DNA of 64,000 nucleotides from Levilinea saccharolytica (GTDB lineage Bacteria; Chloroflexota; Anaerolineae; Anaerolineales; Anaerolineaceae): assembly GCF_001306035.1 (NCBI RefSeq), contig NZ_LGCM01000060.1, positions 62,001 through 126,000 of the forward strand, written 5' to 3'. Numbering within the stretch: the first letter of the stretch is position 1; every line of letters begins with the position of its first letter. A program made the translations under genes and the position numbers. The notes below the pieces were generated by a model. That model did no database searches. It saw only the letters and a list, made by a program, of their open reading frames with translations, and had not been told where the DNA came from. Of the stretch, positions 1 to 64,000 are shown one piece after another.

Positions 1-732
1 TCCGGCGGCAGCCTGGACTTCACCGTGTCTCTCGGCGGGCAGCCCATCAGCCCCATCTTTGGTTCCGCCTCGCTGCAATACCAATCCTCGCGCGGCAACC
101 CGCCCCAAATTCAGGATCTGTGGCGCAGTATCGGCCTCTACAACCTCGACCGTCCCGACCTGCTGACGATCGCCACCAGCTGGCAGAACCGCGATGAAAA
201 TTCCATCGTGGCGGTGGACCGCGTGCTGATTGTGCCCTACCCGGCCACGGCCCAGGCCATGTTGGAACGCCTGCCGCGCCGCGCCCAGCAAACCGTCCTG
301 ATTGACGACCTGGCTGCCCGGATTGAATCCAATCAGGTCATCTATTCGGAATCGGACGCCCTGTCGTGGAAAGATCAATATCAGTACGTCATCAACCCCG
401 AAACCGAAATCACCGCCACCTGGGAAACCTATGAACCGGTCGCCGCGGCCAAATATGAGGTCTTCGTCTGGCTGCCCGCCTCACACGCCACCGGTCAGGT
501 CTCGTACCGCGTCCAAATTAACAATGAGGATGTCACCCCCGACGGGCTGGAAAGCGCCAACATCGCCGTCAACCAATCTGAGTTCCGCGGCGGTCAATGG
601 GTCTCTTTGGGCCAGTTCACCACCCCGCGCATCTACGAAAAACCCGTGCCCATCAACATCCAAATCGCCATCCCCGCCAACGCCACCGGTGATATCGCCC
701 TGGATGCGGTGGCCATCGTCCGCGCCGAGTAA
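1..732 (+). CDS. C-terminal part of a golvesin-domain protein (5' end outside window)
   Basis: The reading frame is open from the first base and ends with TAA at 730-732, so only the last 243 codons are present and the true start lies upstream. The final ~100 residues show the golvesin C-terminal / xanthan-lyase carbohydrate-binding pattern: a YEVFVWLPASH strand, then VSYRVQ, and a GGQWVSLGQF strand followed by a beta strand near the end. Such domains are usually the beta-sandwich C-terminus of large secreted or surface proteins. The preceding part is not recognised. The GTPase gene begins 24 bases downstream on the same strand. Function of the whole protein cannot be told from this fragment. 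Confidence 0.7.
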   Translation, partial: SGGSLDFTVSLGGQPISPIFGSASLQYQSSRGNPPQIQDLWRSIGLYNLDRPDLLTIATSWQNRDENSIVAVDRVLIVPYPATAQAMLERLPRRAQQTVLIDDLAARIESNQVIYSESDALSWKDQYQYVINPETEITATWETYEPVAAAKYEVFVWLPASHATGQVSYRVQINNEDVTPDGLESANIAVNQSEFRGGQWVSLGQFTTPRIYEKPVPINIQIAIPANATGDIALDAVAIVRAE

Positions 733-755
733 CTTGCCCCCCGGCAGAGGTGCCT

Positions 756-2042
756 ATGAGCAGCGAAAACCCCATCATCCGCCAGCTTCCGCCCAAATCG
801 CGCGAGGTATTTAACGCCGTCTGGGACTCATTAGCCCCTGCCGATCAACGCAGCCTGAAAACCCTCATCACCGGCTTCCCCTCCGATTCCGCCATGCTGC
901 GCGTGCTGGTCAAGCTCTCGGCGGATCAAATCAAGATGACGTTTGGTTCCAAACACCGCGTGGCCATCGTAGGCCCGGCCAACGTGGGCAAATCTACGCT
1001 CTACAACCTGCTCATCCAAAACAAGCACGACCGCGCCGAGGTCAGCCCGCTGCCCGGCACCACCCGCACCAACCAGAGCGCAGACGCCGGCCTGTTCAAC
1101 ATCGTGGATACCCCCGGCGCGGATGCGGTTGGCTATGTGGGCGCATTGGAACAAGAGCAGGCCCTGCAGGCCGCCCGTGAGGCTGATTTTCTGGTCATCG
1201 TCTTCGACGCGATCCAGGGCATCAAGCAGACTGAGCTGGAGCTGTACCAGACTCTGCTCAGCTACGGCAAACCCTACATTGTCGTCCTCAACAAAATTGA
1301 TCTGGTGCGCAAAGAATCGCAGCGCGTCCTGCAGCTGGCCGCCCAGCATTTGGAGCTGACCCCCGAACAGATCATCCCCGTGGTGGCCCGTACCGGCGAG
1401 AATCTGGACAAAGTGCTTCTGGCCATCGCCGCCACCGAGCCGGGGATCGTAGCCGCCCTGGGGGCTGCCCTGCCGCAGTACCGCTGGCGGCTGGCCTGGC
1501 GTTCCATCGTGTCCGCCGCCTCCATCGCCGCCGCCATCGCCCTCATCCCCCTGCCCATTCTGGATTTCGGCCCCCTGCTGGTCACCCAGTCCATGATGGT
1601 GCTGGGCATCGCCCGCATCTACAATTACAAGATCACCGCCGCTCGCGCGCGCGAACTGGCGGTCACCTTCGGTCTGGGCTTTTTGGGCCGCAGCCTGTTT
1701 GCCCAGTTGAGCAAATTGGGCGGGCTGCCCGGCTGGCTGCTGGCCGCCGCCATAGCCTCTTCCACCACGGTGGTCATGGGCTACGCCGCCGCCATCTGGT
1801 TTGAAAAAGGCGAGCGCCTCTCCAACGAGAGCCTCAAGAAACTCACCGCCGTCATGACCCAATCGCTGCTCAGCCGTCTGAAGAGCCTGGGCAAGAAGGG
1901 CCGCCCCGATCAGCAAACCCTCAAACAGCAGGTGGAACAGGCCCTCGAAGAAGCCGCCATCGGCACAGACCGCAGCATCCTGGATCAGCAAGCCCAGGCT
2001 TCCGCGAGCGCAGGCGAAGACGAAATCTTGCTGGACGGCTAG
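756..2042 (+). CDS. Era-like GTPase with C-terminal membrane segments
   Basis: A TRAFAC-class GTP-binding protein of 428 residues. Visible G motifs are G1 GPANVGKS (about 73-80), a Thr-rich switch I after PLPGTT (about 98-103), G3 DTPG (118-121) and G4 NKID (179-182). After the G domain come hydrophobic segments at about 250-275 and 320-345, then a charged, Gln/Glu-rich tail. This resembles membrane-linked GTPases with a DUF697/YcjF-like C-terminus. The ATG at 756 is preferred over the GTG at 750 because AGAGG at 746-750 is then correctly spaced. Cellular role is unknown. It converges with the polymerase-like gene, whose stop is 23 bases away. Confidence 0.8.
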   Translation: MSSENPIIRQLPPKSREVFNAVWDSLAPADQRSLKTLITGFPSDSAMLRVLVKLSADQIKMTFGSKHRVAIVGPANVGKSTLYNLLIQNKHDRAEVSPLPGTTRTNQSADAGLFNIVDTPGADAVGYVGALEQEQALQAAREADFLVIVFDAIQGIKQTELELYQTLLSYGKPYIVVLNKIDLVRKESQRVLQLAAQHLELTPEQIIPVVARTGENLDKVLLAIAATEPGIVAALGAALPQYRWRLAWRSIVSAASIAAAIALIPLPILDFGPLLVTQSMMVLGIARIYNYKITAARARELAVTFGLGFLGRSLFAQLSKLGGLPGWLLAAAIASSTTVVMGYAAAIWFEKGERLSNESLKKLTAVMTQSLLSRLKSLGKKGRPDQQTLKQQVEQALEEAAIGTDRSILDQQAQASASAGEDEILLDG

Positions 2043-2065
2043 CCCGCTTTCGCTGCGCACGACCC

Positions 2066-4261
2066 CTAAACCGGCAGCGGAAACAAAGGCACCCTGGCTG
2101 CGTTGTGCATAAGCGCATATAACTCCTCCGGTTCGATCCCAAACGGCTGAAACACATCGGCGGCCGCCCGCAGCGCCAGCTTGCGGTACATGCCCACGTC
2201 CAGGCAGCGCCGGTCAAAAGTCTGCGGCAAGTCCCAGGCCCACACCCGTTCCTCCCCGCGCACATATAAAAACCGCACCCGCTGCCCCGCCGCTGTGCGC
2301 TTGCCTGCCGCCTGCAGCTGCCCAGCGGCGCGCGCCGCGGGCGAAGGATGGGTGTATTTTTCCAGCGGGCGGCTCAATTTTTGGGCGCACAGCAGATCTT
2401 CCAGCGGCACCTTGCCCTCGCGCAGCCGTGCCAGTTCCCGCCGCAGCCGCCCCAAAGCCTCCGCCGCCGCCGGTTTCAGGTCTTCAGGGCTGACCGCCTG
2501 CGCCAGACATTCCAGCAGCCCCATCTGCACCGCTGTCACCCAGGGCGGGGTGTCGCGCCGCCGCGCATCCAGCCCGCGCACCTTCAGGCTGCCGTCCGTA
2601 AACACGCCAAAATAACGGTTGCCCACCGGCACACGCCGGTTGCCGCGCGAAGGCAGAAAGGCCACCCAGCGGTAGACCCCATCCAGAGCGATGGGCAGCC
2701 CCGTGCGCCGCGTCACCTCGGCCAGCAGCGGCTCAAAATCCTCCGCCGTGCGGCAGCCCGCCTGCTGCACCCACAACCCATCCACATACAGATGCAGCAC
2801 CGCAAAACCCAGGTCCTCCGCGGCTTCTTTGGCGCGCAGCAGCGCCTCGCGCCCCCCGGCCGTCACAGCCTCATGCGCCTCAATCCGTCCAAAACGCGCG
2901 TTTTTGTAGCCCAAATAGCCAAAACACACCACCAGCAGCCACTTTTGTGCTGCCGTGCGCGCCCGAATGCTCTTGCGGCGCGGGTCCCAGGCGGGCAGTT
3001 TGGCCGCCCAGGTTTTCAACGCCACGCGTTTGTGCAGCAGCGGCGCCAGCGTGCGCGGGATCAGGCCAGGGTTGGGCGCGGGCGGCTGTGAAAGCGGACG
3101 CGCCTGCGTCTCCGGCGAAATATTGCAGCGCACCATCACCGCCGGATACAGCGAAACAAAATCAATCGCACCTACCTCAAAATGCAGCCCTATGCGCGGC
3201 TGGTACACCAGTCCCCCAAAATCGGATTGGATCAGGCTCAACATACTGCGCGGCTGCTCCACCTGCTGTTTATGCCAGGGAACCAGCACCCCATCCCGCA
3301 GCGCGGTCTGCATCTGCATGCAGGAAATCCCCGTGCCCGGAGAAATGCGCGCCGCGGTCTGAATAGGCAAAGCCGTCACCCGCGCGTTCTCCAAAATTCC
3401 CTCCAGCCCGTAGTCGCGCCACAGCATGGCGTTCTGGCGGTCAATATGCACGCGCCCATAGAGATGCACCTGCTGGCCGCGGTACACGATCTGCCCATAG
3501 GAAAAATAGGTGTGTTCTTCCACGGTGCGCAGCGGGTAAGCTGGGTCGCGGCTCAGCGGTGCCTGTCCCCGCCGCAGCAGTTCCGGCAGCAGCCAGGTAT
3601 CGCCGTAATCGGTCAGCACAATGTCCGGGTCCAACTTCTGCAAAGCCGCGCGCAGCCAGGCCGCCGGTGCGCTGCCCGCCACCCAGGGGTAGCTCTGCTT
3701 CCAGGCGCGAAAGCGCAGCTCCAGGCGGGTCGGCGGGGTGCGCTGCGGGTCGCCTTCCGGCAAATTGATCTCCAAAATGCGCAAAGGCGGCAGCGCAGGG
3801 TCCAGCGCCCAGGGGGAATCCAGCACCTCAAACGCGCGCACGTTGCCCTGTTCGTCCGCCTCGGCCCGGCAGCGCGCCAGCGGAAACGAGCCAAAGGCCG
3901 CCGCGTGCCGCACGGTCAACGGCACGTCCGCATCGTAATAGGTCAGGTCGGGAAATTCGCGCTCCACTTCCGCAAACAAAGGCTGTAACCCGGCTGGGTC
4001 AGCCGTCTCCACCGCCAAAACCGGCAGGCGCTCCGCCACAAACAGATCGCGGCGCTCTTCGCGCGCCAGCCCAGGCGCAGGCTCCCGCCCCCGCAGCCAG
4101 CGCCACAGCGCTCGCAGCCGCGGCCCTGGCCCCGCCGCAAAAAACCGCACCGGAAAGCGCTGACACAGCCGCACCCGCCGGTCGTCATCGGTCACCAGCC
4201 ACAGCGCCACCCCCCGCGGGCCGTCCGCGTACAGGTCCAACAGCCAGCCCTCATACGTCAT
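2066..4261 (-). CDS. Family-B DNA polymerase-like protein with altered motif C
   Basis: A 731-residue protein with the order of a family-B DNA polymerase. Motif A is intact (DFVSLYP, 367-373, followed by NISPET). Motif B is recognisable (K440 through FGYLGY at 447-452, then TAGGRE). Motif C reads YVDGLWV at 492-498 where active polymerases have YxDTDS, so the second catalytic aspartate is missing. The exonuclease region also looks degraded: the usual DIE motif aligns with LEI near 163-165, and TDYGDTWLLPEL near 217-228 lacks the expected F-D. This resembles active-site-altered family-B paralogs of the PolB2 type. The ATG at 4261 overlaps the end of the upstream small gene by 11 bases, which implies translational coupling. 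The frame extends further upstream, but that part is the neighbour read out of frame. Whether it still polymerises DNA is open. Confidence 0.85.
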   Translation of the reverse strand: MTYEGWLLDLYADGPRGVALWLVTDDDRRVRLCQRFPVRFFAAGPGPRLRALWRWLRGREPAPGLAREERRDLFVAERLPVLAVETADPAGLQPLFAEVEREFPDLTYYDADVPLTVRHAAAFGSFPLARCRAEADEQGNVRAFEVLDSPWALDPALPPLRILEINLPEGDPQRTPPTRLELRFRAWKQSYPWVAGSAPAAWLRAALQKLDPDIVLTDYGDTWLLPELLRRGQAPLSRDPAYPLRTVEEHTYFSYGQIVYRGQQVHLYGRVHIDRQNAMLWRDYGLEGILENARVTALPIQTAARISPGTGISCMQMQTALRDGVLVPWHKQQVEQPRSMLSLIQSDFGGLVYQPRIGLHFEVGAIDFVSLYPAVMVRCNISPETQARPLSQPPAPNPGLIPRTLAPLLHKRVALKTWAAKLPAWDPRRKSIRARTAAQKWLLVVCFGYLGYKNARFGRIEAHEAVTAGGREALLRAKEAAEDLGFAVLHLYVDGLWVQQAGCRTAEDFEPLLAEVTRRTGLPIALDGVYRWVAFLPSRGNRRVPVGNRYFGVFTDGSLKVRGLDARRRDTPPWVTAVQMGLLECLAQAVSPEDLKPAAAEALGRLRRELARLREGKVPLEDLLCAQKLSRPLEKYTHPSPAARAAGQLQAAGKRTAAGQRVRFLYVRGEERVWAWDLPQTFDRRCLDVGMYRKLALRAAADVFQPFGIEPEELYALMHNAARVPLFPLPV

Positions 4262-4523
4262 CCAGCAGCCGGCTTTGAAGTGCCTCCACCTGCACCCGCA
4301 GGCGGGCAACTTCCTTGTGTTCTTCCAGCAGCATGGCCAGCAAAAACGTCTCCATCGGCAGCAAATTGGCGGCGTAGGCCGCCGCTGCCAGGTGCTGCCG
4401 CGCCGCGGTGAAAAGCTCGTCCAGCGCCGTCTGATCTGAACGGCGCAGCGCCCGCCGAAAACGGCCAAAGGCGGCCTGTTCCTCGTTTAACGATTGGGTA
4501 ATGGACGGTAAAGTGCGTCCCAT
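4251..4523 (-). CDS. Small helical protein of the polymerase/RecA-like cassette
   Basis: A 90-residue protein, predicted almost entirely alpha-helical, with heptad-like spacing in the last third (EEHKEVARLRVQVEALQSRL). I do not recognise a family. It lies between the RecA-like gene (9 bases upstream) and the polymerase-like gene, overlapping the latter by 11 bases, so the three are almost certainly one transcript. The chosen ATG at 4523 is the first in frame. The position suggests a structural or adaptor partner of its two neighbours; this is inference from context only. Confidence 0.7.
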   Translation of the reverse strand: MGRTLPSITQSLNEEQAAFGRFRRALRRSDQTALDELFTAARQHLAAAAYAANLLPMETFLLAMLLEEHKEVARLRVQVEALQSRLLDDV

Positions 4524-4532
4524 GCTTCACCT

Positions 4533-5087
4533 CTATGTCCACAACGAACCCTGCTGATAGACGCCCGCCGCAGACGGGGCCTCTTCCACCCAACATTGAT
4601 CTGCTTCCGCGCAGACCCGCTGCACAAAAGCCGCGCGCTCTGGGAAGTCAGTTGGGGGCGGGCGCACACTCACCATCACCGGCGCCCCCGCCAAAAGCCC
4701 GCGCACATGCCCCAAAGCCGCCGCCAACAGCCGCTGCCCTTCGTCGTAGCGCACGCTCTCATCGTAAAAGGACGCCAGCAGGTCAAAAATCACCACCGGC
4801 TCCCGCACCGGACGCGAGCAGGTCTGTTCCAACAAGGCCAGCACCTGGTAACAGGTGAAGGCCCGCGCGGTTTGAATGTTCGCCAAAGCCCGCACAGGGT
4901 CCATCGTCAGCCGCCGCAGTTCGCGCACCACCGGCAGCGGGTTGGCGCGGTTGCCGCAGTCCAAAACCCACACCCCGCCGCGCAGCGCCAGCCGCGCCGC
5001 CAGGGTCAGCATACGCTGCAGCGCGCCCGACCCGCCCACGATCACATACAGTTGATTGGAAGTTGGTAGGCGAATGGCATCCATGCC
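4533..5087 (-). CDS. RecA/RadA-superfamily protein lacking the Walker A lysine
   Basis: A 184-residue protein with the fold signature of RecA/RadA/KaiC ATPases. The segment LANIQTARAFTCYQVLALLE (about 88-107) is typical of the Rad51/RadA core, and VVIFDLLASF (about 120-129) is a Walker B strand. The P-loop position reads VIVGGSGALQRM (14-25), which lacks the GK[ST] core, so ordinary ATP hydrolysis is doubtful. It is far shorter than RecA or RadA and has no DNA-binding C-terminus. An upstream in-frame ATG at 5177 would add 30 low-complexity residues; the ATG at 5087 starts at the conserved part and is preferred, although no strong ribosome binding site is visible. It is the first gene of a three-gene unit ending in the polymerase-like gene. 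Confidence 0.7.
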   Translation of the reverse strand, partial: GMDAIRLPTSNQLYVIVGGSGALQRMLTLAARLALRGGVWVLDCGNRANPLPVVRELRRLTMDPVRALANIQTARAFTCYQVLALLEQTCSRPVREPVVIFDLLASFYDESVRYDEGQRLLAAALGHVRGLLAGAPVMVSVRPPPTDFPERAAFVQRVCAEADQCWVEEAPSAAGVYQQGSLWT

Positions 5088-5211
5088 GTCATCATCGCAA
5101 AATTCCCCCAGGCTGTAAATCCCCCCGCCGGAGGATTGGCGGAGGGTTGCTGGGGAGCCTCCACCGGGAGGATGCACCCATGGGGGGCATAGGGGGTTCC
5201 TACCCCCACCC

Positions 5212-5613
5212 CTACAGGTATTCGTTTAGATCCCAGGGGGCCAAATGCTGGCGCAGGGCCGCGCGGCTGTTCACCCCAAATTTGCGCAGCACAATCTCAA
5301 TGTGCGATTTAACCGTCGTGGGCGCAATATGCAGCTGGGCCGCGATCTGCCGCGTGGAATCCCCCCGGCACACATACGCGGTGATCTGCTGCTGGCGCGG
5401 CGAAAGCTGGCCCCAACAGATCAGCACCCAGGATTGGCGTTCCTGGGCCTGGGCCGCCTGTTCCAACAGCTCCGCGGCCACCTCCTGTGGGGTGCGCTGC
5501 TGGCGCTCTGCCATGCGCTCCAGCAGTTCGTAAGAGTCCACATCCAGCGCAAACGTCCGCCTGCGCCGCAGCCAGTTCCGCACACCCCGCCACACAATGT
5601 CAAAAGCGTTCAC
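5212..5613 (-). CDS. LuxR-type transcriptional regulator, probably leaderless
   Basis: The C-terminal third is a LuxR/FixJ-type helix-turn-helix: LSPRQQQITAYVCRG, then STRQIAAQL and PTTVKSHIEIVLRKFGV. The N-terminal part is short, basic and helical, with no receiver domain. The frame runs up to 5667, but a near-perfect minus-strand promoter lies at 5648-5620, inside that extension, and would place transcription start at about 5613. That base is the G of an in-frame GTG, so a leaderless GTG start (133 residues) is proposed. Later GTG codons at 5595 and 5583 are alternatives. It lies 124 bases upstream of the RecA-like gene on the same strand and may control the cassette. Confidence 0.7.
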   Translation of the reverse strand: MNAFDIVWRGVRNWLRRRRTFALDVDSYELLERMAERQQRTPQEVAAELLEQAAQAQERQSWVLICWGQLSPRQQQITAYVCRGDSTRQIAAQLHIAPTTVKSHIEIVLRKFGVNSRAALRQHLAPWDLNEYL

Positions 5614-5619
5614 AGTTTC

Positions 5620-5648
5620 ATTGTATAGAACAAATAAACTATTGTCAA
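5620..5648 (-). promoter_or_regulatory. Sigma-70-type promoter for the LuxR-type gene
   Basis: On the minus strand TTGACA (5648-5643) is followed after exactly 17 bases by TACAAT (5625-5620). The predicted start point coincides with the GTG at 5613, which is the reason for calling the gene leaderless. Confidence 0.75.
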
Positions 5649-5668
5649 TGCGCCCCCACTCAATCAAA

Positions 5669-5693
5669 AGCGGCCGTTCTTCGAACGGCCGCT
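5669..5693 (-). terminator. Rho-independent terminator of the mannosyltransferase operon
   Basis: An 11-bp perfect inverted repeat (5669-5679 with 5683-5693) is followed on the minus strand by TTTT. It lies 35 bases after the stop of the glycosyltransferase gene and just before the LuxR promoter, so it insulates the two units. Confidence 0.85.
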
Positions 5694-5727
5694 GGTATCC
5701 ATACGATTTGATCCAAAGGGATAAAGC

Positions 5728-6465
5728 CTACCCCTGCAAGGGCACCTTGTGCAGATCGCGGTACAGCCCCGGCAGCTGCCAAACGCGCAGCGCAGCCTCA
5801 ATCTGAATGCGGAACGACATCTTGGATTGTCCCCAGCGCCGGTCGGCGAAGTAGATGGGGGTCTCTTTAAACCCGTAACCCAGGCGCGTGGCCACATAAG
5901 CCATTTCCACCTGGAAGATATACCCATTGGAACGCACGCGTTCCAGCGGCATACCCTGCAGGGTCTTGCGCCGCCACAGGCGGAAACCGCCGGTCACATC
6001 CCGCACCTTCATGCCCAAAATGGTGCGCGCATAGAAATTGCCAAAGCCAGAAAGAGCCTTGCGCCACATCGGCCAGCGCTCATCCAGGCTGCCGCCGGGC
6101 ACATAGCGCGAGCCGATCACCAGATCGGTAGTTTCCAGCGTTTTCACCAGCTCGACCACTTTTTCCACGGGGTGCGAAAAATCCGCATCCATCTGGCCCA
6201 CGGCCTCGGCCCCATCGGCGATGGCGCGCTGGAACCCCTGAATATAGGCTGTTCCCAGGCCCAATTTCCCCTGACGGTGCATCACCGACATGCGCCCGGG
6301 GTGTTCCCTGGCCAAATCTTCGGCCAGCTGTCCGGTGCCGTCTGGGCTGTTGTCGTCCACAATCAAAAGGTTTAAGTCATCCAGCGGCAGCGCAAATAAA
6401 GCCGCCGTAAGCTTCGGTAAATTCTCAGCTTCGTTGTAGGTGGGTATAACAATGGTTGTTTTCAA
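5728..6465 (-). CDS. Polyprenol monophosphomannose synthase-like glycosyltransferase (GT2)
   Basis: A 245-residue family-2 glycosyltransferase of the dolichol/polyprenol-phosphate mannose synthase type, which transfers a sugar from an NDP-sugar to a lipid phosphate at the cytoplasmic face of the membrane. The N-terminus has VIPTYNEAENL, then IVDDNSPDGT (35-44), the DxD-type motif QMDADFSHP (91-99), and the family signatures SRYVPGGS and VRDVTGGFR. There is no C-terminal transmembrane domain, so it resembles the catalytic Ppm1/Dpm1 unit alone. It starts 4 bases after the response regulator gene and ends the Roadblock/V4R operon at the terminator at 5669-5693. The exact donor sugar is not certain. 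Confidence 0.88.
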   Translation of the reverse strand: MKTTIVIPTYNEAENLPKLTAALFALPLDDLNLLIVDDNSPDGTGQLAEDLAREHPGRMSVMHRQGKLGLGTAYIQGFQRAIADGAEAVGQMDADFSHPVEKVVELVKTLETTDLVIGSRYVPGGSLDERWPMWRKALSGFGNFYARTILGMKVRDVTGGFRLWRRKTLQGMPLERVRSNGYIFQVEMAYVATRLGYGFKETPIYFADRRWGQSKMSFRIQIEAALRVWQLPGLYRDLHKVPLQG

Positions 6466-6469
6466 AGGC

Positions 6470-7324
6470 TTACCTGCCGGTATGTTTTTCCAGCTCCGTT
6501 TTCAACTCTTCCAGGCTTGTCAACGCGCCAGATTCTTTCGAAATTGCCGCCACCTCCACCGTCAGACGCCGGCCTTCCAGCCGGTCGACTTCGCGGTCTT
6601 GATGACGGTAAAAATAATCAAAGGACTGCACCAAACGTCGTTTGAGGCGCTCCTGCATTTCCGCGGTGGCGCCCTGGCGGGTGATCAGCACAAAATCGGT
6701 GGCCGTCCAATGGCCCACAAAGCCGTCACCGCCAGCCTGCTGAAGCGAATCTTGAATCATCAAAGCCACCGCCCGCAGCAGATCATCCGAGGCCACAAAG
6801 CCGTACAGCTCGCGAAAAGCGTCCAGGTGTCCCAGGGAAATCAGCAGCAGCTTCCAATCTTTCTCCGCCAGGAACTTACCCAAATGCTCATCCACCAGCC
6901 CGCCCTCTGGCAGCCCCGTCACCGGGTTGGTCAAAGACCCGCGCCGCGCCCGCTGCAAGGTGTTGCGCACGCGCAGCCGCAGTTCCTGAATGTCAAACGG
7001 CTTGGTGATGTAATCTTCCGCGTGCAGCTCCAGACCCTTCAGGCGGTCCAGGCGCTCGCGTTTTTCGGTTAAAAAGATGATGGGAATATCCCGCGTGCGC
7101 CGGTTGGTGCGCAGCCGCCGGGCCACTTCAAAGCCGTCAATGTCCGGCAGACGGATGTCCAAAATCACCAGGTCTGGTGCTTGCTTCTGGCACATCTCCA
7201 CCCCATCTTCCCCCCAATGCGCCACAGAAACCTCGTACCCCTGAACGCGGAAATACGCATTGAGCATGTCCGCGATGTCCAGGTCATCTTCAACAATTAA
7301 CAGGGAAGCCCGGGGTTCGTCCAC
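6470..7324 (-). CDS. Response regulator with degenerate GGDEF domain
   Basis: 284 residues. The N-terminal receiver domain is complete: acidic pocket E12-D13-D14, phospho-acceptor D56 in VILDIRLPDIDG, T86 and K108 (ITKPF). The C-terminal domain has the fold markers of a diguanylate cyclase, with NPVTGLPEGG at the usual DPLTGLPNR position. Where GGDEF is expected there is TATDF (about 204-208), so cyclic-di-GMP synthesis is unlikely and the domain is probably a binding or interaction module. It lies 4 bases after the V4R gene and 4 bases before the glycosyltransferase, within a tight operon. Confidence 0.88.
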   Translation of the reverse strand: MDEPRASLLIVEDDLDIADMLNAYFRVQGYEVSVAHWGEDGVEMCQKQAPDLVILDIRLPDIDGFEVARRLRTNRRTRDIPIIFLTEKRERLDRLKGLELHAEDYITKPFDIQELRLRVRNTLQRARRGSLTNPVTGLPEGGLVDEHLGKFLAEKDWKLLLISLGHLDAFRELYGFVASDDLLRAVALMIQDSLQQAGGDGFVGHWTATDFVLITRQGATAEMQERLKRRLVQSFDYFYRHQDREVDRLEGRRLTVEVAAISKESGALTSLEELKTELEKHTGR

Positions 7325-7328
7325 GTTC

Positions 7329-7961
7329 TCAGCCTATCGGTTCTTTGGGAATAATAAAATCGCAGGTCGCGTCGCCCACCGATTTAGCCGTGGTCTGCGT
7401 CACGCGGAATTCACTGCCGCCCGACACCCATTTCAGGCTCTCCTGCAGCAGGCCCGTGGCGATGAAGCAGGCGGGTTTATCCGTGGTGCGTCCCCAACAC
7501 ACCGGGCAGCGGTGAATGGTGTACAAGTAGTGATCTTCTTGTTCCGCCACCGTGCTCAACTGGTCGCTGGTCTGCGAGAAGATTTTGGCCATGGCCGCCA
7601 GGCCGATGCGAATCTTGGCCCCCAGCGGCAGCACCTTGAAAGCCATATCCCCTACCCCAGCCAGCGCGCCAAAATTGCGCAGCGCATCGTTGAAAGTCGC
7701 TCGCCCGGCACGCTGGGCCAAACCGCGCCCACCCCGCGGCCCGTACAGCTCTTCCAAAGCTGCCCAAATCGCCGAGAAGTCAGCAAAATCAAACTGCCGG
7801 TCCAAATTATCCGGCGGCAAATTATCAATGGTAGACGACAACCCCGCCAGGTTGAGAATCGCATTCAGCCCGTTCTTTCCCATCACGTCTTCCAGCGAAA
7901 GGATCGAAATCCGGGCAATTTTGTTTGGGTAATACAAACCGCTCTTCGGAATGGGCTCCAT
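7329..7961 (-). CDS. V4R-domain (4-vinyl reductase-like) sensor protein
   Basis: A 210-residue protein whose C-terminal half matches the V4R small-molecule-binding domain: HRCPVCWG, then PACFIATGLLQESLKWVSGG and VGDATCDFII, with the spaced cysteines usual for this family. The N-terminal half is helical and not assigned. V4R domains bind hydrocarbons or similar ligands and occur in signalling proteins. Here it sits between a Roadblock gene (12 bases upstream) and a response regulator gene (4 bases downstream), which suggests a sensing role in one small signalling module. Confidence 0.75.
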   Translation of the reverse strand: MEPIPKSGLYYPNKIARISILSLEDVMGKNGLNAILNLAGLSSTIDNLPPDNLDRQFDFADFSAIWAALEELYGPRGGRGLAQRAGRATFNDALRNFGALAGVGDMAFKVLPLGAKIRIGLAAMAKIFSQTSDQLSTVAEQEDHYLYTIHRCPVCWGRTTDKPACFIATGLLQESLKWVSGGSEFRVTQTTAKSVGDATCDFIIPKEPIG

Positions 7962-7973
7962 GGCGTCCCCGTG

Positions 7974-8345
7974 TTAGATCAGTTTAACCAGGTCCTCGGC
8001 TGCGCGGCGCATGTCGAGGAAAATAAGGCCCAATTTTGCCTGTTCGCGGGCCAGGGCCGTCAAGACGGCTTCCTCGCCGACAGACATCAACACCACATAC
8101 CCCTTTTGCCCTTTGATGTACACCTGCTCCAGCGAGCCGCGGCCCAACTCTTTCGCAATGCGCTCTCCCAACGAGAGCATTGCCGCCGACATCGCCGAAA
8201 CACGGTCTTCCTCTACACCTTGGGGGAGTGCGGATGCAATCGTCAGGCCGTCCGCGCTGACAATTGCGGATGCCTCAATATCTGGAGATGACGCCTGAAG
8301 CTCTCGTAGGCGTTCGACCATCATTTGGGTGCGTGACATAGCCAA
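7974..8345 (-). CDS. Roadblock/LC7-domain protein
   Basis: The protein carries a Roadblock/LC7 domain, the MglB-type dimerisation fold that often regulates small GTPases: SAIVSADGLTIASALP, then SAAMLSLGERIAKELG and VLTALAREQAKLGLIFLDMR. The frame is open to an ATG at 8405, but a strong promoter at 8434-8406 puts the transcription start near 8399, below that ATG. GGAG lies 7 bases before a TTG at 8345, giving 123 residues, and this start is preferred; the ATG at 8339 is an alternative. It is the first gene of the operon with the V4R, receiver and glycosyltransferase genes. No MglA-type GTPase is adjacent. Confidence 0.82.
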   Translation of the reverse strand: MAMSRTQMMVERLRELQASSPDIEASAIVSADGLTIASALPQGVEEDRVSAMSAAMLSLGERIAKELGRGSLEQVYIKGQKGYVVLMSVGEEAVLTALAREQAKLGLIFLDMRRAAEDLVKLI

Positions 8346-8405
8346 GGCTGCACTCCTTCTTAAAATCTCGAATTGCCGATCCAGGGATTGCAAGATACTC
8401 AACAT

Positions 8406-8434
8406 AATTTAGCACAGGCGATAAGATGTGTCAA
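8406..8434 (-). promoter_or_regulatory. Sigma-70-type promoter of the Roadblock/V4R operon
   Basis: TTGACA (8434-8429), a 17-base spacer and TAAATT (8411-8406) on the minus strand. Its position rules out the longest possible start of the Roadblock gene. Confidence 0.75.
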
Positions 8435-8601
8435 GCGAACATGCCGCGCCCGAAAGCCACCTATCAATTTTGTTATACGATATATTCACCTCCCAATCCG
8501 ACTGAAATCAGGTGTTCGCAATTTTCAGCCCAAAAATAGGTTAAAATAGTCTTCGCTGCGGGCGGCTCTTTTTCCACCACCCGCCACAATGAGGAAACCT
8601 T

Positions 8602-9792
8602 ATGTCCATGCAACGAACCTGCTTATCGGTGGCCGCTTTCGCCATTCTGCTTTCGGCGCTGCTTATCCCCACGCCAGCCCAGGCGGCCCCTGCCGCCCAA
8701 ACACCCCCTGGCAGCGAGCCTTATTCCGGCGCGCCCCTGTGCCTGCCCGATACCTATTTGACCGATCCCGGCGATTGTTTGCCCCTGGGGCCGGCGGCTT
8801 TCCTGACCGATCTCGCCCGCCAGGGCATTGCCTACCCCAGCCTGCCCTTGCCCGCCGCCCACCCCGGCAGCGATCTGAGTCAGGTGAATATCAATTACGC
8901 CAAAATCAACCTGGAACCGTACGAGCCTGCACCCGTGTTCTCTTCATTACAGGACGCCGTCGCTGGGACCAACCCCGTCCGCTATTTGGCCGGCGGGGAC
9001 GGGCTGCGCTACGTGTCGTACACCCAGCGCGCCGACCAAAACGGCGGCCATTACGTGCTGCTGCCCAGCGGCGAATGGATGCGCGCTTCGCCCGCCGCGA
9101 TCCTCTCCACCTTCCAGGGCCTGGTCTTCCGCCGCAACCCCACCACCTCGTTTGGCTGGATTTTTGACAACACCACCCCCAAGAGCAGCCCCAGCGCCCT
9201 GGCCCCCGAAAACGGCCAGCCCCTGGTGAAAGAACAGGTGGTGCCCATTTACAAAATGGTGGAGGCCGAAAACACCCAGTGGTATATGGTCGGCCTGGGC
9301 CAATGGGTCGAACGGCGCTACATCCGCCAGTTCCAACTCAAGACCACCCCGCCCGAAGGTGTGGAGAACGGCCGCTGGATCGAGGTCAACCTGTACGAAC
9401 AAACCATGGCGGTGTACGAAGACAGCCGCCTGGTCTTTGCCACCCTCATCGCCACCGGCTCCGACCCCTATTTCACCCGCCCCGGCCTTTTCAAGGTGTA
9501 TAAAAAGAAAGCCACCGAAAACATGTCGGGCGCCTTTGCCTCCGATAAATCCGATTTCTACTACCTGGCCGATGTCCCCTGGACGTTGTATTTTGATGAG
9601 GCCCGCGCCATCCACGGTGCCTATTGGCGCGCCTGGTTTGGCATACCCCAGTCGCACGGCTGCGTCAATCTCTCCATCGGCGATGCCCGCTGGGTGTATG
9701 ATTGGGCCCAGGAGGGCGACTACGTTTATGTCTGGGATCCCTCCGGCCAAACCCCCACCGACCCCAAATTCTACACCCAGGGCGGGGCCTGA
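8602..9792 (+). CDS. Secreted L,D-transpeptidase (YkuD family)
   Basis: A 396-residue exported protein. Residues 1-30 form a Sec signal peptide ending in PTPAQA. The C-terminal third is a YkuD catalytic domain: IEVNLYEQTMAVYED begins it, and the active-site motif is H-G-A-Y followed by SHGCVNLS with H352 and C354. These enzymes form 3-3 cross-links in peptidoglycan or attach proteins to it through a cysteine acyl-enzyme. The middle region resembles the extracytoplasmic linker domains usual before YkuD. GAGG lies 7 bases before the ATG. The gene is monocistronic, with a good terminator at 9820-9853. Confidence 0.92.
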   Translation: MSMQRTCLSVAAFAILLSALLIPTPAQAAPAAQTPPGSEPYSGAPLCLPDTYLTDPGDCLPLGPAAFLTDLARQGIAYPSLPLPAAHPGSDLSQVNINYAKINLEPYEPAPVFSSLQDAVAGTNPVRYLAGGDGLRYVSYTQRADQNGGHYVLLPSGEWMRASPAAILSTFQGLVFRRNPTTSFGWIFDNTTPKSSPSALAPENGQPLVKEQVVPIYKMVEAENTQWYMVGLGQWVERRYIRQFQLKTTPPEGVENGRWIEVNLYEQTMAVYEDSRLVFATLIATGSDPYFTRPGLFKVYKKKATENMSGAFASDKSDFYYLADVPWTLYFDEARAIHGAYWRAWFGIPQSHGCVNLSIGDARWVYDWAQEGDYVYVWDPSGQTPTDPKFYTQGGA

Positions 9793-9819
9793 TCCTGCTC
9801 TCCCCCACACAAAAACGAA

Positions 9820-9853
9820 CCCCGGAGGCCTTGATGCTTCCGGGGTATTTTTT
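9820..9853 (+). terminator. Terminator after the L,D-transpeptidase gene
   Basis: A 10-bp stem (9820-9829 with 9836-9845, one mismatched or wobble pair) with a 6-base loop, followed by TATTTTTT. Confidence 0.85.
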
Positions 9854-9868
9854 GTTCAGGTTCGCGTT

Positions 9869-10951
9869 CTAGGGTTCCAGCACAATCAGCATCGAAGACA
9901 GCGCCACCGTGCCGGGAATGCGCTGATCGCTTTCCTGACGGATGCTCAAGCGCACCGGTGTACGCCCGTCCACCTGATAGGGGATATCCGCCTGGAAAGG
10001 CGTGTGGCTCAAATCGCCTGTGGGCGCTTCCACCGTGATCTCCTTCGAACCCACCACGCGGCCGCTTTCATCAATCAGCTCCAGGATCACCGGCTTGGCG
10101 TTCACCGGCCGCGCCAACCCCAACACCAACAGCGTCCCCCCTTTGATCTCCTGATCCCGATACGGGTAACGGAACAAATACGGCTCCAAATCCAGCACCG
10201 AGGGGGTGATCTCGTTGTCGCCCACCTTCAGCAGAATCAAGTCCACCGATGAGATGGAGATGGCCCGCCCGAAGGTGTCGTTGATGCGCATCTCCAGCCG
10301 CGCCGTCTCGGCCGCCGCGCTGATGTCAAACGTCATCATGTGCGAAAGCCAAAAGCGCCGGTTAATCAGCGCGCGGTAATCCAACACCGCCTCGCTGACG
10401 GTGCGTGCATCTTCGCCGATCAGACGCAGGTTCACATAGCCGTCGTCCCCCGGCTTGATCATGGCCTCCACCCGAAATGGGGAAGACACCTTGGAGAACA
10501 GGCCTGGGCGGGTAATGCGCAGGGTCTCATACGGCGGCGTGGGGGTAAAGGTGACCGTGGGCGTCTTGGTGATGGTGCGCGTACGTGTGGGCGCCTTGGT
10601 CAGCGTGGGCCAGCGCGTACGCGTGGCCGTGCGCGTGAAGGTTGGCGAGCGCGTGGGGGTGGGCGAAGGCCCGTCCGTCACCGTCACCGTCTCGCTGGGC
10701 TGCGGCGAAGGGGTGAGCGTATCGGTGGGGATGGGGGTGTCCGTGGGCGGCACGGGCGTATCGGTGGGCGAGGGGGAAGGCGTGGCCGTGGGGGTGGCGG
10801 TCTCCGTCACCGTGGCCGTGGCCGTCACCGTGGGGGTGGGCGAGATGATATACGCCAGCAGTTCCTGGGCGGGCGCGCAGCCCCCCAGCGCCGCCGTCCC
10901 CAGCAGCAAAGCCCCCACCGCCCACCGTCCCACCATCCGCCGCAGATCCAT
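9869..10951 (-). CDS. Lipoprotein with Thr/Pro-rich stalk
   Basis: A 360-residue predicted lipoprotein. The ATG at 10951 is chosen because GAAGGA precedes it closely and the lipobox (LGGC, Cys25) then follows a standard signal peptide. Residues about 34-145 are a low-complexity stalk of Thr, Pro and Ser (runs such as TPTVTATATVTETATPTATP), likely an extended spacer across the cell wall. The folded C-terminal half (about 150-360) is rich in beta strands and not recognised; its spacing suggests two immunoglobulin-like domains. The start lies 17 bases beyond the end of the upstream luciferase-family gene, so the two may be co-transcribed. Confidence 0.75.
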   Translation of the reverse strand: MDLRRMVGRWAVGALLLGTAALGGCAPAQELLAYIISPTPTVTATATVTETATPTATPSPSPTDTPVPPTDTPIPTDTLTPSPQPSETVTVTDGPSPTPTRSPTFTRTATRTRWPTLTKAPTRTRTITKTPTVTFTPTPPYETLRITRPGLFSKVSSPFRVEAMIKPGDDGYVNLRLIGEDARTVSEAVLDYRALINRRFWLSHMMTFDISAAAETARLEMRINDTFGRAISISSVDLILLKVGDNEITPSVLDLEPYLFRYPYRDQEIKGGTLLVLGLARPVNAKPVILELIDESGRVVGSKEITVEAPTGDLSHTPFQADIPYQVDGRTPVRLSIRQESDQRIPGTVALSSMLIVLEP

Positions 10952-10967
10952 CGCGTCCTTCTTCCGT

Positions 10968-11825
10968 CTAAGCCAACGCCGGAACGACTTCCTGCGCAAA
11001 GCGCCGCATGGCGCGTTCGCGCTCGGCATGGGTTTCCGCTTCAAAATGGATCAGCGCGTAGTTCATCCCCGCGCTTTCATACGCGCGCAGTTGCTCGGCC
11101 ACCTCTTCCGGCGCGCCGTGTAAAGATGCCTCAGGCCGCTCGAAATTCAGGCGCAGCCGCAGGCACACCGTGAACGGCCGCCGCGCCAGCATGGTGCGGT
11201 AGGGCCGCAGCGCCCTAGCCAGCTCTTCGGGCGGGCGGGCGTTGGGATGCCACCCGTCCCCCAGGCGCAAGGCACGCTTCAAAGCTACCGGTGCATCCCC
11301 CGCCACCCACAGCGGCGGCCCCCCGGCCTGAACCGGCTGGGGTGAGAACACCAGATCTTCAAATTGATAGTACTTGCCAGAATACTGCACCACCCGTCCC
11401 CCCCGCCACAGGCTGCGCAGCACCTGCACGGCTTCATCCATGCGCTTGCCGCGGTCCTGAAAATTCGCGCCCAGGTTGCGGAATTCCCCTTCAGACCAGC
11501 CCACCCCCACCGCCAGCAGGGTTCGCCCGCCCGAAAGCACATCCAGCGTGGCCAGCGCCTTGGCCACCTCCACCGGGTTGCGCTGCGGCAGCACCAGCGA
11601 AGAAATCCCCAGGCGAATGCGCGCGGTCAGCGCCGCCAGATACCCCAGGCTGCTCACCGCCTCAAATAAATGTCCAAAACGTTCCGCGTCCGCCTGCGGC
11701 AGCGCCAAATGATCCGTCAACCAGGCCGAATCGAACCCCAGCCGCTCCGCCGCCAGCAGGCAGTCCACCATGCCCAGGCGCGTCGCGCCGTTGCCAAAGG
11801 AGGGCAAGATCACGCCAAATTTCAT
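10968..11825 (-). CDS. Luciferase-like (LLM class, probably F420-dependent) oxidoreductase
   Basis: 285 residues with the TIM-barrel pattern of the bacterial luciferase superfamily: MKFGVILPSF at the start, AERLGFDSAWLTDH, TARIRLGISSLVLPQRNPVEVAK, LSGGRTLLAVGVGW and ALRLGDGWHP. Members without the FMN partner protein usually use coenzyme F420 or FMNH2 to oxidise or reduce small molecules; the substrate cannot be told. GGAG lies 5 bases before the ATG. The gene is 15 bases downstream of the M32 carboxypeptidase gene on the same strand and 16 bases before the lipoprotein gene. Confidence 0.85.
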   Translation of the reverse strand: MKFGVILPSFGNGATRLGMVDCLLAAERLGFDSAWLTDHLALPQADAERFGHLFEAVSSLGYLAALTARIRLGISSLVLPQRNPVEVAKALATLDVLSGGRTLLAVGVGWSEGEFRNLGANFQDRGKRMDEAVQVLRSLWRGGRVVQYSGKYYQFEDLVFSPQPVQAGGPPLWVAGDAPVALKRALRLGDGWHPNARPPEELARALRPYRTMLARRPFTVCLRLRLNFERPEASLHGAPEEVAEQLRAYESAGMNYALIHFEAETHAERERAMRRFAQEVVPALA

Positions 11826-11840
11826 CGTGACTCCGTTTTT

Positions 11841-13337
11841 TTACAGCCCGTACAGTTCGCCGAACTTGCCTTGCAGGTAGCGCAGGTACGGCTGCGGGTC
11901 AATCTTTGAGCCGGTCACTTTCTGAATCAATTCCTGCGGCTCAAACATGGCCCCATACTGGTGCACATGTTCGCGCAGCCAGCCCAAGAGGGCCGCAAAC
12001 TCGCCGCGCATCATCTGCTCTTCCAGATCGGGGATGTCCTGCTGAATCTTTTCCCAAATCTGCACCGAAACCAGGTTGCCCAGGGCATAGGTGGGGAAAT
12101 AGCCCATCATTCCGCCGGACCAATGCACGTCCTGCAGCACGCCCAGGCTGTCGTTGGGCGGGGTGATCCCCAAATAATCGCGCATGCGCTGGTTCCAGGC
12201 CTCCGGCAAATCTTTCACCGCCAGCGAGCCTTCCAGCATGGCGATTTCCAGCTCCAGGCGCAGCATAATGTGCAGGTTGTAGGTGGCTTCGTCCGCCTCC
12301 ACACGAATGAGCGAAGGGGCCACTTTGTTGATGGCGCGGTAGAAGGTATCCAGGCTCACATCCCCAAACTGCGCCGGGAAAGCGCGCTGCAGGCGGGGGT
12401 AGAAGAACACCCAAAACGCCTTCGATCGCCCCACCAGATTTTCCCACATGCGCGACTGCGACTCATGCACCGCCATCGAAGCCCCATCCGCTAACGGCGT
12501 GCGCCGCAGCGAGTGGGAAATGCCCAACTCATACAGCGCGTGCCCGCACTCGTGCATGGTTCCGAACAGCGCCGGGTTCAAGAATTTGGGGTCAAAGCGC
12601 GTGGTGATGCGCACATCGTCCAGCCCAAAGCTGGTGGTAAAAGGATGCACCGAACGGTCTTGGCGGCCGCGCTCGAAGTCATACCCAAAGCGCTGAATCA
12701 CCTCCACCCCAAAATCCCACTGGGCCTGCTCGTCAAAAGCCTGGAACAGCAGACGGTCGTCCACCTCAGGCTTCTCGCGGATGGCCTGAATCAGCTTCAC
12801 CTGCTGCGTGCGCAGGGTGGCGAAAATGGCTTGAACCTCCGCAGTCTTCAGTCCCGGCTCATAAATATCCAGCAGGGGGTCATACACATGCGTGTAGGGT
12901 GCAAAGAAGCCGGCATACTGGCGGTTCAGTTCCAGAATTTTCTCCAGGTGCGGGCGAAACACGCCAAATTCGTTGTTGGCCTTGGCTTTTTCCCAGGCGC
13001 TCTGCGCCACGGTGGTGGCCCGTGCAAATTCCGAAACCCAGGCCGCCGAAACCCGTGTGTGCTTCTCATAATCGCGCCGGGCCACCTTCACCAGGCGCGC
13101 CTCCAACGAATCTGGGGCCGCGTCCAACCCGCGCAGTTCATCCAATAATCGCCCCAGTTCCTCCGAGGTCGCCCGCTGGTGGGCCAGCCGCGCCAGCGTG
13201 GCCAGTTGATCCCCGCGGTCTTCGGCCCCTTTCACCGGCATGTTCACCTGCTGATCCCAGCCCAGAACCGCCTGTGCGCGATTCAGGTCGTAGATTTCTC
13301 CCAAAAGGTCTTTTAATTGTTCCAGCTTTGCGTTCAT
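11841..13337 (-). CDS. Thermostable carboxypeptidase (peptidase family M32, Taq type)
   Basis: 498 residues, the usual length for M32 metallocarboxypeptidases, which remove C-terminal amino acids. The zinc motif HECGH lies in GTMHECGHALYELG, preceded by the family signature HPFTTSFG. The later motif VHESQSRMWEN supplies further conserved residues. GAGG precedes the ATG by about 7 bases. There is no signal peptide, so a cytoplasmic enzyme is expected. It is the first gene of a short minus-strand run with the luciferase-family and lipoprotein genes. Confidence 0.93.
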   Translation of the reverse strand: MNAKLEQLKDLLGEIYDLNRAQAVLGWDQQVNMPVKGAEDRGDQLATLARLAHQRATSEELGRLLDELRGLDAAPDSLEARLVKVARRDYEKHTRVSAAWVSEFARATTVAQSAWEKAKANNEFGVFRPHLEKILELNRQYAGFFAPYTHVYDPLLDIYEPGLKTAEVQAIFATLRTQQVKLIQAIREKPEVDDRLLFQAFDEQAQWDFGVEVIQRFGYDFERGRQDRSVHPFTTSFGLDDVRITTRFDPKFLNPALFGTMHECGHALYELGISHSLRRTPLADGASMAVHESQSRMWENLVGRSKAFWVFFYPRLQRAFPAQFGDVSLDTFYRAINKVAPSLIRVEADEATYNLHIMLRLELEIAMLEGSLAVKDLPEAWNQRMRDYLGITPPNDSLGVLQDVHWSGGMMGYFPTYALGNLVSVQIWEKIQQDIPDLEEQMMRGEFAALLGWLREHVHQYGAMFEPQELIQKVTGSKIDPQPYLRYLQGKFGELYGL

Positions 13338-13441
13338 ACGTCGCCCTCATCGTTTCAAAGAGTTGTCCATTGGATAGAGATGATTGTACCCTAAAACCAT
13401 CCCGCCCGCACCTGGGCTTGATCCTCTGCATCATCTGCGGA

Positions 13442-13478
13442 TAAAAGCAGCCCCCCTGGTTGTGCGCCAGGGGGGGGC
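13442..13478 (-). terminator. Terminator after the S9 peptidase gene
   Basis: On the minus strand, CCCCCCTGG and CCAGGGGGG form a strong stem with a loop of about 7 bases, followed by GCTGCTTTTA. It begins 4 bases after the S9 stop codon. Confidence 0.8.
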
Positions 13479-13481
13479 CGG

Positions 13482-15503
13482 CTATTTGCCGTCTTTGCCT
13501 TTCAGGTAGCGGTCAAACCACCCGCTGATGCTCTTCAGGCGCACAATTTTTCGGTCGGTACGCCCTGTGCGTGACAGGCCGTGCGGCTCCTCCGGAAAGA
13601 GTACCAGTTCCGTATCCACGCCCAGCTTCTTCAAAGCCACATACACCTGCTCGCCCTGTTCCGGATCGCAGCGCATGTCCATTTCATTATGAATCACCAG
13701 AGTCGGCGTGCGCGCGCTGCCCAAATATTTCACCGGTGAGCGGTCCCAGGCCACCTCAATGCTTTCGTAGGGCGCGCGGCCGTCCAACTCCGTTTGGAAC
13801 CACCAGTTAAAGTCGCTGGAGCCCCACATCGAAACGAAATTGCTCACCGAACGCATGCTCACCGCGGCGGCGAAACGTTGGGTGTGGCCGATGATCCAGT
13901 TGGTCATGTAGCCCCCGTAGCTGCCGCCCAACACGCCCATGCGCTGGCTGTCCACATAGACTTTTTGCGCCAGCAAATCGCTGAACGCCATCACATCCGT
14001 GTAATCCGCCGTGCCCCAGCGGCCGTTGCTGATGGCTTCGGCGTGCTTTACGCCGTATCCGCTGCCGCCGCGCGGATTGCTGAACGCGACCACATAGCCC
14101 TGTGCCGCCAGATAGTAGAACTCATGCATAAAGAAATAGCCGTACTGTGTCACCGGCCCGCCGTGAATTTCCACCAGGCAGGGGTATTTACGCCCGGCTT
14201 CCATCCCTGGCGGCTGCACAATCCAGCCCTGCAAATCGTTGCCGTCCGGCCCCTGAAACCACACATCTTCCACCGTGCCCAGGTCAATTTCCTTTAACCA
14301 GTCCTGGTTCAGATGGGTCAGCGCGCGCTCTGGGCGGCTGCCGTCCATCTCGCGCACCCACACCTGACACGGATCCTTCAGCGTCCCCAGGGTGTAGGCC
14401 AGCCGCCGGTGGCGCTCATCCAGGCTGAATTCCACCACCACCCCCGGCACATCCACCACCGCTTCCTTGGCCCCGTCCGCTGTGTTAAAGGCCCACAGCG
14501 CCGTGCGCCCGTGATAGGCTGCCTGCACGTACAGCCGGCTGCTGTCCGGTGACCACACCGGCGGCTTCTGGCGTGCCCCACCCACGTCGTTGATGGTGGA
14601 GGCGGAAATAAACACGTCCTGTGCCGCACTCACACAGCGCGCCGGGCCGCTGCCGTCCGCCGGAACCACCCACAAGCCGTCCGGCTTCCAGGATTCGTTC
14701 AGCCCTTCGCGGCCAATATAGGCGATCCATTTTCCGTCCGGCGACCAGCTGGCCTGTGCTTTGGGGCCGGTGGGCGTCTCCACCTTGCGGACGGCGCCGC
14801 TGCGCACCTCCAACACCCATAGCTCCACACGGTCGGGATCAAAATCGGGGTCGGGCTGGCGGTTGGAGAAAAAAGCCAACTCTTTCCCATCCGGCGACCA
14901 CACCGGCCCGGTTTCATCATAAACGGCTCCGTCAGTCAGTTGGCGAACCCGCCCCGTGCGCGCATCGATCAGCCACAGGTGCATGCGCTCCTGCGGCAAA
15001 TAGCCGTAGTTATCCAGCTTGTAAAACACGCGCGTGTAGCGCCGCGAAACTACCCCCAGCTTTTTCTTTTGCTCGTCCTGATCGCGCTCCACCGCCTCGG
15101 CATCTTTTTTGCGGAACTCGCACACGATCTGCGTCCCCTTGGGCGACCAGGCAAATTCGCCAAACTCGCCCTGCATCTGCGTCAGCGGCCGGGCTTCGCC
15201 GCCGTCGGCGGGCATCACAAACAACTGGGCTTGCTTCTCGTCCAGACGGTTGGAGGTGAAGGCCAGCTGCCCCCCATCCGGCGACCAGTGCGCCTTGCCG
15301 TCCACATGCTCCCCCACCGTAAAGGGGACCGCCGCGCCAGTTTCCAGGCGCAGCATCCACAAATTGGTGAATTTCTTCTCCGTTTTGCGCTCCACCCGCT
15401 GCACGCCAAAAACCACCCGTTCCCCATCCGGAGAAATTTCGCTGCTGGTGATCACCTGCAAACGGTACAGGTCCTCAGCGGTTATCAAACGACGATTGGT
15501 CAT
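13482..15503 (-). CDS. Prolyl-oligopeptidase family (S9) serine peptidase
   Basis: About 673 residues. The N-terminal part is a WD40-like beta propeller with repeated strands of the form WSPDG...LAFxSN (at least six copies). The C-terminal alpha/beta hydrolase domain has the nucleophile motif GGSYGGYMTNWI, with the catalytic His in EEPHGLSR near the end. The pattern fits acylaminoacyl peptidases and dipeptidyl peptidases of S9C. There is no signal peptide. The ATG at 15503 is preferred because GGGAGG lies about 9 bases upstream; ATG codons at 15512 and 15548 are also in frame. The gene is divergent from the peroxiredoxin gene, with 154 bases between them. Confidence 0.9.
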   Translation of the reverse strand: MTNRRLITAEDLYRLQVITSSEISPDGERVVFGVQRVERKTEKKFTNLWMLRLETGAAVPFTVGEHVDGKAHWSPDGGQLAFTSNRLDEKQAQLFVMPADGGEARPLTQMQGEFGEFAWSPKGTQIVCEFRKKDAEAVERDQDEQKKKLGVVSRRYTRVFYKLDNYGYLPQERMHLWLIDARTGRVRQLTDGAVYDETGPVWSPDGKELAFFSNRQPDPDFDPDRVELWVLEVRSGAVRKVETPTGPKAQASWSPDGKWIAYIGREGLNESWKPDGLWVVPADGSGPARCVSAAQDVFISASTINDVGGARQKPPVWSPDSSRLYVQAAYHGRTALWAFNTADGAKEAVVDVPGVVVEFSLDERHRRLAYTLGTLKDPCQVWVREMDGSRPERALTHLNQDWLKEIDLGTVEDVWFQGPDGNDLQGWIVQPPGMEAGRKYPCLVEIHGGPVTQYGYFFMHEFYYLAAQGYVVAFSNPRGGSGYGVKHAEAISNGRWGTADYTDVMAFSDLLAQKVYVDSQRMGVLGGSYGGYMTNWIIGHTQRFAAAVSMRSVSNFVSMWGSSDFNWWFQTELDGRAPYESIEVAWDRSPVKYLGSARTPTLVIHNEMDMRCDPEQGEQVYVALKKLGVDTELVLFPEEPHGLSRTGRTDRKIVRLKSISGWFDRYLKGKDGK

Positions 15504-15595
15504 GCGTTTCATCCCTCCCAAAACCCCGCCCCGCCCAGGGCGAAGCACGGTTTTAGCCGGTGTGCCCGGAATAACATTTCTTTCGCTGTCCGCGG

Positions 15596-15624
15596 TTGAC
15601 AGACAGCCCCGATAAGAATATTAT
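15596..15624 (+). promoter_or_regulatory. Sigma-70-type promoter of the peroxiredoxin-glutaredoxin gene
   Basis: TTGACA (15596-15601), a 17-base spacer and TATTAT (15619-15624). It lies 33 bases before the start codon. A good promoter and ribosome binding site argue that the TGA-containing gene is alive rather than decayed. Confidence 0.75.
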
Positions 15625-15657
15625 AGATCAAGTCAGCACTCTCCTGGGAGGATACCC

Positions 15658-16407
15658 ATGCAACTTGCGGTTGGCCAAAAAGCGCCCGATTTCAGCCTCC
15701 CCAGCCATCTGGGGAAAGACATCAGCCTGTGTGAGCTGCGCGGGAAAAACGTCGTCCTGGCGTTCTTCCCCCTGGCCTGGACACCCATATGAACGAGCCA
15801 GATCCCGTCCTACGAGGCCAATCTGGCCAAGTTCGCGGGATTAAATGTCCAGGTTCTGGGCATCAGCGTAGATCACGTCCCCTGTTTACAGGCCTGGGCC
15901 AACAGCCTGGGCGGCATCTCCTACCCCCTGCTCAGCGATTTTTGGCCGCACGGTACCGTTGCCGAAAAATACGGCGTTCTGCGCCCCGACGGGTTCTCGG
16001 AACGCGCCATCTTCATCATTGATGCGCAGGGCATCCTGCGCTACATTGACGTGCATGATATCGGCGAACAGCCCAGCAACCAGGTGCTCTTCGAAGAACT
16101 GGCCAAATGCGACCCGGCCATCGCCGCTGCCCTGCGGGCTGAACCCAGCCAGGATGAGCCCCTGCCCCACGGCGGCGTGGTCATGTACTGCACCGCCTGG
16201 TGCCCCGACTGCAAACGCGCCCGCGCCTGGCTGCGCTCGCACAACATCCCCTACACCGAAGTGGATATTGACGCCAACCCCAAAGCCGCGGCACAGGTGC
16301 GGCAGTGGGCCAACGGCAACCAGACCACCCCCACCTTTGATATTGACGGCCGCATTGTCGTAGATTTCAACGAAGACCAACTGCGCGAGCTGCTCAAGAT
16401 CCGCTGA
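15658..16407 (+). CDS. Peroxiredoxin-glutaredoxin fusion, predicted selenoprotein (TGA = Sec45)
   Basis: One frame of 250 codons runs from the ATG at 15658 (GGGAGG 6 bases upstream) to the TGA at 16405, interrupted only by TGA at 15790-15792. That codon falls exactly on the peroxidatic residue of an AhpC/TSA peroxiredoxin: P38, T42 and codon 45 give PxxxTxx(U/C), in the context FFPLAWTPI-stop-TSQIPSYEANL. Conservation continues unbroken on both sides with no frame change, so selenocysteine is the simplest reading. Residues about 1-155 are the peroxiredoxin (AhpE/BCP-like). Residues about 173-249 are a glutaredoxin-like domain with C182-P-D-C185 and cis-Pro T224-P225. The fusion should reduce peroxides and recycle itself with thiols, as in the cysteine-based Haemophilus peroxiredoxin-glutaredoxin. 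No sel genes are in the window. Alternatives are a nonsense mutation or a sequencing error (TGA for TGC or TGT). Confidence 0.85.
15790..15828 (+). promoter_or_regulatory. Candidate bacterial SECIS element after the in-frame TGA
   Basis: Immediately 3' of the TGA, GCCAGAT (15797-15803) pairs perfectly with ATCTGGC (15821-15827). Inside, CC (15805-15806) can pair with GG (15816-15817), leaving an apical loop GTCCTACGA that starts with G-T. A G in the first two loop positions at this distance from the UGA is the known feature of SelB-binding hairpins. The inner stem is short and the fold was judged by eye. Confidence 0.5.
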
Positions 16408-16503
16408 TCACCGCCTGCCGCTTCCAGCCAGGTCCAACCGCATCCCGCAGCCCCCCAGACCTGCTGCCTTGCATTTACCGCCCGTGCAAAGGAACCCTGC
16501 CCT

Positions 16504-17463
16504 ATGCCCACTCCCATCGTGGAAACCCGCAGCCTGACGTACCGCTACGGCGACTTTTTAGCCGTGAAAGACCTCAGCTTCCACATTGAACCCGGTGAGG
16601 TGTTTGGTCTGCTCGGCCCCAACGGCGCGGGCAAATCCACCACCATCTCCATGCTCACCTGTCTGCTGCCGCCTACCTCCGGTTCTGCCGTCATCGCCGG
16701 GTTGGATGTCGCCCGTTCCGCCGCCGAAGTCAAGCAGCTCATCGGCGTTGTTCCTCAGGATCTAGCCCTCTACCCCACCCTCTCGGCCCGCGAAAATCTG
16801 CGCTTTTTCGGCGAATTATTCGGCCTGCGAGGCAAACCGCTGCGCGACCGGGTGGAAAGCGTGCTGGAATATGTGGGCATGACGGAGCGCGCCAACGACC
16901 CCATCAAATCCTACTCCGGCGGCATGAAGCGCCGCATCAACCTGGCCGTCGGGTTGATCCATTCCCCGCGCGTCCTCTTTCTCGATGAACCCACCGTGGG
17001 GGTAGACCCGCAGAGCCGCAATCACATCTTTGAGAGTGTGGAACGCCTCAACCGTGAAGAAGGCATGACCATCCTCTACACCACGCATTACATGGAAGAA
17101 GCTGAGCGCCTCTGCCGGCGCGTGGCCATCATGGACCGCGGCGAAATCATCGCCCTCAACACCCCCCGCGAGCTGATCGCCATGCTGGGCGGCGGTATCC
17201 TGCGCATCGGCCTCCCACAGGCCGACCCCGCCGTTGCCCAGGCCGTCCAGGCCTTGCCGCAGGTGCGCTCCGCCGCTTTTGAACCCGACGGAGTTTCTCA
17301 CAAGGCCGTCCTCAAGGTGGAGACGCGCAGCGCCAACCCGGCCCTGCTGGAGATTATCCAATTGTTTAACCAGCAGGGGCTGGAAATCCTTTCCATGGAA
17401 ACCCTGGAACCCAACCTGGAAAGCGTTTTCCTGCACCTCACCGGCAAATCGCTTCGCGCTTAG
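16504..17463 (+). CDS. ABC-2 type exporter, ATP-binding protein (DrrA-like)
   Basis: 319 residues. Walker [10 protein letters not shown] (about 38-46), signature [15 protein letters not shown], Walker [15 protein letters not shown] and the switch His in [12 protein letters not shown] are all intact. The C-terminal extension of about 90 residues is typical of the DrrA/CcmA group of drug-export ATPases. AAAGGA precedes the start. Two permease genes follow directly (9 bases, then 6 bases), making a complete ATPase plus two-permease exporter. The substrate is unknown. No terminator separates it from the peroxiredoxin gene 96 bases upstream. Confidence 0.92.
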
Positions 17464-17472
17464 GAATGCGGC

Positions 17473-18744
17473 ATGAACCTCCTGGCTATCCTCAAAAACG
17501 ATTTGCGCCAGCTCACCCGCGACATCCCCCAGCTGGCCGTCCTCTTCCTCATGCCCCTGGCCTTCATCCTGCCCATCGGCTTTGCCCTGGGGGGCGGTGA
17601 CGGCTATGGGCTGCGGTCGGATAACCGCCGCATCTCGCTGCCGGTGGTCAGTTACGACAGCGGCGCATCCGCCGAAGAACTGCGCGCGTCGCTGGAAGAA
17701 AGCTTCATGGTTGAGAACTGGTTCACTGCCCAGCAGATTGAAGCCGCCGGGTTGGCCGCCGACCCCGACTGCCAGACCCCCGGCCCGGCCTGCTTTGAGC
17801 GCACCGCCCGCCGCATGGTGGGCCAGCAGCAGCGCTCCGCCCTGATCATCATCCCCGCTGATTTTTCGCAGCGCATCGCCGACGGCCAAAAAACCGAAAT
17901 TACCCTCGTCTACGACCCCGGCGGCGATTCCACCCGCCTGATGCAAATAGAGGGTGTGCTCAAAGGCGCGGCGGTCAAGCTTTCCGTCACCCATTCGGTC
18001 AACGCCGGCTTCGACCAGCTGCAAAGCCTGTCCGCTGTGGCCCCTGAAGAGATGCAGACCGAGCTGGAAGACGGCCTCAACACCCAGCCCGCCGCCGATC
18101 AGCAGCCCGCCATCCGCCTGGAAACCGTGCAGCCCGCCAACTACACCCTCAAAAAACTGCCCGACACCTTCCAGCAAACCATCCCCGGCTACACGGTGAT
18201 GTACGTCTTTTTCCTGGTGGACTACCTCTCCGGCGCGGTCCGCGATGAAAAGCGCAACGGCACCTTCAAACGCCTGCTCTCCATGCCCGTTCGTCCGGCT
18301 TCTCTGCTGGGCGGCAAGCTCCTGGCGGCCTTTGTCATCGGCATGCTGCAAGTGCTGGTCATGTTCGCCATCGGCGCGGCGGTGTTTGGCATGAACCTGG
18401 GCACGCAGTACTTTGCCCTCTTCCTGCTCACCGCCGCCCTGGTGTGCGCCGCCACCGCCATCGGCCTGGCCGCCGCCACGGTTCCCGGGCTGTCGTCGGG
18501 TCTGGTGCCCATGCTTATCATCGCCGCCCTGCTGGGCGGGTGCATGTTCCCCATTGACCTCATGCCGCCCTTCCTGCGCACCCTCAGCCATCTGGTTCCC
18601 CACAGCTGGGCGCTGGAGGGTTTCCTCGCGCTCATCGTGCGCGGCCAGGGGCTGTCCGCGGTTCTGCCGCAAATCGGCGTGCTGCTGGCCTTCGCCGCCG
18701 GGTTCTTTTTCCTGGCTGTGCGCCGCTTCGATTTCGAAGACTGA
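17473..18744 (+). CDS. ABC-2 type exporter, permease subunit 1
   Basis: 423 residues with the ABC-2 permease plan: one N-terminal membrane segment (about 18-40), a large external domain of about 190 residues, then about five membrane segments from residue 235 onward. TLKKLPDTFQQTIPGYTVMY marks the return to the membrane, followed by EKRNGTFKRLLSMPVRPASLLGGK, the conserved coupling loop. It lies 9 bases after the ATPase gene. It and the next gene are paralogs with the same architecture, so they probably form a heterodimeric channel. Confidence 0.9.
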   Translation: MNLLAILKNDLRQLTRDIPQLAVLFLMPLAFILPIGFALGGGDGYGLRSDNRRISLPVVSYDSGASAEELRASLEESFMVENWFTAQQIEAAGLAADPDCQTPGPACFERTARRMVGQQQRSALIIIPADFSQRIADGQKTEITLVYDPGGDSTRLMQIEGVLKGAAVKLSVTHSVNAGFDQLQSLSAVAPEEMQTELEDGLNTQPAADQQPAIRLETVQPANYTLKKLPDTFQQTIPGYTVMYVFFLVDYLSGAVRDEKRNGTFKRLLSMPVRPASLLGGKLLAAFVIGMLQVLVMFAIGAAVFGMNLGTQYFALFLLTAALVCAATAIGLAAATVPGLSSGLVPMLIIAALLGGCMFPIDLMPPFLRTLSHLVPHSWALEGFLALIVRGQGLSAVLPQIGVLLAFAAGFFFLAVRRFDFED

Positions 18745-18750
18745 GGATTG

Positions 18751-19989
18751 ATGCCTATGCTCACGCAAATCTGGGTCATCGCCCGCAAAGAGCTTCGCCT
18801 GTGGCTTCAGCAGCCCGCCAATCTGGTGGTCATCCTGCTGGTTCCCTTTCTGTTCATCTGGATCATGGGGGCCGTCTTCGGTTCGTCGGGCATGCCCACC
18901 GTGGCGGTCTTCGCCGTCAATCTCGACTCTGGCACCAACGCGGCCCGCGTCCTCAGCGCCCTTCAGGATTCCCCCAATCTGGAAGTGCAGTTGGTCAGCG
19001 ACCGTGCCGAGGCCGACCGGCGCGTGGGTCAGGGGGAGCGCATGGCCGCCGTGGTCATTCCAGCGGGCTTTTCCGAAGCCGTGCTCACCGATTCCGGCGC
19101 GGCCTTGGAGCTGATTGTAGATCCCGCGCGCAATGAGCGCGCCTCCATCGTCACCGGCTTGGTCAACGCCGCCCTGGCCCCCCAACTGGTGGATGCCGAA
19201 GTGGCCCGCGGCGTGAACCGCGGCATCGCCTCGCTGCTCACCTCGCAGGATAACCTGGCGGGTATGGAAACCGGCGTATTGCAGGAGTTCCTCACCGCCG
19301 CCTTCCAGGGCGTGGTGGCCTCGCAAGTGCAGTCAGCCGTCGAAGACCCGCTGGTCTCGTTGAATTTACAGCCCGTGGGGGAAGGCCCGTCTACCGAGAG
19401 CCTGCCCTCCCTGATGGAATTCCTGGTACCGGGCTACACCCTGATGTTCGCCTTCTTTCTGGTCAGCCAGTTGGCCACCACCATCGTGGAAGAGCGCGCC
19501 GAAGGTACTCTGCGCCGCCTGCTGTCCACCCCGGCCAGCAAGGCCGCCATCCTGGCGGGGAAATTCCTGCCCTACGCGGTCATCGCCAGCCTGCAAATTC
19601 TGTTTGTGTTTTTCGTCAGCAGCCTGTTCTTTGATTTCTCCCTGGGGTCTTCGCCCCTGGCCCTGGCCGCCGTCATCCTGCCCATCGCCGCCGTCATCGC
19701 CGCCCTGGGCATCCTCATCGCCGCCCTGGCCCGCACCACCGGCCAATCCAGCGGCCTGACCATTCTGATTGTCCTCATCCTGGCCATCGCATCCGGGGCC
19801 ATGTCTCCCAATATTGCCGTCCCTGGCCTGCAATGGCTGACCCCGCATTTCTGGGCCATTCGCGGCTTCCAAAACATCATCACCCGCGAGATGGGTCTGT
19901 CGGGCGCGCTGCAGCCCGCGGCGGTGCTCACCGGCATGGCCCTTTTGTTCTTTGGGCTGGCCGTGTGGCGCTTCCGCTTCGAAGACTAG
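18751..19989 (+). CDS. ABC-2 type exporter, permease subunit 2
   Basis: About 412 residues, paralogous to the preceding permease: an N-terminal membrane segment, a long external loop, then about five membrane helices with the coupling loop EERAEGTLRRLLSTPASKAA. Possible starts are TTG 18748, ATG 18751 and ATG 18757. AGGA at 18744-18747 supports either ATG, with the second better spaced, so the N-terminus is uncertain by two residues. The stop is 19 bases before the UvrA-like gene, which has its own AGGA, so all four genes form one operon. Confidence 0.9.
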   Translation: MPMLTQIWVIARKELRLWLQQPANLVVILLVPFLFIWIMGAVFGSSGMPTVAVFAVNLDSGTNAARVLSALQDSPNLEVQLVSDRAEADRRVGQGERMAAVVIPAGFSEAVLTDSGAALELIVDPARNERASIVTGLVNAALAPQLVDAEVARGVNRGIASLLTSQDNLAGMETGVLQEFLTAAFQGVVASQVQSAVEDPLVSLNLQPVGEGPSTESLPSLMEFLVPGYTLMFAFFLVSQLATTIVEERAEGTLRRLLSTPASKAAILAGKFLPYAVIASLQILFVFFVSSLFFDFSLGSSPLALAAVILPIAAVIAALGILIAALARTTGQSSGLTILIVLILAIASGAMSPNIAVPGLQWLTPHFWAIRGFQNIITREMGLSGALQPAAVLTGMALLFFGLAVWRFRFED

Positions 19990-20008
19990 CCGCCCTGGCA
20001 GGAACCCT

Positions 20009-22558
20009 ATGGTTGATTCCATCCTCATCCGCGGCGCACGGCTTCACAACCTGAAGAACCTGTCCGTGGCTATCCCCAAAAACCAGTTGGTGGTGCTCAC
20101 CGGCCTGTCTGGCTCCGGAAAATCTACCCTGGGGTTAGACCTCCTGCTGAAAGAAGGTCAGCGCCAATATCTGGAATCCCTGGGGATCTTGCCCTACGGT
20201 TATTCAACCCCGCCGGTCGAATCCATCACCGGCCTGTCGCCCGCCGTCAGCCTGGATCAATATCTCACCCACCAAAGCCCGCGTTCCACGGTGGGAACCG
20301 TCACGCGGGTGTACACCTACCTGCGCGTGCTGTACGCCCGCCTGGGGCGCCGCCCCTGCCCGGCCTGCGGCGCGCTGTCTGCCCCGCCTCTCGACCCCTC
20401 CTCGTTCTGCCCCGACACCGAAGAACCCGACGGCGAGCCTGCCGAGACCCAGCCCACACAAAGCTTTCCCTGTCCGGCCTGCGGCGCGCCGGTTCCTGAG
20501 CTGAGCATGGCGGCTTTTTCATTTAATAAACCCGAGGGCGCCTGCCCCGCCTGCACCGGTCTGGGAACCCTGCTGCTGCCCAACCTGGAGCGTCTGGCCG
20601 ACCCCCGGCGCAGCCTATTGGATGGGGCGGTCGAGGATTGGGACGCTTTCCACACCCAATATCACCTGTCCATCCTGCGCGCCGCCGCGGCTCATTACGC
20701 CGTCCCGCTGGACCTTGCGCTGCCCATTCAGGATTTCTCCCCTGCTCTGCACGACCTGTTTTTCTTCGGTGTCGAAAGTCCCCAGTTCAGCCGTCATTTC
20801 CCCCAAACGCCGCCCCCGCGCACAGTGCGTCAGGGGCGCTTTGAGGGCCTGGCCACCGCGCTGCTGCGCCGCTATGCCCAGCACATTCACGACCCCCGCT
20901 ATCTGCAAAAGCTCTCCGGCCTGCTCACCATTCAAACCTGCCCGGAGTGTGAGGGCAGCCGTCTGCGGCCTGAAAGCCGTGCCGTGGTGCTGCACAACGA
21001 AACCATCATCTCCCTGTCGCGCCTGCCCCTCAGCCAGTTGGCCGTCTGGCTGCGCCAGCTCAGCGTGCATCTCTCCCCCACCGAAAGCCAGGTCGTCGCT
21101 CCCCTTCTGGCCGATCTGCAAGCCCGTCTGGAACACCTGCTGGAAGTGGGCGTATCCTACCTGACCCTTGAACGCACCTCACCTTCCCTCTCCGCGGGCG
21201 AAGCCCAGCGGCTGCGGCTGGCCTCTCTGCTGGGGTCGCCGCTCACCGGTGTGCTCTACGTCTTTGATGAACCCACCCTGGGCCTGCATCCGCGCGACAC
21301 CCTGCCCCTGCTCTCCTTGCTGCGCCGCCTGCGCGATTTAGGCAACACCGTGCTGGTGATCGAGCACGACCCCCAGTTCATCGCCGCGGCGGATCATATC
21401 ATTGACCTCGGCCCTGGGGCGGGCAAACACGGCGGGCAGGTGGTGGTTTCCGGGCCGCCCTCCAAAGTGCTTTCACACCCTACCTCGCTCACCGCCGCCT
21501 ACCTTTCGCACCGTACCGCCATCCCTGTGCCCGCCCACCGGCGCGAGACCACCGCCGCCGTCCTCACCGTGCGCGGCGCGCGCGCCAACAACCTCAAAAA
21601 CCTCACAGTCTCCTTCCCCCTGGGTCTCTTCATCGCCGTCACAGGCGTTTCCGGTTCCGGAAAGTCCACCCTGGTGATGGACATCCTCGACCGGGCCTTG
21701 CGCCCCTCGGCATCGCCCACCGCCCCGCCCCCCGGCGCGCACCTATCCATTGAGGGCGCGGAGCAGATTCAAAAAGTCATCACCCTCGATTCCTCCCCCC
21801 TCAGCCGCGACCCGCGTTCCAGCCCGGCCACCTACACCGACCTGCTCTCCCCCCTGCGGGTGGCCTTTGCCTCTACCCCCCAGGCGCGCCGTTTGGGCCT
21901 CACCCCGCGCCATTTCTCCTTCAACCTCCCCGGCGGGCGCTGTGAACACTGTCAGGGAGCGGGTTTCCTGCCCGTTTCCATGCATTTCCTGCCCGACGTC
22001 AACGTGCTCTGCCCGGCCTGCCGCGGACGGCGCTTCACCCGCCAGGTGCTCTCGGTGGAATACAACCAGCTGAACATCGCCCAGGTTCTGGAGATGACCG
22101 TGGACGAGGCCCTGCCCCTCTTCCAAAACCTGCCCACCGTGCACAGCCGCCTGCAGGCCCTGGCGGATATCGGCCTGGGTTATTTGCAGCTGGCCCAGCC
22201 GGCCCCCACCCTCTCCGGCGGAGAGGCTCAACGCCTGAAACTGGCTAAGGAACTCAAGCGCCGCCCTTCCGCCCACACCCTCTATTTGCTGGATGAACCC
22301 ACCACCGGCCTGCATCTGGCCGATACCCACCGCCTGCTGCGCATCCTCCACCGTCTGGTGGACGCGGGCAGCACAGTTATCGTCATCGAGCATAATCTGG
22401 ATTTGATCAAAACCGCCGACTGGGTGATTGACCTCGGCCCCGAAGGCGGTGCGGCGGGCGGGCAACTCGTGGCCCAGGGCACGCCCGAACAGGTGGCCCA
22501 GACCCCCGGCTCCTACACCGGCCAGGCCCTGCGCCTGCTGCTCGACAAAATTTCTTAA
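20009..22558 (+). CDS. UvrA-like ABC ATPase lacking the UvrB-binding domain (class II, DrrC-like)
   Basis: 849 residues, about 90 shorter than canonical UvrA. Both nucleotide sites are intact: Walker A TGLSGSGKST (31-40) and VSGSGKST (about 547-554), with signatures LSAGEAQRLRLA and LSGGEAQRLKLA, and Walker B strands VFDEPTLGLH and LLDEPTTGLH. Zinc cysteines are present (CPACG twice, CPEC, CEHC, CPAC). After the first CPACG the chain goes straight to the second CPACG and AAFSFNKPEGACPAC, so the UvrB-binding insertion normally there is absent. UvrA paralogs of this kind, such as DrrC of Streptomyces peucetius, protect against DNA-binding drugs. The place 3' of an ABC-2 exporter fits that role. 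The ATG at 20009 is chosen because it starts the conserved region and has AGGA upstream. Confidence 0.88.
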   Translation: MVDSILIRGARLHNLKNLSVAIPKNQLVVLTGLSGSGKSTLGLDLLLKEGQRQYLESLGILPYGYSTPPVESITGLSPAVSLDQYLTHQSPRSTVGTVTRVYTYLRVLYARLGRRPCPACGALSAPPLDPSSFCPDTEEPDGEPAETQPTQSFPCPACGAPVPELSMAAFSFNKPEGACPACTGLGTLLLPNLERLADPRRSLLDGAVEDWDAFHTQYHLSILRAAAAHYAVPLDLALPIQDFSPALHDLFFFGVESPQFSRHFPQTPPPRTVRQGRFEGLATALLRRYAQHIHDPRYLQKLSGLLTIQTCPECEGSRLRPESRAVVLHNETIISLSRLPLSQLAVWLRQLSVHLSPTESQVVAPLLADLQARLEHLLEVGVSYLTLERTSPSLSAGEAQRLRLASLLGSPLTGVLYVFDEPTLGLHPRDTLPLLSLLRRLRDLGNTVLVIEHDPQFIAAADHIIDLGPGAGKHGGQVVVSGPPSKVLSHPTSLTAAYLSHRTAIPVPAHRRETTAAVLTVRGARANNLKNLTVSFPLGLFIAVTGVSGSGKSTLVMDILDRALRPSASPTAPPPGAHLSIEGAEQIQKVITLDSSPLSRDPRSSPATYTDLLSPLRVAFASTPQARRLGLTPRHFSFNLPGGRCEHCQGAGFLPVSMHFLPDVNVLCPACRGRRFTRQVLSVEYNQLNIAQVLEMTVDEALPLFQNLPTVHSRLQALADIGLGYLQLAQPAPTLSGGEAQRLKLAKELKRRPSAHTLYLLDEPTTGLHLADTHRLLRILHRLVDAGSTVIVIEHNLDLIKTADWVIDLGPEGGAAGGQLVAQGTPEQVAQTPGSYTGQALRLLLDKIS

Positions 22559-22595
22559 ACCCCCTATCCCCCCAATTGGCTGTATACTGGATCAC

Positions 22596-23705
22596 ATGGA
22601 CACAACCACCGCATCCACCTGGGTAGAAGTTGATTTAGCCGCGATTCGCAGCAATGTGCGCGCCCTCACCCGCCTCACCAGCGCCAAAGTGATGGCCATC
22701 GTCAAAGGCAACGCCTACGGGCACGGCCTGGTTCCGGTTGGACAGGCCGCCCTGGAAGGCGGGGCCGCCTGGTTGGGCGTGGCCCGCCTGGAAGAAGCCC
22801 AGCAGCTTCGCGCCGGCGGCGTCCGCGGCCCCATCATGGCCATGACCTACACCCACCCCTCCCGCGCCGGGGCGGCCGCCGCCGACCAGATCACCCTGGC
22901 CGCCTACGACCCCGATCTGGCCCGTCAGCTTTCAGCCCAGGCCCACGCCCTGGGCGTAACCGTGTCCGTGCACGCCAAAGTGGACACCGGCATGAGCCGC
23001 CTGGGCGTCATGGCGGAAGACGGGGTAGAGTTCCTCCGCCTGCTGCGTTCCCTCCCCGGGCTGGAGGTCACCGGCCTCTTCACCCATTTTGCCCGCGGGG
23101 ACGACAAAGATCATCCCGCCAATTTTAAGCAGTTGGAACGTTTCCAGGCCCTGATCAGCGCCCTGGAGGCGGCCAATCTGCGCCCGCCCACGGTGCACTG
23201 CTGCGCCACGGCGGCGACTTTCTTCATGCCCCAGGCGCATTTTGACATGGTGCGTCCCGGCATCGCCATCTACGGCTTGCAGTGTTCCGACGATGCCCGC
23301 CTGCCGGGTGATTTCCGCCCGGCCCTCACCTGGAAAGCCCGTCTGGTGTCGGTCAAGACCCTGCCCGCCGGTCAGGGGGTGGGCTACAACTACCGCTACA
23401 CCACCCAAAGCGAAGAGCGCGTAGGCGTCATCGCGGCCGGCTACGGCGACGGTTTCCGCCGCCGCACAGGCAATTTTGCCCTGCTGGGCGGCAAGCGCGT
23501 CAACGTGTTGGGCGGCATGTGCGCGGATCAGTGCATCATCAGCCTGCAGGAGCTGCCCGAGGCGCGCGTGGGCGACGAAGCCGTGCTTATCGGCCGCCAG
23601 GGGCAGGCCGAAATCCCCGCCGAAGAGGTCGCCAAAGCCTGGAATACCACCAATTACGAGGTGGTGTGCGGCATCACCGCGCGCGTCCCGCGCTTTTACC
23701 GCTAG
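22596..23705 (+). CDS. alr: Alanine racemase
   Basis: 369 residues, the normal length for this PLP enzyme that makes D-alanine for peptidoglycan. The PLP lysine lies in MAIVKGNAYGHG near the N-terminus and the second catalytic tyrosine in GQGVGYNYRYTT. VDTGMSRLGV and FDMVRPGIAIYGLQ are further family signatures. No clear ribosome binding site precedes the ATG. A TATACT at 22582-22587 lies only 8 bases upstream, so a leaderless transcript is possible. The gene sits 37 bases after the UvrA-like gene and ends in a terminator-like hairpin. Confidence 0.93.
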   Translation: MDTTTASTWVEVDLAAIRSNVRALTRLTSAKVMAIVKGNAYGHGLVPVGQAALEGGAAWLGVARLEEAQQLRAGGVRGPIMAMTYTHPSRAGAAAADQITLAAYDPDLARQLSAQAHALGVTVSVHAKVDTGMSRLGVMAEDGVEFLRLLRSLPGLEVTGLFTHFARGDDKDHPANFKQLERFQALISALEAANLRPPTVHCCATAATFFMPQAHFDMVRPGIAIYGLQCSDDARLPGDFRPALTWKARLVSVKTLPAGQGVGYNYRYTTQSEERVGVIAAGYGDGFRRRTGNFALLGGKRVNVLGGMCADQCIISLQELPEARVGDEAVLIGRQGQAEIPAEEVAKAWNTTNYEVVCGITARVPRFYR

Positions 23706-23718
23706 AATCCCCTCTGCG

Positions 23719-23760
23719 CGGCCTCCCAAGCGGGTCAATCCCATTTTGGGGGCCGTGTTT
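23719..23760 (+). terminator. Probable terminator after alr
   Basis: CGGCCTCCCAA (23719-23729) pairs with TTGGGGGCCG (23746-23755) with small imperfections and is followed by TGTTTT. The loop is 16 bases long, so strength is moderate. Confidence 0.6.
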
Positions 23761-23889
23761 TATCGGCTGTAGGAACGTTTGCGGCAGTCTGCGCGTCTTA
23801 TAGGGTAGAACTCATCGAAAGCGCTGCCCTCCGCACCCGCGGCGCGTTGTGTGAATCCTGTTCAGGCTGTGTAGGAAAGGTGGTTCCCC

Positions 23890-29976
<6,087 letters not shown>

Positions 29977-29999
29977 ACCTGGTTCCCTCTTAAACGCAC

Positions 30000-30036
30000 A
30001 GGGGCTGCCCAACACAACGGGCAGCCCCTGATTTTT
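30000..30036 (+). terminator. Terminator after the alpha-2-macroglobulin gene
   Basis: An 11-bp perfect stem (30000-30010 with 30019-30029), 8-base loop, then GATTTTTA. It stands between convergent genes and may also weakly serve ahcY. Confidence 0.88.
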
Positions 30037-30063
30037 ATCGCACAGCCTGAAAACCTCAGCGGT

Positions 30064-31323
<1,260 letters not shown>

Positions 31324-31363
31324 TCAGGTTCCTCCAGGGCCGCAGCCCAAAACTAAGTAGATC

Positions 31364-32317
31364 TTATAACAAGACGTCTAAGGCGCCTTGATCATCAAAA
31401 TAGGTGCGAAACCGCGTCACAAATTCGGTGCGGGTGTAGCGGTGATTTTGGGTTCCGGCCTGCTCCAGGCAGTACGTGGCCGCCAACGCGCCCACTTTAC
31501 CAGCCAGTTCCCAACCCAACCCCAGCCGCAGCCCGCGCAGGAAACCGCCGCGGAAGGCATCCCCCACGCCGGTGGGGTCCGCCGTGGTCACGGGCGCCAC
31601 CGCAGGGACATCGTAGGTCTGCCCCTCGGTATGAATGCGCGCGCCGCGTTCCCCCAAGGTCACCACCAAAAGCTGCACCTGCTTGCGGATGTCTGCCGCG
31701 CTCATGCCGGTATGCTTTTGGATCAGCTCAAATTCATACTCGTTGACAAACACGGAATAGGCCCCTTCCACACCCTTGCGCAGCGTCTCGCCGCTCACGC
31801 GCACGATCTGCTGGCTGGGGTCATACAGGTAGGGGATGCCCAGGGACACGCATTCATCCACCAGCACTTCCATCGCCCGCGGGTCGTTGGGCGAAATCAC
31901 CACCAGTTCGGGCTTGTTGGGCACATCCCGCAGCGACAGTTCGCTGGCGTTGGCCATGGCGCCGGTGTAAAAGCTGGCGATCTGGTTGTTGACCTTATCG
32001 GTGTTGGCGAAGAAAGAGGCGGTGTATTTATCGGGGATGATCTTGATCAGGCTGGTGTCAATGTTCTGCGCCTCCAGCCAGGCGCGGTATTCTTCAAAGT
32101 CAATCCCGGCCGTCGCCATGATCTGCGGCCGCTCGCCCAACAGGGCCAGGGTGTAGGCAATGTTAGGGGCCACGCCGCCGCGCTGCCGCACCATCGAATC
32201 CACCAGGAAAGACAGGCTGATGGTGTCTAAGCGGTCGGGTAAGATATGTTCCCGAAAATAGCCGGGGAACGTCATCAAATAATCATAGGCGATGGAGCCG
32301 GTACATAAAATGCTCAT
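31364..32317 (-). CDS. PfkB-family kinase, probably adenosine/nucleoside kinase
   Basis: 317 residues of the PfkB/ribokinase family. The N-terminus CTGSIAYDYLMTFPG and the motif VAPNIAYTLALLG are typical of bacterial adenosine-kinase-like members. The catalytic anion-hole motif is TADPTGVGDAFRGGF. It lies between mtnA and ahcY; since SAH hydrolysis releases adenosine, phosphorylation of adenosine to AMP is the likely job, although 5-methylthioribose or another sugar cannot be excluded. The ATG at 32317 is preferred over a TTG at 32341 because it begins the conserved strand and has GGA about 8 bases upstream. Confidence 0.85.
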   Translation of the reverse strand: MSILCTGSIAYDYLMTFPGYFREHILPDRLDTISLSFLVDSMVRQRGGVAPNIAYTLALLGERPQIMATAGIDFEEYRAWLEAQNIDTSLIKIIPDKYTASFFANTDKVNNQIASFYTGAMANASELSLRDVPNKPELVVISPNDPRAMEVLVDECVSLGIPYLYDPSQQIVRVSGETLRKGVEGAYSVFVNEYEFELIQKHTGMSAADIRKQVQLLVVTLGERGARIHTEGQTYDVPAVAPVTTADPTGVGDAFRGGFLRGLRLGLGWELAGKVGALAATYCLEQAGTQNHRYTRTEFVTRFRTYFDDQGALDVLL

Positions 32318-32344
32318 AGGACTGTTCCGTTTTTCATCCAAAAG

Positions 32345-33394
<1,050 letters not shown>

Positions 33395-33411
33395 GTTTCA
33401 TACCTTACACT

Positions 33412-33436
33412 AAAAAACGCCCTCGGCTGAGAGCGT
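33412..33436 (-). terminator. Terminator-like hairpin in the mtnA leader (possible attenuator)
   Basis: On the minus strand ACGCTCTC (33436-33429) pairs with GAGGGCGT (33424-33417) around a 4-base loop and is followed by six T. It lies between the mtnA promoter and its start codon, so it should act on the nascent leader. An alternative pairing of AGAGGCG with CGCTCT upstream would disrupt it. Confidence 0.55.
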
Positions 33437-33453
33437 CGAAGATCGCCTCTGTT

Positions 33454-33482
33454 AGTTTAACATGCAATTCCTGGTTTGTCAA
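33454..33482 (-). promoter_or_regulatory. Sigma-70-type promoter of the mtnA-ahcY operon
   Basis: TTGACA (33482-33477), a 17-base spacer and TAAACT (33459-33454) on the minus strand, giving a leader of about 53 bases. Confidence 0.75.
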
Positions 33483-33546
33483 AGCCTACTCCCCGCCGGT
33501 CGCCGCTGCAAATCCGCAATCGGGTGCAATTTTTAAGGATTCCGTA

Positions 33547-33609
33547 TTGGAATTCTGGACGGAAACGCGCTATACTAAAGAAAATTATTCTTTTTGGATA
33601 ATCATTCTC
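33547..33609 (+). promoter_or_regulatory. perR-like promoter with Fur-family box (autoregulation)
   Basis: TTGGAA (33547-33552), an 18-base spacer and TATACT (33571-33576). Just downstream GATAAT-C-ATTCTC (33597-33609) forms a 6-1-6 inverted repeat with one mismatch, similar to Fur/PerR boxes, between start point and gene. Confidence 0.55.
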
Positions 33610-33614
33610 TAAAC

Positions 33615-34064
33615 ATGACCGATTCTGAAATCCGTTACCAATCCCTCCTCCACAAATTGCAGCAGCGCGGCTGCCGCCTCACCTCGCACCGTCTGGCTTT
33701 GGCGCGCCTGCTCTCCATTTCCGAAGGCCACCCCAATGCGTCTCAACTGTACGAAACCCTGCGCACTCAGTTCCCCACCATCAGCCTGGCGACCATCTAC
33801 AAGACTCTGACCCTCTTAAAAGAAGAGGGCGAGGTGCTGGAAATTGATCTGCACAGCGACAGTCACTACGACGGCAACAAGCCCTACCCCCATCCCCACC
33901 TGATTTGCAGCCGCTGCGGGGCCATCCTCGACGGCGACTCTGTGCGCAGCCTGACAGCCCTCAACCAGGAGATCGAACAAACCTACGGCTTCCATATCTC
34001 CCGCTACCAGCTGGTTTTCTACGGCGTGTGCCAGAGCTGCCTGCAGGCCGAACGCAGTGCATAG
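33615..34064 (+). CDS. perR: Fur-family regulator, PerR-like peroxide sensor
   Basis: 149 residues: an N-terminal winged helix (RLTSHRLALARLL, ISLATIYKTLTLLKEEGEV) and a C-terminal dimerisation domain. The four zinc cysteines are C98, C101, C139 and C142. Candidate regulatory-metal ligands H39, D86, H93, H95 and D106 line up closely with H37, D85, H91, H93 and D104 of Bacillus PerR. In PerR, iron-catalysed histidine oxidation by peroxide releases the repressor from DNA. The downstream gene is a catalase whose promoter carries a 21-bp palindrome of this type, supporting the PerR assignment. The ATG at 33615 is used; a TTG at 33594 would lie inside the box. Confidence 0.85.
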   Translation: MTDSEIRYQSLLHKLQQRGCRLTSHRLALARLLSISEGHPNASQLYETLRTQFPTISLATIYKTLTLLKEEGEVLEIDLHSDSHYDGNKPYPHPHLICSRCGAILDGDSVRSLTALNQEIEQTYGFHISRYQLVFYGVCQSCLQAERSA

Positions 34065-34072
34065 TTATTTTT

Positions 34073-34101
34073 TTAACATAATTGGAAAATGATTTTCTAA
34101 T
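34073..34101 (+). promoter_or_regulatory. Catalase promoter overlapped by a PerR/Fur-type box
   Basis: TTAACA (34073-34078), 17 bases, then TCTAAT (34096-34101). The spacer and -10 are covered by a 10-1-10 inverted repeat, ATTGGAAAAT-G-ATTTTCTAAT (34081-34101), with a single mismatch. A bound regulator would block RNA polymerase directly. Confidence 0.75.
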
Positions 34102-34192
34102 AAGAATTAATCTCAATTCAAACCGGCTGATGCGTCTTTACCCCTCTGCCGGACCACCTCTTCAAATCACATATAAAAGGAAAGGATAAGCC

Positions 34193-35659
34193 ATGACGGA
34201 AAAAAAGAAACGCCTAACCACGGCCGCTGGAGCGCCAGTTCCAGATAATCAGAACGCCATGACAGCCGGTCCGCGCGGCCCTATGCTGCTGCAAGATGTG
34301 TGGTATCTCGAAAAACTGGCTCATTTTGACCGGGAGGTCATTCCCGAACGCCGTATGCACGCCAAAGGCTCCGGCGCGTTTGGCAAGTTCACCGTTACCC
34401 ACGACATCACCCGCTACACCAAGGCCAAAATTTTCTCCGCCGTCGGCAAAGAAACCGAGGCCTTCGTGCGCTTTTCCACCGTGGCCGGCGAGCGCGGCGC
34501 TGCAGATGCGGAACGCGACATCCGCGGTTTTGCCATGAAGTTCTACACCGAAGAGGGCAATTGGGATCTGGTGGGCAACAATACCCCCGTCTTCTTCCTG
34601 CGCGACCCGCACAAATTCCCCGATCTTAACCGCGCCGTCAAACGCGACCCGCAGACCAACCTGCGCTCGGCCACCAACAACTGGGACTTCTGGACCAATC
34701 TGCCCGAAGCCCTGCATCAGGTGACCATCACCATGAGTGAGCGCGGCATCCCCCGCTCCTACCGCCACATGCACGGGTTCGGCAGCCACACCTTCAGCAT
34801 GATCAACGCCAACAATGAGCGCGTGTGGGTCAAGTTCCACCTGCACACCCAACAGGGCATTCAGAACCTCACCGATGCGGAGGCCGAAGCCATCGTCGCC
34901 AAAGACCGTGAAAGCCATCAGCGCGACCTGTTCGACAGCATCGCCCGCGGCGAGTTCCCCCGCTGGACGATGTACATTCAGGTGATGACCGAAGAGCAGG
35001 CCCGCAACATGCCCTACAACCCCTTCGACCTCACCAAAGTGTGGTACAAGAAGGACTTCCCTCTCATCGAGGTGGGCGTTCTGGAGCTGAACCGCAACCC
35101 CGAAAACTACTTCCAGGATGTGGAACAGGCCGCCTTCAACCCCGCAGCGGTCGTCCCCGGCATCAGCTTCTCGCCGGATAAAATGCTGCAGGGCCGCCTG
35201 TTCTCTTACGGCGACGCCCAGCGCTACCGCCTGGGGGTCAACCACCATCAGATTCCGGTCAACCATCCCCACAACGCCCCCGCCAATCCTTCACACCGCG
35301 ACGGTTTGATGCGCGTGGATGGCAATGCCGGGGCGCGCGTTGGCTACGAGCCGAACAGCTTTGGCGAATGGCAGGAGCAGCCCGAATACCGCGACCCCGC
35401 CCTGGACCTGTTCGGAGCGGCCGACCACTGGAATTTCCGCGAGGACGATTCCGATTACTACACCCAACCGGGCAAGCTCTTCCGCCTGATGAGTAAGGCC
35501 CAGCAGCAGGTGCTGTTTGAAAACACCGCCCGCGCCATGGGCGATGCGCCGCGCTTCATTAAAATCCGCCACATCGGCAACTGCCTCAAGGCCGACCCGG
35601 CCTACGGCAAGGGCGTGGCCGACGCGCTCGGCATCCCACTCAGCGAAGTCCCCGCCTGA
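34193..35659 (+). CDS. katA: Catalase (small-subunit haem catalase)
   Basis: 488 residues, the size of clade-3 monofunctional catalases that turn hydrogen peroxide into water and oxygen. The catalytic His is in [12 protein letters not shown], the catalytic Asn in [15 protein letters not shown], and the haem-ligand Tyr in [21 protein letters not shown] lies a short distance before the ATG. The gene follows the PerR-like regulator by 128 bases, has its own promoter with a PerR-type box, and ends in a strong terminator. Presence of catalase and a peroxiredoxin implies regular oxygen exposure even if the host is mainly anaerobic. Confidence 0.96.
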
Positions 35660-35679
35660 TCCCCCCTTTTCCGTGCTTT

Positions 35680-35709
35680 CCCCCCTGGTGCCCACCAGGG
35701 GGGATTTTT
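35680..35709 (+). terminator. Terminator after katA
   Basis: A 10-bp stem (35680-35689 with 35694-35703) with a 4-base loop, followed by ATTTTTG. Confidence 0.88.
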
Positions 35710-35756
35710 GTTCCCATGCGCAGAAAAATGACTTTGCTGTGATCCTGCTCTCCCCA

Positions 35757-35811
35757 TTGATTTTTTGTAAAAGTCCGCTATAATTAATTTGTTGCGACGA
35801 TCAATTAATTG
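35757..35811 (+). promoter_or_regulatory. Promoter and possible operator of the ROK regulator gene
   Basis: TTGATT (35757-35762), 16 bases, TATAAT (35779-35784). Two copies of AATTAATT (35782-35789 and 35803-35810), spaced 13 bases apart and followed or preceded by matching G/C, cover the start region and may be the regulator's own operator. Confidence 0.5.
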
Positions 35812-35820
35812 GATTCGCCC

Positions 35821-37041
35821 ATGACCCCTCCGCGTTCCGCCGACCAGGATCTGGTTCGAAAAGTCAATAAATCTCTTGTGCTCAACACCCTGCGCCTGCA
35901 CGCGCCCATTTCGCGCGCGGCCATCGCCAAGCTGACCGGCCTGAACCGCAGCACCGTCACCCATATTGTCAACGCCCTGCTGGATGAAAATCTGGTGCTG
36001 GAACAGCCTGTACCTAGCTTTGCTGTCGGCCGGCCGTCGATTGCCCTGGTGCTCAACCCCCTGGGCGGGGCCATCATCGGCGTAGAAATTGGGGTAGATT
36101 TCGTCTCTGTGGTGGCCGCCGACTTTGTGGCTCAGCCCATCTGGCAGTCCACCCAGGTGATTTCGCCGCTCTCCCCCCAGGCCGACATTCTGGCCCAGGC
36201 TGAGGCGGTCATTGATCAAGCCATCTGCGCTGCGCAGGATCGCGGTCAGCACGTCATCGGCATCGGAGTCGGTCTCCCCGGTCTGGTCAATGTCAACCTG
36301 GGTGAATTGGTCTACGCCCCCAACCTGGGTTGGCGCAGCCTGCCCCTGGAACAGCGCTGGAGCCAGCGTTTTCAGCTGCCCATTTACATGGATAATGAAG
36401 CCAATCTGGCTGCCCTGGGCGAATATTATTTCGGCCAGGCCCACAAAGTGGAGAATTTTATCTACCTTAATTCCGGCATCGGTCTGGGCGGCGGTGTCGT
36501 CATCGCCGGAAAGCTCTTCCGCGGCGGACACGGCTTTGCCGGAGAAATTGGCCACGTCCAGCGCGACCCACAAGGGGAATGGTGCGGATGCGGGCGGCGT
36601 GGATGTTGGGAAACCCAGGTCGGCCCGCGCGCCATGCTCCGGCGCCTGCAAAAAAGTCTGGCCGACACCCCCACAGACCTGCTTCCTCCGGGCTTCCCTG
36701 CCGATTTAAGCCAGCTGACCTTTGAGATGATCGTCAACGCCGCCGATACTGGAGACCCGGCCTGTCTGGCGGCCCTGCAGGAAGTGGCCTACCACCTCGG
36801 CGCAGGCATCGCTGATCTGGTCAACGTCTTCAACCCCGATATGGTCATCATCGGCGGCCTGCTCAGTCTGGCCCGCCACCTGATGCTGCCCGAAATTGAA
36901 AAAACCGTCCGAGAGCAGTCCCTGGCTCCGTCTGTCTCTCAAACCAAAATCACCTTCTCAGAACGCGGTAAAGACGCCTGCATTTTTGGGGCGGTCGCCA
37001 TCGTGTTGGATGACATTTTGCGCGAAGCCGCCATCAGCTAG
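35821..37041 (+). CDS. ROK-family transcriptional regulator (XylR-like)
   Basis: 406 residues. An N-terminal winged helix ([31 protein letters not shown]) is followed by a ROK sugar-kinase-like domain: [34 protein letters not shown] and the zinc motif [15 protein letters not shown] repressors of this plan bind a sugar and leave DNA. xylA and xylB follow 58 and then 21 bases downstream, so xylose is the expected inducer. The ATG at 35821 is chosen; a TTG at 35809 falls within the candidate operator. Confidence 0.88.
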
Positions 37042-37099
37042 CCTGCTTTTCTCATCAGCCGCCCGCTTGAGCGAATCTATCAAAAGGAAAAGGATACCC

Positions 37100-38266
37100 A
37101 TGTCAAACTATCTGCCCAAACCCGAAGACAAATTTACATTTGGCCTGTGGACCGTCGGCTCCACCGGGCGCGACCCCTTTGGCTCCCCCGTCCGCGACGC
37201 TCTCTCCCCCGTCGAGCTGGTACACCTGCTGGCCGAGGTGGGCGCCTACGGTGTCAACTTCCACGATAACGATCTGGTTCCGATTGACGCCACCCCCGCC
37301 GAGCGCGATCAGATCGTGAAGTCCTTCAAGCAGGCCCTGGCCGAAACCGGCCTGGTCGTGCCGATGGCCACCACCAACCTGTTCGGCGATCCCATTTTCA
37401 AAGACGGCGCTTTCACCGCCAACGACCCCAAGGTGCGCGCCTACGCCCTGCAGAAGACCATGCGCGCCATGGATTTGGGCGCGGAATTTGGCGCTCAGAT
37501 TTACGTGTTCTGGGGCGGGCGCGAAGGCGTAGAGATTGACGCCTGCCGCCAGCCCACCGACGGCTACAAGCGCTTCCGCGAAGCCCTCAATTATCTGTGC
37601 GAATACAACATGGCGCAAAATTACGGCTTTAAGTTCGCCCTGGAAGCCAAACCCAACGAACCCCGCGGCGACATCTACCTGCCCACCACCGGCGCCATGC
37701 TGGGCTTCATCGCCACCCTGGATCACCCCGAAATGGTCGGCGTGAACCCGGAAATGGCCCACGAACACATGGCCGGGCTGAATTTTGTCCACGCCGTGGC
37801 TCAGGCCTGGGACGCTGGCAAGCTCTTCCACATTGATCTCAACGACCAGAACTACGCCCGCTTCGATCAGGATTGGCGCTTCGGCATGCAGAGCATCAAG
37901 CAGTCCTTCTTCCTGGTCAAGTTCCTCGAAGATGTGCGCTACAGCGGCAGCCGTCACTTTGACGCGCACGCCTTCCGCACCGAAGATTACCAGGGCGTCC
38001 GCGACTTCGCCCGCGGCTGCATGCGCACCTACGGCATCCTCAAAGAAAAAGCCCAGCGCTTCAACCAGGATCCCGAAATTCAGGCGCTGCTGGCCGAAAT
38101 CAACGCCGAAGATCCCCAGATGAACGCCTTCCTGGGCAAGTTCAGCCCCGAAAAAGCCGCCGCGCTCAAGGCCCACACCTTCGACCGCCCCGCTATCAGC
38201 AGCCGTGGCCTGCATTACGAAGCCCTCGACCAGTTGGTGGTGGATCTGCTCCTCGGTGTACGCTAA
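37100..38266 (+). CDS. xylA: Xylose isomerase
   Basis: 388 residues, matching the shorter class I xylose isomerases of actinobacterial type, which convert D-xylose to D-xylulose (and glucose to fructose). [15 protein letters not shown] opens the chain; catalytic and metal segments include [63 protein letters not shown] and [24 protein letters not shown] lies 7 bases before the ATG. It forms an operon with xylB. Confidence 0.96.
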
Positions 38267-38287
38267 CCCCATTAGATGAGGACGCCC

Positions 38288-39790
38288 ATGACTGAATCCT
38301 ATTTGCTGGGCATTGATCTATCCACCACCACCGCCAAAGCCCTGCTGACGGACACCGCCGGACGCGTTTTGGGGGTAGGCTCCACCCGCCTCAACCTCTC
38401 CACCCCCCGCCCCTTATGGTCGGAGCAGGATCCCCAGGAGTGGTGGCAGGCAGCCGCCGCCAGCATCCGTCAGGTGCTGGAAGAAACCGGCGCGGATCCC
38501 GCGCATATCGCCGCGGTCGGCCTGACCGGCCAGATGCACGGACTGGTGCTCCTGGGTGCCGAAGGCCAGGTGCTGCGCCCGGCCATCCTGTGGAACGATC
38601 AGCGCACCGCCGCCGAATGCAACCAGATTCGCGAGCGCATCGGGAAAGAGCGCCTCATCCAAATCACCGGAAACGACGCCCTCACTGGCTTCACCGCGCC
38701 CAAGATCCTGTGGGTGCAGAATAACGAGCCGCAGGTCTTTGCTCAGGCCCGCCACGTGCTGCTCCCCAAAGATTACATCCGCTACCGGCTGACCGGCGAG
38801 TTCGCCATGGACAAAGCCGACGGCAGCGGCACCATTTTGTTTGATCTCCAAGCCCGCCAATGGTCGTCTGAGGTTCTGACGGCTCTGGGGCTGCCCGCCG
38901 AATGGTTCCCGCCCACTTTTGAAGGCCCCGAATTCACGGGGCGCATCACCACCGAAGCCGCTGCCCTCACCGGCCTGCGTGCCGGAACGCCGGTGGCTGC
39001 CGGCGGTGGGGATCAGGCCGCCCAAGCGGTGGGCGTCGGCGCGGTGCAGCCGGGGGTCATCGCCCTCACTGTCGGCACCTCCGGCGTGGTGTTTGCCGCC
39101 ACGCCCCAGGCCTGGGTTGAGCCGCAGGGCCGTCTGCACGCATTCTGCCACGCGGCCCCCGGCCTGTGGCATCTCATGGGCGTCATGCTCAGCGCCGCTG
39201 GTTCTTTGCAGTGGTATCACGACACCCTGGCCCCCGACATGAGCTTCGAAGCTCTGTTGGAAGAGGCCGCCGCCGTTCCCGCGGGCAGCGAAGGGCTGCA
39301 ATTCCTGCCCTACCTCAGCGGCGAGCGCACCCCCCACCCCGATCCCCTGGCGCGAGGCGCCTTCATCGGCATGACCCTGCGCCACACCCGCGGCCATCTG
39401 ACCCGCGCCGTGCTGGAAGGTGTGGCCTTTGGGCTGAAAGACAGCTTCGAGCTGATTCGCGCCGCGGGCCTGGGCCAGATTCACCAGGTGCGCGCCTCTG
39501 GCGGCGGAACCAAGGGCGCCCTCTGGCGTCAGATCTTAGCCGATGTGCTGGAAACCGAGCTGGTGGAAATCAACACCAGTGAGGGCGGTGCCTTTGGCGC
39601 GGCCCTGCTGGCCGGGGTGGGCGCGGGCTTCTGGCCGGATGTGCAGGCCGCCTGCGACGCTACCATCCAGCTCACCCGCCGCACGCCCCCCAACCCGGTG
39701 AATTTTGACGCCTACCGCGAATCGTACGCGGTGTTTAAATCGCTGTATCCCAGTTTAAAATCCGCTTTTGCGCGCATGAGTTCCCGATAA
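38288..39790 (+). CDS. xylB: Xylulokinase
   Basis: 500 residues of the FGGY carbohydrate kinase family. The phosphate loop GIDLSTTTAKALL opens the chain; GLTGQMHGLVLL, LPKDYIRYRLTGEFAMDKADGSG and GGGDQAAQAVGVGAV are the usual xylulokinase segments, and ASGGGTKGALWRQILADVL the FGGY signature region. It phosphorylates D-xylulose for the pentose phosphate pathway. GAGGA lies 5 bases before the ATG at 38288, which is preferred over one at 38276. A strong terminator follows. Confidence 0.95.
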   Translation: MTESYLLGIDLSTTTAKALLTDTAGRVLGVGSTRLNLSTPRPLWSEQDPQEWWQAAAASIRQVLEETGADPAHIAAVGLTGQMHGLVLLGAEGQVLRPAILWNDQRTAAECNQIRERIGKERLIQITGNDALTGFTAPKILWVQNNEPQVFAQARHVLLPKDYIRYRLTGEFAMDKADGSGTILFDLQARQWSSEVLTALGLPAEWFPPTFEGPEFTGRITTEAAALTGLRAGTPVAAGGGDQAAQAVGVGAVQPGVIALTVGTSGVVFAATPQAWVEPQGRLHAFCHAAPGLWHLMGVMLSAAGSLQWYHDTLAPDMSFEALLEEAAAVPAGSEGLQFLPYLSGERTPHPDPLARGAFIGMTLRHTRGHLTRAVLEGVAFGLKDSFELIRAAGLGQIHQVRASGGGTKGALWRQILADVLETELVEINTSEGGAFGAALLAGVGAGFWPDVQAACDATIQLTRRTPPNPVNFDAYRESYAVFKSLYPSLKSAFARMSSR

Positions 39791-39811
39791 ACTCCTTGCC
39801 GCAAAGAAGTA

Positions 39812-39850
39812 CCCCCCTGAGGGTTTCGAACACCTCAGGGGGGCTTTGTT
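39812..39850 (+). terminator. Terminator after xylB
   Basis: An 11-bp perfect stem (39812-39822 with 39833-39843), 10-base loop, followed by CTTTGTTT. It stands between convergent genes. Confidence 0.85.
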
Positions 39851-39871
39851 TATCTGCGTTCGCGGCGGCCG

Positions 39872-42205
39872 CTAGCTTACCTGCACCTCACAGCCGAACA
39901 GCCGCTGCGCGATGGGGGTCTTGGCTGCGCCGCTGATCTCCAGGCTGCCCGTATAGCGGATATCTTCGGAAGAGCTGCCCAGCATCACTTCCACCGGGCC
40001 GGCTTCCACCACCAGATCCAGATTCTCATCATAGAACGCCAGCAGGTTCACCGGCAGTTGGAAGCTCACCTGACGGCTCTCCCCTGGCTGCAGGGACACG
40101 CGCGCAAAGCCTTTCAGCTCTTTCACCGGGCGCGGGGTGCTGCCGTAAAGGTCATGGCAGTACAGCTGCACCACCTCATCCCCTGCCGCGGAACCGGTGT
40201 TCTTCACCGTGCAGCGCACTTCCACCATCTCACCCGCCTGCGCCTGCGCCGGATAAACCGAGGCGTCGGAGTATTCAAACGTGGTGTAGCTCAGCCCGTG
40301 GCCAAAGGGGAACAGCGGGCGGATGCTTTCGGTCACGTAATTCACATACCAGTTGGATTTCAGCCCCGCGGGTTTGTTGTTATAGAACACCGGAAGCTGC
40401 CCCACCGAGCGCGGGAAGGTCATGGTCAGTTTGCCGCCGGGGTTGATATCGCCTACCAGGGCCTCCGCCACAGCCGTACCGCCCTCTTCGCCGGGGATCC
40501 AGGCTTCCAGCACCGCCCCAGCCGAGTCCACCAGTTCTGGAATGGCCAGCGGGCGGCCGTTGATCAGCACCACAACCACCGGCTTTCCAACGGCCAAAAC
40601 CGCACGGGCAAGCTCTTCCTGCACACCCGGCAGCCGCAGATCGGCGCTGTCGCGCGTTTCGCCGCAGGTGCTGTCCAGGGTCAGGCCGGGCTTGTCGCCC
40701 AATACCAGCACCACCGCCTCGGCCTGCTCCGCGGCGCGCACCGCCGCCTCAAAACCGGTGCGGTCTTCAGAGAACACATCGCAGCCCTTGGCGTACAGGA
40801 TTTGGGTCTTCGGCAGCTGGCGCTCCAGGGCCGAGCGCACCGTCACCACACGCACCTCGTGGGGCTTCAGCGCGGCGCGGTCCAGCTTTTCAAAGGCCGA
40901 ATCGGCGGGTTTTTGGAAGTCCAGCAGGTCCACCACCGCCGCGTAGGAATAATCGCCCAGCAGGTTGCGGGGGTCATCCGCGTTCGGGCCGATCACCGCC
41001 AGGGATTTCACCGTCTTGGCCAGCGGCAGCATGCCGTGATTGCTGAGCAGCACCAGGCTCTTGCGGGCGATCTCCAGTGCCAGGGCGCGCTGTTCTGCCG
41101 TCTCAAACACATCCAGAACACCTTCTTCGGGCACATAGGGGTTTTCAAACAGCCCCAATTCAAATTTCATCTGCAAGTGCCGCTGCACGGCCAGATCCAC
41201 CCACTCCAACGGAATTTTGCCGGATTCCACCAGACCCACAAGGGAGTCGTTGTAGCACTGCGCCGTGGGCAGTTCCACGTCAATCCCCGCGCGCAGTCCC
41301 AACGCCGCAGCGCTTTGCAGGTCGGGCGCCATGTGGTGATAGGTGTGGATCATCATCACCGCTTCGTAATCCGAGACCACCACGCCGTCAAAGCCCAGCT
41401 TGCCGCGCAGCAGGTCGGTTAAAATGCGGCGCGAAGCCGCCACCACCTCACCGTCCAGTTCTGGATAGGCGTTCATCATCGAAGCCAGACCCGCCTCGCG
41501 GATGGCCGCCTGGAAAGGCATCAAATACACCTCCCACAGCGTGCGCCAGCCCAACTGCACCGGCGCGCAGTTCAGCCCGCCCTGCGAAAGGCTGTGGCCC
41601 ACAAAGTGCTTGCCGGTGGCCATGACCCCCTGGCGCAGGTCGTCGCTTTGCAGGCCGCGAATGTAATGCACCCCAAACTGGCTCACCAGCAGCGGATCTT
41701 CACCAAAGGTCTCTTCCACTCGCCCCCAGCGCGGGTCGCGGGCCACATCCAGCACCGGCGCGAGGCCCTGGTGTGCGCCCAAAGCGCGCAGCTGTTTGCG
41801 GATCTCGGCGGTCATGCGCTCGGCCAACTGCGGCTCAAAGCTGGAGGCCAGCCCCAGCATCTGCGGGTAGGCCGTGGCCCCCAAGGTCATGCTCCCCGCG
41901 CAGCATTCTTCGTGGAAGATGGCGGGGATGCCCAGGCGGGTGTGCTCCACCAGTTGGTGCTGGATGGTGTTGGCCATCTTGGCCGCGGCCTGCGGATCGA
42001 GGGTCGTGCCGCCCGACAGGCGGGTGATCTGCCCGATGCCCTGCCCCAGCCGCGCCCGGATTTTTTGCGGATGAAAATGGCCGTCGGTCTGCAATTCCTG
42101 AATCCAGCAGGAATTTAATTGGGTAATTTTTTCGATCAGGGTCATGCGCCCCAAAAGTTCAGCCGCTTGGCTGGCCGCGATGGAAGATTGACTGCGTGGG
42201 TTCAT
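39872..42205 (-). CDS. Glycoside hydrolase family 3 (beta-glucosidase/beta-xylosidase type)
   Basis: 777 residues with the three-part GH3 plan. The N-terminal barrel has [11 protein letters not shown], the conserved KH (K199-H200) and the nucleophile D279 in [13 protein letters not shown]. The second alpha/beta domain has [12 protein letters not shown] and [21 protein letters not shown]-terminal fibronectin-III-like domain ends with [20 protein letters not shown]. There is no signal peptide, so it acts on imported oligosaccharides. The neighbouring xyl genes suggest xylo-oligosaccharides, but beta-glucosidase activity is equally possible. The ATG at 42205 has GGAG 8 bases upstream. It lies 64 bases downstream of the LacI-family gene. 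Confidence 0.93.
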
Positions 42206-42269
42206 CTGTTTCACTCCGATTAAAAAGTAGGTTTCAAGAGATCGCCTGGCACGTTCTCCGCCCGAATCC

Positions 42270-43301
42270 TCAGGACGGCTGGGCCTTGGGGGGCGCGGTT
42301 GAATCGCGCAGGATCAATTCCGTGGGAAGTTCGATCCGCCGGGGGGAAACCGCCGGGTCACCAAAAATTTCCATCAGCATCTGCACCGCCATGCGCCCCA
42401 TCTGCTCCAGAGGCTGGCGCACGGTGGTTAAAGCGGGCCGCACCAGGGCCGCCTGGGGGATATCGTCAAAGCCCATCACCGAGATATCCTCCGGCACGCG
42501 CAGCCCGCGCTCGCGCACAGCGTCCATCGCTGCCATCGCCATAACATCGTTGGAGGCGAAAATCAAGGTGGGCGGTTGCGGCAGGTCCAGAAAATGACAG
42601 GCGGCGGTGTAGCCGTCCGTCTGGTGAAAGGTTCCCTGGTAAATCAGCTCCGCCTCATCAGGAATATGGTGGGCGCGCAGCGCGGTTTGAAAACCGTCCA
42701 GACGGTCCACGGCCGCACCCAAATCCAGCGCTCCGGTGATGAAGCCGATGCGCCGGTGGCCCATGCGGATCAGCGCGTCCGCGGCGTTATACGCCCCCTG
42801 CCAGTTGGCCGCCGCCACCGCCGCGCAGTCAGCCCCCGTGCCCTGATGGTCAATCAGCACAAAGGGAAAGCCGCGCTGCGCCAGGGTAGAAAGATAATCC
42901 GTGGGATTGCGCGGCAGCACCAGCAGCAGCCCATCCACCATATCCTGCACTAAATTGGCCACGTATTCTGCTTCTTTGGCCGGGGCGCGGTGGGTGGTGT
43001 ACAGAATCAGGTCGTACCCGCTCAGGCTCAGCTCGGCGTCAATGCCGCGCACGATCTCGCCGATGTAGCCGGTACCCAGATCGGGAACCAGCACGCCCAC
43101 GCTGTTAGAGCGCCCCCCCGCCAGACGGCGTGCCTGACGGTTGGCGGTGAAATGCAGGGCGCGCATGGCTTCCAAAACGCGCTGGCGGGTTTCGGGGCGC
43201 ACATGCGCATCACCGTTGATCACGCGCGACACGGTGCCAAAAGACACCCCTGCCGCCGCCGCGACCTCCACAATGGTGACCTTCCGGTTAGCTGCGCTCA
43301 T
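42270..43301 (-). CDS. LacI-family transcriptional regulator
   Basis: 343 residues. The N-terminal helix-turn-helix and hinge are classic ([21 protein letters not shown], then [13 protein letters not shown]), followed by a periplasmic-binding-protein-like sugar domain ([41 protein letters not shown]). It is expected to repress itself and the GH3 gene and to respond to a sugar. Two LacI-type palindromes lie upstream of it, one on the promoter and one just before the start codon, which supports autoregulation. Confidence 0.92.
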
Positions 43302-43302
43302 T

Positions 43303-43316
43303 TGGAAGCGTTTACA
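43303..43316. promoter_or_regulatory. LacI-type operator, proximal half-degenerate copy
   Basis: TGGAAGCGTTTACA resembles the palindrome at 43451-43464 (TGTAAACGTTTACA) with two or three changes, keeping the central CG. It directly precedes the LacI gene start codon. Confidence 0.5.
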
Positions 43317-43449
43317 TCCCTGGCGATCAAAATCCAGTATTCACGGGTTTCGTTCACGTTTCTCCATTCAAAAAAAGCTGTCACAGAGGGTTTTCCGCCG
43401 CACAGGCGCACAACCAGCCCCAGAACTGGTCTTTTCCGTTTACGCGTTC

Positions 43450-43495
43450 ATGTAAACGTTTACATAACTATAGCGGATTCCGTCCCCAGAGTCAA
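43450..43495 (-). promoter_or_regulatory. Promoter of the LacI-GH3 unit with perfect LacI-type operator
   Basis: On the minus strand TTGACT (43495-43490), 17 bases, TATAGT (43472-43467). Right after the -10 lies ATGTAAACGTTTACAT (43450-43465), a perfect 16-bp palindrome of the LacI/CcpA type placed over the transcription start. Confidence 0.8.
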
Positions 43496-43597
43496 GCCGT
43501 CCGCCCAGAATCAGCCCTTCCCCCTGCGGGCGCACCGCCCCAAGATATGCTAGAATAAAAACAGAAAGCAACCTACCCCCAACGATAGGAGAAAAAC

Positions 43598-44095
43598 ATG
43601 GGAACCAAAGGTCGTCAGATTGTTGGCATGGACGTGGATGAACTGCTGCGCCTGCTCAACCAGGCATTTGCAGATGAGTGGCTGGCCTACTATCAATACT
43701 GGCTGGGCGCGAAAATCGTCAAAGGCCCCATGAAGGACGCCGTCGCTTCCGAGCTGCTGCTGCACGCCACGGAAGAACTGGCTCACGCCGATATGCTGGC
43801 GCTGCGCATCATTCAATTGGGCGGCACCCCCCTCATCAGCCCCGAAGAGTGGCTCAAGCACACCCACTGCGGCTACGAGGCCCCCACCGATGCCTTTGTA
43901 AAAGAGATCCTGGCCCAAAATATCAAAGGCGAACAGTGCGCCATTGACGTGTACCAGCGCCTCCTGGGTCTGGTCAAAGACAAAGACCCCGTCACCTACA
44001 ACATCGTCCTCACCATCCTGCAGCAAGAGGTGGAACACGAGGAAGATTTGCAGTCGTTGGATGAAGACCTCGACTCGATGATGATGCGCAAGTAA
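43598..44095 (+). CDS. Ferritin-like diiron protein (bacterioferritin/Dps-like)
   Basis: 165 residues of the ferritin-like four-helix superfamily. Helix A has NQAFADEWLAYYQYWLGA, helix B SELLLHATEELAHADML, helix C IKGEQCAIDVYQRLL and helix D TILQQEVEHEEDLQSL; the spaced Glu and His residues (E...EExxH) supply a diiron site. Members store iron or detoxify peroxide with it, in the cytoplasm. No bacterioferritin haem Met can be fixed with confidence. AGGAG is well placed before the ATG. A 12-bp hairpin follows the gene. Confidence 0.85.
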   Translation: MGTKGRQIVGMDVDELLRLLNQAFADEWLAYYQYWLGAKIVKGPMKDAVASELLLHATEELAHADMLALRIIQLGGTPLISPEEWLKHTHCGYEAPTDAFVKEILAQNIKGEQCAIDVYQRLLGLVKDKDPVTYNIVLTILQQEVEHEEDLQSLDEDLDSMMMRK

Positions 44096-44110
44096 CCTGC
44101 TTAACGCAAA

Positions 44111-44150
44111 ACTGCGCCCTCCCGGTCACCCGTGGAGGGCGCAGTCATTT
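44111..44150 (+). terminator. Probable terminator after the ferritin-like gene
   Basis: A 12-bp perfect stem (44111-44122 with 44134-44145), 11-base loop, followed by CATTTAAG. The T run is short, so strength is uncertain. Confidence 0.6.
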
Positions 44151-44319
44151 AAGTCTGCTGTTTCGCTGTGCCGCCTAATCCGCCAGCAAATTGCCCAGAT
44201 GCACACCCATCCAACCGGCGCCTGCGGTGCCGCGGGTGTTCGCCGCCCCATTCCCGGTTAAAAAGCACAAACGCGATACAATCAGAGTACATCCCTGTGG
44301 ATAGGAGATTCCTCATTTC

Positions 44320-45258
44320 ATGCGCTGGATCAAACCCCCGCTGAATCCCTGGGGCTGGGCCCGCCTGGCCGGTCTGGCTGCCCTGGCCGTCATCTTGCTG
44401 TGGACTCTGACCGCCGCCGGTCTGCGCCAACTGGGCACGGTGGACAGCCTGGCCTGGAGCGGTTACGCCACCTTCACCCTGCTCAAAGGGTTCGAATTCG
44501 CCGCGGCCGCCCTGTTTGCCGTGTGGGTTTCCGCCTGGTTGGAAGATCAAGACGACCTGGCCCAAAAGAACCGTCAGGAACATCTGGAAAGAGTACAGAC
44601 CCTGGCCGCCCAACGCGAACAGGCCCTGAGGGCCGTGCGCCAATCCCTGCCATCGCCCCCCCACGACGCCCCCCAGGCGCTGCACATTCTGCGCGGCGCG
44701 CTGCAAAGCCTGGACCCCCGCGGCAAAGGCGGCCTGCTTGGCCTGCTGCACGAAATGGGGTGGCTGCCGCACCTTTCCCTTGAGAAAACTGACCTGGAAT
44801 TCCAGGGCGCGTTTTTCGACCGCACCCACGCCGCGCACATTCACCTGGAAGGCCTCAACCTGACCCAGGCGCGCTTTCATCACGCCCACCTGCACGGCGC
44901 CCACCTGGCGAGGGCCAACCTCACCCAGGCCCGCTGCACCCACGCCGACCTGCGCGAGGCCGACCTGAGCGGCTGTGATTTCAAAAAAGCCCAATTAGAA
45001 GACACGCATCTGGAAGGCGCGGATCTGCGCGGCGCTTATTGGCGTGGGGCCGTGCTGCAGCATGTCAATTTCCGCCGCTGCCGCTGGGATGACCCCGCCC
45101 CCGCCAGCGAAAAAGGCCGCCCGGCGCCTTTGCCCGCCGCCCTGGAATCCGCCGTGGTGGTGGATTGTTGGCTGTGGGACGGCCGCAAGGTGAGCAACGA
45201 GAACGGCCGAAAATTCCAGCGCCAACAAGAAATCTCCGATTTGGCCAATAAGCTCTAA
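44320..45258 (+). CDS. Membrane-anchored pentapeptide-repeat protein
   Basis: 312 residues. Two membrane segments (about 14-36 and 52-70) are followed by a charged helical linker and then about ten pentapeptide repeats of the A(D/N)LxxA form between about 165 and 255 (for example GADLRGAYWRGAVL, READLSGCDFKKAQL). These build a right-handed beta helix. Function of such proteins is generally unknown outside gyrase-protecting types, which lack membrane segments. It converges with the YjbQ gene. The 224-base gap upstream holds only the ferritin terminator and a possible TACAAT near 44276. Confidence 0.78.
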   Translation: MRWIKPPLNPWGWARLAGLAALAVILLWTLTAAGLRQLGTVDSLAWSGYATFTLLKGFEFAAAALFAVWVSAWLEDQDDLAQKNRQEHLERVQTLAAQREQALRAVRQSLPSPPHDAPQALHILRGALQSLDPRGKGGLLGLLHEMGWLPHLSLEKTDLEFQGAFFDRTHAAHIHLEGLNLTQARFHHAHLHGAHLARANLTQARCTHADLREADLSGCDFKKAQLEDTHLEGADLRGAYWRGAVLQHVNFRRCRWDDPAPASEKGRPAPLPAALESAVVVDCWLWDGRKVSNENGRKFQRQQEISDLANKL

Positions 45259-45266
45259 GACTCCCT

Positions 45267-45695
45267 CTACTCCCCCAAAACGCTGATCACCACTGTACGT
45301 CGGGCGGGGCCGTCAAATTCACAAAAATAAATCTCCTGCGCCTCTCCCATCACCATTTCCCCCTCGTGCAGTGGAAAGAGGCAGTGGTTACCCGTCAGCA
45401 TCGATTTCAGGTGGCCGGTGGGGTTGCCCGCCGTGCTCCCGTAGGAGGGCAGAATCCGCGCGTGCATATAGGGGTGATCCTCCGGCACCAGCCGCTCCAG
45501 CGCTTCCTGAATATCCACCTCCAGACATTCCACACGCTCATTCACCAAAATACCGGTGGTGGTGTGCAGGGTCACCACCCCCACCCACCCGCTGCGAATT
45601 TGTGAGCGCGCCGCCACATCCCGCACAGCCTGGGTGATGGGGATCAGCTGATTGTACTGCTCGGTTAAAAAGGTGATTTTCTCCAGAGTGTACAC
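45267..45695 (-). CDS. YjbQ family protein (UPF0047)
   Basis: 142 residues of the YjbQ/UPF0047 family: IPITQAVRDVAARSQIRSG, VTLHTTTGILVNE, HARILPSYGSTAGNPTGHLKSMLTG and the C-terminal MGEAQEIYFCEFDGPARRTVVISVLG. Some homologs have weak thiamine-phosphate synthase activity; the true role is not settled. GTG at 45695 is the start, with GGGAAG upstream. It is the last gene of the minus-strand run containing frlA, frlB and frlC, 14 bases after the amidohydrolase. Confidence 0.88.
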   Translation of the reverse strand: MYTLEKITFLTEQYNQLIPITQAVRDVAARSQIRSGWVGVVTLHTTTGILVNERVECLEVDIQEALERLVPEDHPYMHARILPSYGSTAGNPTGHLKSMLTGNHCLFPLHEGEMVMGEAQEIYFCEFDGPARRTVVISVLGE

Positions 45696-45709
45696 GGGCT
45701 TCCCATCCT

Positions 45710-46558
45710 TTATCCCAAAAATTCCAAGGCGTTACCCCCCAGCACCAGTTCAAGGGTGCTCGCGCGCCACCCCAGGGTGTGCAGGGCTTCCACCATGCGG
45801 ATCTGCTCAAAACGCGGGTTGTTGGAGCCAAACAAGACCTGATGCCGCAGACTGCGGTCCACCCAATGCTGCCCCAGGGTGCGCGTGAACACATGCTGAT
45901 AGAACTCTCGGGCGCTGTCAAAATACAGCAGACCTGTGTCCGCATACACGTTGGGATATTTCAGCAGCAGCGCGGCTGTCTCTACCACCCACGGCCAGCC
46001 AAAGTGCCCCAGGCACATACGAAGCCGCGGGTACCGCAAGGCCACGGCCTCAAAATGTTCTGGGCGTGCATACTGCGAGGGAGCATCCGGCTGTAGGCTG
46101 ATGCCCGCATGAAACAGTATGGGCTTGTTATGGCGCAGGCAGCAGGCATACACCGCGTCTAGCCCCTCATCCATCGGGTAAAACTTCTGCTTGGCGGGAT
46201 GCAGCTTCAGCCCGCTCAACTTTAACTCCCCAAAGGCATATTCCAACACCTCCACCGCATCTTTGCGACGGGGATCCACGCTGGCAAAGCCGATGAATTT
46301 CTCCGGCGCAAGCGAAACCAGATGATGAATCTCGGCGTTGCTCACCAGTTCCACCCCGTGGGTGGTGGTCAGATCCAAGGGCAGCAGCCCCAGGCGGTCA
46401 ATGCCGGCGTATTTCATCTGGTTGAAGATGTGCGCCAATGGAGCTGCACCGGTCTTGTACAGCCCCAGGCAGGTCTGGCGCAAATGAAGCCGCTCCTCAT
46501 CGGCGTTGATGGCCTCGAAGAAAGCGGGGTGGGTGTGAATATCAATCACCAGGCTCAT
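45710..46558 (-). CDS. Amidohydrolase-family TIM-barrel protein (amidohydro_2 type)
   Basis: 282 residues. The N-terminal metal motif DIHTHPAF (HxH), KLSGLKLHP, ILFHAG and CLGHFGWPWV, and the C-terminal VLFGSNNPRF with GNALEFLG match the amidohydrolase-2 group (ACMSD/isoorotate-decarboxylase-like). The expected late aspartate is replaced by Asn in GSNNP, where homologs have G(T/S)D(Y/F)P, so catalysis may be altered. It lies 17 bases downstream of frlC with GGAAGG before its ATG. A role in processing Amadori compounds is inferred from position only. Confidence 0.8.
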   Translation of the reverse strand: MSLVIDIHTHPAFFEAINADEERLHLRQTCLGLYKTGAAPLAHIFNQMKYAGIDRLGLLPLDLTTTHGVELVSNAEIHHLVSLAPEKFIGFASVDPRRKDAVEVLEYAFGELKLSGLKLHPAKQKFYPMDEGLDAVYACCLRHNKPILFHAGISLQPDAPSQYARPEHFEAVALRYPRLRMCLGHFGWPWVVETAALLLKYPNVYADTGLLYFDSAREFYQHVFTRTLGQHWVDRSLRHQVLFGSNNPRFEQIRMVEALHTLGWRASTLELVLGGNALEFLG

Positions 46559-46575
46559 CGGCAGCGCCTTCCGGC

Positions 46576-47397
46576 TTAATCATCCAAAAGGTCGTTTACG
46601 CGCTCAATGGCCAGCGAACTGTACAAAGAAGGCTCATTCATGTAGGCCGCTACCAATTCAATCGTGCAGAAACCGCGGTAATTTACGGCTTCGATCTCGC
46701 GGAACAACTGGCGCAGCGGGATGCTGCCCTCCCCTGGCACCAGGTGCATATCCGAACGGCCGTCGCTGTCAATGATATGCAGATGGCGCAGACGGTCGCC
46801 CAGCTTGTGGAAATAGCTCATGATGGGTTCCTGATTGCAGAACGGCGGGCAAATGTCGCACATGCCCAACAGGCGCGGCGAATGAATCTCGTCCAAAGCC
46901 TCCACCAGATCGTTGCAGGTGACCACCACATTGCTTTCGTATTGGGTCAGCGGCTCCAACAGCAGATCCATCTCAATCGCCTCGGCATGCGCCGCCAACT
47001 CTTTCAAATTGCGGATCAGGCGCGCCCAGTATTCCTTGCGCGGGGTGTCGTAACCGGCGTGCGCGGCCGAGATCAGCGTAAAACCTGCATCCATTTTCTT
47101 GGCCATATCCATCGAAAGCTTGATGTAATCCAGGCTCTCGCGCCGCATGGCCTCTGTCCCGATCATCATATTGTACGGGTACATGTTCGTTTCAGGGGTG
47201 AAGCCGATGATGGGCACATCGTACTGCACCGAAAGACGCATCACATCTTCCAGCGCTCCCGCCGCCAGATCGGGTGGAAAAGCGTGCGGCCGTCCGCCCC
47301 ACAGCTCAATGCCGTCGTAGCCAAAGCGCGCCGCGTCCATGAAAGCCCGCTCCAGCGGGTAGCGCATGTAACCCATGGTGAACATTCCAATTTTCAT
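46576..47397 (-). CDS. frlC: Fructoselysine 3-epimerase
   Basis: 273 residues of the xylose-isomerase-like TIM-barrel family, very close to Escherichia coli FrlC as I recall it: [58 protein letters not shown]-type [23 protein letters not shown], then [20 protein letters not shown] and a C-terminal YMNEPSLY. FrlC interconverts psicoselysine and fructoselysine. GAGG lies 5 bases before the ATG at 47397. It follows frlB by 19 bases. Confidence 0.92.
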
Positions 47398-47416
47398 GAT
47401 GTCCTCAAACTCCAGC

Positions 47417-48439
47417 CTAATACTCCACCAGCCCGCCGTAATAGCGGCGATCGTCGGGGTTATGATCCTTATAGATCGATAGGTAATAGCTGAACCATTC
47501 CATCGGCACAAACAAGATCATCGGAGCCAACATCGGGTGCAGCCCCTCACCTAATTCTGCATAATCAAAGGTGATCACATCCGAGGTATAGCGTTTCACA
47601 AAATTCAAGGTGCGTTCCGTGATCTCGCGGCTGGGATCGGTCCCCAGGAGGAAGATGAAGGGAACCCCCTCTTCCACAACTTCCAAAGGCCCGTGGCGAA
47701 ACTCGGCGCTGTTCAGAACTGAGCCGTGGGTCCAGGTGAATTCCATCAAAGTCACAATCCCCTCTTTATACGCCAGGGGTTTCAAAATACCGCCCGCCAC
47801 GGTGTAGATAAACGGCCATTTGGAAGCCCGCTCACCCAAAGCCCGCCCGGTTTCTTCGTACGAGGCAATCAGCCGTCCCAGGATGTCCGGCAGGCGTGGG
47901 ATCTGCGCCAGGATGGCGTCCACTTCGGGGTGAGGCTCACAGCGCGAAATGATGTTGAGTGCAAAGGCATAGCTGATCAGCGTGTGCGCTTCCCAAATGC
48001 TCTCCGCGTGGTAATCAATCACATATTTACCCAACGCTGCCAGAGGGTTATCAGCCTTGTTGGTCACGCAGGCCACCACGGCCTGGCGCTGGGCGGCAAT
48101 TTCCAGCGCGCGGATCACTTCTTCCGTTTTCCCGTAGTGGGAAATGCCAATCACCAGACAGCGCGAGTCCAGCTTCTTCGGAGTTGCATGACAAAAATCC
48201 CAGCCGCTGTAGGCCTCACATGGAATGGTGCTGTACTGGTCAAACAAGGCTTTGGCCGTTTCCGCCGCGCTCAGGGGCGAACCGCAGGCCACAAAATACA
48301 CCTTATCCAGGCCACCGCTCAGAACCTCGTCCACAATGGCAGCAACTTTGGGAAAATCGCGATCCAAAATCTGCTGCACTTCCTCAACCATGTGGGCAGT
48401 CACCAAAAAATCTACTTTATTCTTATCAATGATTAACAT
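47417..48439 (-). CDS. frlB: Fructoselysine-6-phosphate deglycase
   Basis: 340 residues, two SIS (sugar isomerase) domains. Long stretches match E. coli FrlB closely: [74 protein letters not shown] and the C-terminal [20 protein letters not shown]. FrlB splits fructoselysine 6-phosphate to glucose 6-phosphate and lysine. The degree of identity over the whole chain makes the assignment firm. It lies 73 bases downstream of frlA and 19 bases upstream of frlC. Confidence 0.96.
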
Positions 48440-48512
48440 AGACGCCTATCTTTTTGAACTTCCGGTGCGGCTGTTATTAAAGCAGCCGCACCGGCTGAAG
48501 AGGAGAATCGCC

Positions 48513-49871
<1,359 letters not shown>

Positions 49872-49906
49872 TCACTCCTTCATCCGAACTTCTGTGACGG
49901 GAGCAA

Positions 49907-49942
49907 AATTCTATCAACCGTTGGGTCAAGCGTGATAGAATT
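49907..49942. repeat. 36-bp dyad (10-bp perfect inverted repeat) upstream of frlA
   Basis: AATTCTATCA (49907-49916) and TGATAGAATT (49933-49942) are exact inverted copies separated by 16 bases, in the frlA leader. Possible operator for one of the GntR/UTRA regulators, or a leader hairpin. TAGAAT within each arm could also serve as a -10 on either strand. Confidence 0.75.
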
Positions 49943-50047
49943 AAACTCCCCAATGATCCGGGAGAGGCGGTCACTGGTCAGGTTATCCCTCTCCACGGGT
50001 GGTTGGCCAGGCACAGGCAGACTCGTTTTGTCTGTGCCTCCTTTTTT
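49943..50047 (+). ncRNA. Candidate small RNA divergent from frlA
   Basis: A hairpin GGAGAGG/CCTCTCC (49961-49967 with 49988-49994) is followed by a 10-bp terminator stem (50009-50018 with 50030-50039, one G-T pair) and a run of six T (50042-50047). No plus-strand gene ends here, so this terminator needs its own transcript. A weak promoter (TATCAA, 18 bases, TAGAAT) precedes it. No known RNA family is recognised. Confidence 0.4.
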
Positions 50048-50186
50048 CATTTGTTGAGGTGTGCAGCATCCGTTTCCGATTATTTCTGAGCAGCCTCCTT
50101 ATCGGTCAAAAAAAGATCCAGCCGTCCGGTTTACTTAAGAGTGCCTATGAATGCATTTGAATATATTCTGCCCTCCTATGCCGCCA

Positions 50187-50936
50187 TCAATTTTGCTTCG
50201 GCTCGCGTTGGTAATGCACGGTAAAGCTGGCCTTATCGCTGCGCGCCCAAGAACGGCTGTATTCCACCACCCGTCCGGCTGCATCGCGGCTGATGCAGTC
50301 AAACATCAGCACCACAGTCCCCGGTTTGATCTGCAAGATGCGCGCGTCCTTGGCATCCAATTGGGTCACCGACAGCGTTTGCCACGCGCGGGTCACCTGA
50401 ATCCCATTAAACTTGTAAATATCGAACAGGGAAAAAACGTTCAAATCCACCGATTCGAGGTCGTTCAACAAGGAACACGGAATAAAAATATCTTCGAACG
50501 AAGCCGGGTCATCATTTGCCAAACACAGCCGCCGGATATAATACACTTCCGCTTCGGGATCCATCTCTAAAATTTGACCGTACTTTAGCCCCGCCGGTCT
50601 GCGCGTCATGAACATCACCCGCGTGTCTGGAATCACATTCCGTTCACGCATCGTCTGGCGAAACCCGGTCAGGCGTTCCAAATCGCGCCCCAGCTTTTTT
50701 CCCATCACAAACACGCCCTTGCCCTGCACAGGCTTCAGCAAGCCTTCATGCACCAGGGCGGTGATGGCGCTGCGCACGGTCAGGCGGTGTACGCCAAATT
50801 CCTGGGCCAGCTCGCTCTCCGATGGGATGGCCGCCCCAGGAATATATTCGCCGTCATCCATGCGCGCGCGCAGGATTTCGCGCAGCTGCATGTAAATCGG
50901 GTTTTTATGGGGAGCGCTCAGCGTGTCTTTCGCCAT
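50187..50936 (-). CDS. GntR-family regulator with UTRA domain (second copy in frl locus)
   Basis: 249 residues. Winged helix at the N-terminus (LREILRARMDDGEYIPGAAIPSE... then LAQEFGVHRLTVRSAITALV) and a UTRA ligand domain (VYYIRRLCLANDDPASFEDIFIP, VLMFDCISRDAAGRVVEYSRS). HutC/FrlR-type repressors sense sugars or sugar phosphates through UTRA. The start overlaps the end of the tandem kinase gene by 19 bases, so it is translated from the same message. It probably regulates frlA transcription downstream or the whole locus. Confidence 0.9.
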   Translation of the reverse strand: MAKDTLSAPHKNPIYMQLREILRARMDDGEYIPGAAIPSESELAQEFGVHRLTVRSAITALVHEGLLKPVQGKGVFVMGKKLGRDLERLTGFRQTMRERNVIPDTRVMFMTRRPAGLKYGQILEMDPEAEVYYIRRLCLANDDPASFEDIFIPCSLLNDLESVDLNVFSLFDIYKFNGIQVTRAWQTLSVTQLDAKDARILQIKPGTVVLMFDCISRDAAGRVVEYSRSWARSDKASFTVHYQREPKQN

Positions 50937-52519
50937 GGTTCAAAAATTCCCAAAATTGAAGAGGCCGTTTTTGCGCCGGATTTCAAACAATCCTCCAGGG
51001 ATTCGCCGCGCAGCACCCCGGCCATAAATCCGGCGATGAAGGCATCCCCGGCGCCCACCGTGTTCACCACCTCCACCGGATCAATCCCGAATGTGTAAAA
51101 ATCCTTGCCATCAAAAGCCACGCTGCCCTGCTCGCCCAGGGTAGCCACCACCACCCCCGCCCCCAACCCGTGCAGCCGGCGCAAGGGGACCTGCGCCTCT
51201 TCTGGCGTGCAGCGCATGGAGAAGAAGGCATAATCCACCCAGGGCAAGGTTTGGGGCACCAGTGCATCGTCCATTTTGGTGGCGTAGTCAAAGCTGACCA
51301 CCGCCCCGTGGGCGTGCAGGTCGGCCAGATGCTCATGCGCCTTGCCCCAAAAGGCGCTGTGCACCAGCGTATGGCGCGCGGCGAAGCCCAGATCCTCTTT
51401 GGAAAAAACCATCGTCTCCAACACTCCCTCGGCATACTCGCCGTGGATGCGCTCATTCCCATCCAGTTCCATATACGTCACCGCAGTGAGGCCGGGCGCT
51501 GTGTGAAAATGAGACAGGTCCAAATCCTCACCGCGCAGCGCATCCACCATCTGCCGGCCGTAGTCATCCTCCCCCGTGGTGCTGATCACCGACACCGGCA
51601 CGCCCAGCTGGCGCAGGTGGATGGCAAAATCCACCACGTTTCCAGTCGGGTAGGCCGTCCCTAACGCAGGATAGACATCCATGCAGTTGTCGCCGATGGC
51701 CGCCGCATCCAGCACCTGCTTGGTGTTGGCTTCCAGCTCCCATGCGCCCATGTATTGCAAGGTCACGGCCGCGTTCTCCGCCCCAGCCTTCAGGCAGTCG
51801 CCCAGCTGCTCACCGTAGAGCGCCGCCCGAAGGAAGCCGGCGATGAAAGAATCCCCCGCCCCCATCGTGTCCACCACGTCCACCGGCACAATTCCATACC
51901 GCGTGAAGGTGTGCCCGTCATAAGCCAGGCTGCCGTTTTCGCCCAGCGTGGCCACAGCCACCCGCGGGCCAGCCTGCTGGGCCAGCTGCAGGTAGCTGCG
52001 GATAAATTCGTCCTCGTGAGTGTAGGAGAAAAAAGCATAATCCACATGCGGCAGGGCAATTCCCACCACCTCGTGATCCAACTTATCGGCGAAGTCAAAA
52101 GAGATCCGCATCCCCCGCTGCTGAAGCCTGCCCAAATCGCGCTCAATTTTTCCCCAAATGCCGGTGTGAATCAGGTCATGGCGGCACAGGAATTCGACAT
52201 CCGCCTCGGTGAGCTTAAAATCGGCCATCACACCTTCGTCATAGTCGCCAAAAACCCGCTCTCCCTCCACCAGTTCCACCTGGGTCACGGCCGTGCGCCC
52301 GTGGCGGGTGTGCAGATGAGAGATATCCACACCCTTGGCGTACAGGGCGTTTTTCATTAAGTAACCGTAGGCGTCATTGCCAACCATACCCGTGTACGAT
52401 GCGTCCATGCCCAGCCGGCGCAGATACACGGCCACATTCACCGGGTTGCCCCCCGGGTAGGATTTGCTCAAATGAGCATAGGCATCCACACAATTGTCGC
52501 CCACGGCTGCCACACGCAT
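50918..52519 (-). CDS. frlD: Tandem fructoselysine 6-kinase: two PfkB domains fused
   Basis: A 533-residue protein made of two full FrlD-like kinase domains in one chain. Domain 1 (1-262) keeps the E. coli FrlD pattern: AAVGDNCVDAY, GGNPVNVAVYLRRLG, VFGDYDEGVMADF and the catalytic motif DTMGAGDSF (D223). Domain 2 (about 272-533) repeats it: AAIGDNCMDVYP, GNVVDFAIHLRQLG, IHGEYAEGVLE and NTVGAGDAF (D492). Both anion-hole GAGD motifs are intact; the substrate-side motif GGNxxN is changed to TGNxxD in domain 2. FrlD phosphorylates fructoselysine at O6. GGGAG 8 bases before the ATG at 52519 decides the start over an ATG at 52543 that overlaps the upstream stop. Normal FrlD is about 261 residues. 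Confidence 0.93.
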   Translation of the reverse strand: MRVAAVGDNCVDAYAHLSKSYPGGNPVNVAVYLRRLGMDASYTGMVGNDAYGYLMKNALYAKGVDISHLHTRHGRTAVTQVELVEGERVFGDYDEGVMADFKLTEADVEFLCRHDLIHTGIWGKIERDLGRLQQRGMRISFDFADKLDHEVVGIALPHVDYAFFSYTHEDEFIRSYLQLAQQAGPRVAVATLGENGSLAYDGHTFTRYGIVPVDVVDTMGAGDSFIAGFLRAALYGEQLGDCLKAGAENAAVTLQYMGAWELEANTKQVLDAAAIGDNCMDVYPALGTAYPTGNVVDFAIHLRQLGVPVSVISTTGEDDYGRQMVDALRGEDLDLSHFHTAPGLTAVTYMELDGNERIHGEYAEGVLETMVFSKEDLGFAARHTLVHSAFWGKAHEHLADLHAHGAVVSFDYATKMDDALVPQTLPWVDYAFFSMRCTPEEAQVPLRRLHGLGAGVVVATLGEQGSVAFDGKDFYTFGIDPVEVVNTVGAGDAFIAGFMAGVLRGESLEDCLKSGAKTASSILGIFEPWRKTR

Positions 52520-52539
52520 CGCCCACACTCCCATTTCGC

Positions 52540-53265
52540 TCATTGAAGGATCCCCGCAAAGCGAATTTGATCCACCCGCGAGACCGATTTGATCAATTCA
52601 ATCGGGTTGTGCTGCTCATCCCAGGTGAGGCCTTTCAGGTAGAACAGGGCCTCGCCTTCCTGCACACCCAGGAGTTCCGCTTCGTTCGCATCGGCATAAG
52701 TGAGGCTGATCTCTTCCTCACCGCTGCAAAAAATCACCCCGTATTTGCGTTCCAACACCCCATACAGGCTGAGACGCTCGAAGTTATAGCGGTGAATGCC
52801 TGGGAACCGCTGGCAAGGCAGCATGACCGATTCCAAAGACACCGGCGTTTCATCTACAGCCCGCAAGCGTACCAACTGAAAGATGTCGCTGCTTTCTTTA
52901 ACCTGTAATTTTTCCGCAATGCGCGCCGCCGCCGGCAGCAGCCCCTGGCTGACCAGCCGGTTTTCAATTTTGCGTCCTTGCAGCATCACAAAGTCGGAAA
53001 AAGAGGTCAGGTCTTGTAAATAGCGTTCCAGTCGGGCTGGGGCCACAAAATTGCCCACCGAAGGCATGTTCACCAGCCGGCCTTCCGCGATCAGCCGTTT
53101 CACCGCCGCCCGGAAGGTCATGCGGTTGCAGTTCCACGCCTCACACAGCTCCCGCTCCCCAGGCAAACGGTCGCCGGGTTTTAACTGCTGCTCAATCATC
53201 AAACACTCAATGCGTTCAACGATCTCGTCCCGCGGGCGGCTGTGGAAAATCTTTACCGGGGTCAT
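52540..53265 (-). CDS. GntR-family regulator with UTRA domain (first copy in frl locus)
   Basis: 241 residues with a GntR winged helix (IECLMIEQQLKPGDRLPGER, LCEAWNCNRMTFRAAVKRLI) and a UTRA domain (IFQLVRLRAVDETPVSLESV, ISLTYADANEAELLGVQEGE). Its ATG overlaps the stop of the FrlC-like gene (53262-53265) and its stop lies next to the tandem kinase gene. Being in the operon it likely controls it. The two GntR proteins here differ widely from each other, so they may read different ligands or sites. Confidence 0.9.
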   Translation of the reverse strand: MTPVKIFHSRPRDEIVERIECLMIEQQLKPGDRLPGERELCEAWNCNRMTFRAAVKRLIAEGRLVNMPSVGNFVAPARLERYLQDLTSFSDFVMLQGRKIENRLVSQGLLPAAARIAEKLQVKESSDIFQLVRLRAVDETPVSLESVMLPCQRFPGIHRYNFERLSLYGVLERKYGVIFCSGEEEISLTYADANEAELLGVQEGEALFYLKGLTWDEQHNPIELIKSVSRVDQIRFAGILQ

Positions 53266-54131
53266 GCGGCTTTCTCAACCGTTTCCGGCAGCCAGCGGCG
53301 TAAAAACTCTGCGCTGCGGGCAATCGAGGTGTGGGGGTCATCCCAATAGATTGAGTCGTTGATCTCCAGCGTCAAATAGCCGCTGTACTGGTTGGCTTCC
53401 AGGGTGGCCAGGTAACCGCGCAGGGGCAGGTTGCCGTCACCGCAGATAAAATGCCCCGAGGGGTTTCCATCCGCAAAGTGAATATGCCGCACTTTGCCGG
53501 GCAGGCGGTCAAAGAAATCCTGCAACTCATCCCCCACCACCGCCATCGCCACCAGGTCCACACAGCATTGGAGAGCTGGCGAAGACACTTCATTGAGCAT
53601 CCGCACCATATCGTCGCAGGTGGTCAGCAAATTGGATTCATACGGTTGAAGCTGTTCAATCACCAGGGAAACGCCCATTTTCTCAGCCCGCGCGCACAAT
53701 TCCCCCAACGAATCCACCGAACGCCGCCAGGCATCTTCGCGCGGCTCGTCCAACAGGCCCCAGCCTGAGGTGATGAACACCCGGTCGGCGCCGAACAAGA
53801 GTGCATCTTCCATCGCACGGGTAAAGTAATCCAGCGACTTTTTACGGTAGCCCGCCTCGCGCCCGGCGATATTGATGGGATAATTCAACTGCTCTGGCGT
53901 CAGCATCACCACCTGCATCCCGCGCGCCTCGATCTGGCGGCGCATGGCGCGGATGTGCGCCTCGGCTTCGGCTCTCGTCTCAAAACAGTCGTAGCTGTAA
54001 TGCGGCGCGCCAGCCCAAAGCTCGATGTTCTTCAACTGACAGCGCTCCATCGAGGATAAAAAATACTCAAACGAGGTATGCCAGTATTGAACGCTCATCA
54101 CCGAGATGTTATCCATCGAAAGGGGGATCAT
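53262..54131 (-). CDS. FrlC-like sugar-phosphate isomerase/epimerase (second copy)
   Basis: 289 residues, xylose-isomerase-like TIM barrel. It shares the FrlC layout (LKNIELWAGAPHYSYD, TPEQLNYPINIAGREAGYRKKSLDYFTRAMEDA, LVIEQLQPYESNLLTTCDDMV, KVRHIHFADGNPSGHFICGDG), but the resemblance to E. coli FrlC is looser than that of the protein at 46576-47397. It heads the operon, behind a strong promoter. A second epimerase suggests a further Amadori isomer (for example another sugar or amine) as substrate; this is inference. GAGG precedes the ATG by 6 bases. Confidence 0.85.
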   Translation of the reverse strand: MIPLSMDNISVMSVQYWHTSFEYFLSSMERCQLKNIELWAGAPHYSYDCFETRAEAEAHIRAMRRQIEARGMQVVMLTPEQLNYPINIAGREAGYRKKSLDYFTRAMEDALLFGADRVFITSGWGLLDEPREDAWRRSVDSLGELCARAEKMGVSLVIEQLQPYESNLLTTCDDMVRMLNEVSSPALQCCVDLVAMAVVGDELQDFFDRLPGKVRHIHFADGNPSGHFICGDGNLPLRGYLATLEANQYSGYLTLEINDSIYWDDPHTSIARSAEFLRRWLPETVEKAA

Positions 54132-54191
54132 TTTCAGCCTCGCGCAGATCCATAGATAAGTCGTGATGTTTGTTGTAATCGAGATAATCCA

Positions 54192-54220
54192 AGTATAGCA
54201 TGGTATAAAAATTAAGTCAA
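54192..54220 (-). promoter_or_regulatory. Sigma-70-type promoter of the FrlC2-GntR-FrlD-GntR operon
   Basis: TTGACT (54220-54215), 17 bases, TATACT (54197-54192) on the minus strand, giving a leader of about 55 bases. Confidence 0.75.
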
Positions 54221-54362
54221 CTCATCTATTAACCCTTTTCCTCAATTCAACATTACACTCAGGCAGGTTTGAACTGACATTCATCATCAATTGGTATAAA
54301 TTAGTGGCATTTGCCCCAATCAATACTATAATATTGGTAAATCACTTCAAAGGAGCTTCGCA

Positions 54363-54797
54363 ATGCCTAAAAAATTGGTCTCAGTAGACGCCGTACAGGT
54401 TGAAAATTATAAGATCGAAACCCGCGCTCGCCAACACGTCGCCATCGTGGATCAGCCCCCCGCGGGCGGCGGCAGCGACGCCGGCCCCACCCCCCTGGAA
54501 TATCTGTTCATCTCCCTGGCGGGCTGCGTGGTCACCATCGGCACCATCATCGCCAGGCAGCGCCACCTGCCCGTGCGCAAGATTGAAGCGCATGTCGAAG
54601 GCGAGCTGGATACGGATGTGTTGATGGGCAAGAGTACCGAAGTCCGCGCCGGTTTTAGCGGTGTGCGCGTGGTCGCCAAAATTGACGCCGACATGACCCA
54701 GCAGGAAAAAGAAGCCTTCCTGCATGAAATTGACGCGCGCTGCCCGATTTCGGACAACGTTTTCAACACCACCCCCATCGAACTGATCGCGGAGTAA
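54363..54797 (+). CDS. OsmC-family protein
   Basis: 144 residues of the OsmC/Ohr family of thiol-dependent hydroperoxide reductases. The two redox cysteines are C55 in SLAGCVVTIGTI and C127 in IDARCPISDNV; the loop GPTPLEYLFISLAGC is diagnostic of the OsmC/YhfA-like branch. AAAGGAG precedes the ATG, and a TATAAT lies at about 54328-54333 as a possible -10. It is 4 bases upstream of the XRE-cupin-NifX gene, so the two form an operon with a redox theme. Confidence 0.9.
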   Translation: MPKKLVSVDAVQVENYKIETRARQHVAIVDQPPAGGGSDAGPTPLEYLFISLAGCVVTIGTIIARQRHLPVRKIEAHVEGELDTDVLMGKSTEVRAGFSGVRVVAKIDADMTQQEKEAFLHEIDARCPISDNVFNTTPIELIAE

Positions 54798-54801
54798 ATG
54801 C

Positions 54802-55854
54802 ATGTCCCCCGCTGCGGCTGACCGGCCCTCCCCCTCCTCCCTCACCCCGGCTGAATTCCTGGTCGGGAAGCGCCTTCGCGAACTGCGCACGCAGCGCGGT
54901 TATTCACTGCGCGCCCTGGCCGACCGCAGCGGGCTGAACATTAACACCCTCAGCCTGATCGAGAACGGCAAAACCTCCGCCTCGGTCAGCACCTTGCAGC
55001 AGCTTGCCCGCGCGCTGGCGGTGCCCATCACCGCCTTTTTTGAAGAGGAACCCACCGAAAAGCACGTGGTCTTTACCCCCGCCAGCCAGCGCCCCCAGGC
55101 CGAATTTGGCCGCACGCAGATGCAGAACCTGGGCAAAGATCTGGCGGGGCACGCCGTTCAGCCCTTCCTGGTCACGCTCTCAACCGGCACAGGCAGCGGC
55201 GACCGTATGATCGTCCACACCGGGCATGAATTTGTCTTCTGCCTGTCCGGCAGCATCCATTATCGCATTGACGGCGAGGACTACCTTTTGCACAGCGGCG
55301 ACAGCCTGGTGTTTGAAGCCCATCTGCCCCACTGCTGGGAAAACACCGGCGGCGAAACCGCCCAGCTTCTGCTCATCCTCTACCCCGCCGATGAGCGCGA
55401 AGAAGTGGGCGGGCGGCATTTTTCACCCGAAACCATGAAGAAGGAGTTGTTCATGAAAATCGCTGTCATTACCGATGATGGCAAAACCATCAGCCAGCAT
55501 TTTGGCCGCGCCCCCTACTACCTGGTGCTCACCATCGAAGGCGGGCAGATCGTATCGCGCGAAATGCGCAGCAAATTGGGCCACAACCAGTTCAGCGCCG
55601 AGGCTCACGTCGAAGATCACCAGCACGGCCCCGAACACGGCACGGACGCCGCCTCGCACAACAAACACGTCAGCATGGCTGAAGCCATCTCCGACTGCAA
55701 GGTGCTGCTGTGCGGCGGCATGGGCATGGGGGCCTATGAGAGCATGCGCCGCTTGAACATCCAGCCCCTGGTCACCGACCAGAGCGACATTGACGCCGCC
55801 GTTCAGGCCTTTATCGACGGCAAATTGATGGACCACACCGAACTGCTGCACTAG
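54802..55854 (+). CDS. XRE-cupin regulator fused to a NifX/DiNase-FeMo-co-like domain
   Basis: 350 residues in three parts. Residues 22-80 are an XRE-type helix-turn-helix (LRELRTQRGYSLRALADRSG, NTLSLIENGKTSAS). Residues about 120-195 are a cupin (HTGHEFVFCLSGSIHYRIDG, HSGDSLVFEAHLPHCWEN). Residues 218-350 are a dinitrogenase iron-molybdenum cofactor (NifX/NafY-like) domain: MKIAVITDDGKTISQHFGRA, a His-rich insert at 269-289, and LLCGGMGMGAYESMRRLNI. AAGGAG at 55441-55446 lies 6 bases before an in-frame ATG at 55453 (Met218), so the last domain may also be made alone. Metal or cluster sensing is plausible. Fusion of these parts is unusual; each is normally a separate protein. Confidence 0.85.
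   Translation: MSPAAADRPSPSSLTPAEFLVGKRLRELRTQRGYSLRALADRSGLNINTLSLIENGKTSASVSTLQQLARALAVPITAFFEEEPTEKHVVFTPASQRPQAEFGRTQMQNLGKDLAGHAVQPFLVTLSTGTGSGDRMIVHTGHEFVFCLSGSIHYRIDGEDYLLHSGDSLVFEAHLPHCWENTGGETAQLLLILYPADEREEVGGRHFSPETMKKELFMKIAVITDDGKTISQHFGRAPYYLVLTIEGGQIVSREMRSKLGHNQFSAEAHVEDHQHGPEHGTDAASHNKHVSMAEAISDCKVLLCGGMGMGAYESMRRLNIQPLVTDQSDIDAAVQAFIDGKLMDHTELLH
55441..55455 (+). promoter_or_regulatory. Internal ribosome binding site and start codon for the NifX-like domain
   Basis: AAGGAG (55441-55446), six bases, then ATG (55453-55455), in frame with the surrounding gene and exactly at the start of the NifX-like domain (MKIAVIT). Confidence 0.65.
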
Positions 55855-55870
55855 CAGCACCGCCCCACCC

Positions 55871-55907
55871 AGGCCCTGCGGAACCACCTGCGGGGCCTTT
55901 TTCTTTT
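55871..55907 (+). terminator. Terminator of the OsmC operon
   Basis: AGGCCCTGC (55871-55879) pairs with GCGGGGCCT (55890-55898) with one wobble, then TTTTCTTTT. Confidence 0.82.
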
Positions 55908-56034
55908 CCCCCGCCTCGTCATCAGAAAACCGCTGCCTCCGCGCGGGAACCGCCGACCTCACGGACCCGAACCGTGCATACTACGCGGCTTTTCTCAGGG
56001 GGATTAGCAGAAAAGCCCCCCTCCCCCGCCCCGG

Positions 56035-56865
56035 CTAATGCTGGCAGTTCGGGCAGGTATACACACTGCCGCCCATGTAGGCCTCTTTGACAATCGCGCG
56101 GCCGCAGGCCGGGCAGGGCGCGCCCGCGTTTTTCGCCGACATCACCGTCAAGTAACCGCCGGGGATACCGTACAGGTCCTTTTCGGTGTCCCGCCCGCGC
56201 AGACGGCTCATCTCGGCCAGGGTGCTCATCAGGCTGACGTACAGCTTCTGGGCCTCCTCCTCCGTCAGGCTGCTGATCTTGCGCCGGGGCAAAAGGCGCG
56301 CCTTCCACAAAATGTCCTGCAGAACGCCGTTGCCCAGGCCGGGGATGCGCTGTTCGGTAGCCAAAGCAGCCTTGGCGCTCAGCTTCTGCACATCCGGGCC
56401 GGCCAGCAGCTGCATAAAATAGGCCTGCGTGAACTGTTCCGGCTCCAGCGGGGAGGGCTTTTCCAGCGCGATGCGGTAATAGGGGTTGTCAAAGGTCTCG
56501 CGGCGGTCCCAGGCGTACAGCCCGCCGTACATCTGCACCGAAGCCGAAAGCGCGCTGCCGTCATCGAAGGTGAGCAGCAGTTGGTGTTTACCGGGCACAG
56601 GGCCGGCCGCCGGATGCAGGCGCAGGTTCACGCCGTCATGAAACAGCAGCAGCGCGCGCTGGGTGTGCAATTCCAGCATGCCGCCGTGCGCCGCCGCCGA
56701 AACCAGTGTGTCGCCTTCCAGCAGGGGCGCGTATCCGGCCGGGTCGCCGTGATACCAGGCGAATTTGTGCGCCGCGGCGCCCGCAAGCACCGTCACCACC
56801 CGGCGCCCCGTCAGCTCTTCACGGATCTGATGCCCCAGCGTGGCTGCCTCAGGGATCTCAATCAT
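56035..56865 (-). CDS. Fpg/Nei-family protein without the catalytic N-terminal proline
   Basis: 276 residues with the Fpg/Nei (formamidopyrimidine-DNA glycosylase / endonuclease VIII) plan. The helix-two-turn-helix region EQRIPGLGNGVLQDILWKARL and the C-terminal zinc finger CPACG...CPNC are clear. The N-terminus reads MIEIPEAATLG, where active enzymes have MPE(L/G)PE, so the nucleophilic proline after Met is Ile although the following Glu is kept. Base-excision activity by the usual mechanism is therefore doubtful. The ATG at 56865 overlaps the end of the HD-GYP gene by 8 bases; an upstream ATG at 56910 would only extend into that gene. Confidence 0.85.
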   Translation of the reverse strand: MIEIPEAATLGHQIREELTGRRVVTVLAGAAAHKFAWYHGDPAGYAPLLEGDTLVSAAAHGGMLELHTQRALLLFHDGVNLRLHPAAGPVPGKHQLLLTFDDGSALSASVQMYGGLYAWDRRETFDNPYYRIALEKPSPLEPEQFTQAYFMQLLAGPDVQKLSAKAALATEQRIPGLGNGVLQDILWKARLLPRRKISSLTEEEAQKLYVSLMSTLAEMSRLRGRDTEKDLYGIPGGYLTVMSAKNAGAPCPACGRAIVKEAYMGGSVYTCPNCQH

Positions 56866-59659
56866 AGGAAATCTCCTTCGCGCTGTGCATTTCAATAAAA
56901 ACATCCACAACGCACGGGTCCAACCGTTTTCCAGCCTGCTCCCGGATATACGCCAGGGTTTTTGGAACAGACCAGGCCTCGCGGTAGGGCCGGTCGGAGG
57001 TCAGTGCGTCGAACACATCTACCACCGCGAATATGCGCGCCGCCAGAGGGATTTCTTCGCCCTTCAGCCCGCGCGGGTAACCCTCGCCGTCCCAATTCTC
57101 ATGGTGACAGTAAGGGATGTCCAGGGATGGGCGCAGATATTCAATCGGGTAAAGCATCTCATGGGCCAGATCCGGGTGCCGGCGCATGATTTTCCATTCC
57201 TCCGGGGTCAGCGCGCCCGGTTTCAGCAAAATTTGATCGGGCACACCCAGCTTTCCAATATCGTGCAGCAGTGCGCCGCGGCGGATATGCACCAATTGAT
57301 CCTCGTGGATGTCAAAGCGCTCCGCAAGGCGCAGCGTCATCTCTGTCACCCGCTGGGTATGGTTCTCTGTCTCCTTATCCCGCAAGTCCATCGCTTTTGA
57401 CCAGCCTTCAATGGTCAGTTCATAGGCTTCCAGCAATTCCTGGTGAGAATCCTGGATGTTGTCGTACAGCTGAATGGTATGGATGGCGACGGCCGCCCGG
57501 GCGGCTACAATTTCCATAAAGCGCAGCCAATTGGCATTTGGAATCAGCCTGCTGCTGTGCATAATTTCCAGGACCCCAATTAACTGAGAATCGGCGATCA
57601 AAGGGATGCCGTAATAATCCAGAAAACTTTTCGGGATAAATTCCTCTTTCAAAAAAGGTGGAGTATCCCGATCATCCAGGTTCTTATGTAATAATTGCCG
57701 GTCCAGGGCCACTTTTCCGGCCAGACTCTCACCCAGCTCCAGCCGCATTTGTAAAATATCGGGGGACAGATAGCCCACCTCAGCCGCACACGCCAACATC
57801 TGGCTTTTGGGGTCAAATAAAAGCAGCACAGCAGCGTCCACTTTCAGGCTGAGGGTCACTTGTTCCAGAATAACGGCATAGGTTCTTTCGGGCTCAAGGT
57901 GGGAGATCACCGCCGAATCGATGATGGCCAGGGTAGACAGCTCATCCACTTTCTGTTGAATTTCTGCAAAATACATCGCGTTTTGGATGTTCAGCCCGAT
58001 CTGGTTGGCGATGGTGCTCAGCCATTCCAGGTCTTCGGGCAGAAAAGCGTTTTCATTCGGGCTTTGCAGTTCGATCAGTCCAATCACCTGATCATTCGCC
58101 AGCATCGGCAGGCTGCAAGCCGAACGAATCTCCTGTGCGCCGGAAACACGCAGAGCAGCCAGGGTCTTGCGAGTCTTGGTTAAGTTGCCAGTGGTGATCG
58201 GCCTTCGCTCTTGAATGGCCTTTAAGGGAATCTCATTAATCGGTGTGTCTTTCAATTTCAGGATCTGGTGGGAGTTCAGGTCAAGCTCAACGTCATCCAG
58301 GTTGGCATAAACGGCCTTAAGCTCATGGGTCTCGGCATCCATCAAGGTCACAGCAAAAAAAACGAGATCCATCATCTGTTTCAAGGTGCGCTGTGAGATG
58401 CGAAAGATGGTAGGCAAATCGCGTGTATTCGCCAGCTCGCGCCCGAACGCGGCAATTTGTGTCTGGCGCTGGAGGAGGGTTAACACTCTGGCTTCGGTTT
58501 GTTTTCGCTGGGTGATATCTTGTTTAATACCGATAAATTTTAGAATTTTCCCATCCGAGTCGCGTACCGGCGAAATGGTCTGCTCTTCATGATACAGACT
58601 GCCGTCTTTGCGTTTGTTCACCAGCTCACCCCGCCAAACCCTTCCCGCCAGAATGGTTTCCCACAACTGCTGGTAGAATCGCGGGTCCTGGTTTCCAGAT
58701 TTTAGAATTTGCGGAGTGCGGCCGACAGCTTCCTGAAGGGTATAGCCGGTCAAGGTAGTAAACGCCGGGTTCACCCATTCGATCTTGCCGCCAGGGTCTG
58801 TAATCATGATGGCGTTGGCGGTGGAGGCCAGCGCGGCCGCCTGCAGTTGAATCTGGGCCTGGGCCTGTTTGCGCTCGCTGATATCGCGCGCCACCCAGAT
58901 CACATCCTCATCCGACATGGGGGAGACAGAGGTTTCAAACCAAACAGGCCGGTTCTCAATCTGCAATTCATATTCAATGTAGTGGGTTTTCTGCGTATCC
59001 AGCACCTTATGGATCACGCTGAGAAATTCCACAGCCTGATCGGTTGGGAATACATCCAGCAGCCGCCTCCCCAGCAGTTCCTCCGCCGGCCGCACCAACA
59101 GGTCTGGTTGGGTGGGTGCGATCTTACAATAAACCCCTTCGCGGTCAATCACGATCACCACATCGCGCATGGAAGCAAACAAAGCCCGCAGCTCAGCTTC
59201 GGAAGCAGCCAAAGCCGCCGCGGCTTTCTGATACTCCTCCTGCAGCCGTTTCTGCTCCAGCGCGTTTTTCACCGCCTGACCCAGGCGGTCCATACGGTCT
59301 TTTTTGAGATAATCAGCCGCGCCCTGCCGCATCACCGCCACAGCGGTTTCTTCACCAATCCCGCCCGACACCAAGATAAAGGGAACTTCTAGACCGCTTT
59401 CTTTTAGCAGCTGGAGTGCGCGCAGCCCGCTGAACTGCGGCAAATTCCAATCCGAAAGAATCAGGTCACACGGGGTTTCCAGCGCCTTCAGAAAATCCGT
59501 CTCGTTCTCCACCCGCCGCCAATCCACCGAAAAGCCCTCATGGCTGAGGTTCATGAGCATCAAATCGGCATCATCGGGGTTGTCTTCCACAATCACAACC
59601 CGCAGTTTGTCGGTGAGGGGGTTTGTTTTTCTGTTGGTGCGGGCCAAGTTCGAATCCAC
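56858..59659 (-). CDS. Multidomain response regulator: REC-PAS-PAS-GAF-GAF-HD-GYP
   Basis: 933 residues. A receiver domain (about 18-135) has phospho-acceptor D70 in LILSDWNLPQFSG. Two PAS domains follow (about 155-270 and 275-395; MITDPGGKIEWVNPAFTTLTGYT, then GIKQDITQRKQ), then two GAF domains (about 410-570 and 590-740). The C-terminal HD-GYP domain (about 755-925) has ALLHDIGKLGVPD and HHENWDGEGYPRGLKGEEIP, the motifs of active cyclic-di-GMP phosphodiesterases. It would lower cyclic-di-GMP when phosphorylated. It follows the single-domain response regulator by 4 bases in the sensory operon. Confidence 0.92.
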   Translation of the reverse strand: MDSNLARTNRKTNPLTDKLRVVIVEDNPDDADLMLMNLSHEGFSVDWRRVENETDFLKALETPCDLILSDWNLPQFSGLRALQLLKESGLEVPFILVSGGIGEETAVAVMRQGAADYLKKDRMDRLGQAVKNALEQKRLQEEYQKAAAALAASEAELRALFASMRDVVIVIDREGVYCKIAPTQPDLLVRPAEELLGRRLLDVFPTDQAVEFLSVIHKVLDTQKTHYIEYELQIENRPVWFETSVSPMSDEDVIWVARDISERKQAQAQIQLQAAALASTANAIMITDPGGKIEWVNPAFTTLTGYTLQEAVGRTPQILKSGNQDPRFYQQLWETILAGRVWRGELVNKRKDGSLYHEEQTISPVRDSDGKILKFIGIKQDITQRKQTEARVLTLLQRQTQIAAFGRELANTRDLPTIFRISQRTLKQMMDLVFFAVTLMDAETHELKAVYANLDDVELDLNSHQILKLKDTPINEIPLKAIQERRPITTGNLTKTRKTLAALRVSGAQEIRSACSLPMLANDQVIGLIELQSPNENAFLPEDLEWLSTIANQIGLNIQNAMYFAEIQQKVDELSTLAIIDSAVISHLEPERTYAVILEQVTLSLKVDAAVLLLFDPKSQMLACAAEVGYLSPDILQMRLELGESLAGKVALDRQLLHKNLDDRDTPPFLKEEFIPKSFLDYYGIPLIADSQLIGVLEIMHSSRLIPNANWLRFMEIVAARAAVAIHTIQLYDNIQDSHQELLEAYELTIEGWSKAMDLRDKETENHTQRVTEMTLRLAERFDIHEDQLVHIRRGALLHDIGKLGVPDQILLKPGALTPEEWKIMRRHPDLAHEMLYPIEYLRPSLDIPYCHHENWDGEGYPRGLKGEEIPLAARIFAVVDVFDALTSDRPYREAWSVPKTLAYIREQAGKRLDPCVVDVFIEMHSAKEISYD

Positions 59660-59663
59660 AGCG

Positions 59664-60104
59664 CTACCTCAATGGTGGTGTTTGATTGACAATCAGCCAG
59701 TAGAGACCCAATTGCTGAACAGCTTCAGCAAATCTTCGAAATTCAATCGGTTTGCGCACATAGCTGTTGGCGCCCAGGCGGTAGCTGGAGAGGATATCCT
59801 CCTCTTCGCTGGAAGAAGTCAGAATGACCACCGGCAGCATCTGTGTGCGCAGATCGGAGCGAATACGCCTTAACACATCCAGGCCGCCCAGTCTGGGCAT
59901 TTTTAGATCCAGCAGGATCACCTGCGGCAGGTCATTCACCCCAAGGCCAGGCGATTTATTGCTGCCGAAGAGATACTCCACCGCCTCAACACCGTCGTGC
60001 ACCACCACAACCTCATTGGCAATATTGCTTTGTCGCAAAGCCATCAAGGTCAGTTCTTCGTCATCAGAGTTGTCTTCCACCAACAAGATGTATCGTTTTT
60101 TCAT
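59664..60104 (-). CDS. Single-domain response regulator (Rcp1-like)
   Basis: 146 residues, a receiver domain only: acidic pocket E10-D11, phospho-acceptor D66 in ILLDLKMPRLGG, a Thr/Ser at VILTSSS and K118 in VRKPI. It resembles the Rcp1/CheY-like regulators that pair with phytochrome-type or GAF/PAS histidine kinases. Its start overlaps the end of the histidine kinase gene by 4 bases, so the kinase is the probable partner. Without an output domain it may pass phosphate on or act by binding a target. Confidence 0.92.
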   Translation of the reverse strand: MKKRYILLVEDNSDDEELTLMALRQSNIANEVVVVHDGVEAVEYLFGSNKSPGLGVNDLPQVILLDLKMPRLGGLDVLRRIRSDLRTQMLPVVILTSSSEEEDILSSYRLGANSYVRKPIEFRRFAEAVQQLGLYWLIVNQTPPLR

Positions 60105-62413
60105 GCTTTTTCTCCCCCTAGCGTAAAGTAAAATGTCGTCTCATGGTTCACTTCCGACTCACACCAGATTCGACCGCCGTGGCGGTTGATAACCCTGCTG
60201 ACGGTGGCCAACCCAATGCCAGTTCCAGGAAATTCCTGCTCGCTGTGCAGCCGCTGAAACGGCACAAAGAGTTTATCTGCATAAGCCATATCAAAGCCCG
60301 CCCCGTCATCGCGAATGAAATACACGGTTTCATCCGCATGACCGTCCACCCCAAATTGGATGTGGGCCTGTTCACACCGGCTGGTAAATTTAAACGCATT
60401 CCCCAGCAAGTTTTCCAGCGCTATCGTCATCAGGCTCGCGTCCGCCCGAACCAGCAGATCGGGCGCAATCTCAAACGCCACCTGCCGCTGCGGGTTTTGC
60501 TCGGCCAAATTCTCCGCGATCTGCCTGGCAATCTGGCTGAGGTCTATCACTTCGCGTTTCATTTCTCGGCGGGAGACGCGCGAGAGGTGCAGCAAATCCT
60601 CGATCAACTGCCCCATGCGGCGCGTGGCTCCCTGAATGCGCGTCAGGTAATGCTGGCCTTGCGCATCCAGCTGATCCTGATAATCCCGCAGCAAACCGCT
60701 GCTGAAGCCGTCCAGCGCGCGCAAGGGGGCGCGCAGGTCGTGTGAAACCGAGTAGGCAAACGCCTCTAATTCTTTGTTGGCGGCTTCCAACTGCGCGGTG
60801 CGATCCCGCACGCGCTGCTCCAATTCACGATTCAACCGCTGCACCTTCTCTTGCGCCAGCCGCTGGTCTTCCACCACGCTGAGCAGCGCCAGACGCAGTT
60901 GATTCGATTCTTCAAAAAGCCGCTGCAGTTCAGCATTGGCTGCCTGAAACTGCTGCGTGGTTTGAATGTTTTCTGTAATGTTCAGCGAGAAGGTTAAGAT
61001 CTGGGTAATATTGCCGCGCTCATCCCGCAGCGGCGCGGCATGGATCAGGTAATCCTGACCCTGAAAGCTGCCCTCAAAATGGATCGTCTTGCCATCCAGC
61101 ACCTGCCGGTATTCTCCGGCGAGGGATTCACCCAGCTCTGGCCCCAGCACCTCAAAGATGGTTTTGCCCACCAGCATCTCATTCGTCAGGCCCGCCTTTT
61201 GCAGCCCTTCACCAAAATTGGACACGTAGCGAAACTCGCGGTCGATGATATGGATGATGGCAGACGGAAGATTCTCCATGATGGCATTTTTCTGCTCTTC
61301 GCTGGTGCGCAGAGCTTCTTCGGCCCGTTTGTTTTGGATCACCTTCCAAACCCCATCCATCAGCAGGGTCAGCTGCAGGACGTCGGCTTCATCGTAATCC
61401 TCTTCTTTGTTGGCCACCCCCACCACCGCCACAATTCGCTCTGCGCTGAAAACCGGCAGAGTCATAAACTTGAGCAGCCTCACATGCCCGGCTGGAACCC
61501 CCTTTTTGAGGGGATGGGCAGCCTGAAAATCGTTGAGAACAATCGCCCTGCGCTGACGAACCGCCTCGCCCCAAATGCCGGTTTTATCCAGTTCGTAGCA
61601 GGTTTGCGGTTCAATCACCTCACATGCGTCCATGACCTCTTTGGACCAGGTGTTTAGCACAAATTCTTTCCGTTCTTCTGAATAATGATAGATGTATCCA
61701 ATTTTGCTCTCGGTCAGCCGCATCGCCTGCTCCAGGGCAAAATCCAAAAATTCCTGCACCGATTCAACCGGCTTTTGCAGAATTTCTACCAGAGATCGCA
61801 GGCGAACTTCTGAGCGCTGCAAATCGTGTGCAAGCCGCTGACGGCGCAGACGGTTGACCATCAGCAGCCCCAATGCCATGGTGCCAACTGGATAGATGAG
61901 CAGAACCGGCAGGGTGATGGCGGCTAAGGTGGAGAGCGCGGTTTGCAGCGGAAGGGCAAACGTGCACAGCAGCATGGCGATATGAACTGCCCAGCCAAAA
62001 AGATATAACTCACGCCAGGTCAGTGTATCCAGCGGTTTATGCCGCCAGCGCCGCCAAAGAATGCCCATCGTGCCGGTAACCAGGATCACACTGACCCCCA
62101 TCGGCACTCCCACCCCCCCTTGCAGAATGCGAAAAACAGCCAGCATGCCCATCGTGACCAGGGTGGGAAGTGTGCCGAAGAACAGCCCGGCAATCCCCAG
62201 CAGCACCGAACGGGTGTCAAAGAAAAGACCAGGTGCCAGCACCCAGGGGGGCAGCATTAAAACAATACCTAATCCTCCCAACAACAGGCCAATTAATACT
62301 TGCCAGATCTTTCGCTGGCTGAGTTGCCTGCGCTCCAGGCCCAAATCAAACAAAAAAGCCGTCGCCAGCAGCAGCGCCCCGTTCTGAATGAGGTCAAGAT
62401 AGGAGGTTGTCAT
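60101..62413 (-). CDS. Sensor histidine kinase: 5TM(LytS-type)-GAF-PAS-HisKA-HATPase
   Basis: 770 residues. The first ~190 residues hold about six membrane segments in the LytS/5TMR pattern (GLLLGGLGIVLMLPPW, SVLLGIAGLFFGTLPTLV). A GAF-2-like domain follows (ESKIGYIYHYSEERKEFVLN, TCYELDKTGIWGEAVRQRRA), then a PAS domain near 375-490, a coiled coil, the phospho-acceptor His in YSVSHDLRAPLRALDGF, and an ATPase domain with ALENLLGNAFKFTSR, DDGAGFDM and GTGIGLATVSRVI. All kinase boxes are intact. It overlaps the upstream PAS gene by 20 bases and the response regulator gene by 4 bases. Confidence 0.93.
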   Translation of the reverse strand: MTTSYLDLIQNGALLLATAFLFDLGLERRQLSQRKIWQVLIGLLLGGLGIVLMLPPWVLAPGLFFDTRSVLLGIAGLFFGTLPTLVTMGMLAVFRILQGGVGVPMGVSVILVTGTMGILWRRWRHKPLDTLTWRELYLFGWAVHIAMLLCTFALPLQTALSTLAAITLPVLLIYPVGTMALGLLMVNRLRRQRLAHDLQRSEVRLRSLVEILQKPVESVQEFLDFALEQAMRLTESKIGYIYHYSEERKEFVLNTWSKEVMDACEVIEPQTCYELDKTGIWGEAVRQRRAIVLNDFQAAHPLKKGVPAGHVRLLKFMTLPVFSAERIVAVVGVANKEEDYDEADVLQLTLLMDGVWKVIQNKRAEEALRTSEEQKNAIMENLPSAIIHIIDREFRYVSNFGEGLQKAGLTNEMLVGKTIFEVLGPELGESLAGEYRQVLDGKTIHFEGSFQGQDYLIHAAPLRDERGNITQILTFSLNITENIQTTQQFQAANAELQRLFEESNQLRLALLSVVEDQRLAQEKVQRLNRELEQRVRDRTAQLEAANKELEAFAYSVSHDLRAPLRALDGFSSGLLRDYQDQLDAQGQHYLTRIQGATRRMGQLIEDLLHLSRVSRREMKREVIDLSQIARQIAENLAEQNPQRQVAFEIAPDLLVRADASLMTIALENLLGNAFKFTSRCEQAHIQFGVDGHADETVYFIRDDGAGFDMAYADKLFVPFQRLHSEQEFPGTGIGLATVSRVINRHGGRIWCESEVNHETTFYFTLGGEKA

Positions 62414-64000
62414 GTTGGCTCTCTCCCGAGTCTGGGCTGTGGTAGCGCGGCGGCTGTCCCATTTGAGTCAGCAGCTCGTTGACCTCACGTTTCAACTCCA
62501 GGACGCGGCCCTCGCGCCCCAGGGTGGCCTTTTGCCAGCGTTTCAATTCATTCAGCTGCTCATTGATTCTCATTTCTGCCTGCTTGCGAACGGTGATATC
62601 CTGGGCATGGACAGCAATATCTTCACCCATCGAGACGATGACCAGGCGCAGCCATTTCGGCCTTGAGAAATTGTCTCCCACATAGACATCTTCAATGATT
62701 TCAGGATTCCCAGTAAGGGCCGTATGAATATACGCCTGAAAAAAGGAGGTGCCCCGATACGTTGGAAAAAGATCCAGAACCCGTTTGCCGATGACTTCCT
62801 GCGGATCCCTTCCGTTGATCCGTGCGATGACCTGGTTTTCATAAATCCATGTGAAGTCAATAATCTCGCCTTTGTCGTTTTTCAGAGGATGAAGGATGGT
62901 AAACCCATCCGGAGACATTTCCTGCGCAACGCGGAAGCGTTCCTCACTGGCCTGCAGCGCTTCTTCAGCCTGATAACGCTCGGTGACATCCTGGTTGACG
63001 ACAAAGGCTGCTTCTACCTGCCCGCTGCTGTCCAAAATGGGGGCGGAATAATTCAGAATGATCTTGGTTTTGCCGTCAAAGGCGTCAATTTCCAGAAGTT
63101 CATCCACAACGGTCACGCCCTCGTTCACGGTGTGCGCCAGAGCCCAATCATCCGGCGCGATTTCTGCTCCGGAAGGCAGCCGCCTGGCCTTGAAAACGCC
63201 GTAGTCGCTCTGAGAAACTTTGGGTTCCATCCCCCAAATTTTCACACCGGCCGGGTTACCCTGAATAAGCGTTCCGTCCTTATCCGCCAGCCACAAGCCG
63301 ATGGGCAGGATTTCAAAGATTTTCTTGAATATGCTTTCGCTTTTCCGCAGGGCTTCTTCCGCCTGCCTGCGCTCAGTGATATCGTTGATGACCGCCAGAA
63401 AAACCTGCTCCCCTTCATATTCAAACAACTGCAAGTGCACATCCACCGGGTAACGGCTGCCATCTGCCCGCTGGTGGAAGGTTTCAAAAACCAGGTTTGC
63501 AGTGTCGTGGCTCAACAGCGGTTCCAGCTTTTGTCGAAAGGTTTCAGCGGTGAACTCGGGTTTGAGACTCAACGGGGTCATTCCGTGCAGTTGGTCCATG
63601 CTGTAACCCAGGTTTTTGATCGCACCGTCATTCGCAAAGCGGAAACGCAGGGTTTGGGCATCAAACAGATAAATTTCGTTGAGACTGGTGGAAATCGTAA
63701 AGTTGAGCAGCGCCCGCTCTCGCTGCGCGGCACGTTCTTCTGTTTGGTCGCGAAAAACCAGCACAACACCGGTGATCTTTCCCTCCGCGCTGCGGATGGG
63801 CGCGCTGCTGTCGACGATGGGGCGTTCGCCGCCGTCCCGGTGAATCAGGAGCGTGCGATTGGCCAATCCAACAATGCTGCCCTCGCGCAATACGCGTTCC
63901 ACCGGGTTCTCGACCCGCAAACGCGTTTCCTCGCTAATAATGTGAAAGATCTGCGCCAGCGGTTTACCCTTCGCCTCCGCCTCGCTCCAGCCGGTAAGAG
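62394..64000 (-). CDS. Multi-PAS sensory protein (5' end outside window)
   Basis: The frame is open to the right edge, so the start lies beyond 64000; 534 residues plus the stop are present. At least four PAS domains are visible: a partial one (LTGWSEAEAKGKPLAQIFHI... GVVLVFRDQTEERAAQ), then FANDGAIKNLGYSMDQLHGM, ILPIGLWLADKDGTLIQGNP and VAQEMSPDGFTILHPL, each with a PAC tail (VINDITERRQAEEALRKSE and similar). The chain ends in a coiled coil without kinase, GGDEF or HD domain, so if there is an output it must be upstream. Translational overlap with the histidine kinase gene suggests that it feeds signals to it. Confidence 0.88.
   Translation of the reverse strand, partial: LTGWSEAEAKGKPLAQIFHIISEETRLRVENPVERVLREGSIVGLANRTLLIHRDGGERPIVDSSAPIRSAEGKITGVVLVFRDQTEERAAQRERALLNFTISTSLNEIYLFDAQTLRFRFANDGAIKNLGYSMDQLHGMTPLSLKPEFTAETFRQKLEPLLSHDTANLVFETFHQRADGSRYPVDVHLQLFEYEGEQVFLAVINDITERRQAEEALRKSESIFKKIFEILPIGLWLADKDGTLIQGNPAGVKIWGMEPKVSQSDYGVFKARRLPSGAEIAPDDWALAHTVNEGVTVVDELLEIDAFDGKTKIILNYSAPILDSSGQVEAAFVVNQDVTERYQAEEALQASEERFRVAQEMSPDGFTILHPLKNDKGEIIDFTWIYENQVIARINGRDPQEVIGKRVLDLFPTYRGTSFFQAYIHTALTGNPEIIEDVYVGDNFSRPKWLRLVIVSMGEDIAVHAQDITVRKQAEMRINEQLNELKRWQKATLGREGRVLELKREVNELLTQMGQPPRYHSPDSGESQHDNLLS

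Follow-up and report, generated by a model that had tools for sequence, protein, structure and literature searches.

An in-frame UGA codon inside a predicted gene raises the question of whether it ends translation, reflects an error or a mutation, or specifies selenocysteine (Sec). The question is posed by an open reading frame of Levilinea saccharolytica, located in the 64,000-nucleotide stretch of DNA analysed here (the window), in which an earlier note had read a selenocysteine peroxiredoxin (Prx) fused to a glutaredoxin (Grx). The present analysis supports this reading and refines it to an AhpE-like peroxiredoxin joined to a glutaredoxin resembling Rv3198.1, within a widespread family.

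The gene and its reading frame

The frame ends with a TGA at 16405-16407 and contains a single internal TGA, surrounded by the motif FPLAWTPIU. Its features, identified on a translation in which TGA is read as U where domains are concerned, are the following:

15596 to 15624, + strand: promoter-like TTGACA-17-TATTAT, 11/12 matches
15646 to 15651, + strand: ribosome binding site GGGAGG, six bases 5′ of the ATG, from the sequence
15658 to 16407, + strand: whole open reading frame, 249 residues with one Sec, its TGA shared by 30/30 rows of the family alignment
15670 to 16047, + strand: AhpE-like peroxiredoxin domain (Pfam AhpC-TSA stretch, PF00578, residues 5-130, E 4.7e-40)
15790 to 15792, + strand: TGA read as selenocysteine 45 (U45), the peroxidatic position of PxxxTPIU, from the alignment and relatives
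15883 to 15885, + strand: Cys76, candidate resolving residue, from its conservation among fusions
16177 to 16359, + strand: glutaredoxin/mycoredoxin-like domain (PF00462, residues 174-234, E 5.3e-17)
16201 to 16212, + strand: CPDC redox motif (Cys182 and Cys185, within WCPDC) of the Grx domain, WCxxC being found in 30/30

The claim that the lone in-frame TGA falls on the peroxidatic residue is borne out by the frame and by the alignment, and the proposed continuation of coding in the same frame through a glutaredoxin with CPDC agrees with the matching of both Pfam domains in one frame. The promoter and ribosome binding site described earlier are also present; two promoter-like sites occur in the region, against a mean of 0.5 in shuffled sequences. 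As had been anticipated, standard annotation would break the gene: a mechanical list of open reading frames made with translation table 11 retains, in the frame of the gene, only the last 118 residues, which comprise the Grx end and begin with GTG.

On the 3′ side, by-eye reading of the open reading frames suggests that 16504-19989 encodes an ABC transporter set and 19952-22558 a UvrA-like ATPase. No conserved gene neighbourhood was seen among the mechanical reading frames within 3.5 kb of the window gene and of 43 fusion loci in named genomes (from the best 80 of at least 584 relatives); the largest neighbour cluster, read by motifs as an ATP-binding cassette protein, occurs in 7 of 44 places, on both strands.

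A family of fusions sharing the same codon

Among 396 class genomes searched, 75 gave a match at 1e-30, which extends to residue 236 or beyond in 31 and contains a TGA in all 31. Thirty of these fusions were read, including that of the window; TGA stands at codon 45 in every one, WCxxC is kept throughout, and the other 29 show 55-69% identity to the window protein (alignment A1). The scan of named genomes used a pair of peptide patterns, the last residue of one being the Cys aligned with Sec45. It gave at least 584 relatives, of which the best 80 comprise 43 fusions (39 with TGA and 4 with TGT or TGC) and 37 single-domain relatives (26 with TGA and 11 with Cys). Some genomes appear in both sets, which have four identical 51-base segments in common.

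Comparison of codon 45 with its homologs, a check proposed in the earlier note, yielded TGA, TGT or TGC and no unrelated residue in 110 rows, the window's own included (named part: best 80 of at least 584 relatives). The gene thus displays a hallmark of bacterial selenoproteins, an in-frame UGA at a redox position that is Cys in homologs. By sequence, it is not a single case: it belongs to a widespread family present in many Anaerolineae. According to record titles or tree labels, 41 of the 43 named fusions (from the best 80 of at least 584 relatives) come from Chloroflexota. Two of the genomes with a fusion, Leptolinea sp. HRD-7 (L074) and Ornatilinea apprima P3M-1 (L077), are named strains that are not labelled as metagenome-assembled genomes (MAGs). 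The fusion is also seen in MAGs labelled Acidobacteria (L087) and Actinobacteria (L094), through either transfer or mis-binning.

A stem-loop downstream of the UGA codon

Directly 3′ of the UGA, the coding sequence can fold into a hairpin:

15801 to 15842, + strand: SECIS-like stem-loop in the coding sequence, from codon-shuffle z, pair counts and free fold
15803-15808 with 15835-15840, 15812-15813 with 15831-15832, and 15816-15819 with 15825-15828, + strand: stems used for pair counts

In the codon-shuffle test, the folding energy of a 51-base segment is compared with that of synonymous permutations within the gene, which preserve both the protein and its codon use. For the segment beginning at the TGA, the class fusions have a mean z of -2.29, with 28 of 30 below -1, while the best of 20 other segments reaches -1.11. 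The sequences from named genomes (best 80 of at least 584 relatives) give means of -2.05 for Sec fusions (34 of 39 below -1, four of the 39 segments being identical to segments of the class set), -1.55 for Sec single-domain relatives (18 of 26) and -0.06 for Cys fusions (1 of 4). The Cys single-domain relatives from the same best 80 of at least 584 are not a clean control, with a mean of -0.93 and 6 of 11 below -1, and this mild signal implies that folding is not absolutely tied to TGA.

Counting from the beginning of the TGA, the hairpin common to the relatives lies at about bases 12 to 53. Its stems were picked partly by eye on the same sequences in which they were counted, and two registers were needed. 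In the register of the window gene (29 sequences), 85.9% of cells are paired, against at most 47.1% when the stems are slid, and 30 cells show a double change, against 9.0 in shuffles, a number reached in 0 of 500; counted by pair, double changes are unremarkable (6 versus 4.4, with 74 of 500 shuffles giving as many). The remaining 35 sequences have an outer stem displaced by one base; 83.5% of their cells are paired and 16 have double changes, against 7.6 in shuffles (0 of 500 as high), and shuffles often equal their tallies of doubly changed pairs (245 of 500) and of pair types (307 of 500). Taking either register, at least five of the six outer pairs form in 54 of 64 sequences and at least three of the four apical pairs in 55 of 64. 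These comparisons indicate that a stem-loop directly 3′ of the UGA, another mark of bacterial selenoproteins, is under selection; RNAalifold alone found no consensus structure, either in the 51-base set or in a 57-base alignment of 29 sequences.

According to the accessible text of PMC13188914 (Fig. 2A legend), the consensus bacterial SECIS (bSECIS) has a loop of 3-9 nt located 16-37 nt after the UGA, an upper stem of at least four pairs, an energy of -7.5 or lower and a G in the first two loop positions; elements in a subset of genes depart from this model. The geometry and energy of the window stem-loop agree with it: the loop starts 27 nt after the UGA and comprises five bases on four pairs in the counted structure, or three bases on five pairs in the free fold. 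The free fold of 57 bases has an energy of -21.3 kcal/mol, and this minimum-energy structure contains the covarying stem. The G at the start of the loop is replaced by AA in the window gene; it is present in 47 and absent in 17 of the 64 sequences. The energy of the conserved stem lies above -7.5 kcal/mol in 11 of 64, including the named strains L074 and L077, and all 64 free folds lie below this value. A different hairpin of seven pairs (GCCAGAT/ATCTGGC), given by the 51-base fold of 15785-15835 with a z of -4.19, was dropped, as it is not conserved in relatives.

The selenocysteine machinery of the genome

A search of the same genome for the Sec machinery, also proposed in the earlier note, recovered every component. 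The assembly that contains the window (4.23 Mb in 65 contigs, 97.65% complete and 4.94% contaminated) encodes selA (532.7 bits in a profile search, over its cut-off), selB (334.3 bits over both parts, cut-off 242), selD (356.7 bits, over its cut-off) and a tRNA-Sec (75.7 bits, gathering score 47), to which ARAGORN assigns the anticodon tca. Among 14 control genomes, five exceed the threshold for tRNA-Sec, two for selB, two for selD and one for selA. The joint presence of SelA, SelB, SelD and tRNA-Sec in one genome is a further property expected of a selenoprotein-encoding bacterium. The four genes sit on contigs other than that of the window, and binning could in principle mislead. The selD gene (C10:81857-82789) has one in-frame TGA and is itself a predicted selenoprotein gene, its product reading SSCAGUASK.

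Linkage between fusion and machinery was considered in other genomes. Ornatilinea apprima P3M-1 carries both the fusion and selA. In Leptolinea sp. HRD-7, titled a complete genome, and in the MAG chromosome of bin52, the genome has room for the contig bearing the fusion and for selA at its position on C1 only if these are one contig. Of the 31 genomes of the class that hold the complete fusion, 27 give a selA match at E 1e-60; none was found at this threshold in G098, G205, G180 and G301, whose completeness is 87%, 77%, 70% and 93%, respectively. Co-occurrence with selA is weak evidence when taken alone, because 318 of the 396 class genomes have the gene.

Domain relationships and a proposed catalytic cycle

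The two halves of the protein point to solved proteins of Mycobacterium tuberculosis. For the Prx half, the top sequence-profile match in the PDB is AhpE (4x0x, E 5.7e-38, among the best 60 of 138 matches). Folds were compared using a predicted model of the Cys form (mean pLDDT 89.9, pTM 0.74), for which the top Foldseek match is again AhpE (4x1u, rmsd 1.4 over 153 columns, 38% identity), and in VIA-align AhpE leads with a Z of 25.6 (rmsd 1.4, 152 positions), in a tie with some 2-Cys peroxiredoxins. By sequence, the domain is AhpE-like and not of the PrxU type, a refinement of the earlier reading. For the Grx half, the best solved chain is 2lqo, ‘Putative glutaredoxin Rv3198.1’ (E 2.7e-9), which we take to be mycoredoxin-1 (Mrx1).

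According to the accessible part of PMC4360819, the sulfenic acid form of AhpE (AhpE-SOH) in M. tuberculosis is reduced by Mrx1, either directly or by way of mycothiol. Since AhpE and Rv3198.1 are nearest to the two halves and form a known pair, the fusion most likely joins, by analogy, a Sec version of the AhpE/Mrx1 pair. That relatives of a donor and its acceptor stand in one chain makes the predicted electron flow directly testable.

Taken together, the gene very probably encodes a selenoprotein, an AhpE-like Sec peroxiredoxin with a built-in mycoredoxin-like reductant, into which Sec is inserted by means of the downstream stem-loop and the organism's own machinery. UGA codon 45 would be decoded as selenocysteine through the stem-loop immediately 3′ and the SelA, SelB, SelD and tRNA-Sec of the genome. 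The selenolate of Sec45 would then reduce a hydroperoxide and be converted into a selenenic acid, and the oxidised selenium would be reduced by Cys182 and Cys185 of the C-terminal mycoredoxin-like domain, belonging either to the same polypeptide or to a partner chain of the oligomer. Electrons may pass from the Grx domain to the selenium directly or after formation of a selenenylsulfide with Cys76, and the domain would be recharged by thioredoxin and thioredoxin reductase or by another thiol; TrxB is present in the genome with a score over its cut-off. The order of the domains, the place of the UGA, the Sec machinery and the selection acting on the stem-loop are read from sequence, and from them follow, as inferences, the insertion of Sec in cells, the peroxidase activity, the path of the electrons and the part played by Cys76.

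Cys76 is found in 30 of the 30 class fusions read, the window's included. Among the best 80 of at least 584 relatives in named genomes, it occurs in 37 of 43 fusions and in 7 of 37 single-domain relatives (3 of 26 with Sec and 4 of 11 with Cys); as six of the 43 fusions in this best 80 lack it, it is not essential in all of them. From this distribution, Cys76 may act as a resolving residue. It may also, by analogy, play a role at an oligomer interface, as Cys83 of human PRDX1 does.

A stronger form of the model can be put forward only tentatively, and we consider it somewhat less likely than not: a self-contained selenium peroxidase that forms a Sec45-Cys76 selenenylsulfide, is reduced by its fused Grx and recharged by thioredoxin reductase, with Sec being ancestral and lost only together with its machinery. 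If true, it would place the AhpE/mycoredoxin pathway within one protein, in organisms where no synthesis of glutathione or bacillithiol was found, and peroxidatic Sec would be ancestral to the fusions, with Cys arising only where the Sec machinery was lost. Searches of the genome gave no match for BshC or for the ATP-domain of glutathione synthetase. A match to MshC (C30:3088-4140, L141) scores 301 bits against a cut-off of 485, in a search that matches 14 of 14 controls and exceeds the cut-off in one of the 14; it is perhaps a cysteinyl-tRNA synthetase.

Alternative explanations

The alternative that survives best accepts a Sec peroxiredoxin and takes the tethered Grx as a general or unrelated oxidoreductase, with thioredoxin or another thiol reducing Sec45 directly. 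The 26 Sec relatives that manage without a fused Grx (from the best 80 of at least 584) and the TrxB of the genome are compatible with it, as is the score of the Grx half, below every Grx model cut-off among the 25 of 28 matches listed. It is nevertheless unlikely in view of the WCxxC kept in all 30 class fusions, of the AhpE and Mrx1 pair known as separate proteins in M. tuberculosis (accessible part of PMC4360819) and of the distribution of Cys76, which mostly accompanies a fused Grx (67 of 73 fusions versus 7 of 37 single-domain proteins; named part, best 80 of at least 584).

Decoding of UGA in bacteria competes with termination, and the GTG-started frame of 118 residues spans the Grx end. 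The gene could accordingly yield mainly two products, one ending at the UGA and one started internally for the Grx part, with Sec read-through being minor or selenium-dependent. This is improbable, as the N-terminal piece of 44 residues would lack most of the Prx domain, and the part of this domain located 3′ of the TGA is constrained as protein. Compared with the 29 homologs, the window gene has differences at codon positions 1, 2 and 3 of 0.27, 0.20 and 0.59 on the 5′ side of the TGA, 0.26, 0.17 and 0.52 in the Prx domain after it, and 0.37, 0.28 and 0.53 in the Grx; their concentration at third positions on either side of the TGA implies that both sides are constrained as protein.

Reassignment of TGA in this lineage, for example to Trp, would equally allow the frame to be read through. 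Its probability is minimal: 13 of the 30 class rows, that of the window included, terminate with TGA, wherever relatives lack TGA (15 of the best 80 of at least 584) the aligned residue is Cys, and the genome holds a full Sec machinery.

An ordinary Cys peroxiredoxin-glutaredoxin gene interrupted by a nonsense mutation or misread in sequencing would account for the frame broken under table 11 and the lone Grx-end frame listed, and is hardly credible when the same TGA occurs in 69 of 73 pooled fusion rows, with Cys codons in the other four (named part: best 80 of at least 584), when codon patterns are protein-like on both sides, when folding is strong in Sec fusions and slight in the four Cys fusions, and when L074 and L077, not labelled MAGs, have TGA at this codon, which is taken as refuting it. 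Sequencing error at 15790-15792, which the earlier note had envisaged, is excluded by the recurrence of TGA in many genomes, and a pseudogene was likewise considered and rejected.

Selenocysteine and cysteine forms of the fusion

A tree built from 106 Prx domains places the four Cys fusions within the Sec fusions, which implies at least two changes; its bootstrap had not converged, many of its forks are undecided and so is the basal order of Sec and Cys. With a threshold of 0.001, selA was found in none of the four Cys-fusion genomes (completeness unstated) and in all three named Sec-fusion genomes tested in the same way. Pooling the latter with the class genomes (27 of 31 at 1e-60) gives selA in 30 of 34 Sec genomes versus 0 of 4 Cys genomes, a difference with a two-sided Fisher p of 0.0009 in which the Cys cases represent about two events and are of unstated completeness. 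Since close relatives have Cys at the same site in genomes where no selA was found, the family offers a natural experiment on the benefit of selenium in a peroxidase.

Relation to known systems

AhpE (Rv2238c) of M. tuberculosis is a one-Cys Prx whose peroxidatic position aligns with U45. It is the nearest solved Prx both by sequence (best 60 of 138 matches) and by fold, with the above tie in VIA-align. It differs from the window protein in having Cys instead of Sec, no fused Grx and a Thr at the position of Cys76; the AhpE type is a one-Cys enzyme that has no resolving Cys, and most fusions of the family carry Cys76, a candidate for that role. Mycoredoxin-1 is a separate protein in M. tuberculosis, and the Grx domain of the fusion scores below the cut-offs of both the mycoredoxin model TIGR02200 (53.8 bits, cut-off 89.5) and the YruB-family glutaredoxin model TIGR02196 (66.3 bits, cut-off 88.55).

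PrxU of Eubacterium acidaminophilum also has Sec at the peroxidatic position of PxxxTxxU and, to our knowledge, no Grx domain. The PrxU model NF040737 gives the window protein 64.6 bits against a cut-off of 270; PrxU of this organism is cited in the accessible part of PMC9312934. The selenoprotein HUGP/GUXX-star (NCBIfam NF045501) is a fusion with a glutaredoxin-like part, and its model matches only residues 173-237 of the window protein, with 32.5 bits against a cut-off of 325. In the hybrid Prx5-glutaredoxin of Haemophilus influenzae, the Grx is thought to recycle the Prx within one chain; it is a Cys enzyme of a different Prx subfamily. The hybrid chain is absent from the best 60 of 138 solved matches, among which AhpE ranks first. 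From marine metagenomes, the accessible part of PMC2398784 describes a Sec Prx fused to a PP2C-type phosphatase and a Prx-like 3 fused to Unknown_3, which has CxxC; unlike the window gene, none of these fusions has a glutaredoxin named as partner in that part.

No NCBIfam model exceeds its cut-off on the window protein among the 25 of 28 matches listed, the top scores being 66.3 bits for the YruB-type Grx (cut-off 88.55) and 66.1 for a peroxiredoxin model (cut-off 211). The accessible parts of reviews and surveys list Sec Prx and Sec Grx separately, together with other Prx fusions, and do not describe a Sec Prx-Grx. In keeping with the earlier note, which was aware of no account of the combination, no description of it was found in the literature searched, which included few subscription papers and did not extend to Haft and Tolstoy 2025. 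The fusions add a selenoprotein family with good support, which is split in two when read with table 11 and for which no listed NCBIfam model is over its cut-off.

AhpE-like peroxiredoxins of a single domain that share the TGA codon (L097-L119, L121, L122 and L124) come from records titled Acidobacteria, Eremiobacterota, Bacillota (Tumebacillus, Sulfobacillus and Calidifontibacillus) and others. A Sulfobacillus thermotolerans protein named PrxU, detected by proteomics according to the accessible part of PMC7409299, may belong with them. The TGA-containing Prx of L122, a MAG titled Bordetella parapertussis, is very close to that of a Burkholderiales MAG (L124), and its title is suspected to be a wrong label.
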